In this document: positions 1 to 41,032 of the stretch, in pieces | How the letters are laid out: each line of letters opens with the position of its first letter | Numbering within the stretch: the stretch's first letter is position 1 | Assembly (NCBI GenBank): GCA_031255645.1 | Contig: JAIRSC010000181.1 | Location: 1 to 41,032, forward strand | DNA length: 41,032 nt | From: Treponema sp. | GTDB lineage: Bacteria; Spirochaetota; Spirochaetia; Treponematales; Breznakiellaceae | Direction of reading: 5' to 3' | Translations under genes and position numbers: made by a program | Notes under the pieces: model-generated | Databases searched by the model: none | Told to the model about the DNA's origin: nothing | Seen by the model: the letters and a program-made list of their open reading frames with translations, nothing else

Positions 1-13
1 GGGGCGGCGTCAT
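1..13 (-). CDS. possible 5' end of V-type ATPase subunit D gene (truncated by window)
   Basis: Only four codons are visible, reading M-T-P-P from an ATG at 13 down to the window edge. Subunit D (central stalk) normally follows subunit B in bacterial and archaeal V-type ATPase operons, and the B gene ends 73 bases upstream. No convincing Shine-Dalgarno sequence is present, so the true start could lie outside the window. The call rests on gene order, not on sequence similarity. Confidence 0.25.
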
Positions 14-86
14 TTGCGCCTGCGAAGAACCCGCTCTTCTCAAGGGCGGCGACAGGGCGATACCGGTCTCGTATTTATGACTGCCG

Positions 87-1450
<1,364 letters not shown>

Positions 1451-1454
<4 letters not shown>

Positions 1455-3388
1455 AACAGTTCCTTGTTCCGGTAACTCCGCTCAAGAGCTTCCAGCGCGC
1501 CCGTCATGTCCCGCTCAAATTCGGAAAAGGCCCTGCTGTCATCGTTCTTTATCTCGCTTTTGAGCCGCGAAAGCCGTTCCCGCAGCGGCGCGGCCGCCTG
1601 CCCCGCTCCCGTATCCGCCGGGCTTTTTTCCGCGCCCTTCGCCGCGTCTTCCATTAACGCGCCTTCTGTTGGCGCGCCGTCCGTTGACACACCTTCTGTC
1701 GACGCCGGCGAAAAGTCCTCCGCCGTTTCTTCCCCGCCGGCCCGGGCCGTAAGCGCCATTATCCGGTAGAGCGGCGCGCCCAGTTTAATGCAGAGCCGCG
1801 CGCGCTCGTAAAAGTCCATCATGATTTCAAGAAGCCGTATCTGTTTGGAGGGAACGCAGTACATGTCTATTTCGTCAAAACTGTTCTGCTGAAGAAAACC
1901 GTTTTTGATTATTTCCGAAACAAGAAGGACAAGCCGCTCTCCGTCCGGCAGGGCGTCCGGCCCGATAAGCCTTACGATTTCGGCAAGGCGCTGTTCTTTC
2001 TTCAAAAGTTCAAGGGCTTTCTGCCGCACCACCGCCCAGGCGGGGCTGAGTTTTTCCCACCAGGCTTTTACTTCCCCGGCGTATTCCGAATAACTGTCGA
2101 TCCAGCTTATCGCCGGATAGTGCCTGGCGTTGGCAAGATCCCTGTCCAGCGCCCAGAAACAGCGGATAAAACGCTTGGTATGCTGGGTAACCGGCTCCGA
2201 AAAATCGCCGCCGGGCGGCGACACGGCCCCGATAATCGAAACGGAACCTTCCCTGCCGTTCAGCGTCGTTACCCTGCCGGCCCGCTCGTAGAATTCGGCA
2301 AGCCGCGTGGGAAGATACGCGGGAAAGCCTTCTTCGGCGGGCATTTCTTCCATGCGCCCGGAAAGTTCCCGCAGGGCTTCCGCCCAGCGGCTTGTCGAAT
2401 CCGCCATAATGGCTACGTGGAAACCCATGTCCCGGTAAAATTCGGCCAGGGTTACGCCGGTGTAAATGGAAATTTCCCGCGCGGCGACAGGCATGTTGGA
2501 AGTATTGGCGATGAGTATCGTTCGTTCCATAAGCGAACGGCCCGAACGCGGATCGGTAAGATGGGGAAATTCGCTGAGCACGTCCGTCATCTCGTTGCCC
2601 CGTTCTCCGCAGCCTATGTAAACGATTACATCGGCGTCGCACCATTTGGCGATGGCGTGCTGGGTCATGGTTTTGCCTGTCCCGAAGCCGCCCGGTATCG
2701 CGGCGGTTCCGCCCCTGGAAACGGGAAAGAAAACGTCGATAACCCGCTGGCCCGTTACAAGAGGCCTGTCCGGCGAAAGACGGCCGGCGCAGGGCCTGGG
2801 CGTCCGAACCGGCCACCACTGGGCCAGGGCTATTTTTTCTCCCGCGTCCGTTTCGGCGATGGTTTGCGAACAGCGGTACTCTCCCGCCGGGGCAAGCTTC
2901 CCGATCCGCCTTCCCTTAAGCATCGGCGGAACCATGATAGAACAGGTAACGCTTTCGGTTTCCTTTACCGTTCCCAGAACAAGTCCGGCCGGCGCTTCCG
3001 CCCCGTCCCCGGCAAGTTCCGGGTTTGGAACAAAGGCCCATTTTTTTTCGGGATCAAGGCCGTCCGTCCGTACGCCGGGAGTCATAAAGGCCCCGGTTTT
3101 TTCATACAGGATTTTCAGCGGCCGCTGAATACCGTCGTAAATCGTACCGATAAGGCCGGGGCCCAAAAAAACCGACAGGGGCCTTTCGGCGGATACGGCG
3201 GGAGCGCCGATCTCAAGCCCGGTATTGTCCTCGTATACCTGGATAACCGCCTCGTCCCCTTCCAGGCGCACGATTTCGCCAAGGATGCGTTTTTCGCCGA
3301 CCTCGACAACGTCGAAAAGGCCGGCCTTTCCCAGACCTTCCGCCCTTATAATCGGGCCGGAAATACGCTTAACCCTTCCCTCAGGCAT
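1451..3388 (-). CDS. atpA: V-type ATP synthase/ATPase catalytic subunit A
   Basis: 645 aa. Catalytic V1 subunit that hydrolyses or makes ATP. A P-loop GGFGTGKT lies at about residues 233-240 and the GERGNEM block at 261-267; the non-homologous region typical of A subunits lies between about 110 and 200. The start chosen is the ATG before [12 protein letters not shown], the usual A-subunit N-terminus; the frame is open further upstream, but that stretch belongs to the subunit E gene, whose end this gene overlaps by 8 bases. The protein is about 50 residues longer than the usual roughly 590 aa because of an acidic Thr/Glu/Gly/Ala-rich insert near residues 549-598, before the last helices. Confidence 0.97.
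1659..1703 (-). repeat. three degenerate 15-bp tandem units inside atpA
   Basis: Three adjacent 15-bp units (plus strand: gcgccttctgttggc, gcgccgtccgttgac, acaccttctgtcgac) encode pentapeptide-like repeats [15 protein letters not shown] in the C-terminal linker of subunit A. The 15-bp period preserves the reading frame, which suggests expansion by slippage. It accounts for part of the extra length of this subunit. Confidence 0.75.
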
Positions 3389-4022
3389 CGCCGGCCTCCC
3401 CGCCGCGCGGTTCTTCGGCGTCGTTCCCCAGCAGGGCTTCGGCAAGCTCGGCGCGGCTGTCCGAAAGCAGGGCGGCCGCGGCGGCGTCCACGGAAGAAGT
3501 AATCCGCAGATCGGGAAAATCCAGCGCCGCCGCCGGCATCGCGCCGGCCACGGTATACAGCGGATCCTCCTTAAGCGAAACCCGGCGGGGATCCAGGAAT
3601 TTTTCGACAAGCGCCCCGGCTTCGTCCGGCGACAGGCCCCGGTAACGGAAGACGCAGGGACCTTCGGCTTTACAGGCGGCGAGCCGGACGGAAAGTTCCC
3701 GTTCCAGAACGGAAAGGATTTTTCCCCGATCCAGGGAACGGAGAAAATCGTCCATCGCGCCGGAAAGAAAACGTTCGATTTTTTCGGAACGGATTCTCCG
3801 CTCGTCCAGAGGCAGCCGGGCCATAATTTCCCGCCGTTCCCGTTCTTCCCTCAAACGGTAAGCGTCCCCGGCTTCGGCCAGGGCTTTGTCGAGTTTCCCG
3901 TCCCAGGCCGCCTGTGAAGCCGCCTCGGTTTCGCCGGCCGTTTTGAGTATTTTATGGGCTTTTTTCCGGGCGTCTTCAAGGATCTCCCTGTCAAGCGCCT
4001 CTGTCGATTGTAACTCTTCCAT
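3381..4022 (-). CDS. atpE: V-type ATPase subunit E (peripheral stalk)
   Basis: 213 aa, close to the usual length of subunit E. The N-terminal 80 residues are charged and helical ([20 protein letters not shown], then [22 protein letters not shown]), as in the stator coiled coil paired with subunit G/H. The C-terminal part has the compact alpha/beta pattern of E ([19 protein letters not shown], then [30 protein letters not shown]). Sequence similarity by eye is modest. Position between F and A in the operon makes the assignment strong. The SD upstream of the ATG is weak, so expression may rely on coupling with the upstream gene. Confidence 0.88.
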
Positions 4023-4045
4023 AAAACTTTTTCAAAAAACCCTTT

Positions 4046-4399
4046 TCAAACGTGAATCCCGATGGCTTCCCGAATCGAATCCACAAGGGTTTTCCGTCCG
4101 GGCAGCCGTCCGGAAAGGCCGGGAATTTCCACGACAAGCGGATACCGGCCCCGAAGCTGCCATTCGGTAAGAACCCCGCCGAGCCAGTCGGCGACTTCCT
4201 CGGTAACGATAAGCACCCGGCAGCCTTCCGAACCGAAACCCGCGTCCGGCAGCGCCGCGCCGGCGGTTTCGTTCCAGTTTTCGGTCAGCTTCCTGAAAGC
4301 GCCAACGGCTTCGTCGGGACCGGAAACCCGCGCGCCCTGGACGCCGGCAAAACGAAACGCGGTAACCAGTTCGCCGTCGCCCAAAAAAAAGTAATCCAT
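4046..4399 (-). CDS. atpF: V-type ATPase subunit F
   Basis: 117 aa, a small Rossmann-like subunit that joins the central stalk. Visible family features are the N-terminal MDYFFLGDGELVTAFRFAGV, the central strand RVLIVTEEVADWL, the segment PLVVEIPG and a C-terminal helix ending VDSIREAIGIHV, which matches the usual ending of F subunits that contacts D. It lies between K and E with short gaps. No SD is evident before its ATG. Confidence 0.93.
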   Translation of the reverse strand: MDYFFLGDGELVTAFRFAGVQGARVSGPDEAVGAFRKLTENWNETAGAALPDAGFGSEGCRVLIVTEEVADWLGGVLTEWQLRGRYPLVVEIPGLSGRLPGRKTLVDSIREAIGIHV

Positions 4400-4409
4400 C
4401 GGGACAAGG

Positions 4410-4712
4410 TTACAATATCATGATAAGCAGGGCCACCAGAAAGCCCCAAAGACAGATGCCTTCGGCAAGGCCCGCGTAGGGCAGGGCTTTGCCGGAAAGC
4501 TCCGGATTTTCACTCATTGCCCCCATCGCCGCGGAACCTATCTGGCCGACGGCGATGCCCCCGGCGATACAGGAAATACCGACCGCGAGCGCCGCGGCAA
4601 AGTATTTCCAGACAGCCTGGTTCTGCGCGGGAGCGGAGGCTTCCGCTTCCTGGCAAAAAAGCGGAAGCGCGAAGACCGCCGCCAAAATCAGCAACAAAAC
4701 GCCTCGTTTCAT
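4410..4712 (-). CDS. atpK: V-type ATPase subunit K (membrane ring proteolipid)
   Basis: 100 aa from the ATG preceding KRGVLLLIL; the longer open frame upstream overlaps subunit I and lacks the family start. Residues 1-25 look like a cleavable signal peptide ending near FCQEAEA. They are followed by one hairpin of two membrane helices. Helix 1 contains AVGQIGSAAMGAMSENPE. Helix 2 contains GLAEGICLWG, whose glutamate is the ion-carrying carboxylate. The protein is a single-hairpin c-type subunit rather than the duplicated four-helix form. The usual Ser/Thr after the glutamate seen in several sodium-binding F-type rings is a glycine here. Confidence 0.93.
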   Translation of the reverse strand: MKRGVLLLILAAVFALPLFCQEAEASAPAQNQAVWKYFAAALAVGISCIAGGIAVGQIGSAAMGAMSENPELSGKALPYAGLAEGICLWGFLVALLIMIL

Positions 4713-4719
4713 AAAACCC

Positions 4720-6762
4720 TCACTTCCTGAACCGGAACGGCTTGAATTCCACGCCGGTTTCGGTAAAAAATTTGCTGAAAAATTCATAGTATTGAAGCCG
4801 TACCACCTGTATGGCCACTATCATTCCCTCAAGAAGGATGATAACAACATTTCCAAAAATTATAATCACCAGGGAAAACGCCCCGGCGGCTGTTCCCCGC
4901 ACCATTTCCGAAAGGCTAAAGACGATAAACGAAAGCACCGCGTGGGAAAGGGCAAAGGCCCCGACCCTCAGAAAGCTTACCGTATTTGAAATATACGTGG
5001 AAGCGGATTCAAGAATCTCCACAAAGCCTTCCATAATAAAGACAAGAAGGCCGCTTTCAAGCGCCGGGCGCTGTCCCGAAACGACGCGCCACAAAAGCGG
5101 CCCGAAAAAGATAAGGCCGGCGGGAACCAAAAGGCCGACGTAATCGAAGCGGGAAAAGGCCCCGCCGGAAAGTATCCGCACGGCGAGAAACAGCGCGTAC
5201 CAGAACAGGAGCAGCCCCGCGAGGCCGGTTTTGGCAAAAAACGCCTTTTCGTATTTTTTAAGCGAATACTGGTTGATAATGTTGACGACAAGCCCCGCCG
5301 AGTTAAGCAGCGCCCCGACGGCGATTGTAAAACCGAAAAAGTAAAACAGTTTTTCGATATTGCCCTTTTCCGGCATAAGGGTAAGGATACGTTCCGGCGC
5401 TTCTCCGGGAATATTGAAAAGCCGCATCGCGAAGCCGGAAACAAGCCTTGTGGGATACGTGAAAAGGCCTTCCATCGTAAAAAATTCCCCGTTCAAAAGC
5501 CCCATGACTATCGACGAGATCCCTACCGCCTTGAGCGGCCCGGCGAATTTTTTAAACGACCGGAAAAACGCCGAATTCCCGTTTCCCACGGCAAAGCCGA
5601 GGAGCAGCAGCACCAGGCCCTGGCCCGCGTCGCCGAACATGATCCCGAAAAGCACGGTAAAAAAGAACGCCACAAGCGGGGTCGGATCGACGGTTCCGTA
5701 AAGCGGCGCGCCGTAGGAAAACACCACCGGCTCAAAGCCCCTTACACACGCGCCGTGCTTGAGGGACACGGGAACTTTTTCCCGTCCCTCCCGTACTTCC
5801 TCGATTTCTTCGGGATTGTAGGCCCGTATCGCCGTTCTGCCTTCGGTACGGCTTTCCAGTTCTTCGGCAAGGGCCGAAACCTCGTCGGCGGGAACCCATC
5901 CGCTTATCACATATACGTTTTTTGTCCCCCGCAGACGCCCCTTTAGGTCTTCCACTTCGCCGGCAATGACAAAGGCCGCGTAAAGGCGGCGCAATGAGGA
6001 AGCGTAGTCGTTCCTGAACCGGTCTTTTGTGGCGGCGATTTTTTCAAGTTCCGCGTCCACGTTTTTCAGCCGCCCGGCAAGGCTTTCCAGAAGATCCGCC
6101 GGAACGCCCCTGTAGCCTTCCGGCACGGCAATCGGGGCAAACGCCGCCTTTTTCAGCGCCGAGTCCAGGGCGAAGCGGCCTTTTCGGGAAGCGGCGGCGA
6201 GAAACCTGCCGGAATCGTCGAGCGGAACGATTACCGCCCTGTCGGCAAGGTTTTCCGCGAGTTCTTCCCGCCGCCGGGGATCGAGCCGCCCGACCCGGAG
6301 CGTAAGGTAAGAAAGCTGATCAAGATCGGAAAACGGGGCGTTGAGCCGGGAAAACGCCTTTGCCTCGGTAAGCGTTTCCTCAAGCTTTTTCTTTTCCTGA
6401 ATCCGGGCGCTTTCCCCGGAACGCAGTTCCAGAATATCGCGGCAGACGCTGTCGGTAAGGCGTTCTTCTTCCTCGCCGGGAAGCTTTTCGTCCTCGCCGG
6501 ATTCGCCCGGCCCGGCGGAAAGTTCCAGGCCGATGTAAAGCGCCGCCTGGACGATACGGTCAAGCGTTTGGCGTATGTGGGACGAAGCGGCGCTTGTGTC
6601 CGCCGAAACCCCGGCCGCCAGGGCCACTCCCGGGGCCATTCCGGCGCTTTCGCCGCCGGAAAAGTGCATAATCCCGCGCCGGCCCAGGTACTCTATTACG
6701 CCGTCAACGTCCCTGGCAAGGACGGTCATCTCTATCTGTTTCATTTTCCGGGGACGTATCAT
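4720..6762 (-). CDS. atpI: V-type ATPase subunit I (membrane a-type subunit)
   Basis: 680 aa, slightly longer than common I subunits. The N-terminal cytoplasmic half (to about residue 350) is charged and coiled-coil rich, beginning MKQIEMTVLARDVDGVIEYLGRRG, a typical I-subunit opening. The C-terminal half has multiple membrane segments from about residue 357 (TPLVAFFFTVLFGIMFGDAG onward) and the conserved ending region RVGAFALSHAVLSFIVF, which forms the ion half-channels against the K ring. The ATG at 6762 overlaps the TGA of the subunit C gene by four bases; the open frame extends further upstream only through that gene. Confidence 0.95.
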   Translation of the reverse strand: MIRPRKMKQIEMTVLARDVDGVIEYLGRRGIMHFSGGESAGMAPGVALAAGVSADTSAASSHIRQTLDRIVQAALYIGLELSAGPGESGEDEKLPGEEEERLTDSVCRDILELRSGESARIQEKKKLEETLTEAKAFSRLNAPFSDLDQLSYLTLRVGRLDPRRREELAENLADRAVIVPLDDSGRFLAAASRKGRFALDSALKKAAFAPIAVPEGYRGVPADLLESLAGRLKNVDAELEKIAATKDRFRNDYASSLRRLYAAFVIAGEVEDLKGRLRGTKNVYVISGWVPADEVSALAEELESRTEGRTAIRAYNPEEIEEVREGREKVPVSLKHGACVRGFEPVVFSYGAPLYGTVDPTPLVAFFFTVLFGIMFGDAGQGLVLLLLGFAVGNGNSAFFRSFKKFAGPLKAVGISSIVMGLLNGEFFTMEGLFTYPTRLVSGFAMRLFNIPGEAPERILTLMPEKGNIEKLFYFFGFTIAVGALLNSAGLVVNIINQYSLKKYEKAFFAKTGLAGLLLFWYALFLAVRILSGGAFSRFDYVGLLVPAGLIFFGPLLWRVVSGQRPALESGLLVFIMEGFVEILESASTYISNTVSFLRVGAFALSHAVLSFIVFSLSEMVRGTAAGAFSLVIIIFGNVVIILLEGMIVAIQVVRLQYYEFFSKFFTETGVEFKPFRFRK

Positions 6763-7754
6763 GAATTTATCTCCAGAAGATCGAAAAACTCGCGGCCTGA
6801 CATGCCGATTCCCAGGCCTTCCGCGCCGGAGGTCAACAGGTCTTCCTCGAATTGCTTGAGTTTGATGAAGCAGAATACCGTATCCAGCGACAGCGGCCGG
6901 CGGCGGAAATTCCGCAGCGCGAGGGCGTAGAGCCGTTCCGCCGCGGCGTTCTGGAAGCTCCGGGGATCCGCCCGCCATATTCCGCCCGTTTCCCCGTTGA
7001 GGCAGCCTTCCAGCTTCCAGCCTTCCCATTCGCGGCGGCTGTCCAGGGGAAAGTCGAGCGCGGCAACGGCGTCTTTTAGCAGTTCGTCATGGCCGGGAAT
7101 ATCGACAAGGCGCTTTTTTACCTCACCGGCGTCCATTTCGTAATAAACACGGAGCCTGAGCGCCCACGAAGCGTTCCGCAGGGTAATTTCTTCCCGTATG
7201 ATCCGTTCCGCCGCCCGCCGGTCGTTCTTTTTCAGCTTAAACAGGGCGTTCCAGAGCAGCCGGTAATACTGTTTGTCGAGCGCCGTTTCGACGGCGGCGA
7301 TTCCGGCGGTCTTGTCCCGGTTTTTGTATACTTCTTCAAAGTCCGTTCCGCGGATCATCGCCTCGATATCCGGCCATTTGTCAAAACGCGCCGTGGCGAA
7401 ACGGCCAAGATCGGCAAAGGCCGGTTTTTCCGTTTCGTTTCCGCCGGCCAGGGCCGTCTTGATATCCGCGTATTCGTAGTTTCTGACAAGAAGGACAAGA
7501 AATTCCGGGGGATTACTAAAACAGTTTACGATGGACAGCACGGCGTTTACCGAACGCCTGAACAGCCGCCGCTCAAGATCCGGCAGCAGTTCCCGTTCGG
7601 GAAGTTCCCGCGCCGCGCCCGAAAACACAAGCCTGTCAAGTTCCGAAAGCCGGCTCAGGGGCTTCAGGGCGGCTATACGCCGGCCGACAAAGGATTTCCC
7701 GATAATCCCGCAGGCCTTGGCGTATACATACGCCCTTTCCCCCGAATGAAACAC
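6759..7754 (-). CDS. atpC: V-type ATPase subunit C (AC39/NtpC type)
   Basis: 331 aa, the expected size for the socket subunit that joins the central stalk to the membrane ring. It is helical throughout, with family-like segments YVYAKACGIIGKSFVGRRI at the start, VRNYEYADIKTALAG near residue 90, and the C-terminal FCFIKLKQFEEDLLTSGAEG, which corresponds to the usual YF-x-KK-E-x-x-NLR-like ending. The start codon is GTG at 7754, preceded by GGGGA with suitable spacing, and it shares its first base with the TAG stop of the preceding gene. Confidence 0.93.
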   Translation of the reverse strand: MFHSGERAYVYAKACGIIGKSFVGRRIAALKPLSRLSELDRLVFSGAARELPERELLPDLERRLFRRSVNAVLSIVNCFSNPPEFLVLLVRNYEYADIKTALAGGNETEKPAFADLGRFATARFDKWPDIEAMIRGTDFEEVYKNRDKTAGIAAVETALDKQYYRLLWNALFKLKKNDRRAAERIIREEITLRNASWALRLRVYYEMDAGEVKKRLVDIPGHDELLKDAVAALDFPLDSRREWEGWKLEGCLNGETGGIWRADPRSFQNAAAERLYALALRNFRRRPLSLDTVFCFIKLKQFEEDLLTSGAEGLGIGMSGREFFDLLEINS

Positions 7755-8122
7755 TATCTTTCCCCAAAGAGCAGTTTTTCCGCAAGACGGAAAAAATCGT
7801 CAACATGAAGGGGCGTCGCGTCGAGGTTTTTCCGGTACAGATCGAGTTTCGCCCGGTATTCCGTTTCCGCGGCGGCGGTTTTCCGCCCGTATTCCGCCTC
7901 CAGAGCTTCCATACGCAGGCGGTACGCTTCCTCGTAGCGCTCCCTGTTCCGCTCTTCCGCCGTCTTTATCCGCCTGTCCGCTTCGGCCTGGGCGTCGTCT
8001 ACCAGGGCGGCGGCGCGGGCTTCAATTTCAAGCAAATGCCGCAGCACATCCCCGGAATCCCGGGCCTCGTTTGCGCCGAAATTCAGAATTTCCGCCCCGC
8101 CGGAATACGCGCTGTTATTCAT
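7754..8122 (-). CDS. V-type ATPase subunit G/H-like peripheral stalk protein
   Basis: 122 aa. Residues about 25-95 form one long charged helix (LLEIEARAAALVDDAQAEADRRIKTAEERNRERYEEAYRLR and on) of the kind that pairs with subunit E in the stator. It is the first V-ATPase gene after ptsN, the position of subunit H in archaeal operons. Sequence alone shows only a coiled coil, so the name depends on context. It ends with FFRLAEKLLFGER and its stop overlaps the GTG of subunit C by one base. Confidence 0.75.
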   Translation of the reverse strand: MNNSAYSGGAEILNFGANEARDSGDVLRHLLEIEARAAALVDDAQAEADRRIKTAEERNRERYEEAYRLRMEALEAEYGRKTAAAETEYRAKLDLYRKNLDATPLHVDDFFRLAEKLLFGER

Positions 8123-8139
8123 GGTTAATCCATTTTTGC

Positions 8140-8613
8140 CTAATCCAAAGCCGTCAGTATGCTTTCGTATTTCCTGATAATGGCGCAGGCCTGGGAAGGA
8201 TCGTTCTGCGCGGCCAAATCGGTAAAAAACTGGGGGTTTTCAAGGAGTTCCGCAAGGCGTTTGAGGATACGGAGGTGTTTTTCCGTATTCGACTGGGGGC
8301 CGATGACCATAAAAAGCAGATACACCGGCTCGCCGTCCAGCGCGTCGTAGTCTATCCCCCGTTTGGAAATTCCCAGCATGCCGCAAACCCGGTCTACCGC
8401 GTCGGTTTTACCGTGGGGAACGGCGATTCCCTTCTGTATGCCCGTGGACATCTTCCGTTCCCGTTCCCGGACGGCCTCAAGAATATCTTCCCTGACGTTT
8501 AAATGCGAAGCGTGGCAGAACGCGTCGGCCAGCTCCTCAAAAACCTCGTCCTTGTCTTCCGCCTCAAGGCCTATTTTGATAAATTCAGGCGGAAACAACT
8601 CGCCCAGAAGCAT
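8140..8613 (-). CDS. ptsN: PTS fructose/nitrogen-type EIIA protein (PtsN-like)
   Basis: 157 aa, a single EIIA domain of the fructose/mannitol/Ntr class. The phosphorylatable histidine is His67 in GIAVPHGKT, and the family segment EREKMSTGI-like (ERERKMSTGIQKGIAVPHG) is intact. No transport domains are attached, and no EIIB or EIIC gene is nearby, so a regulatory rather than sugar-uptake role is likely. It sits 8 bases after secG and 17 bases before the first V-ATPase gene, so it is probably cotranscribed with both. Confidence 0.92.
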   Translation of the reverse strand: MLLGELFPPEFIKIGLEAEDKDEVFEELADAFCHASHLNVREDILEAVRERERKMSTGIQKGIAVPHGKTDAVDRVCGMLGISKRGIDYDALDGEPVYLLFMVIGPQSNTEKHLRILKRLAELLENPQFFTDLAAQNDPSQACAIIRKYESILTALD

Positions 8614-8621
8614 AAAAACTC

Positions 8622-8993
8622 CTATTCTTCTATTATAGAAGGGGCCGGATTCTCCAAAACCGGGCCCTGGACATCCGCGTCGCCGCCTTCCAGGAACCAG
8701 CTTTCGTCTTCCTGTCCTTCCGCCTGTCTGCGGGCTTCGGCCTCGATCCCCGCCGCCCTGGGCGCGCGGTTCATCAGGGCAAGCCCCAGGCAGAGTACCA
8801 GGAACGCGGTTCCCAAAATCGACGTGGCCCTGGTCAGTATGTTTCCGGACCGTGAGCCGAAGGCCGAGGCGCTGCCGCCGGCGAAAATACCGCCCAGGCT
8901 GTCGCCTTCCTCATTCTGTATTAAAACCAGCAGGACAAGCAGGATCGCGATAATAACAAAAACCACCAGGAGAACAATCTCAAGAATTCCCAT
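8622..8993 (-). CDS. secG: preprotein translocase subunit SecG
   Basis: 123 aa. Two membrane helices (about residues 4-26 and 54-75) flank the SecG signature loop NEEGDSLGGIFAGGSASAFGSRSGNILTRAT. SecG assists SecYE-SecA protein export in the inner membrane. The C-terminal 45 residues form an acidic tail (EAEARRQAEGQEDESWFLEGG and on) that makes it longer than many SecG proteins. An SD (GAGG) lies 5 bases before the ATG and a promoter lies about 75 bases upstream. It is the first gene of the minus-strand unit leading into ptsN and the V-ATPase. Confidence 0.96.
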   Translation of the reverse strand: MGILEIVLLVVFVIIAILLVLLVLIQNEEGDSLGGIFAGGSASAFGSRSGNILTRATSILGTAFLVLCLGLALMNRAPRAAGIEAEARRQAEGQEDESWFLEGGDADVQGPVLENPAPSIIEE

Positions 8994-9067
8994 GACTACC
9001 TCAAAAACCGCAAAAAGATTGGCGCTTCCAAAACGCCGCCGGTTTTGTAAAAAGCTCCGATGTTTTT

Positions 9068-9096
9068 ATAATACCAAATGAAAAAAAGTTGTTCAA
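9068..9096 (-). promoter_or_regulatory. sigma70-type promoter of secG-ptsN-V-ATPase unit
   Basis: Reading the minus strand, TTGAAC (9091-9096) is followed after 17 bases by TATTAT (9068-9073). The predicted start site is near 9061, giving a leader of about 70 bases before secG. No other promoter as good was seen between secG and the window start, so the whole block could be one transcript. Confidence 0.7.
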
Positions 9097-9106
9097 GGGC
9101 GAATAG

Positions 9107-9127
9107 GCCCTTACCAAAGCCGCGGCC
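9107..9127. repeat. direct repeat copy 1 (partner at 9970-9990)
   Basis: The 21-base sequence gcccttaccaaagccgcggcc matches 9970-9990 at 20 of 21 positions, in the same orientation. This copy covers the stop codon and last codons (R-L-W) of the nuclease-like gene. The two copies bracket that gene together with its promoter and both upstream palindromes. Confidence 0.7.
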
Positions 9128-9767
9128 TAAACCCTTCGGGCGGGTCGATTTTTACCGTATCCCCGGATTGTTCAATCAGATAAAAGCCCTGTTTGAGAAC
9201 ATAATTTCTCAATTCCGGCGGCACAATCGCGCCGGCCACCGCGCCGAGTAATTTTCGCGTATCCCCGCGTTCGTCAAGATAAGCGCGAAGAACCTTCATC
9301 CGTCCGGCATGGTCGTCCACGTGCTCTTTACGCAGCTTGGATTTTACTTCCACCGCCATCGCGAATTCGCCGTTTTCAAGCCATACGTCAACTTCCGCGA
9401 GAAAGGTTCCGTCGCGGCCGAAAAATTCTACGTCGGGACCAGCCCTGGTAAAAGTGTAATGCAGGGCCCGGAATTTTTCGGCGATGTTGGGAGCTACAAG
9501 ATGTTCGGCCAGTTCCCCGAAACGGTTGCCAAGCTCTCCCATTTTTTTGTTCACTTCGGCCACTTTTTTATCCAGCTCCTTTTTGCTTTCCCGAAGCTGG
9601 CGGTCCGTCTCTTTGATCTGGTGATTCGTTTCCTGAATTTTCCTGTCCGTTTCCTGAAATTTTTTATCTGTTTCCTGAAACTTTTTGTCCGTTTCCATCA
9701 TCGCGGCCCAAACGTCCTCGAACGTAAGGCCCCGCTGTGGTTCACGTATTTGCGCCATGTCTCCCAT
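9111..9767 (-). CDS. coiled-coil protein with PD-(D/E)XK nuclease-like domain (paralogue 1)
   Basis: 218 aa from the ATG at 9767, which has GGAG seven bases upstream; the open frame continues upstream through the promoter and is not used. Residues 25-66 are six heptads, five of them ETDKKFQ-like, predicted to form a coiled coil. Residues 120-142 (TFLAEVDVWLENGEFAMAVE and on) carry the D-x12-E-V-K spacing of a PD-(D/E)XK fold: Asp127, Glu140, Lys142. The layout resembles the poorly characterised DUF3782-like family found in cyanobacteria, archaea and spirochaetes. The C-terminus KQGFYLIEQSGDTVKI is shared with the second copy at 35878-36474. Function is unknown; a DNA-associated role is an inference. 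No membrane or signal segment is seen. Confidence 0.85.
   Translation of the reverse strand: MGDMAQIREPQRGLTFEDVWAAMMETDKKFQETDKKFQETDRKIQETNHQIKETDRQLRESKKELDKKVAEVNKKMGELGNRFGELAEHLVAPNIAEKFRALHYTFTRAGPDVEFFGRDGTFLAEVDVWLENGEFAMAVEVKSKLRKEHVDDHAGRMKVLRAYLDERGDTRKLLGAVAGAIVPPELRNYVLKQGFYLIEQSGDTVKIDPPEGFRPRLW
9591..9695 (-). repeat. 21-bp tandem repeats encoding heptads in paralogue 1
   Basis: Five consecutive 21-base units encode ETDKKFQ, ETDKKFQ, ETDRKIQ, ETNHQIK and ETDRQLR (residues 25-59). The first two encode identical heptads. The period equals one coiled-coil heptad, so gain or loss of units keeps both frame and heptad register. Confidence 0.85.
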
Positions 9768-9781
9768 AATTCCACTCCCGC

Positions 9782-9797
9782 GCCGGCCGCGGCCGGC
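9782..9797. promoter_or_regulatory. perfect 16-bp GC palindrome in leader of paralogue 1
   Basis: gccggccgcggccggc is self-complementary over all 16 bases. It lies between the promoter at 9808-9836 and the SD of the nuclease-like gene, so in the transcript it can form a hairpin (6-bp stem, CGCG loop) about 15 bases before the start codon. It could restrict translation or bind a protein; neither is shown. Confidence 0.55.
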
Positions 9798-9807
9798 TTT
9801 CCCGTAA

Positions 9808-9836
9808 AATATACCCCGCCTGAAAGCTGTCCGCAA
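9808..9836 (-). promoter_or_regulatory. promoter of nuclease-like paralogue 1
   Basis: On the minus strand TTGCGG (9831-9836) and TATATT (9808-9813) are separated by 17 bases. The predicted start lies near 9801, giving a leader of about 35 bases that contains the palindrome at 9782-9797. Confidence 0.6.
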
Positions 9837-9841
9837 CAGTG

Positions 9842-9882
9842 GGGAAAGGCCGGAATCCGTTTACAACATTCCGGCCTTTCCC
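9842..9882. terminator. perfect 15-bp inverted repeat, terminator-like hairpin
   Basis: gggaaaggccggaat (9842-9856) and its exact complement (9868-9882) enclose an 11-base loop. It follows the nifS-nifU genes and precedes the promoter of the nuclease-like gene. No T-run follows on either strand, so it is not a classical intrinsic terminator. It might be a factor-dependent terminator, an RNA-stabilising end or a protein site. Confidence 0.6.
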
Positions 9883-9969
9883 GTTATAAGGCCCGGCCCG
9901 GGCTGCCACTTTAATTTGCGGGCGAAATTTTATCCGTTACCGGAAACAGCTCTTGCGCGGCGGCGGGTA

Positions 9970-9990
9970 GCCCTTACCAAAGCCGCAGCC
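9970..9990. repeat. direct repeat copy 2 (partner at 9107-9127)
   Basis: gcccttaccaaagccgcagcc lies just beyond the stop of the nifU-like gene. On the minus strand it reads as codons ending R-L-W then stop, the same ending as the nuclease-like protein, so it may be a remnant of the 3' end of another copy of that gene, or a recombination footprint. Confidence 0.55.
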
Positions 9991-10001
9991 GCCGTATCCG
10001 G

Positions 10002-10592
10002 CTAACCGTAGAGATGCTCGTATTCGTGGAGCAATTCCAGCGCCTTTGTCTTGCAGCTGCCACAGACCGTACCGATTTTGGTGGCGGCCTGGAAATCTTC
10101 CCAGCTTCGGGCGCCGTTTTTGTACGCGGTTTCCAGGTCTTTGTCGGTAATCCCAAGGCAATTGCAGATCGTTACCGCTTCTACCTTGAACAGCCCCGCC
10201 CGGCCCGTTTTTTCAAGGTAATCGTCGATGGCGGCCCGCAGGGCTTTGTCGCCCAGTACCGAGCAGTGGATTTTGTTTTCGGGCAGTCCGCCGAGTTTTT
10301 GTACGAGGTCTTCGGGTTTTATCTTATAGGCGTCGGCGATGTTCATGCCCTTGATGATCTCGGAAAGCATGCTTGTGGACGCGATGGCGCTGGCGCAGCC
10401 GTAGGTTTTCCAGCGCACGTCGCTTATCACGTCGTCCGTGATCCGCAGCAGCATCACCATCTGATCCCCACAGCGTATGTTTCCGGTTTCCCCGCGGGCG
10501 TCGGCGGGGAACGCCGGCTCATCCTCAAGAAGAACATTTTTTGGGTTGGTAAAATGTTCTTTAACCGTATCCGAATATAACCACGCAGTCAT
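10002..10592 (-). CDS. nifU: NifU-like Fe-S cluster scaffold protein with BFD-type [2Fe-2S] domain
   Basis: 196 aa. The N-terminal IscU/NifU domain carries the three scaffold cysteines Cys41 (RCGDQM), Cys66 (TYGCASAIAS) and Cys110 (KIHCSVLG), with Asp43 beside the first. The C-terminal 55 residues match a bacterioferritin-associated-ferredoxin domain with CNC at 143-145 and CGSC at 177-180, expected to bind a permanent [2Fe-2S] cluster. The C-terminal thioredoxin-like Nfu domain of full NifU is absent. The start at 10592 has GGAGG five bases upstream. It follows the nifS-like gene by about 70 bases, and the two form a scaffold and sulfur-donor pair. Confidence 0.94.
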   Translation of the reverse strand: MTAWLYSDTVKEHFTNPKNVLLEDEPAFPADARGETGNIRCGDQMVMLLRITDDVISDVRWKTYGCASAIASTSMLSEIIKGMNIADAYKIKPEDLVQKLGGLPENKIHCSVLGDKALRAAIDDYLEKTGRAGLFKVEAVTICNCLGITDKDLETAYKNGARSWEDFQAATKIGTVCGSCKTKALELLHEYEHLYG

Positions 10593-10662
10593 AATTCCTC
10601 CAAAAGGCGGCAAACGTCCAAAACCGAAGTTTGGCTGTTTTGTTTTCCGGGCCGGCAACCTA

Positions 10663-11838
10663 CTAGGCTATGGTTGACATGCTCCGCAGCCGCTTGATAA
10701 CCGGCGGCACGGCGGCAATCACATAATCTATATCGGCCTCGCTTGTTCCAAGTCCCAGGCTGAACCGTATCGAGCCGTGGGCGCGTTCGGGCCCGGCCCC
10801 TATCGCCAAAAGCACGTGTGAAGGCTCAAGGCTTCCCGACGCGCAGGCGGAACCGGTGGAAACCTCGATTCCCTCAAGATCCATGGACAGGAGGATAGCC
10901 TCTCCCTCGGCGCCGGGAAACGAAACGTTAAGGGTATTGGGCAGCGTGTCTTCCCCGTGGCCGTTGATCAGTATGTTGGGAACCGCCGCCAGAAGCCCGT
11001 CCCGAAGGCGCTTTCGCAGCGCTCCCATTTCTTTCCCGTAGCTTTCAAGATCCCGCTTTGCCAGTTCCGCGGCCTTTCCAAAACCCAGGATGCCGGTATT
11101 GTTGTAGGTTCCCGCCCTCATTCCGTCTTCCTGGTGCCCGCCGTGAACAAGCGGATAAAGCGGCGCTTTTTCCCGGACGTACAGGGCGCCCGTACCCTTG
11201 GGGCCGTAGATTTTGTGCGCCGATATCGTCAGGTAATCAACCCCAAGCTCCGCCGCGTTAAGCGGAATCTTCCCCACCGCCTGAACGGCGTCGGTATGAA
11301 CATAAGCGCCCGCCGCCTTCGCGACGGCCGTGATTTCCCGGATATCCTGAATCGTGCCGATTTCGTTGTTGGCCGTCATCACCGACACAAAAAGGGTTTC
11401 CTCGTTTACGGCGTTTTTCAGCTCGTCCATCCGAAGCTTTCCGTCGCCGTCCACGGGGATAAAATCCACCCTGTAGCCCAGCGACGCAAGGTACTTCGCC
11501 GAATTGAGTACGCAGGGATGTTCTATCGTACTGGTAACAATGCCCCGCCTGCCGCCGGAAAGCGGCGCTCCGCGTGAGTCCGAGGCAAGGACGCGCATTG
11601 CCGCGAACACCGTGTTGTTCGACTCGGAGCCGCCGGAGTTAAAAACGACGGTTTTCGCCGGAACCCCCAACAGCTCCCCTACCCTAATCCGGGCCTCTTC
11701 CACCCGGTTCCTCGCTTCCCGGCCCGCCGCGTGCATACTTGACGCGTTCCCGTATATTGATAAATCATCTATAATCGCGGACCGTACCTCGTCCCTGAGC
11801 GGGGTCGTGGCGTTGTAGTCCAGATAAATTCGTTTCAC
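10663..11838 (-). CDS. nifS: cysteine desulfurase (NifS/IscS family)
   Basis: 391 aa from a GTG giving V/M-KRIYLDYNATTP, the normal N-terminus; a TTG nine bases further upstream (11847) is the alternative start. It is PLP-dependent and mobilises sulfur from cysteine for Fe-S assembly. The PLP lysine is Lys209 in TISAHKIYGPKG and the catalytic cysteine is Cys332 in VSTGSACASGSLEPSHVL. The substrate-binding blocks STIEHPCVL and MTANNEIGTIQDI are intact. It is first in a two-gene unit with the nifU-like scaffold, behind a strong promoter. No Rrf2/IscR-type regulator gene is adjacent. Confidence 0.95.
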   Translation of the reverse strand: MKRIYLDYNATTPLRDEVRSAIIDDLSIYGNASSMHAAGREARNRVEEARIRVGELLGVPAKTVVFNSGGSESNNTVFAAMRVLASDSRGAPLSGGRRGIVTSTIEHPCVLNSAKYLASLGYRVDFIPVDGDGKLRMDELKNAVNEETLFVSVMTANNEIGTIQDIREITAVAKAAGAYVHTDAVQAVGKIPLNAAELGVDYLTISAHKIYGPKGTGALYVREKAPLYPLVHGGHQEDGMRAGTYNNTGILGFGKAAELAKRDLESYGKEMGALRKRLRDGLLAAVPNILINGHGEDTLPNTLNVSFPGAEGEAILLSMDLEGIEVSTGSACASGSLEPSHVLLAIGAGPERAHGSIRFSLGLGTSEADIDYVIAAVPPVIKRLRSMSTIA

Positions 11839-11861
11839 GTCCTTCAATCCTTACATTTCCT

Positions 11862-11890
11862 ATAATAATACTAAACTATACTTTTGTCAA
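11862..11890 (-). promoter_or_regulatory. strong promoter of nifS-nifU
   Basis: Minus strand TTGACA (11885-11890), 17-base spacer, TATTAT (11862-11867). The predicted start is near 11855, just before the desulfurase start codon. It is one of the best sigma70 matches in the window and is divergent from the phosphohexomutase gene. Confidence 0.75.
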
Positions 11891-11913
11891 TTTTTTCTTT
11901 CTTGCCCCGGCAA

Positions 11914-11942
11914 TTCCAAAACCGGCGAATACCGGATATACT
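11914..11942 (+). promoter_or_regulatory. promoter of phosphohexomutase gene, predicted leaderless
   Basis: TTCCAA (11914-11919, weak -35), 17 bases, TATACT (11937-11942, good -10). The start codon at 11949 lies 7 bases after the -10 box, where transcription would start. No SD precedes the ATG. Confidence 0.5.
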
Positions 11943-11948
11943 TACCCT

Positions 11949-13925
11949 ATGACTTTAACCCCCTATTACGCTCTCGACAAGAAGGCCGTGGAGGAGGCCC
12001 TGAATGGGATGATCCTCTCGCCCTCCGGCTGGCGGGCCGTTTTTTCGGCGAACGGCGAAGAGGATTCGGGAACGGAGATTTCGCCCCCTTACGGAATCAT
12101 CGCCGCCGCCGGGGCGATTGTGTTCGCCGAATACATGCGGGGGGGGCGGTCCCCCACCGTTATCCTGGGCATGGACACCCGCCCCACCGGGCCGGCGACG
12201 GCGGAACTTATGATACGGGCCTTTATCGCGTCGGGCTGCAGGGTTCTGTTTGCCGGAGTTTCGGCGGCCCCCGAAATCATGGCCTATTCGAAGGCCCTTT
12301 CCTCCCCGGCCGGCGGCGGGGATCAGGTTCCGCCGGGCGGTGGAAGCGCGGATCCCGCGCCGGGCTATTTCGCCTATATTTCGGCGAGTCACAATCCCAT
12401 AGGCCATAACGGAATCAAATTCGGTCTTGGCGGCGGGGTTCTCGCCGGCCCCGAAGCGATGAAACTTATCGCGGCGTTAAAGGATCGCCTGGCCGCGGAA
12501 AACGCTCCCCGGCAAATCGTTTCTCTTCTGGAAACGGCGGACGACGCCGAAGCCGCGCGGATATACCGGGAACAGGCCGCGATCAAGAAAAGCGCCCTCG
12601 CCGCCTACAGGGATTTCAGCGCGCTGGTGATCGCGGGAAGCGCGGATTCCCCTGAAACGCCGGACGCCGAGGACGGGATTTTCGGCGCGATAAAAGCCGG
12701 TCTTGCCGGGCGGCCGCTGGGAATCGCCGCGGACTTTAACGGATCCGCCCGCAGCCTGAGCATCGACGAAGAGCTGTTCCGTTCCCTGGGAATCGGCTTT
12801 CGTTCGATTAACGGAAAGCCCGGCGAAATCGCCCACGCGATCATCCCCGAAGGAGAATCCCTCGTTCCCTGCGCCCGCTTTCTTTCGGAGCTCCACGCTT
12901 CGGATCCTTCGTTTACGCTGGGCTATGTTCCCGACTGCGACGGGGACAGGGGGAATCTTGTCGTCTGGGACGACCGGGAAAACGGAACCCGTATCCTCGA
13001 AGCCCAGGAGGTTTTCGCCCTCGCCTGCGCCGCCGAGCTTGCCCATCTTGTCTGGACGGATGTTCTCCGTTACGGCGAAAACGGCAAAGCCCTTGGCGGG
13101 GCTGCCGTGGCGGTAAACGGCCCGACCTCCCTGCGCATAGACCGCATCGCCGAAGCCTTTGGCGTCGAGGTTTTCCGCGCCGAGGTCGGAGAAGCCAACG
13201 TGGTGAACCTTGCCCGCGCCCTCCGCGAACAGGGCCGCATAGTCCGCATACTCGGCGAAGGCTCCAACGGCGGGAACATCACCCACCCTTCGGCTGTGCG
13301 GGATCCGCTGTCGACGCTTTTCGCCCTGATAAAGCTCCTTACGATACGGGAGCCGCGCCGGGCCGGGCCGCGGGCCGCCTTCCATGGGGAACGGGAAAGG
13401 GGCGGCGGCTTTTTTGACATTTGGCTTGAAAAGGCCGGAAAAAAAAGCCGCGCCGGGAATACGGGCGGCAATGGCGGCGCCGATAACAACGGCGGTTTTG
13501 CCCTTTCCGATATTATTTCTTCCCTTCCCCGTTTTTACACTACCGGGGTTTCCACCCCCGAAGCGAAGCTGCAGGTTGTTACTTCGGATCACAGGCTGCT
13601 CAAGGAAAAATACCAAAACGTGTTTCTTGCCGAATGGGAACAAAAAAGGGCCGGGCTCGAACGTTACGGGATATCCGGCTTTGAAGCCAGGGCCTGCATA
13701 GCTTCGGAAGAAAAGCGAAACCTTGAACGTTTCGGCGACGCGGAAACCGGCGGCCTTAAAATCGTGTTTACCGGGGCGGACAAAAAAGACAAAGCCTTTA
13801 TCTGGATGAGGGGATCAAAAACCGAAAGCGTGTTCAGGATCATGGCCGACGCCGAAGAGGCGGAACTTGAACGGGAACTTATCATGTGGCAGCGCGGCAT
13901 GGTCCGCAGGGCCGACTCCCTGTAA
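11949..13925 (+). CDS. phosphoglucomutase/phosphomannomutase family protein
   Basis: 658 aa, cytoplasmic alpha-D-phosphohexomutase that moves phosphate between C1 and C6 of a sugar. Seen in order: SPSGWRAVF (residues 24-32, phosphate/entry site), the phosphoserine loop YISASHNPIGHNGIKFG with Ser147, the metal site PDCDGDR (Asp329, Asp331, Asp333), and the sugar-binding loop GEGSNGGNITHPSAVRDP. Longer than typical 450-580 aa members because of inserts, including low-complexity glycine/asparagine text near residues 500-520. Substrate (glucose or mannose) cannot be read from sequence. No SD precedes the ATG; the next in-frame ATG (12009) would remove 20 residues but keep the family core. Confidence 0.92.
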   Translation: MTLTPYYALDKKAVEEALNGMILSPSGWRAVFSANGEEDSGTEISPPYGIIAAAGAIVFAEYMRGGRSPTVILGMDTRPTGPATAELMIRAFIASGCRVLFAGVSAAPEIMAYSKALSSPAGGGDQVPPGGGSADPAPGYFAYISASHNPIGHNGIKFGLGGGVLAGPEAMKLIAALKDRLAAENAPRQIVSLLETADDAEAARIYREQAAIKKSALAAYRDFSALVIAGSADSPETPDAEDGIFGAIKAGLAGRPLGIAADFNGSARSLSIDEELFRSLGIGFRSINGKPGEIAHAIIPEGESLVPCARFLSELHASDPSFTLGYVPDCDGDRGNLVVWDDRENGTRILEAQEVFALACAAELAHLVWTDVLRYGENGKALGGAAVAVNGPTSLRIDRIAEAFGVEVFRAEVGEANVVNLARALREQGRIVRILGEGSNGGNITHPSAVRDPLSTLFALIKLLTIREPRRAGPRAAFHGERERGGGFFDIWLEKAGKKSRAGNTGGNGGADNNGGFALSDIISSLPRFYTTGVSTPEAKLQVVTSDHRLLKEKYQNVFLAEWEQKRAGLERYGISGFEARACIASEEKRNLERFGDAETGGLKIVFTGADKKDKAFIWMRGSKTESVFRIMADAEEAELERELIMWQRGMVRRADSL

Positions 13926-13972
13926 ACGCCGCAATACGAATCCGCGGACGACGACACGCGGGCGGGGTTTCC

Positions 13973-14001
13973 TTGACAGCCTTTATCGAAGGCTTTATAT
14001 T
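13973..14001 (+). promoter_or_regulatory. promoter of topoisomerase operon with inverted repeat in spacer
   Basis: TTGACA (13973-13978), 17 bases, TATATT (13996-14001). The spacer region holds the inverted repeat AGCCTT-TATCG-AAGGCT (13978-13994), centred between the two boxes, so a repressor or DNA-topology effect on the promoter is conceivable. Confidence 0.7.
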
Positions 14002-14035
14002 GTAGAAAGGCGCGCCGGGCCGCGCCGGGAGACAC

Positions 14036-15955
14036 GTGGCGTACATAAAAACCCTTTTTGAACGGAACTTTCTCGAATACGCTTCCTATGTAATCAAGGA
14101 CAGGGCTATTCCGGATCTTGAAGACGGACTCAAGCCGGTACAAAGGCGGATTCTCCACTCGCTCTTTGAAATGGACGACGGCAAATTCCACAAGGTTGCC
14201 AATGTGGTGGGCCACTGCATGAAGTACCATCCCCACGGGGACGCCTCCATAGGGAACGCCCTGGTGGTTCTGGCAAACAAGGACCTGTTTATCGACAGGC
14301 AGGGAAATTTCGGCAATATTTTTACCGGCGACGAGGCTTCGGCGGCAAGGTACATTGAATGCCGGGCGACTCCCCTCGCGAAGGAAATTTTTCACAATCC
14401 GAAACTTACCCCCTATGTGGATTCCTACGACGGCCGTAACAAAGAACCGGTGCTGTTTCCGGCGAAAATGCCCGTCGTTCTGGTTATAGGCGCCGAGGGA
14501 ATCGCCGTCGGCATGTCCACAAAGATAGTTCCGCATAACATTATCGAAACGCTCGAAGCGGAAAAGGCCTGTTTAAAGGGCGCCAAATTCCAGCTTTTCC
14601 CGGACTTTCCCACGGGCGGCTTTATCGACGTTTCGGACTACCGCGACGGCAACGGCAAGCTCAGGGTCAGGGCAAAGATCGACACGTCGGACCCAAAGCG
14701 CATCGTGATCCGGGAACTGCCTTTCGGCTCTACCACGGAAAGCGTGATGGCAAGCATAGAAAGCGCGGCAAAGGCCGGACGTGTCAAGATTCAGTCGATA
14801 AACGATTTTACCACGGATCAGGTCGAGATTGAAATAAAGCTTGCCCGCGGAGTGTATTCCGAAGAAACCATTGACGCCCTTTACGCGTTCACCGAATGTG
14901 AACAGTCCATATCGGTAAATCTGCTGGTGATCCGCGACGGCCTTCCCCGCGTCATGACCGTTACGGAGGTGATAAAGTATCACGCCAAACAGCTTGTCAA
15001 GGTTCTTACCAAGGAACTTGAGCTTGAAAAACGGGAGCTTCTTGACAAGCTCCATCTGCGGACCCTGGAGCGTATCTTTATCGAGGAGCGAATCTACAAG
15101 GGCATCGAAAAAATGAAAACCGCCAGGGGCGTCAGCGACGCGGTTATCGCGGGCTTTAAGCCCTTCCTCAGGGAAATCGCCCCCGGAACGGTCAGCCCGG
15201 AAGACGTGGAACACCTGCTCAGGATTCCCATCAGGCGGATTTCCCTTTACGACATCAACAAAGCCCGCGAAGAAATGGAGCAGATAAACGCCCGGATCAA
15301 AGAGATCAACGGTCACCTTAAAAACATCACCGCCTACGCGGTAAAATTTCTTGACGGCGTTATAGCGAAAGTCCGGGCAAACGAAGAGCTTAACGGAGGA
15401 AAGCGGAGAAGCGAAATCGGAAGTTTCGGGAAAATCGACGTCAAGGAAGTGGCGCGAAAAGATCTACAGCTCAAATACGACAGGGCCACGGGTTACCTGG
15501 GCAGTTCCGTGTCGGGCGAAACCGTCGCCGAGCTTTCCCCCTTCGACAGAATTCTCGTTATACGAAACAACGGCGTCTGGTCGGTAACGGACATTCCGGA
15601 AAAAGCCTTTGTGGGGCTTAACGCCTGGTACATAGGCCCCGCCGACAAGGAAGTCCTGTCTTCAATCGTTTTTACCCTGATCTACAAAGAAGCGAAAACC
15701 GGTTTTCCCTGCATCAAGCGTTTTACGATTGAAGGCTGGATCATGAACAAAGACTACGCCCTGCTTCCCGACGGCTGTACCGTTCTTCACGGAGACTCGA
15801 GAAAAAAGTTTAGTTTTACCCTTACCTACAAGCCGAAGCCCAGGCTCAAAGTGTTAAGCGAAACATTCAAGGCCCAGGATTATCTTGTAAAGGGACTCAA
15901 GGCCGGGGGCGTCCGGCTCGCGGCGAAAGAAGCGCTCAAGCTTGAGTTGCGGTAG
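14036..15955 (+). CDS. parC: type IIA topoisomerase subunit A (ParC/GyrA-like, short form)
   Basis: 639 aa, well below the roughly 750-880 aa of usual GyrA/ParC. Breakage-reunion domain: catalytic Tyr106 with Arg105 in AARYIECRATP, HPHGDASIG at 66-73, and DGRNKEPVLFPAKMPVVLVIGAEGIAVGMST. The C-terminal part is a shortened beta-pinwheel without a visible GyrA box, which favours decatenating topo IV over supercoiling gyrase. Positions equivalent to the E. coli GyrA quinolone residues Ser83 and Asp87 are Ala70 and Asn74. The start is GTG with GGGAG upstream. The partner ATPase subunit (ParE/GyrB) is not in the window. A coiled-coil membrane protein follows after 12 bases. Confidence 0.93.
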   Translation: MAYIKTLFERNFLEYASYVIKDRAIPDLEDGLKPVQRRILHSLFEMDDGKFHKVANVVGHCMKYHPHGDASIGNALVVLANKDLFIDRQGNFGNIFTGDEASAARYIECRATPLAKEIFHNPKLTPYVDSYDGRNKEPVLFPAKMPVVLVIGAEGIAVGMSTKIVPHNIIETLEAEKACLKGAKFQLFPDFPTGGFIDVSDYRDGNGKLRVRAKIDTSDPKRIVIRELPFGSTTESVMASIESAAKAGRVKIQSINDFTTDQVEIEIKLARGVYSEETIDALYAFTECEQSISVNLLVIRDGLPRVMTVTEVIKYHAKQLVKVLTKELELEKRELLDKLHLRTLERIFIEERIYKGIEKMKTARGVSDAVIAGFKPFLREIAPGTVSPEDVEHLLRIPIRRISLYDINKAREEMEQINARIKEINGHLKNITAYAVKFLDGVIAKVRANEELNGGKRRSEIGSFGKIDVKEVARKDLQLKYDRATGYLGSSVSGETVAELSPFDRILVIRNNGVWSVTDIPEKAFVGLNAWYIGPADKEVLSSIVFTLIYKEAKTGFPCIKRFTIEGWIMNKDYALLPDGCTVLHGDSRKKFSFTLTYKPKPRLKVLSETFKAQDYLVKGLKAGGVRLAAKEALKLELR

Positions 15956-15967
15956 AAGGACAATAAC

Positions 15968-17173
15968 ATGAGCGATACCGGCATCGCGGTTTTTTCCGAA
16001 GAAGAGCAAAAAGAAATTATCGCCCAAATTGAAAAGGCCGCGCAAAGGGAACCGGCGGCGCCTTCCCGCCCGCCGTCAAAAGGCGAAGCGTCGAAGCGGA
16101 ATCTTTTTCCGCTGGCGGTAAACATAACGGCCGCCGCGCTGCTTTGCGCCGGGATTTTTTGCGCGATCTTTTTCCAGCGGGAAGACGAGATAAAAATACG
16201 CGAGTCGGGCGCCGTTCTCGGCATTACCGAACGCAAGCTTATCCAGGAGATACGCAGGGAAACCGGCCGCCAGATCAGCGAAAAAGAAGCGGCCATAGAG
16301 GCGATGAACGAAAAAATCGCCGAAGTGGACGCGGAGCTTGCCCGGCTTGATTCCCTTGAGGCCCTTACCGACGAACAGCAGGCGGCGATGTCGGAACTTC
16401 AGCGCCAGCAGGACGAATACCGCCACAGTCTCCAGGGCCTTCAAAGCGAACGGGCGCGGATTCTTGCCGAGGCCCGGCAGCGGGAAGCGGCCCTTAACGC
16501 GCGGCTTGAGGAACAACAGGGCGCGCTTGAAAACCTTTCCGCCCAAAGCCGCGCCGAGATTCAGGCCGCCAGGGAAGAACTCGCGAAACTTTCCGGGGAT
16601 CAGGAAAAATCGGCGCTTGTGGAAAAACAGCTCGGCGCTTACTTTGCCGCGGCGGGCCGCGAGATTCAGGCCGGCCGCTACAGAGAAGCTTCCGAAGCGG
16701 TCGCGTCCCTCAGGGAATTTCTCACGACCCCTTCGTTCCAGACGCTGCGGAGCGTTCAGGCCAGGCGCGAAAGCGATCTCGCCGCGGTAAGCGCCCTTTC
16801 CGCCGCGCTGACCGAAGCCCTCGCGCGGGACCGCCGAACCCGGACCGCGGAGGTTCCGGCGGAACCCGCGGCCGAAACGGGCGGAGCGGAAGCGGCTTTG
16901 CGGCGGCAGCTTGCCCAAGACACGGCCCTGGCGGAACAGGCCCTCGCGGAAAAAGACAGGGCCCTGGCGGCCCGGGAACAGAGCCTTGCCGAGCTGCGAA
17001 AAAACATAGGCGAGCTTCAGGAGAAAAACACGGACAATCTTCAAACGATAGCGGAACGGGAACGGCAGATGGAAAGCCTCCGCGCCCAGAACACGGCCTA
17101 TGCCCAAACCATAGATACCCAGCAACGAACCATAGCGGCGCTGAACGCGGAACTGGAAAAACGCGCCCCCTGA
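15968..17173 (+). CDS. membrane-anchored coiled-coil protein, function unknown
   Basis: 401 aa. Residues 1-45 are cytoplasmic-like and Pro/Ser rich near 30-40. One membrane helix lies at about 47-69 (FPLAVNITAAALLCAGIFCA). The remainder is long Glu/Gln/Ala/Arg-rich coiled coil (about 100-225 and 300-400), interrupted by a helical TPR-like stretch near 225-260 (YFAAAGREIQAGRYREASEA). No catalytic motif is recognised. Only 12 bases separate it from the topoisomerase gene, so the two are probably cotranscribed; a chromosome or envelope organising role is speculation from that linkage. Confidence 0.85.
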   Translation: MSDTGIAVFSEEEQKEIIAQIEKAAQREPAAPSRPPSKGEASKRNLFPLAVNITAAALLCAGIFCAIFFQREDEIKIRESGAVLGITERKLIQEIRRETGRQISEKEAAIEAMNEKIAEVDAELARLDSLEALTDEQQAAMSELQRQQDEYRHSLQGLQSERARILAEARQREAALNARLEEQQGALENLSAQSRAEIQAAREELAKLSGDQEKSALVEKQLGAYFAAAGREIQAGRYREASEAVASLREFLTTPSFQTLRSVQARRESDLAAVSALSAALTEALARDRRTRTAEVPAEPAAETGGAEAALRRQLAQDTALAEQALAEKDRALAAREQSLAELRKNIGELQEKNTDNLQTIAERERQMESLRAQNTAYAQTIDTQQRTIAALNAELEKRAP

Positions 17174-17207
17174 ATCGGCGCGGAAATTTGAAAAACAGGA
17201 TGGGCCT

Positions 17208-17234
17208 CCCGCCGCAAACACGGTTTGCGGCGGG
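17208..17234 (+). terminator. hairpin after coiled-coil gene
   Basis: Perfect 11-bp stem cccgccgcaaa / tttgcggcggg with a 5-base loop, 35 bases after the stop codon. No U-run follows, so termination may be inefficient or factor-dependent. A second set of small stems (TGCGG...CCGCA enclosing CCTCG...CGAGG) follows at about 17241-17276. Confidence 0.55.
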
Positions 17235-17292
17235 ACATCTTGCGGGCGTTACCTCGTGAACGAGGCTCGTTCCGCAGGGAAATTATTTACTT

Positions 17293-17370
17293 GTGGGGTT
17301 TGCTGCCATGTCATCAAAATATAACATTTCTGAACCGCCCCAAGGGCGGGGGTATCAAACCCCACCGCGA
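17293..17370 (+). repeat. intergenic hairpin repeat element, copy 1
   Basis: An inverted repeat GTGGGGTTTG (17293-17302) / CAAACCCCAC (17356-17365) encloses a short hairpin CCGCCC-CAA-GGGCGG (17335-17349). The 20 bases at 17351-17370 match 22619-22638 at 17 of 20 positions, and in both places a GC hairpin lies just before them. The element fills most of the leader region before the glycosidase gene. It may be a REP-like or IS200-end-like repeat. Confidence 0.55.
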
Positions 17371-17380
17371 GTGAAAAAAT

Positions 17381-18721
17381 ATGGCGGATAACACCGGCGT
17401 TTCGCTGCGCAACAAGGTACTGTACCAGGTTTACCCGCGCAATCACGGCAAAGAGGGAACCTTTAAGGCACTTGAGGCGGATCTCGACCGGATAAAAGAC
17501 ATCGGCGTAGACATAATCCACCTTCTTCCGGTACATCCTGTCGGGAAGAAAAACCGCAAAGGGCTTCTCGGCAGTCCCTACGCGATTTCCGATTACCGGG
17601 CGCTTAACCCGGAACTTGGAACGATGGAAGATTTTACCGATCTGCTGCGCGCCATGCACGACCGGGGAATCCTCTGCCTTATGGACATTGTGTACAACCA
17701 CACCTCGCCGGACTCGGTTCTTTTCGCCGATCATCCCGAATGGTTTTACCGCGGGCCGGACGGCGGTTTCGGCAACAGGATCGGGGAATGGTGGGACGTG
17801 ATAGACCTCGATTACGGCGATCCCCGTTCGGGACTCTGGGACTATCAAATCGAAACCCTTGTGATGTGGGCGAAAATCGTCGACGGCTTCCGCTGCGACG
17901 TCGCGCCCCTGGTTCCGCTGGAATTCTGGCGCCGCGCGCGGGACAAAGTCGCCGGGGTCAATCCCGGCTGCCTCTGGATCGCCGAATCGGTGGAACCTTC
18001 GTTCATCGTCGAAAACAGGGAGCGGGGTTTTGTCTGCCATTCCGACGGGGAAATGTTCCGCGTCTTTGACGTATGTTACGATTACGATATCTTCGGGTTT
18101 TATCAAAAATACCTTGAGGGATCGTCGAGCCTTGCTTCCTACGCGGAAAAAATCAACGCCCAGGAATACATCTATCCGGCGAACTATGTAAAGCTTCGAA
18201 ACCTGGAAAACCACGACCGGGACAGGGCGGCTTTTTTCATAACGGATGAAAGGGCGCTGCGGAACTGGACGGCCTTTAACTATTTCCAGAAGGGCCTTAC
18301 CCTAATCTACGCCGGCCAGGAAGCGTCGGCCCGGAAGCGTCCGAGTCTTTTCGAAAAGGACACGGTAGACTGGAACGCCGGCGGGCCGGAACCGGTCGGG
18401 CCGGCGGCCGCCGGGAAAGACCTTTCCGCCCTAATGCGGCGTCTGTACCGCATAAAACAGGATCCCCTGTTTGCCGAATCTCGCTACGAAGTCCGGGCCG
18501 CCGCCGCCGACGTTATGCTGGCGATTCACCGTCTGGGCGGCCGGAGCGTATTCGGCGTATTCAGCCTGAACGGGCGGGCCGCCGAGGTCTCCGTACCTGT
18601 GGCGGACGGGCAGTACGTCAACCTGATCGACGGTTCCGTTTTCCGCGCCGGCGGCGGCAGGATAAGCCATTCGGGAGAGCCGCTTGTTTTCGAGGCCGCC
18701 CAAACGCCTTCCCCGTCATAA
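17381..18721 (+). CDS. GH13 (alpha-amylase family) glycosidase
   Basis: 446 aa, no signal peptide, so probably a cytoplasmic enzyme acting on maltodextrin, sucrose or a related alpha-glucoside. The four GH13 blocks are present: DIVYNHTS (102-109), GFRCDVA with nucleophile Asp173, WIAESVE with acid/base Glu202, and NLENHDRD with Asp279. A beta-sandwich C-terminal domain follows from about residue 370. It is shorter than secreted amylases and most similar in style to compact intracellular GH13 enzymes; exact substrate cannot be inferred. The gene stands alone between structured intergenic DNA and the EamA transporter. SD before the ATG is weak (GAG). Confidence 0.92.
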   Translation: MADNTGVSLRNKVLYQVYPRNHGKEGTFKALEADLDRIKDIGVDIIHLLPVHPVGKKNRKGLLGSPYAISDYRALNPELGTMEDFTDLLRAMHDRGILCLMDIVYNHTSPDSVLFADHPEWFYRGPDGGFGNRIGEWWDVIDLDYGDPRSGLWDYQIETLVMWAKIVDGFRCDVAPLVPLEFWRRARDKVAGVNPGCLWIAESVEPSFIVENRERGFVCHSDGEMFRVFDVCYDYDIFGFYQKYLEGSSSLASYAEKINAQEYIYPANYVKLRNLENHDRDRAAFFITDERALRNWTAFNYFQKGLTLIYAGQEASARKRPSLFEKDTVDWNAGGPEPVGPAAAGKDLSALMRRLYRIKQDPLFAESRYEVRAAAADVMLAIHRLGGRSVFGVFSLNGRAAEVSVPVADGQYVNLIDGSVFRAGGGRISHSGEPLVFEAAQTPSPS

Positions 18722-18791
18722 ACGCAAATCCCCTTCACACGCTCCCGTCTTTCCGGTTACGATGAAAGGCGCGTACACATCGGAGGAATAC

Positions 18792-19769
18792 ATGAACAGG
18801 CGCGCCTTTAGGGCGGATCTACTTTTGTTGTTAACGGCGGGAATCTGGGGTTTCGGTTTTGTCGCCCAGTCGTCGGGCATGGAATATCTGGGGCCCTTCA
18901 CCTATAACGGGATACGGTTTATTCTGGGGAGCCTTTCACTGCTCCCGCTGATTTTTTTCAAAAAATCCAAAGGAACGCTTCAGTCTTCGGCGGGCCGGGG
19001 AAAACAGTTCGCCAGGATCCTGGCGGCCGGTTCGGTTTTGTTTGTCGCGGTCGCCTTTCAGCAGCTGGGGCTTATGTTTACCACCGCCGGCAACGCGGGT
19101 TTCATTACCGGGTTTTATGTTGTCCTTACCCCCGTGTTCGGTATTTTTCTCGGAAAAAAAACGCGCGTTCCCACCTGGATCGGCATGGCCGTCGCCCTTG
19201 CGGGGCTTTATTTTATCTCGAAGCCCGAAGACATTACGGCGATAAATCCGGGCGATCTTATCACCATAATCAGCGCGGTGTTCTGGTCCTGCCATATTCT
19301 GGTCATCGATCATCTGGTGCAAAAAACCGATCCGCTGATTCTTTCTTCCGGCCAGTTTGCCGTTTGCGCGTTCTACGCTTTGGCCGCGGCTTTTGCCGTC
19401 GAACCCTTTGTAAAAGGATGGTCGTTTCGTCTCGCGCCGGACAGCGTCCAGCCGTGGAAAACCTTTGCCGAACTGCTGGGCAGTCCCGGCGCGGCGGCGA
19501 TCGTGGCCGGCGCCGCAATCCCCCTGTTGTACGGCGGTTTGGCGTCGGTAGGAATAGCCTACACGCTGCAGGTAGTCGCCCAGAAAGACGCCCCGCCGGC
19601 CCACGCCACCATTATACTCTGCCTTGAAGGGAGTTTCGCCGCGCTGGGGGGAATGCTGCTTCTTAACGAAAAGCCGGGGGCCTTTACCCTGCTTGGCTTC
19701 GCCTTCATGCTCGGCGCGATGCTGATAACCCAGTGGGACGTGATATTCGCGAAGCGCGGCGGCCTTTAA
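18792..19769 (+). CDS. EamA/DMT-family membrane transporter
   Basis: 325 aa, ten predicted membrane helices arranged as two EamA repeats. The first repeat opens LLLLLTAGIWGFGFVAQSSG and the second begins near GDLITIISAVFWSCHILVIDHL. The family exports or imports amino acids, nucleotide sugars or other metabolites; substrate is unknown here. The ATG at 18792 has GGAGG six bases upstream; the open frame begins earlier but there overlaps the glycosidase gene. Its stop overlaps the stop of the convergent NYN gene by three bases. Confidence 0.93.
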   Translation: MNRRAFRADLLLLLTAGIWGFGFVAQSSGMEYLGPFTYNGIRFILGSLSLLPLIFFKKSKGTLQSSAGRGKQFARILAAGSVLFVAVAFQQLGLMFTTAGNAGFITGFYVVLTPVFGIFLGKKTRVPTWIGMAVALAGLYFISKPEDITAINPGDLITIISAVFWSCHILVIDHLVQKTDPLILSSGQFAVCAFYALAAAFAVEPFVKGWSFRLAPDSVQPWKTFAELLGSPGAAAIVAGAAIPLLYGGLASVGIAYTLQVVAQKDAPPAHATIILCLEGSFAALGGMLLLNEKPGAFTLLGFAFMLGAMLITQWDVIFAKRGGL

Positions 19770-20704
19770 TCCAGAACCGTTACCTTGTAGGCGCGGTAAC
19801 GGAGCGCGTTGTCGCGTCTGGTCCGCTCCTCATCGTCCTCCACCCGGTATTTCACCCTCATGCCCGGTTCCAGTTCGGTAAAATCCCTGTTGGTCACGGT
19901 ACTGTAATGAAAGAAAACGTTGTTCCGTTCCTCATCCCTGATAAACCCAAAGCCGTTGATGTTGAGCGTCAGGATTGTCGAAATGTATTCCTGGGAACGA
20001 AGATCGTCTCCCTCTGAAGTACCCTGAACAAAAAGGGCCGGCGTTTTTTCGCCCATCATCTTGTCCTGGACAAAGAGGTTCTTTATATAGTCGCTGTTGT
20101 TTTCCTCAATACGCTGATACATCATAACGGGAAAAAACACTTCTTCGAGCAGCTGCCGGGAGGTTCTGGTTTCCACCAGATTCCCGTTTTCGTTGTGATA
20201 GGAAAAGTCCCAGCACAAAAGCATTACCTGCGTTCCCAGCGTATGAAGCTTTCGCACAAGGGGAACATAGTCGCCGTCTCCCGCGACCAGCGCCAGAATA
20301 TCAAAATGCTTGTAAATGGAAAGTTCGTAGGCTTCCAGGGCAAGCCATACGTCTATCCCCTTTTCCTGAAAAGTATTGTTTTCTCCGTAACGAAGCGGAA
20401 GATAATGGGTGACGACATTTTCGCGCATCAGGATATCCTCAAAAACCCGCTCACTCTGGACTTTTTCCCCAAGTTCCTTCGCGGAAGACCGGCCCTTGAA
20501 ATAATGCGAGTCGATTATCTGGCATTGCCTGATATCCGTGCTGCTAAACGACGCCACTTCGTTGCGTATAAAATCCTGAAGTCCCGCGATGCTGAACCGC
20601 GATTTTCTTTCATGCTCGTATTTGTAAAAATTACTTACCTTGTAAAAATAGTAACCGTCATAAAATACGCCGATACGCAGAATATCCAATAAATTCTTTC
20701 CCAT
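19766..20704 (-). CDS. NYN-domain ribonuclease-like protein fused to a cold-shock domain
   Basis: 312 aa. Residues 8-195 match the NYN/LabA (PIN-like) fold: GVFYDGYYF with Asp16, GIDVWLALEAY with Asp118, and LALVAGDGDYVPLV with Asp143 and Asp145, an acidic set suited to metal-dependent RNA cleavage. After a linker, residues about 245-312 look like a cold-shock OB fold: NGFGFIRDEERNNVFFHYS followed by LEPGMRVKYRVEDDEE. NYN proteins are usually single-domain or joined to OST-HTH domains. The arrangement suggests an RNA-binding nuclease; activity is inferred. The stop overlaps the convergent transporter gene. Confidence 0.88.
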   Translation of the reverse strand: MGKNLLDILRIGVFYDGYYFYKVSNFYKYEHERKSRFSIAGLQDFIRNEVASFSSTDIRQCQIIDSHYFKGRSSAKELGEKVQSERVFEDILMRENVVTHYLPLRYGENNTFQEKGIDVWLALEAYELSIYKHFDILALVAGDGDYVPLVRKLHTLGTQVMLLCWDFSYHNENGNLVETRTSRQLLEEVFFPVMMYQRIEENNSDYIKNLFVQDKMMGEKTPALFVQGTSEGDDLRSQEYISTILTLNINGFGFIRDEERNNVFFHYSTVTNRDFTELEPGMRVKYRVEDDEERTRRDNALRYRAYKVTVLD

Positions 20705-20775
20705 TTTTTATCCCAATAATTGATACCGCTCCAAAACACTGAATTCCGGAACGCTGTGTCCTCATGTTTTTTTTA

Positions 20776-20804
20776 AATATACAAAATTACCGCCGGTTTT
20801 GCAA
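20776..20804 (-). promoter_or_regulatory. promoter of NYN-CSD gene
   Basis: Minus strand TTGCAA (20799-20804), 17 bases, TATATT (20776-20781). It gives a leader of about 65 bases, which is largely unstructured by eye. Confidence 0.65.
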
Positions 20805-20805
20805 G

Positions 20806-20831
20806 GCCCCCGGATTCGAATATCCGGGGGC
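20806..20831 (-). terminator. hairpin after znuA
   Basis: Ten-bp perfect stem gcccccggat / atccgggggc with a 6-base loop, 8 bases beyond the znuA stop and just ahead of the NYN promoter. A clear U-run is missing. Confidence 0.6.
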
Positions 20832-20838
20832 GGCGGCT

Positions 20839-21771
20839 TTACAGCAAGGCTTCTTTCAGGGTTTCCGCGTTACGTTTCATGATGTCAAGGTAGGTGGCGC
20901 CCGCGGCCAGTTCGTCCCGGCTGATATTGTGGGCCGAATGGAGTATCCGTTTCCGCGCGCCCGTGGCTTCGCAGATTGTGTCCGCTATGCGGCCGTTGGA
21001 AAACTCGATATGGAACACGACGGGAATCTCTTCGTCCCTTACCTTGTTGATAAGAAAAGCGATTGTCGCGGCGCTGCATTCCGTTTCGGTCGAGCAGCCG
21101 GGAAAGGCGGCGAAATAATCCAGGCCGTAGGCGTCGGTAAAGTAGCGGAACGGAAAACGGTCACCAAAGACCAGGGTTCTGCGCGCGGCCGAATCGGCGA
21201 CGGATTTAAAGGCGGCGTCCAGGCCCTCAAGTTCCTTTTTGTAGGCCTCCGCGTTGGCGCGGTAGACGTCGGCGTTCGCCGGATCGGCGGCGCGGAGGGC
21301 GGCGGAAATTTTCTCCACTATGCGCCTCGCGTTCGCCGGAGAAGTCCACACGTGCTCGTCGTAGGCGATTCCTTCTTCTTCCACATCCTCTTCTTCCATG
21401 CCTTCGACAATCTCCTCTTCCACAAGATCGACGCAGTCCATAAGGGTTATTATTTCCATTTCCGCGTCGTCAATGCTTTCCAGCACCTCTTCAACCCACT
21501 CGTCGCTTTCTCCTCCCACATAGATAAATATGTCGCTGTTCCTTATAGCGATAATATCCTGGGGCGTCGGCTCGTAGGAATGGGATTCCGCGCCGGGCTT
21601 GAGCAGCATGCTAAGCTCAACCTTGCCGCCGGTTATGGCTTTGACGAAGTCGTAGGGGGCGAAGATCGTGGTTACCACGCTGATACCCCGGTCCGGTTCC
21701 GGTTTTTTCTCGCAGGAAACGAAAAGACCCGGAATAATCAGGACCGCCGCAAAAAAAGCAAGTTTCTTCAT
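20839..21771 (-). CDS. znuA: zinc ABC transporter substrate-binding lipoprotein (ZnuA-like)
   Basis: 310 aa. The signal peptide ends in a spirochaete-type lipobox with Cys20 (GLFVSC), so the protein is probably lipidated and membrane-anchored. Metal ligands of the cluster A-I family are His64 (ESHSYEPTP) and His140 (YDEHVW). The third ligand position, usually a histidine, reads Asp204 in FGDRFPFRYF. A Glu-rich loop (about residues 117-133) takes the place of the His-rich loop seen in many ZnuA proteins. Zinc as substrate is inferred from this loop, the operator upstream and the divergent znuC-znuB genes; manganese is the alternative. The SD is AAAGGAG. Confidence 0.92.
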   Translation of the reverse strand: MKKLAFFAAVLIIPGLFVSCEKKPEPDRGISVVTTIFAPYDFVKAITGGKVELSMLLKPGAESHSYEPTPQDIIAIRNSDIFIYVGGESDEWVEEVLESIDDAEMEIITLMDCVDLVEEEIVEGMEEEDVEEEGIAYDEHVWTSPANARRIVEKISAALRAADPANADVYRANAEAYKKELEGLDAAFKSVADSAARRTLVFGDRFPFRYFTDAYGLDYFAAFPGCSTETECSAATIAFLINKVRDEEIPVVFHIEFSNGRIADTICEATGARKRILHSAHNISRDELAAGATYLDIMKRNAETLKEALL

Positions 21772-21793
21772 AATGGCTCCTTTGTGTTTTTGA

Positions 21794-21820
21794 ATATGAA
21801 AATGATTTTCAATTTCATAT
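21794..21820. promoter_or_regulatory. Fur/Zur-type operator between znuA and znuC
   Basis: The core TGAAAATGATTTTCA (21797-21811) is a perfect 7-1-7 palindrome of the kind bound by Fur-family repressors. An outer inverted repeat ATATGAAA / TTTCATAT spans 21794-21820. It lies between divergent zinc-uptake genes, so Zur control of both is the most likely reading. Fur or PerR cannot be excluded from sequence. Confidence 0.75.
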
Positions 21821-21825
21821 TGGTC

Positions 21826-21854
21826 TTTACATTAGCGGATTCCTTTGATATAGT
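21826..21854 (+). promoter_or_regulatory. promoter of znuC, predicted leaderless
   Basis: TTTACA (21826-21831), exactly 17 bases, TATAGT (21849-21854). The znuC ATG begins 6 bases after the -10 box, where transcription should start. An in-frame TAG sits two codons upstream, so the start cannot move upstream, and no SD is present. Confidence 0.7.
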
Positions 21855-21859
21855 CAAGC

Positions 21860-22576
21860 ATGAGCCTCCTAAAATGTGAAAATCTTTCGCTGGGTTATGA
21901 CGGGACGGCTGTTCTTCGGGAGCTTAACTTTTCCGTTGAGGCCGGGGAAAGGCTCTGCGTTATCGGGGAAAACGGGTCGGGAAAAAGCACCCTGTTAAGG
22001 GGGCTTTTGGGCCTGACGCCTCCGCTGGGGGGGATTCTGCGGAAAAGCCCCGGGTTCAGGGCCAGGGAAACGGGATACCTGCCCCAGGAAAGCGCGGTTC
22101 AGCGGGATTTTCCCGCCGCCGTGTTCGAGGTGGTTCTTTCCGGCAGGCAGAACCGGCGGGGTTTGCGGCCCTTTTACACAAAAAAGGACAAGGCCGCCGC
22201 TTCGGAAGCCCTTGGCATGCTGGACATGGCGGATATGGGCAAAAGCTGTTTCAGGGAACTTTCCGGCGGGCAGCGGCGGCGGGTTCTGCTGGCAAGGGCG
22301 CTTTGCGCCGCGGAAAAATTCCTCCTTCTTGACGAACCGGCCGCCGGCCTTGATCCAATCGTTCAGGGGGAACTGTACCGGCTGCTGGATTCAATCAACC
22401 GTGAAAAGGGAATCATGATCATCATGGTTTCCCACGATATTGAAGGGGCGGTTAAATTCACCGAAGCCCGCGCGGGCAAGATACTTCACCTGGCGGGAAA
22501 ACAGCTTTTTTTCGGGAGCGCCGGAGAATACCGGGAATCGGAACCGGGCCGGCGGTTTATGGACGGGCGTCAATGA
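21860..22576 (+). CDS. znuC: zinc ABC transporter ATPase (ZnuC-like)
   Basis: 238 aa ABC ATPase. Walker A GENGSGKST (about residues 37-45), signature LSGGQRRRVLLARAL, Walker B FLLLDEPAAGLD and the H-loop VSHD are all intact. It powers metal uptake with the permease encoded next and the divergently encoded binding protein. The start at ATG 21860 gives MSLLKCENLSLGYDG, a normal ABC opening, and an upstream in-frame stop fixes it. Translation appears to lack an SD. A hairpin repeat element lies in the 90-base gap before the permease gene. Confidence 0.95.
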   Translation: MSLLKCENLSLGYDGTAVLRELNFSVEAGERLCVIGENGSGKSTLLRGLLGLTPPLGGILRKSPGFRARETGYLPQESAVQRDFPAAVFEVVLSGRQNRRGLRPFYTKKDKAAASEALGMLDMADMGKSCFRELSGGQRRRVLLARALCAAEKFLLLDEPAAGLDPIVQGELYRLLDSINREKGIMIIMVSHDIEGAVKFTEARAGKILHLAGKQLFFGSAGEYRESEPGRRFMDGRQ

Positions 22577-22592
22577 ACCTCCCTGAAGCTCC

Positions 22593-22638
22593 CCCGCGAA
22601 CTGGTGAGCGGGCTCGTGGGTATCAGCCCCCACTGCGA
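22593..22638 (+). repeat. intergenic hairpin repeat element, copy 2
   Basis: CCCGC (22593-22597) pairs with GCGGG (22608-22612), followed by the conserved 20 bases at 22619-22638 shared (17 of 20) with 17351-17370. It lies inside the zinc operon between the ATPase and permease genes, so it would be transcribed and could affect the expression ratio of the two. Confidence 0.5.
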
Positions 22639-22666
22639 ATAAATTAAATTATATAAAGGAAGAATC

Positions 22667-24175
22667 ATGAGTATAGCGGACACAATTATCGGTATGTTCT
22701 CTTTCGCGTTCATCGTGCGGGCCTTTATTGTAGGCATTCTTGTTTCGCTTTGCGCGAGCCTGCTTGGGGTAAGCCTGGTTTTGAAGCGTTATTCGATGAT
22801 AGGCGACGGCCTTTCCCACGTGGGCTTCGGGAGCCTGGCCGTGGCAACGGCGCTTAACATGGCGCCCCTTAGCGTGTCGATTCCCGTCGTGGTCGCGGCG
22901 GCTTTTCTGCTCCTCCGCCTGAGCGAAAATTCAAAGATAAAAGGCGACGCGGCCATCGCGCTTTTTTCGACCGGCGCGCTGGCAATCGGGGTAATGGTAA
23001 TCTCCATGACGACGGGCATGAACACCGACGTATGCAACTACCTGTTCGGCAGCATACTCGCGATGAGCAAGGCGGACGTCCGGCTCAGTGTGGGGCTTTC
23101 CGTTTCGGTTATCGTCCTTTTTGTTTTTTTCTACAACAAGATATTCGCCGTTACGTTTGACGAGACCTTCGCGAGGGCAAGCGGGGTTCCGGCGGGCATT
23201 TACAACACGATTATCGCCGTACTTACCGCGGTAACCATCGTGCTTGGGATGAGGATGATGGGCGCGCTGCTTATTTCGAGCCTGATCATTTTTCCCGCCC
23301 TTTCGTCGATGCGGATATTCAAGAGTTTCAGAAAAGTTACCGTTTCGTCGGCGGTTATTTCGGTTTCCTGCTTTTTCGCGGGAATCGTGGTCTCTTACAT
23401 TTTCGCGACGCCCACGGGGGCGAGCGTGGTTGTTTTCAACATGGTTGTGTTCGCCGTCTTTTCGGCCATAAGCGCCCTGCGCGCCGCGCCGGGAAAATTC
23501 CGGCCCGCGGCGCTTGCCGCGGCGGGGCTGGTTCTTGTTTTGGGAAGCTGCGCCAGGGGGCCGGCGCTTACCACGCCGAAAAACGCCGCGGGAACCCGTT
23601 CCGTCCAGCTTCCCGGCGACGTTTTGCGGCAGGCCGCTTCGGAACCCTCAGGCCTGTCCGCAGAACGCGCCGCGCCCCCCGCGGAGAATGCCGTCGAACC
23701 GGCCGGGGAACAGGCGGAACTTGCCGGCGGATGGACGGACGGGACGGACGAAGCCGCGCCTGTTCCCTTCAGGGAGCTTATTCCCCCCGAGCCGAAAGCG
23801 CCCGGGCCTGTTGTTGAAATAAGCGAAAAAATGTTTATCGCCCAGACCAACGACGTCTATCTGAACGCGGAAGATTACATAGGCAGAACCATCCGGCTTG
23901 AAGGACTTTTCAAGACCGACAGTTACGAAGACCTGAGCAAGACCTACTGTTTTGTCATGCGCTACGGGCCGGGCTGCTGCGGCAACGACGGCAGCGCCGG
24001 TTTTGAGGTAGCCTGGCCGGACGGGTCAACGCGGCCGTATCCCAAAGAAGACGAATGGGTCAGGGCCGAAGGAACCCTGCGGTATTACGAGGAAGACGGC
24101 TATCCGTACCTGTACCTGGCCCTTGCCTCGCTTACGGTAGAACGGAACCGGGGCGCGGAATTTGTAAGCCAGTGA
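22667..24175 (+). CDS. znuB: zinc ABC permease (ZnuB-like) fused to lipobox-like segment and TIGR03943/DUF1980-like C-terminal domain
   Basis: 502 aa, nearly twice a normal ZnuB. Residues 1-270 are an ABC-3 permease with about eight helices, including KRYSMIGDGLSHVGFG, the metal-transport family signature near residue 45. Residues 278-295 (RPAALAAAGLVLVLGSC) resemble a lipoprotein signal with Cys295 in lipobox position. A Pro/Ala/Glu-rich linker follows to about 388. Residues 389-502 resemble the C-terminal domain of TIGR03943/DUF1980 proteins: adjacent Cys437-Cys438 in GPGCCGNDGSAGFEVAW, then EDEWVRAEGTLRYY. There is no SD-preceded internal start by eye, so the ORF appears continuous. SD is AAAGGAAG. 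Confidence 0.88.
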   Translation: MSIADTIIGMFSFAFIVRAFIVGILVSLCASLLGVSLVLKRYSMIGDGLSHVGFGSLAVATALNMAPLSVSIPVVVAAAFLLLRLSENSKIKGDAAIALFSTGALAIGVMVISMTTGMNTDVCNYLFGSILAMSKADVRLSVGLSVSVIVLFVFFYNKIFAVTFDETFARASGVPAGIYNTIIAVLTAVTIVLGMRMMGALLISSLIIFPALSSMRIFKSFRKVTVSSAVISVSCFFAGIVVSYIFATPTGASVVVFNMVVFAVFSAISALRAAPGKFRPAALAAAGLVLVLGSCARGPALTTPKNAAGTRSVQLPGDVLRQAASEPSGLSAERAAPPAENAVEPAGEQAELAGGWTDGTDEAAPVPFRELIPPEPKAPGPVVEISEKMFIAQTNDVYLNAEDYIGRTIRLEGLFKTDSYEDLSKTYCFVMRYGPGCCGNDGSAGFEVAWPDGSTRPYPKEDEWVRAEGTLRYYEEDGYPYLYLALASLTVERNRGAEFVSQ

Positions 24176-24211
24176 GCCATATGGCAGAGGGCATTTAATT
24201 AAGACATAACA

Positions 24212-25312
24212 CTAGATTTCCGCCGGTTCCCTTCCCGCGAGGGCCCAGAGAAAACGGAGGGATTTTTTCATGTCCTGAAAGTCGACGCGTTCTTCCGCCG
24301 AATGGGGAGCGAGCATGCCGGTGGAAATTTTTATCGCCCTGCCGCCCCGCTGGGCTATCACCTGGGCGTCGCTGCCGGAACCGGTTTGTCCGGTATGAAA
24401 AGGCAGCCCCGCTTTCGCCGCCGCGAGACGGGCGTATTCGATCAGTGGATCATCGTCGGGAAGGAACCACGGCGCGCAGTCCCGCGCGGCGGAAAAAACA
24501 AGCTCAAAGCCGGCCCTGTCCGCCCGTTCGCGGACGGCGGCCCTCATCTTTTCAAGCAGGGGTTCCTCTTCCGCGCTGTCGCGGTACAAAAGCTGTCCCT
24601 GAATTAACGCGCGATCCGGCACGGTGTTGGGGCTGCCGGGACATTCCAGCGAAGCGACGTGGATAAAAGCCGAAGCGCCCGCGGGGCCGGGTTCAAGGGC
24701 CGCGATACATTCCGCGGCAAAAACGGCCGCGTTTTTGCCGCCCCGGATCGAGGCGTGGGCCATGGCGCCTTTGACGCCGATTGAATAGCTTGTCTGGCCC
24801 ACGCCGCCGGTCACGGCCCGCGCCAGGGGAACGCCGCCCGAATCGACAACAAAATTATACGCTCCGGTAAAGTGCCTCGGATCCAGCGCCCAGGCGCCGC
24901 GAAAGCCCCATTCCTCGCCGACGGTAAAAAGGAAATGAATATCGGGCGGAACGCCGCCCTTTTCATTCAGAAGCGCCATAAGTTCCAGCAGAAGGGCAAC
25001 GCCGCTTTTATCGTCAATGCCCAATACGCCGGAAGACTTTATCACCGAGCCATCCGTCAGCGCGGATTTTTTTTCAAAAATACGAATCGTGTCCATGTGG
25101 GCGCAGAACGACAGGCGCGCGCCGCCGGGACCGGCGCTGATAATGTTGCCCGTATCGCTGCCCGTGCGGGCCGCCGAACCATCGTCTTCCCAGGGAATGC
25201 CGTGCCGGTCAAGAAAGGCCGTGACGATTTCCGCCGCCGCCTTTTCATGGCCGAAGGGACTGTCCGTTTCAAGGAGCCGCAAAAAAGTATCCTTTAGCCG
25301 CTTGTCGTTCAT
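24212..25312 (-). CDS. M20-family metallopeptidase (PepT-like)
   Basis: 366 aa cytoplasmic aminopeptidase-type enzyme with a two-zinc site: His72 and Asp74 in CAHMDTI, Asp100/Asp101 in GIDDKSG, the Glu133-Glu134 pair in VGEEWGF (catalytic base and ligand), Asp157 in VVDSGG, and the distal His in MLAPHSAEE. A dimerisation domain is inserted after about residue 170 (GQTSYSIGVKGAMAHASI). Substrate is likely a small peptide. The ATG at 25312 overlaps the pdxA stop by four bases and carries GGAGG upstream, so it is translationally coupled to pdxA. Confidence 0.92.
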   Translation of the reverse strand: MNDKRLKDTFLRLLETDSPFGHEKAAAEIVTAFLDRHGIPWEDDGSAARTGSDTGNIISAGPGGARLSFCAHMDTIRIFEKKSALTDGSVIKSSGVLGIDDKSGVALLLELMALLNEKGGVPPDIHFLFTVGEEWGFRGAWALDPRHFTGAYNFVVDSGGVPLARAVTGGVGQTSYSIGVKGAMAHASIRGGKNAAVFAAECIAALEPGPAGASAFIHVASLECPGSPNTVPDRALIQGQLLYRDSAEEEPLLEKMRAAVRERADRAGFELVFSAARDCAPWFLPDDDPLIEYARLAAAKAGLPFHTGQTGSGSDAQVIAQRGGRAIKISTGMLAPHSAEERVDFQDMKKSLRFLWALAGREPAEI

Positions 25313-26373
25313 GATCCGCCTCCCCGTTTTTCCGCTTCGCCCCGGTTTGCCGCCATGATCAACGCCGTCTCTATGGCTTCCACCATGCTTTGTTCGCTGG
25401 AACAATTTTTCCCCGCCCGGTCAAAGGCGGTTCCGTGATCCACCGAAGTACGGATGATTGGAAGCCCAAGGCTGCAGTTGACTCCGCTTACGCGGGTTTT
25501 GGCGTCGCCGGAAGTATCCAGGGTAAAGCCCGCCAGCTTAAGCGGAATGTGGCCCTGGTCGTGATACATGGCTATCACTCCGTCAAATTGACCGCCCATG
25601 GCTTTTACAAAAACGGTATCGGGAGGCAGGGGGCCTTCGATGTCGATGCCTTCCGAACGGGCCTGTTCGACGGCGGGAACAATTTCCAGTTTCTCCTCAC
25701 CGCCGAAAAGCCCGTTTTCCGAGGCGTGGGGGTTAAGCCCCGCGACGGCGATACGCGGCGCGGAACAACCCAGAAGGCGCAGCCCCTCGCGGGCAAGTTG
25801 TATCACCCTGAAAATCCGGGGCGCTTTGACAAGCTCGACGGCTTTTACAAGCGAAACATGGGTAGTAACGTGGACGACCCGAAGCGGGCCGCAGCACAAG
25901 AGCATCGCGTAATCCCGCGTCTTCGTTAAATCGGCAAGTATTTCCGTGTGTCCCGCGTAATGATGACCGGCGAGGTTAAGCGCTTCCTTGTTGATAGGAC
26001 CGGTAACAAGCGCGGCAATACGCCCTTCCAGGGCCAGCTCCGCCGCCTTTTTTATATAGCGAAAAGCCGCCTCCCCGTAACGGGCGGAAACTTTTCCGTA
26101 TTCTACGGTTCCGCCCGGCGAACCGTCCGAAGCCGGGCTTTTCATGTCAAGAAGATCGACAAGCCCGTATTCGCCCCGGGCCTGTTCCGGCGTATCCACG
26201 CGGCGCAGTCTGAAAGAACCGCCGCGGATTTTCAGGGCGTCCTCGATTACCGCCCGGTCGCCTATCAACAGCGGAACGCATTTGTCGTAAAGTTCCCTGC
26301 GCTCCAGGGCTTTAACGGCGACTTCCGCGCCTATACCGGCGGGATCCCCCGCGGTGATTCCAAGCTTTATCAT
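25309..26373 (-). CDS. pdxA: 4-hydroxythreonine-4-phosphate dehydrogenase (PdxA family)
   Basis: 354 aa from ATG 26373 (MIKLGITAGDPAGIGAEV, the family opening). A GTG 18 bases upstream is also in frame but falls inside the predicted -10 box. Metal-ligand segments are seen in ALNLAGHHYAGHTEIL and AMYHDQGHIPLK, with DTSGDAKTRVSG and RTSVDHGTAFD near the end. The usual role is the NAD-dependent oxidation step of pyridoxal phosphate synthesis via DXP. PdxA2-type paralogues instead act on sugar acids, and no pdxJ is nearby, so substrate is not certain. It is cotranscribed with the M20 peptidase. Confidence 0.93.
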   Translation of the reverse strand: MIKLGITAGDPAGIGAEVAVKALERRELYDKCVPLLIGDRAVIEDALKIRGGSFRLRRVDTPEQARGEYGLVDLLDMKSPASDGSPGGTVEYGKVSARYGEAAFRYIKKAAELALEGRIAALVTGPINKEALNLAGHHYAGHTEILADLTKTRDYAMLLCCGPLRVVHVTTHVSLVKAVELVKAPRIFRVIQLAREGLRLLGCSAPRIAVAGLNPHASENGLFGGEEKLEIVPAVEQARSEGIDIEGPLPPDTVFVKAMGGQFDGVIAMYHDQGHIPLKLAGFTLDTSGDAKTRVSGVNCSLGLPIIRTSVDHGTAFDRAGKNCSSEQSMVEAIETALIMAANRGEAEKRGGGS

Positions 26374-26382
26374 TCCGGCATT

Positions 26383-26411
26383 ACTATACACGATTGGATT
26401 GAACTTGTCAG
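26383..26411 (-). promoter_or_regulatory. promoter of pdxA, predicted near-leaderless
   Basis: Minus strand CTGACA (26406-26411), 17 bases, TATAGT (26383-26388). The ATG at 26373 lies 9 bases past the -10 box, leaving a leader of about 0-3 bases and no usable SD. Confidence 0.65.
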
Positions 26412-26466
26412 GCGCGAAACGCGGCGCGGAATTTGCGGACGCCTTTGCCGGGGGCGGGACGCGGGC

Positions 26467-29010
26467 TTATCCGCGCAGCGCCTGTCCCCTCACCGCGTCC
26501 AGGCGTTCTTCGGCCGTTTCGGACGTTTCCGCCGTTTCGTCTGTTTCGGCCGGAATCTTCGCGTAAAGTGAAATTTTTCCGTTCCGGCCTTCGGCGGCAA
26601 AAACCGTAGCCGCGGGGTATTCCCCGGCCAAAAGCAGGGCCGAAAGAGGATCTTCCAGTTCTTTCTGTACGGCCCGGCGCAGGGGCCTTCCGCCGTATTT
26701 GGGATCCCAGCCTTTCTCTGCAAGGATACGCCTGGCCGCGGGATTCACCGTAATGCCGTAGCCCTGCTCGGCAAGGCGGGAAACAAGGTCGGAAATCTGC
26801 ATGTCCAAAATCGCCTCTATCTCTTTTTCATTGAGGGAATCGAACACGATAATATCGTCCACCCTGTTTACAAATTCCGGGTTGAAAAGCCGCTTAAGCT
26901 CCGAAAGCGCGGCGGCTTCTATTTCGGCGCGATCCATAAGGCCGGAAACGGCGGAAAAGCCGAGCCTGGAATCGCGGGATATTTCCCGCGCCCCGGCGTT
27001 GCTGGTCATGATAATCACCGTGTTCCTGAAGTTTACCGTATGCCCAAGGTTGTCCCTGAGCTCGCCTTCCTCCAGCACCTGGAGGAGCAGGTTAAACACG
27101 TCTTTGTGGGCTTTTTCGATTTCGTCGAACAGCACGACCCGGTAGGGGTTGCGCCGGATCTGTTCGGTAAGAACGCCGCCCTCTTCGTAGCCTATATAGC
27201 CCGGCGGCGCGCCGGTAAGACGGGAAGCGTTGTGTTTTTCCATAAAGTCGGACATGTCGATACGCACGAGCGATTCGACGCTGCCGAAAAGGTATTCGGC
27301 AAGGGCTTTGGCAAGCAGGGTCTTCCCCACCCCCGTCGGCCCCAGAAAGACGAAGGATCCCAAAGGCCGCCGGGGCGACGCGACGCCCGCCCTGGAACGG
27401 CGCACCGCCTGGCTTATCCGGCGCACCGCCTCGTCCTGGCCGACAACGGTTTTGTGCAGCTCTTCCTCAAGGCGGAGCAGCTTCCGCGACTCCCCTTCCT
27501 CAAGACGCCGCAGGGGAATTCCGGTAATTTCGGATACGACGCGGCGTATGTCGCTTTCGGTTACCGCCGCGGGCTTTTCCAGCGATTCCCAGGACGAGCG
27601 GAGAATTTCCAGCCGGGAACGGAGGTTCCTGACCCGGTCGCGTATTTCCGCGGCGCGTTCATAGTTCTGATCGCTTACCAGAGCGAGTTTTTCCGCCGAA
27701 AGCTTCGTTATCTCTTTTTCCATTTCGGCTATTTCTTCGGGCTGGACGGAAAATTCAAGCTTCTTCATCGCCGCCGTTTCGTCAAGCACGTCGATGGCCT
27801 TGTCGGGCATGCAGCGGCCCGAAATAAAACGGCCGGCGAGTCTGGCGGCGGCTTCCACGGCGTCGTCCGAAAAACGGACGCGATGGTGTTCTTCGTACTT
27901 TTTCTGAACACCCCTGAGTATCGAGACGGTGTCCTCAAGGCTTGTCTCTTCCACCTTGACGCTCTGAAAACGCCGTTCCAGCGCCGCGTCTTTTTCAAAA
28001 CGCCTGCGGTACTCGGCCAGAGTCGTCGCCCCTATGCACTGAAGATCTCCGCGGGAAAGGGCGGGCTTAAGCATGTTGGAAGCGTCAAGGGTTCCTTCCG
28101 CCCCGCCCGCCCCGATAATCGTATGAATCTCGTCGATAAAGAGGATGATGTTCCCCGCCTGGGAAATCTCCTTCATTATCTTTTTCATCCGTTCCTCAAA
28201 CTCGCCCCGGTATTTGGTTCCCGCCACCACCATGCCCATATCCAGCGACAGGATCCGCCTGCCGGCAAAGGCCTCGGGAACATCCGCTCCGCCAAAATAT
28301 TTCGCGATGCCTTCGACAATGGCCGTTTTTCCGACCCCGCTTTCGCCGATCAGTACCGGGTTGTTTTTGGTACGCCGGGCGAGGATACGCACAATCCGCT
28401 GAATTTCTTTTTCCCTGCCGATAACGGGATCGAGTTTTCCCGCTTTTGCCCGGGCGGTCAGATCCTGTGAGTATTCGTCCAGAAACGGAGTCAGTACGGG
28501 ATACACGGCCGGCCGCGCCCTGGCGGCGGCGTCCCGGGAGGAACGTACCGGGTTAATCGTGGTTTCCACGGCAACCCGGAGCATTTCGGCGTCCACGGCC
28601 CGGAACGCGAGATAATTCCGTACCGGCATATTCGCTTCCCGAAGGGCCGAGAAAAGAAAGTGTTCCGTTCCGATATAGTCTTTACCCAGCACTCTGGCTT
28701 CCTCGGCGGCGTTTTCCAAAAGCTGCTTGGTTCGTTTTGAATGAGGCAGGTCGCCGGGGAGAATCGTAACCGAATCGCCCGAATAAGCGCCTGAATGTAC
28801 GCGTTTAAGATCGCTTTCAAGAGTCTCCCGGAACTCAACAAGGTCAATCCCCAAAAAAAGCAGGGCTTTGCAGGCCGTTCCGGATCCTTCTTTCAGTATG
28901 GAAATGACGATATGCTCCGGCAAAAGCTGTTCCGAATTAAAACGCCTGGCTTCGTTCTGGGCTTCTATCGTTATAATACGCTGCGCGCGGTTGGTAAGTC
29001 CTCTAAACAC
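26467..29010 (-). CDS. clpC: ATP-dependent Clp protease ATPase subunit, ClpC type
   Basis: 847 aa Hsp100 unfoldase. The double Clp-N domain spans about 1-145. NBD1 has Walker A GESGVGKT (222-229) and Walker [13 protein letters not shown] motif region ([12 protein letters not shown]) lies in the middle domain near residue 445, which marks ClpC rather than ClpA or ClpB. NBD2 has [10 protein letters not shown] and [10 protein letters not shown]. The segment SRLGFSAV contains the L-G-F loop used to dock ClpP. The C-terminus ends in a short acidic Thr/Glu repeat ([14 protein letters not shown]). The start is GTG with GGAGG upstream. ClpP is not in the window. Confidence 0.96.
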
Positions 29011-29071
29011 AGATCCTCCGGCGAACCCGCATCATAAAACGGTTCTTTCCGATAATACACCGGAACACCGG

Positions 29072-29130
29072 AAAAAAAAAGAGTCCGCGGAAGGCACAAG
29101 CGGCATTACCGCGTTCTGCCGTTCCGCGGA
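29072..29130 (-). terminator. intrinsic terminator after LysM gene
   Basis: On the minus strand a nested hairpin (outer stem tccgcggaa / ttccgcgga, inner GCGG...CCGC) is followed by CTC and nine T residues (29072-29080). It separates the lipoprotein-LysM transcript from clpC. Confidence 0.8.
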
Positions 29131-29155
29131 TATCTTTGCGGAGATTTATCCGGCG

Positions 29156-29932
29156 TTACCGGCTGTAATCGGCCTGCGGATCCCACAGACCCTGCCGGAC
29201 TTCGCCTTTCAGACTTGGTATGTCCAGTACCATGCCCGGCCGGATAAGATGCGGATTGTTCGGATCGGGCAGCTTGTCCTTGTTGGCGTCGTAGAGGGCC
29301 CGCCACTGATACACGTCCCCGTATACCCAGGACCAGCCGGCAATGGCGGAAAGGCAGTCCCCCGTCTCGCGCCATTGGCGCACAACGTACTGGGCGGGCA
29401 GCGTTCCGTCGCCGGGGCCGGAAGGCTCCTCCGCTGGTTTGGAAGGAGTGGAAATCGCCGGCCCGGGCGCCTGCACATTGGCGAGGATAGCCACTACTTG
29501 CTCGGCGGATTCCCGCGCGGGAACCCATTCCTCGGCGCGGCGGGCTTCCAGGGCCTGGTTGTAATAACTTCCCGCTTCCTCGTATTCGGCGGGATACCGG
29601 GTCGCGGCGCCGACCTGGCCCGCCCAGGTATAGCGGCTGTGCGCCCGCGCTATCGCGTAATCGGCAAGACGCATGGCGACGTACTCGTCGGAAAGGCGCG
29701 CGTATTCGGCGGCATTCTCGGCGTAATCCGCCGCCGCGTCGTAATCGCCTTCTTCATACGCGTCCTGTGCCTGTTGGGTAAGACGCACGCTCCGCAGATA
29801 ATATTCGTTGTTGCGTATCGTCCCGGGAATATTCTGCCGCTGTTCCGTGTCCTGGGAAAAAGCCGGAACAAGAACAAAAAACTGAATCGTAAAAAGAAGC
29901 GCGGCCGTTATCAATACATGGTATTTTCGCAT
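29156..29932 (-). CDS. secreted LysM-domain protein
   Basis: 258 aa from ATG 29932 with GAGGAG upstream; the longer open frame overlaps the preceding gene. Residues 1-26 form a signal peptide (ITAALLFTIQFFVLVPAFS). The central part (45-155) is helical and TPR-like, rich in Tyr/Ala/Glu (QDAYEEGDYDAAADYAENA). A Pro/Ser linker leads to a LysM-like domain at about 181-238 (QYVVRQWRETGDCLSAIAGW to RPGMVLDIPS), expected to bind peptidoglycan. It is 4 bases after the lipoprotein gene and shares its helical repeat style, so the two may form a periplasmic envelope pair. Confidence 0.9.
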   Translation of the reverse strand: MRKYHVLITAALLFTIQFFVLVPAFSQDTEQRQNIPGTIRNNEYYLRSVRLTQQAQDAYEEGDYDAAADYAENAAEYARLSDEYVAMRLADYAIARAHSRYTWAGQVGAATRYPAEYEEAGSYYNQALEARRAEEWVPARESAEQVVAILANVQAPGPAISTPSKPAEEPSGPGDGTLPAQYVVRQWRETGDCLSAIAGWSWVYGDVYQWRALYDANKDKLPDPNNPHLIRPGMVLDIPSLKGEVRQGLWDPQADYSR

Positions 29933-29936
29933 TTTG

Positions 29937-31073
29937 TTACTCCTCGTCCCCAATAATTTCCTGGGCGTTTCGGGCGGCGGCCTCGCTTTCGGCAACCTTC
30001 TGTTCGGCAAGCCGCATCGCTTCTTCGGCCCTGACCTGCTTTTCTACCGCGGCGTCCCTGCACTCCCTGAAAAGAACCCCGGATTGTTCAAAAGAATCGG
30101 CGGCTTCCTGAAAATTCCCGGCCCGCATGGCTACGTGGGCCTGGTTGTAAATTCTGTCGGCGTTCTGATATTCGCCGCGGACGGCTACATTGGCTTTCGC
30201 TTCCAGAGCCGCCTGCCGCCAGGACTGGGCTATGGCGCTTCGTTCGTTGGTATAGCCTATCCAGCCGTTTTCCAGAACCATGGTAAACCTGTCGACGGCC
30301 TCGCCGGCGTTGTCGTTTGCCTCGGTCAGGGAACCTTGATCGAACAAGTCTACCGCGTTATTTCCCGCGTCTGCGCCGGCTTCGTAATTTTCCGGATCAT
30401 AGGTGATAAAATCGTAGACGTCGGCTTCGAGTTTAAGGGCGTAGGCGTCCGCGATGGTTTTTAACACCACATAGCGGTCGTAGACCGCCGTACCGTCCGC
30501 CAGCGCGCCGGAATAATCGCCGTTATCGTATTTATCCCGAACAGCCTGGGCCAACTCGTCGACGGCGTTAAAGCGGTCGGGGAGTATATCCTTCGCGCCG
30601 GCTTCCAGCGCGGCTTCCCGCGCCGCCATAAGCTGCCGTTCCCTGTCTTCGGCAAAACGCGGGAGCGCCCGCCCGTAAAGGTCGTCGTAAACGCCGGCAA
30701 TCCGCCTCCACTCATCCGCCCGGTTCCTGGCCTCTCCCAGAGTCGCGGGGCGGCCGGCATTATCCGCCTCCCCATAGCGGGATTCGGCGGAATCCCAGTC
30801 TTCCGGAAAATAGGAGGCCGCGTCCACTTCCCGCGCGCGGGCGCGGGCCGCTTCGGCGGCGGCTCGGGCATCCTCAAAAGCCTGAACGGACGCTGTGTCG
30901 GCCGGACCGTTGAGATCGCCCGTAACCGGAGCGTCCGGTTCGATCAGGGACTCAGGAGTCACTTCCTCTGGCTGGGTCTTACAGGAAACAAGTATAAACG
31001 GAACAAGAAGGGCCAGCAGAATAAGCCGGACGCATGTTCTCTTGACAAAAAGCCGGTGGTTACGATATTTCAT
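29937..31073 (-). CDS. TPR-like helical lipoprotein, function unknown
   Basis: 378 aa. ATG 31073 has GGAGG eight bases upstream. The signal sequence ends in a lipobox with Cys31 (VPFILVSC). The mature protein is an Ala/Glu/Asp-rich helical chain with repeated units such as YDNGDYSGALADGTAVYDRY and RGEYQNADRIYNQAHVAMRAGNFQEAADSFEQ, resembling loosely conserved TPRs. No enzyme motif is visible. Similar helical lipoproteins occur in treponemes, but no specific homologue is claimed. It heads a two-gene unit with the LysM protein. Confidence 0.88.
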   Translation of the reverse strand: MKYRNHRLFVKRTCVRLILLALLVPFILVSCKTQPEEVTPESLIEPDAPVTGDLNGPADTASVQAFEDARAAAEAARARAREVDAASYFPEDWDSAESRYGEADNAGRPATLGEARNRADEWRRIAGVYDDLYGRALPRFAEDRERQLMAAREAALEAGAKDILPDRFNAVDELAQAVRDKYDNGDYSGALADGTAVYDRYVVLKTIADAYALKLEADVYDFITYDPENYEAGADAGNNAVDLFDQGSLTEANDNAGEAVDRFTMVLENGWIGYTNERSAIAQSWRQAALEAKANVAVRGEYQNADRIYNQAHVAMRAGNFQEAADSFEQSGVLFRECRDAAVEKQVRAEEAMRLAEQKVAESEAAARNAQEIIGDEE

Positions 31074-31101
31074 GGTCTTTACCTCCATCGTAATGATACT
31101 A

Positions 31102-31130
31102 ATTATATAATCCCAACCATTGTTTTGCAA
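31102..31130 (-). promoter_or_regulatory. strong promoter of lipoprotein-LysM unit
   Basis: Minus strand TTGCAA (31125-31130), 17 bases, a perfect TATAAT (31102-31107). Leader is about 20-25 bases and includes GGAGG. Confidence 0.8.
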
Positions 31131-31143
31131 TGATTTCGGGTTT

Positions 31144-31671
31144 TCACACGATATTTTTCATCGCGTTTTGCGCCATGGAATCGCAGCGTTCGTTGTATTC
31201 GTTGCCCGCGTGGCCTTTGACCCAGCGCCAATCGAGGGGAAGATTCCGGCTTAGGGAATCCAGCTCCATCCATAGATCCCGGTTTTTTACCGGCTGTTTG
31301 CCGCTTGTTTTCCACGCGTTCCGCTTCCAGTTCTCAATCCACTGGGTAATGCCCTTCTGCACATACTGGGAATCGGTATATACGGATATTCTTGCCGTAG
31401 CATTATCTTTTACAATACTCAGCAATAATTTTGTTTCTTTGAGCGCTTCGATAACCGCGAGAAGTTCCATCCGGTTATTGGTGGTTTGGGGCTCCCCGCC
31501 GGAGCTTTCGGCGCGTATTTCAAGGCCCGATCCCGGTTTCCCGTCCGGCGTTTCCGTTACGGGGCCGAGGATCACGTAGGCCCAGCCGCCGGGGCCGGGA
31601 TTGCCGGAACATCCCCCGTCGGTGTATATAACCAGTTCCGGCCCGTCTTTTCCGGCGCTAATACCGGACAA
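31144..31671 (-). CDS. rnhA: ribonuclease HI
   Basis: 175 aa from a proposed TTG at 31671, which overlaps the end of the oxidoreductase gene by 14 bases; no ATG or GTG precedes the catalytic core closely, so the start is uncertain. The four acidic active-site residues are present: Asp18 (YTDGGCSGNPGPGG), Glu69 (TTNNRMELL), Asp100 (VYTDSQYV) and Asp164, with His154 in WVKGHAGNEYNERCD. It degrades RNA in RNA-DNA hybrids. A short insert near residues 40-60 lengthens the first hairpin. It is probably translated through coupling with the upstream gene. Confidence 0.92.
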   Translation of the reverse strand: MSGISAGKDGPELVIYTDGGCSGNPGPGGWAYVILGPVTETPDGKPGSGLEIRAESSGGEPQTTNNRMELLAVIEALKETKLLLSIVKDNATARISVYTDSQYVQKGITQWIENWKRNAWKTSGKQPVKNRDLWMELDSLSRNLPLDWRWVKGHAGNEYNERCDSMAQNAMKNIV

Positions 31672-32659
31672 CCTTTTCCCAGGCGCCCGATACCGCCGAG
31701 GCATAGAGGGCGTCCAGTACGGCCATATTGGCCACCGCGTCGTGTATCGGCGTCGGAGCTTCGCTGTGTTTTTCCGCCACGGCCACGGCAAACGCGTCAA
31801 ATTCCAGCAGATACTGGTCGGCAATCTCGGTTTGTATGGTTCGTTGGCCGATACCGGTGTTTACGTGAACAAAACCGGGATAATCCCCGTACATATTGAA
31901 CGGAACTTCCACGGCAAGCGTACCGGCGGTTCCGATTGCCCTGACCCGCTGCCAGGGAAAAAGCTGAGTTCCCACGGTAAAGGTGGAGGCCCGGCCGTCT
32001 CCGAAATCAAGAATCGCGGACGCGTAAATGTCGGTTTTAAAAACCGGATCCCGCTTGAGGGTGCATACGACCCGTTCCGGCTCGGCTTCCATAAGAAGCC
32101 GGGCTGTCGACACGGTATAACAGCCGATATCGTAAAGGCCGCCGCCGCCGGTTTCGACCCTGTTGCGGATATTGGCGCCGTCTTTAAGGTCGTAGGAAAA
32201 AATGCCGGCTGTACTCATCACTTTGCCCAATTCCCCGCACTTTACGATTTCCGCGGCGGTTACCCACTGGGGATGAAGGCGGTACATAAAGGCTTCCATA
32301 ACAAGGATCCCCTTTTTCCGGCAGTATTCGGCGGCTTCAACGGCCTCTTTCGCGTTAAGGCCGATGGGTTTTTCACACAGAATCGGCTTTCCCGCGTCGG
32401 CGGCTTTTTTGATGTATTCCAGATGCAGATTGTTTGGCAGGGGGCAGTACACAAAATCAATATCGGGATCGGCCAAAAGCGCCTCGTAGGAACCGTAGGC
32501 CTTCCGGAAACCCCATTTTTCGGCGTAAGCTTTGGCTTTTTCCGGATTCCGGGAAGCAACGCCGTAGGGTTCGACCAGTAAAGACGACTTGATTGGATTT
32601 GAAATCCGCAGACTGTAATGTTCCGCGCAGCCCAAAACGCCAAAACGCAGTTTGTTCAT
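31658..32659 (-). CDS. Gfo/Idh/MocA-family oxidoreductase
   Basis: 333 aa NAD(P)-dependent dehydrogenase. The Rossmann N-terminus is RFGVLGCAEH (residues 4-13, a variant of G-x-G-x-x-G), with the family lysine in CEKPIGL near residue 95, followed by MEAFMYRLHPQW. The C-terminal alpha/beta domain includes GGGGLYDIGCYTVSTARLL with the conserved D-x-G-x-Y/H pattern. The subfamily resembles dihydrodiol or glucose-fructose oxidoreductase-like enzymes acting on sugars or cyclitols. Substrate is unknown. SD GGGAGG lies 5 bases before the ATG. RNase HI overlaps its 3' end. Confidence 0.92.
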   Translation of the reverse strand: MNKLRFGVLGCAEHYSLRISNPIKSSLLVEPYGVASRNPEKAKAYAEKWGFRKAYGSYEALLADPDIDFVYCPLPNNLHLEYIKKAADAGKPILCEKPIGLNAKEAVEAAEYCRKKGILVMEAFMYRLHPQWVTAAEIVKCGELGKVMSTAGIFSYDLKDGANIRNRVETGGGGLYDIGCYTVSTARLLMEAEPERVVCTLKRDPVFKTDIYASAILDFGDGRASTFTVGTQLFPWQRVRAIGTAGTLAVEVPFNMYGDYPGFVHVNTGIGQRTIQTEIADQYLLEFDAFAVAVAEKHSEAPTPIHDAVANMAVLDALYASAVSGAWEKVVRY

Positions 32660-34703
<2,044 letters not shown>

Positions 34704-34741
34704 TTCCCAAGCGGGGTTCATATTCCCGGCTCAAATCTCAA

Positions 34742-34773
34742 ACAAAAAAGGCCGCCGAAAGGCGGCTTTTTTT
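34742..34773 (+). terminator. intrinsic terminator of groEL
   Basis: Stem GCCGCC / GGCGGC with a GAAA tetraloop (34751-34766), preceded by an A-run and followed by seven T residues. It is the clearest rho-independent terminator in the window. Confidence 0.92.
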
Positions 34774-34791
34774 CATAAGGGCGGCGGTTTC

Positions 34792-34820
34792 TTGACAGAC
34801 ATTCCCTGAAAGCCTAAATT
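34792..34820 (+). promoter_or_regulatory. promoter of ferritin gene
   Basis: TTGACA (34792-34797), 17 bases, TAAATT (34815-34820). Start near 34827, leader about 58 bases ending with GAGGAG before the ATG. No clear Fur palindrome overlaps it. Confidence 0.72.
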
Positions 34821-34884
34821 TAAATTCGGTAACATTTTGCGTTAATATCCGCGGCAGCCCAAGTCGTACAATGAGGAGAACAGT

Positions 34885-35403
34885 ATGATAAAAGAATCCC
34901 TGGTAAAAACCTTAAGCGATCAGGTAAACGCTGAATACTATTCGGCGTATCTTTATCTTGCCATGTCGGCCCATGCGGACCGGGCCGGCTTCAAGGGTAT
35001 TGCCAACTGGCTTTTTGTCCAGGCCCGGGAAGAAATGGCCCACGGGACCCACATGTATCAGCATATTCTTGAACGGGGCGGAACCCCCGTTTTTGCGGAC
35101 ATCAAAGTACCCCCGGCTTCGTTTGGGAATATAAAAGAAGTCTTTGAAAAAGTTCTGTCCCACGAACGCATGGTAACGGAACGGATCCACAAGATTGCCA
35201 CGCTGGCCCAGCAGGAACAGGATCACGCGACCTACGCGTTTATTACATGGTATGTCAACGAACAGGTGGAAGAAGAAGTCGCCGCCGAAGAGCTTGTCGC
35301 CAAGGCTTCGCTCGTCGCCGATAATCCGGGGCTGCTCTACAACCTGGACACCGCCCTGGCCGCGCGGACTTTTATCGATCCTTTTGCCGGAAACGCCGGT
35401 TAA
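34885..35403 (+). CDS. bacterial non-haem ferritin
   Basis: 172 aa, standard length for FtnA-type ferritin that oxidises and stores iron in a 24-mer shell. Ferroxidase ligands are seen at Glu17 (NAEYYSAYLYLAM), Glu50 and His53 (REEMAHGTHM), with further acidic residues in SHERMVTERIHK and NEQVEEEV. No haem-binding Met of bacterioferritin was identified at the expected place, which favours ferritin. SD GAGGAG precedes the ATG. It is convergent with the ATL gene and separated from it by a shared hairpin. Confidence 0.95.
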   Translation: MIKESLVKTLSDQVNAEYYSAYLYLAMSAHADRAGFKGIANWLFVQAREEMAHGTHMYQHILERGGTPVFADIKVPPASFGNIKEVFEKVLSHERMVTERIHKIATLAQQEQDHATYAFITWYVNEQVEEEVAAEELVAKASLVADNPGLLYNLDTALAARTFIDPFAGNAG

Positions 35404-35408
35404 TATCC

Positions 35409-35427
35409 CGGCGGCAGCGAGCCGCCG
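35409..35427. terminator. hairpin between convergent ferritin and ATL genes
   Basis: CGGCGGC / GCCGCCG, 7-bp perfect stem with a 5-base loop, immediately after the ferritin stop and beside the ATL stop. The following plus-strand text has only a short T-run, so it could serve both genes weakly. Confidence 0.6.
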
Positions 35428-35430
35428 CGG

Positions 35431-35748
35431 TTAGGTTTTCGGAACGCGCGCGGAACCGTACTTTGCCATATTGATTTTCCCCGCCTTTGACACGGCGACC
35501 CCTTCGGCGCGGAGCAGGGCCGCCTGTAAATCCCCGCCCTGGTCCGGCGGCAGAGCGATGGATCCGTCTTTGCGCACAATGCGGTGCCAGGGAAGCTTTT
35601 CCTTTTCCGCCAGCGTATGCAGCGCCCGTACCACCTGACGGGCGCCGTTTGGCAGCCCCGCCCGCCGGGCAATGTCGCCGTAAGCGGAAACGGCGCCCGG
35701 CTTAACGGCGCGGATCGCCTCGACAATGCGCTTTGTAACTTCGGTCAT
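35431..35748 (-). CDS. alkyltransferase-like protein (ATL, MGMT DNA-binding domain)
   Basis: 105 aa, matching the C-terminal DNA-binding domain of O6-alkylguanine-DNA alkyltransferase. The winged-helix region VSAYGDIARRAGLPNGARQVVRAL is intact. The alkyl-acceptor motif PCHR reads PWHR, with Trp54 in place of the reactive cysteine, so the protein cannot accept alkyl groups. ATL proteins bind O6-alkylguanine and direct it to nucleotide excision repair. SD is AAGG before ATG 35748. Confidence 0.92.
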   Translation of the reverse strand: MTEVTKRIVEAIRAVKPGAVSAYGDIARRAGLPNGARQVVRALHTLAEKEKLPWHRIVRKDGSIALPPDQGGDLQAALLRAEGVAVSKAGKINMAKYGSARVPKT

Positions 35749-35877
35749 TTTTTACCTTCGCGGAAAATTCCGGTACTTCCGAATACTATATCCGTAAACC
35801 GTCATGTATCACAGTCCGGACAGAAACCGCTTTTCCCGGAGCCGGAAATATGGCATATTTAAAACAAGGAGTCGAAA

Positions 35878-36474
35878 ATGGGGACAACGCAGGCGGCGCC
35901 GGACTGGAAAGATACCGCGGACAGCATTTGGGCGATACTTAGGGAAAATGCCCAGGGTCTCAAGGAACTGAAAGAAAGCCAGAAGGCGACCGACGAACAG
36001 ATGAAGGCGACCGACAAACAGATGAAGGCGACCGACAAGCGGCTCGGGGAACTTACCAACCGTTTTGGCGACATGGTTGAATATATGGTCATGCCGAACC
36101 TTGTGGCGAAATTTGAGGAACTGCGGTTTACCTTTACGAAGGCAAACCGTACGGAAATCAGGGACAGGGAACACGCGATTTTCACGGAAGTTGACGCCCT
36201 TTTGGAAAACGGCGACAAGGTAATGGCGGTCGAAATAAAGACCAAGCCCAGCATTGACGATATAAACGACCATATTGAGCGTATGGTAAAACTGCGGAAA
36301 TACGCTGATTTACACAATGACAGGCGGATATATCTGGGCGCTGTCGCGGGGGTGGTTTTCAGCGACAGCGAAAAAACCTATGCCCTGAAAAAAGGCTTTT
36401 ATGTGATTGAGCCTTCCGGCGACACCTTCAATATTATCGAACCGAAAGGCGATTATCACCCCCATGAATGGTGA
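35878..36474 (+). CDS. coiled-coil protein with PD-(D/E)XK nuclease-like domain (paralogue 2)
   Basis: 198 aa, paralogue of the protein at 9111-9767. It shares the LG-E-L-x-NRFG-x-x-x-E block after the coiled coil, the FTEVDALLENGDKVMAVEIK core (Asp106, Glu119, Lys121 of a PD-(D/E)XK motif) and the C-terminus KKGFYVIEPSGDTFNI. Its coiled coil is shorter: about three ATDKQMK-type heptads (residues 37-57) against six in paralogue 1. AAGGAG lies six bases before the ATG. It stands alone between the divergent ATL gene and purB. Function is unknown; an intact active-site set suggests it may be a nuclease. Confidence 0.85.
   Translation: MGTTQAAPDWKDTADSIWAILRENAQGLKELKESQKATDEQMKATDKQMKATDKRLGELTNRFGDMVEYMVMPNLVAKFEELRFTFTKANRTEIRDREHAIFTEVDALLENGDKVMAVEIKTKPSIDDINDHIERMVKLRKYADLHNDRRIYLGAVAGVVFSDSEKTYALKKGFYVIEPSGDTFNIIEPKGDYHPHEW
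35986..36048 (+). repeat. 21-bp tandem repeats encoding heptads in paralogue 2
   Basis: Units encoding ATDEQMK, ATDKQMK and ATDKRLG. The first two differ at a single codon base pair group (gaa to aaa), and the word gcgaccgac begins each unit. Period and position match the repeats in paralogue 1, but the heptad sequence is different, so expansion seems to have happened independently in each gene. Confidence 0.85.
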
Positions 36475-36598
36475 CCGCATAAAGCCGCGGTCTGCCGGGT
36501 GTCCCGCCTCATGAAAAGGCGGCGGGCTCATTTCTACTGAACGGCGACAGCGGCGCGGGAGCACTGGACAAAACCCGCGCGTTGTGTCAAACTCTCGT

Positions 36599-38119
36599 AT
36601 GGAAACCCGCGACATCTTCCGCAATATTTCTCCTGTCGATCATCGTTATTCTGTTTCTGAACGCTCCGTTTTTGACGCCCTTGCCGCCTGGTTATCCGAA
36701 GAAGCATCCATCGCCGCCTGCGTCAGGGCGGAAATCGCCCTGATCATAGCCCATCTCGCAATCCGCGAAACCGAAGGGATCGCGGAGCACGCCGGATCCG
36801 CCGCGGCGCTCCCGGCCCTTTCTCCGGAACTGCGGGCCGCGCTGCACAGGGCCGGCGAATCGGTTTCGGCTTCGGAGGTATACGCCGAGGAAGAAAAAAC
36901 CCGTCACAATATACGGGCCTTGGTCAACACGCTCAAGAAAAAAGTACCCCCGGAACTTGCCCCGTTTGTACACCTTGGGGCGACCAGTGTGGACATTCTG
37001 GACACTTCGCTGGCGTACCGGATGAAAGGCTGCTGCCGGGAGGTAATCCTGCCCGCCCTCCGCCGGCTGGAAACCCTTCTCTGCGACTTCGCCGAACGGG
37101 AAGCCGAAACGCCCCAGGTCGGCCGTACCCACGGCCAGCACGCGGTACCCGTCACCCTGGGTTTCGCCATGGCCGAGTATGTGTCCCGGCTGGGAAAATC
37201 AATCCTGGAAATAGAGCGTCTTTCGGCGGGCCTCAAGGGGAAACTCGCCGGGGCCGTGGGGGCCTACAACGCGACCGCCATGATAGTCCGTGACCCGGAA
37301 GAACTGGAACGGCTCTACCTTGCCGAACTCGGCCTTGAGCCTTCGGAACATTCAACCCAACTGGTCGAGCCGGAGTACCTGCTTCGGCTGCTGTTGGAAT
37401 ACAATACCGCTTTCGGGATCATTGCCAACCTTGCCGACGATCTCCGCAATCTTCAACGAACCGAAATCGGCGAACTCAGGGAAGGCTTTGTCGAGGATCA
37501 GGTCGGATCTTCCACGATGCCCCAAAAACGGAATCCCTGGAATTCGGAGCATGTAAAAAGCCTCTGGAAAGCCTTTATGCCCAGGGTAATGACTTTTTTC
37601 ATGGATCAGATAAGCGAACACCAGCGGGATCTTTCCAATTCCGCGAGCCAGCGTTTTATCGCCGACTACATAGCCGGTTTCTGCCTTGCCGTTCACCGCA
37701 TGACGGGCGTCGTCGAAGGCCTCGCGGCGGACCGGGAAAAGTGTCTTGCGAACCTGCGTTCCGGCGGCGGGGGCATACCCGGCGGGGTGCTTGCCGAACC
37801 GGCCTATATCCTGCTTGCCGGAGCGGGCGTTTCCGACGCCCACGAGCTAATCCGCAAAATTACGCTAAAGGCGGAAAAGGAAGGCCTGTCCTTTTCCCAG
37901 GCTCTTGCCGGCGAAGCGAAACTGCTGGAACGTATCGGCGGACAGCTTCTCGCTCTCGCTCCCGGGGAAGACTCCGCGGCGGGATCGCGGGCGGCAGGCG
38001 ATCCCTCGGCCGCCGCCCTGGACTTTTTCGGCAAACCGGAAACGTACCGCGGCCTCGCGGTAAAAAAAGCGAAAGAACTGGCGGCGAAATACCGCGGGCT
38101 TGCGGGCTGCAGCGACTAA
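36599..38119 (+). CDS. purB: adenylosuccinate lyase
   Basis: 506 aa member of the fumarase/aspartase superfamily. It releases fumarate from adenylosuccinate and SAICAR in purine synthesis. The signature GSSTMPQKRNPWNSEH carries the catalytic-loop serine; HLGATSVDILDT and VGRTHGQHAVPVTLG are the other two conserved blocks. About 30 Ala/Gly/Ser-rich residues near 460-480 look like an insert in the C-terminal domain. ATG 36599 is preferred over an upstream GTG. No SD is visible, and a weak promoter (TGGACA, 17 bases, CAAACT) ends 5 bases before the ATG. guaB follows after 82 bases. Confidence 0.94.
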   Translation: METRDIFRNISPVDHRYSVSERSVFDALAAWLSEEASIAACVRAEIALIIAHLAIRETEGIAEHAGSAAALPALSPELRAALHRAGESVSASEVYAEEEKTRHNIRALVNTLKKKVPPELAPFVHLGATSVDILDTSLAYRMKGCCREVILPALRRLETLLCDFAEREAETPQVGRTHGQHAVPVTLGFAMAEYVSRLGKSILEIERLSAGLKGKLAGAVGAYNATAMIVRDPEELERLYLAELGLEPSEHSTQLVEPEYLLRLLLEYNTAFGIIANLADDLRNLQRTEIGELREGFVEDQVGSSTMPQKRNPWNSEHVKSLWKAFMPRVMTFFMDQISEHQRDLSNSASQRFIADYIAGFCLAVHRMTGVVEGLAADREKCLANLRSGGGGIPGGVLAEPAYILLAGAGVSDAHELIRKITLKAEKEGLSFSQALAGEAKLLERIGGQLLALAPGEDSAAGSRAAGDPSAAALDFFGKPETYRGLAVKKAKELAAKYRGLAGCSD

Positions 38120-38155
38120 AGGGCTTTGCGAAAAACGTTTTTGTAATAAGCATGG

Positions 38156-38185
38156 CTGTGTTTTTTTATGCTGCGTTTTTTTATG
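38156..38185 (+). repeat. tandem 15-bp T-rich repeat before guaB
   Basis: CTGTGTTTTTTTATG (38156-38170) is followed directly by CTGCGTTTTTTTATG (38171-38185), differing at one base. Each unit has a run of seven T residues. It lies 16 bases before the guaB start codon and just upstream of its SD, in the purB-guaB gap. Confidence 0.75.
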
Positions 38186-38201
38186 TTTTATGGAGGAAAA
38201 A

Positions 38202-39638
38202 ATGTTTGAAGAAGCGTTATCCTACGACGACGTACTGCTTTTGCCGGGTTACAGCGACGTACTTCCCAAAGACTGCGACGTGAGCGCCACGCTTTGCCCC
38301 GGCGTAAAGCTCAACGTACCGGTTGTGTCCAGCGCGATGGATACGGTAACCGAAGAAAAGCTTGCCATAGCCATAGCCCTCGAAGGCGGCGCCGGGGTTA
38401 TTCACCGGAACCTAAGCCCGGAAGAACAGGCCCGGCAGACGGCGAATGTCAAGCGCTTTCTCAACTGGGTTATCGATTCGCCGGTAACCGTCGGCGAGGA
38501 CGCCACGGTTAAAGACGTAAAACTTATGATACAACGCTTCAACGTTTCGGGCATGCCGGTACTTAACGTTGACAACCGCCTCACGGGAATCATTACCAAC
38601 CGGGACCTCCGTTTTTGCCGGGACGACACGCTTCGGGTTACCCAGGTGATGACCCGAAACCCCGTCGTCGTCCGGGGAGAGCCGACCACCGGCGAAGCCA
38701 GGGAAAAGTTCGACAGGCACCGTATCGAAAAACTTCCCGTGGTCGACGAGGAAGGCCGCCTGACCGGCCTTATCACGGTGAAAGACATGGAAAAGCACGA
38801 CCTGTTCCCGAAAGCGGCCACCGACAAAAGCGGCAGGCTTATCGTCGGGGCGGCGGTTTCTCCCCAGGATGTAATGACCAGAATGCCCCTTTTAAAACAG
38901 GCAAAGGTCGATTTTGTCGTTCTCGACACCGCCCACGGCGATACGAAAAACGTTATGGACGCCGTCGCCGAAATCAAGAAAAAATTCGCCGTTCCCGTTA
39001 TCGGGGGAAACGTGGCCCGCAAAGACGGAGTCCGCAGGCTTATCGAAGCCGGGGCCGACGCCGTCAAAATCGGTATCGGGCCCGGTTCTATCTGTACTAC
39101 CCGTATCGTGGCCGGTATCGGGGTGCCTCAGTTCAGCGCGGTCTGGGACTGCGCCGAAGAAGCGTCAAAGCATGACGTCCCGCTAATCGCCGACGGAGGA
39201 ATCAAATTTTCGGGCGACATTGCCAAAGCTATCGGCGCCGGGGCCGACGCGGTGATGATAGGAAGCCTCTTCGCGGGACTCAAAGAAGCGCCGGGAAAGG
39301 AAATCCTTTTTGACGGCAGAATTTACAAGGAATACCGCGGCATGGGCAGCCTGGGGGCCATTAACGACGGCTCCGGAGACCGGTACCAGATAGGTAAAGA
39401 CGAAACGCCGGTTCCCGAAGGAATAGAAGGCAGGGTCCCTTACAAAGGTGAATTAAAAAATTACCTTTTCCAGCTTGTGTCCGGCCTCCGCAAGGGCATG
39501 GGTTACTGCGGATGTAAAACCATCGGCGAGCTGAAAAAATACCGGAAATTTGTCAGAATCACTTCGGCGGGATGGCGGGAAAGCCACGCCCATGACGTCG
39601 CGATTACCCAGGAGTCGCCAAACTACAGCCGCGGTTAG
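38202..39638 (+). CDS. guaB: inosine-5'-monophosphate dehydrogenase
   Basis: 478 aa, converts IMP to XMP in guanine nucleotide synthesis. The TIM barrel carries the catalytic Cys298 in [11 protein letters not shown] and the flap [10 protein letters not shown]. Two CBS motifs lie between about residues 90 and 205 ([20 protein letters not shown] and [20 protein letters not shown]). GGAGG precedes ATG 38202; a second in-frame ATG 12 bases upstream overlaps the SD and is less likely. Together with purB it covers both branches from IMP. It is convergent with mtnN; no terminator is obvious between them. Confidence 0.97.
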
Positions 39639-39656
39639 TGTTCCACCAAAAAACAG

Positions 39657-40385
39657 CTATGAATTACCGGGAACGGGAAGCTCCCTAACTATCCGGCTGA
39701 CAATCCGTGAAGAGTGTTTCGACGCTACGGGAAGGAATTCCTCAAACGCGGCGGGAGACTCTTTTCCGGCGACATCCGAAATGGAACGGATAATGACGGC
39801 GGGTATCCCAAGAAGCAGGCAGGTATGGGCAATGGCCGCGCCTTCCATTTCGACCGCCAGTATATCGGGAAAAAGCCGCCGGGCCGCCTTTATCCGCTCA
39901 TCCTGATGCATAAAAACATCCCCCGAGCCGACAATGCCGCGGCGGTAGTTGAAATTTTCGGGAAGAAGCGCTTCCGCTTTAAGCGCCTTAACCGCTTTTT
40001 CGGCGGCGTCAATAAGTTTTTCCGGCGCCCTGAAAATCGCGGGTTGTCCCGGAACCTGACCGGGTTTGTAGTTAAAACCCGTTACATCCACATCATGATA
40101 CATAAGACCCTCGGCGATTACGGCGTCGCCGATATTGAGGGAAGTATCTATGCCGCCGGCGGAACCGGAGTTGATCACCAGAGAGGGTTTGTAATTGTGA
40201 ATCAAAAGGGCGCAGCCTACGGCGGCGTTTACCTTGCCGATACCGCAGCGAAGAAGCGCCACGGGTTTTCCCTCAAGGACGCCGGAAAAAAATTCGAAGC
40301 CCCCTTCGGTCACGCTCTCCGTATGTTCCATTGACGCGCGAAGCAGAACGACCTCTTCTTCCATCGCGCCTATCAAGCCAATCAT
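39657..40385 (-). CDS. mtnN: 5'-methylthioadenosine/S-adenosylhomocysteine nucleosidase
   Basis: 242 aa. Cleaves adenine from MTA and SAH in methionine salvage and methyl-cycle recycling. Conserved residues include Glu11 in GAMEEEV, the GIGKVNAA block, VEMEGAAIAH with Glu179 and Glu181, and catalytic Asp204 in RSISDVAGKES. No SD precedes the ATG. A weak promoter candidate TTGCAC (40415-40420), 17 bases, TAGTCT (40392-40397) places the start site at the ATG. It is divergent from the radical SAM gene, separated by 45 bases. Confidence 0.95.
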   Translation of the reverse strand: MIGLIGAMEEEVVLLRASMEHTESVTEGGFEFFSGVLEGKPVALLRCGIGKVNAAVGCALLIHNYKPSLVINSGSAGGIDTSLNIGDAVIAEGLMYHDVDVTGFNYKPGQVPGQPAIFRAPEKLIDAAEKAVKALKAEALLPENFNYRRGIVGSGDVFMHQDERIKAARRLFPDILAVEMEGAAIAHTCLLLGIPAVIIRSISDVAGKESPAAFEEFLPVASKHSSRIVSRIVRELPVPGNS

Positions 40386-40430
40386 GTTACAAGACTAGTA
40401 AAAACGGGGTTCCTGTGCAATGGTACGATT

Positions 40431-41032
40431 ATGAGCGATATCGTTCTCGCGGCAATCAACGCCAAATGGATTCATCCGTCCCTGGCCCTGCGGCTGCTCA
40501 AGGCAAACCTTGGCGAATATGAAAGCCGCTGCGAAATCGTCGAGTTTGCCCCGCGTCAAAGCCTTGAAGAAAAGCTTGGTATCCTTGCCGGTTTCAGGCC
40601 GAAGATACTGGGGCTTTCCGTTTCAATCTGGAATCACAAGGCGAGTCTCGAACTGCTTGGGGCGCTGCGGGAACCCGGAAAAAACAATCCCAGCAGGGGC
40701 CTCCCAACGGAGGAACCAGGCGGCCCCGGCCCGCCCGTCGTCGTGCTTGGAGGACCGGAGGTGTCTTGTCTGCCGGAAGAATCCGAAATTATCCGTTACG
40801 CCGATTTTGTGATCCGGGGTGAGGGCGAGGAGGCTTTCGCGGAACTCTGCGGGCGTCTTTTGAACGGGGAAAAACCCCGTTCCCGGTTCATCGACGGCCG
40901 CGCGGCGGATTTGGCCGTCCTAAACCCGGCGTACCGTCTTTATTCTGATGAAGATCTGCGGCGCAAGCTTGTCTATGTGGAAGCCTCAAGGGATTGTCCG
41001 TTTGCCTGCGCGTTCTGCCAGAGCGCGATTAA
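40431..41032 (+). CDS. B12-binding domain radical SAM protein (5' part, truncated by window)
   Basis: 200 codons are visible and the frame is open at the window end. Residues 1-135 form a B12-binding-like Rossmann region: VLAAINAKWIHPSLALRLLK at the N-terminus, ILGLSVSIWNH, VVVLGGPEVSC, and ADFVIRGEGEEAFAEL. The radical SAM cluster motif is CX3CX2C at Cys189, Cys193 and Cys196 (DCPFACAFC). The opening matches the DUF4080-type class of B12-binding radical SAM proteins, whose reactions are not defined. A Gly/Pro-rich insert near residues 85-100 is not typical. No SD precedes the ATG. Confidence 0.88.
   Translation, partial: MSDIVLAAINAKWIHPSLALRLLKANLGEYESRCEIVEFAPRQSLEEKLGILAGFRPKILGLSVSIWNHKASLELLGALREPGKNNPSRGLPTEEPGGPGPPVVVLGGPEVSCLPEESEIIRYADFVIRGEGEEAFAELCGRLLNGEKPRSRFIDGRAADLAVLNPAYRLYSDEDLRRKLVYVEASRDCPFACAFCQSAI

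Follow-up and report, generated by a model that had tools for sequence, protein, structure and literature searches.

The window, a 41,032-nucleotide stretch of Treponema sp. DNA, carries two genes, here called W1 and W2, that belong to one family of predicted nucleases. Each protein of this family starts with a short leader that is conserved, followed by a coiled-coil rod whose length varies and by a predicted nuclease core in which the catalytic signature is intact. The genes lie scattered, one at a time, with a fast turnover of their positions, and purifying selection acts on the core. The fastest-evolving part is the rod, which gains and loses units of 21 and 33 bp in such a way that the phase of the coiled coil is maintained; the repeats of the rod can serve as a joint for the exchange of leader and core. 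Quite possibly, though we stop short of calling it probable, W1 and W2 belong to a family of single-gene PD-(D/E)XK nucleases that has expanded in this lineage and has a DUF3782/DUF1626-like architecture; its members would act as oligomerising orphan nucleases with a lifestyle of the Rpn type.

Two paralogous genes in the window

The relevant features are as follows.

9111-9767, minus strand: W1 (member 1), DUF3782-type coiled-coil PD-(D/E)XK protein, 218 aa
9699-9767, minus strand: W1 N-terminal leader, residues 1-23, with a conserved ...GLTFEDVWAA motif immediately ahead of the rod
9543-9698, minus strand: W1 rod, residues 24-75, one predicted helix that runs on into the core
9627-9696, minus strand: W1 21-bp tandem array, 3.3 copies, 83% matches, score 98 (Tandem Repeats Finder)
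9114-9542, minus strand: W1 PD-(D/E)XK core (predicted), residues 76-218, with E88, D127, E140-x-K142 and H153-xx-R156
9842-9882, minus strand: perfect 15-bp inverted repeat (9842-9856 / 9868-9882) upstream of W1
35878-36474, plus strand: W2 (member 2), second coiled-coil PD-(D/E)XK paralogue, 198 aa
35982-36038, plus strand: W2 21-bp tandem array, 2.7 copies, 97% matches, score 107 (Tandem Repeats Finder)
36037-36471, plus strand: W2 PD-(D/E)XK core (predicted), with E68, D106, E119-x-K121 and H132-xx-R135
35751-36562, plus strand: segment holding W2, replaced by 46 bp in the same-genus genome G002 (locus L125), between an MGMT-like ORF and purB

The initial annotation had described two paralogous proteins with a common nuclease-like core and a matching C-terminus, and open reading frames, arrays and cores are indeed present at these positions. 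The two proteins are 39% identical over 205 aa and their C-termini match. The proposed D-x12-E-x-K motif corresponds to D127/E140/K142 in W1 and D106/E119/K121 in W2. The coil of W1 reads ETDKKFQ-ETDKKFQ-ETDRKIQ-ETNHQIK-ETDRQLR followed by one degenerate heptad, with F, I or L at position 'a' and T at position 'd' as read off the sequence, and the coil of W2 reads ATDEQMK-ATDKQMK-ATDKR. A count of about six heptads for W1 and about three for W2 is fair at the protein level, but only about three units in each gene are near-identical in DNA. An independent expansion of the two coils had also been claimed, and is borne out: compared with W2, its closest relative in a same-genus genome lacks exactly 14 residues (two heptads) of the rod, and the units of the W2 array are 97% alike compared with 79% identity of the core DNA to this relative.

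A leader of the V/I-W-A type recurs in most complete family members. The inverted repeat upstream of W1 has a diverged version upstream of the family member on contig C131 and is not a genome-wide repeat; it is possibly a regulatory element, or the terminator of the nifU-like gene.

Fold and catalytic signature of the core

An AlphaFold2 model of W1, built with nine relatives, shows one long helix (residues 16-101) and then the nuclease core, with a pLDDT of about 90. The predicted core of W1 has the topology helix-beta-beta-beta-helix-beta, and that of W2 is the same at lower confidence. Upon comparison with the PDB, the best match of the W1 core was NucS (Z 10.4, rmsd 2.5, 106 residues); further matches were Can2 (Z 10.1), EndoMS (9.8), Card1 (8.7) and XisH (8.1). 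By sequence search, no solved structure was found with a meaningful E-value.

Among 106 aligned cores, E140 is conserved in 106, D127 in 105 and K142 in 104, and E88, H153 and R156 in 102, 105 and 104, respectively. The residues are placed as the PD-(D/E)XK fold requires, E88 in helix one, D127 in strand 2, E140 and K142 in strand 3, and H153 and R156 in the helix after strand 3. Since D127, E140, K142 and E88 are kept in 102-106 of the 106 cores, the D-x12-E-x-K motif is not a chance occurrence. With this core fold and a D...E-x-K signature, the family has the defining features of the PD-(D/E)XK superfamily. The suggestion of potential nucleases thus stands, the predicted fold being restriction-endonuclease-like; the opposite outcome, a prediction without such a fold, did not occur.

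Many restriction-endonuclease-like domains are inactive. The family might accordingly consist of coil-driven scaffolds or regulators whose nuclease domain binds nucleic acid without cutting it, and two observations on related proteins would fit: DUF1626 domains often lack the motif III lysine (PMC1913061), and coil-only relatives occur elsewhere (PMC4786415). The catalytic D, E and K are, however, retained in 104-106 of 106 cores here, and we regard a non-cutting role as very improbable.

The structural likeness to NucS/EndoMS and to Can2/Card1 (Z 9-10) concerns the shared fold only, at 11-16% identity, and these proteins differ in their partner domains. NucS has a beta-rich N-terminal domain. 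A beta dimerisation domain of this type is absent from the predicted structures of W1 and W2, in which the N-terminal part is a helical rod.

Relation to DUF3782 and DUF1626

The initial annotation had seen here the best candidate for an undescribed system. This is too strong, as a coiled coil joined to a PD-(D/E)XK domain has been described both for DUF1626 and for DUF3782. DUF1626/PDDEXK_10 (PF07788), reported in 2007, has an N-terminal coiled coil and a restriction-endonuclease-like domain, is tied by profile to DUF91 (NucS) and Hjc, and frequently has Thr in place of the motif III lysine (PMC1913061). In this last point the family analysed here differs, as it keeps the Lys in 104 of 106 cores. 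The curated cut-off of PF07788 was passed in none of the eight family genomes searched, and weak matches were obtained for five of 24 cores (best E 0.005).

DUF3782 (PF12644) has an N-terminal heptad coiled coil ahead of a PD-(D/E)XK endonuclease domain (Hartmann et al. 2016, PMC4786415). Pfam puts those coils together as DUF3782, and archaeal members have nonad beta-layers which are missing from the bacterial, nuclease-bearing members. Our family has a similar order of parts, a coiled coil (predicted helix 16-101) and then a predicted PD-(D/E)XK fold. In a genome search with PF12644 (cut-off 24.4 bits), the C131 copy scored 29.1, W1 24.8 (with neighbours in frame), the copy on contig C95 24.6 and W2 24.5, and with hmmscan the window proteins fell slightly under the cut-off, at 23.7 and 22.9. 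By its profile scores the family belongs to DUF3782, with the window copies as borderline cases.

Proteins of the DUF3782/DUF1626 type have been on record since 2007; no functional study of DUF3782 or PF07788/PF12644 was found in the literature searched, where papers are few. Lineage expansion, variation of rod length and exchange of parts are not described for DUF3782 in the part of PMC4786415 covered here. For Treponema-type spirochaetes, expansion, phase-locked rod variation, gene-sized dispersal and part exchange were not found described in the literature searched, and the spread of the family there looks new.

Size and distribution of the family

The home genome (a 2.44-Mb assembly of 239 contigs, 83% complete) contains four family members, not two: W1 and W2 on the window contig and one each on C95 and C131. 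At least one copy is carried by 11 of 12 relatives from the same family of organisms, whereas all seven genomes sampled from elsewhere in the order lack one. The richest genome, G002, has 22 matching stretches at 16 places, corresponding to about 14 genes, as a few stretches are halves of a single gene divided between contigs; G009 has 13 matching stretches. A scan of 393 genomes of the phylum, in which up to 10 candidates were scored for each genome and copy numbers are therefore lower bounds, revealed a match in 36, namely most sampled same-family genomes and scattered, more distant ones. The number of copies per genome ranges from one to about 15, scattered singly. Two of the genomes with members are complete single contigs (G227, 4,059,867 bases; G322, 3,855,671 bases).

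These data bear on the alternative that the proteins are DNA-repair or recombination nucleases serving the cell, of the NucS/EndoMS or Holliday-junction-like type, of which copies have been duplicated. NucS/EndoMS as the best structural match speaks for this reading, as does the profile link of DUF1626 to DUF91 and Hjc. The family, however, has no match in the sampled other families of the same order, its copy number varies from one to about 15 inside one family, and individual sites are occupied or empty among genomes of the same genus. Such a patchy distribution, variable copy number and presence or absence at given sites would not be expected of a housekeeping enzyme, and we consider the repair reading quite unlikely.

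Of 101 members, 56 share a genome with their nearest relative, compared with a mean of 5.4 and a maximum of 19 when labels are shuffled. At locus L169 (G312, contig C3) two members lie in direct tandem (2142-2774 and 2811-3425); their cores are 93% identical and their rods differ by seven residues, and the pair is a recent tandem duplication.

Genomic neighbours and searches for phage, plasmid and defence origin

All-against-all comparison of flanking ORFs from about 115 loci revealed no partner gene or operon conserved beyond a few loci. Recurrent neighbours were an HU-like DNA-binding protein (PF14848/DUF4469), LpoB/CsgG-like proteins and common enzymes or transporters. The members look like orphans. 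The window neighbours of W1 and W2 are housekeeping genes and do not form a defence island.

A phage or plasmid origin was rejected because the family is almost absent from such records: 50,697 phage records gave no match, viral contigs gave none with W2 patterns, and plasmid records contained one distant DUF3782 gene (25% identity) on a Sulfuricystis plasmid. Assignment to a known defence family was likewise rejected, as matches to PADLOC and PHROGs were weak. Those to PADLOC were at the superfamily level (PDC-S01 at 8e-6 in four of 24 cores, DruK and Csx1), and many of the matches of full-length proteins to defence and phage profiles were coiled-coil noise. PDC-S01 and DruK have weak sequence similarity to some family cores, but PDC-S01 is an ATPase fused to a PD-(D/E)XK domain (PMC12988326), and this ATPase is absent here.

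Rod length follows the coiled coil

Of 107 complete members, 74 contain tandem arrays, which in 70 cases lie within the rod. The commonest periods are 21 bp (28 arrays), 33 bp (13) and 54 bp (eight), the last being the sum of the other two. Between close copies the rod changes in length in frame, which agrees with the variable spacer proposed for W1 and W2: the pairs L058/L059, L090/L091 and L101/L103 have cores which are 95, 95 and 96% identical and rods which differ by 21, 33 and 49 residues, respectively. L059 and L061, with near-identical cores, have rods that differ by 24 residues. Repeat number thus varies between paralogues and between species.

The distance from the leader Trp to the core (76 members) clusters at a period of 3.53 residues with R 0.52, against a 99% limit of 0.35 for the null across all periods tested, although the formal significance is overstated because the members are related. 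In 25 closest pairs with unequal rods, each member being used once, the signal persisted, the V-test at 3.5 giving z 3.7. At a period of seven residues R was only 0.22. Rod length is thus locked to about 3.5 residues, the half-heptad of a coiled coil, and not to the 21-bp unit, so that half-heptad or hendecad steps are tolerated in any number, provided that the phase of the coil between leader and core is kept. A rod length set by the DNA unit alone was ruled out, as the period of 3.5 is far stronger than that of 7 and 33-bp units are common too. The idea that repeat slippage lengthens or shortens the rod without breaking the frame consequently holds with regard to the frame, but the permitted lengths follow the turn of the coil, with only a weak period of seven. 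As rod lengths track the helical turn and not the 21-bp unit, selection at the protein level shapes the outcome of slippage. Heptads of the ETDKKFQ type also occur in distant relatives from other classes (L211, L212), which points to an old heptad with a younger copy number.

Comparison with Rpn proteins and proposed mode of action

The Rpn proteins (recombination-promoting nucleases, YhgA-like, PF04754) are multicopy PD-(D/E)XK proteins with single-gene gain and loss in the absence of terminal repeats (PMC10327210, PMC5350276). They contain a helix with a variable repeat number and are toxic and anti-phage (PMC10327210); the repeat consists of four residues and belongs to the C-terminal part, which is also produced alone as antitoxin (PMC10327210, PMC5350276). 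The family described here likewise combines a predicted PD-(D/E)XK domain, several copies, single-gene gain and loss and a helix with variable repeats. It differs in that its repeats have seven or 11 residues and are located in the N-terminal rod, and in that no internal start is supported at the rod/core boundary, where six candidates were seen compared with 8.7 expected. Internal starts with a ribosome-site-like sequence are in excess about 40 codons before the stop (alignment positions about 100-120; 19 compared with 6.2 expected), which may be a matter of codon context. The Rpn profiles PF04754 and PF12784 are absent from the Pfam matches of both window proteins and of 24 cores, and the resemblance is a likeness and not membership.

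We propose the following mode of action. The rod would form a parallel homo-oligomer which gathers the nuclease cores at one end and presents the leader at the opposite end. Like Rpn, the proteins would be orphan nucleases that are normally held in check, and a phage or another invading element would trigger DNA cutting. The length of the rod might tune the oligomer state or the reach.

The family offers more than 100 natural variants of known relationship, in which the rod is longer or shorter by a defined number of helix turns and the catalytic core is constant. As isolate genomes appear to carry members (the two complete single-contig genomes), their function is testable. If the parallel to Rpn is true, oligomerising helices with variable repeat length would have served repeatedly as a means of varying orphan defence nucleases.

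Dispersal, turnover and exchange of parts

Copies from the same genome with 94-97% core identity share DNA only from about 15-100 bp before the start to about 3-36 bp after the stop. The common upstream stretch comprises the promoter and the ribosome site, and the flanks beyond are unrelated. The order ferritin - MGMT-like - purB around W2 is intact in G002, where W2 is missing (812 bp here, 46 bp there). No inverted repeat surrounds W2, and the intergenic flanks at the empty site are too diverged to fix the exact border. W1 is absent from the secG-ptsN site in G001, G002 and five more same-family genomes (seven of seven tested), and the C131 copy is absent next to the same U32 peptidase gene in G001. 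Altogether, all testable relatives lack three of the four copies of the home genome at the corresponding neighbour gene, one of these places being a clean empty site; the absences are compatible with gain here or loss there, which cannot be told apart. The nifU neighbour of W1 was set aside as an empty site because gene order differs between genera.

For 58 close pairs, mostly from within one genome, the median dN/dS of the core is 0.13 and no pair exceeds 1. The cores are thus under strong purifying selection, which rules out diversifying selection on the core and indicates that scattered copies, even when young, act like functional genes. There are decayed copies as well, with internal stops in G322 and others, and with a core deleted in frame in L069.

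The main rival to orphan nucleases of the Rpn type is a self-spreading gene. The nuclease would cut the chromosome, repair templated by its own gene would copy the unit from promoter to stop into new intergenic places, and the family would persist because intact copies spread. Such a mechanism would account for homology that ends just beyond the gene, for lineage-specific positions, for copies that cluster by genome and for the decayed copies (stops, the core deletion of L069 and an in-frame insertion in L093), and purifying selection on catalysis fits selfish spread too. Nevertheless, terminal repeats and a target duplication were not seen at the single clean empty site, and, as the flanks differ, there is no site for homing. 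An autonomous transposase with such a fold was not known to the authors of the Rpn study (PMC10327210), and ectopic gene conversion together with gene gain and loss would yield the same picture. We therefore judge a self-spreading gene to be unlikely.

An exchange of parts is seen in L166 (G347). Its leader and rod are 86% identical to those of L184 over 194 bp and its core is 85% identical to that of L186 over 412 bp, and there is no full-length alignment to the core of L184. By these alignments at least one member, L166, combines the leader and rod of one subfamily with the core of another. Leader types recur alongside several core types; the leader is short and L166 is the sole strong case of exchange. 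The orphan nucleases could even constitute a self-diversifying repertoire, a possibility we regard as rather doubtful. The rod arrays would then be recombination joints that alter the spacer in steps of the coiled-coil phase and swap the leader (for sensing or partner binding) and the core between scattered copies. Each genome would have its own changing set of nucleases, and the family, as a counterpart of Rpn with an N-terminal coiled coil, would have arrived at the same lifestyle by convergence.

Contig ends fall within the gene more often than expected at random (21 of 58 compared with 8.0 in the first set, 27 of 125 compared with 13.5 overall); shared repeats, or mixed strains with differing repeat numbers, would both produce such an excess.

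Some individual loci have further features. In L081 (G005, contig C50, 3062-3865, minus strand) leader, rod and the start of the core continue in frame into an unrelated C-terminal sequence, possibly the result of a broken or fused gene. In L093 (G009, contig C219) the conserved C-terminal part of the core is split, about 60-130 bases ahead of the stop, by an insert that keeps the frame, measures about 60 bp and contains the palindrome GTGCGGCGTCTTGCGCCGCAC; it resembles a small, mobile palindromic element. Short repeats, about 60-100 bp long and in inverted orientation (GGTGTTGCACCACTTTGAAACA...), lie on both sides of L101 and L103 in G010, namely downstream of L101 (21-127, 360-531 and 625-780) and upstream and downstream of L103. 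In the subfamily of G009 formed by L087 and L094-L097, a conserved promoter-like stretch with a AGTATCTTT...AAAGATACT inverted repeat is located upstream of the start codon of every copy.
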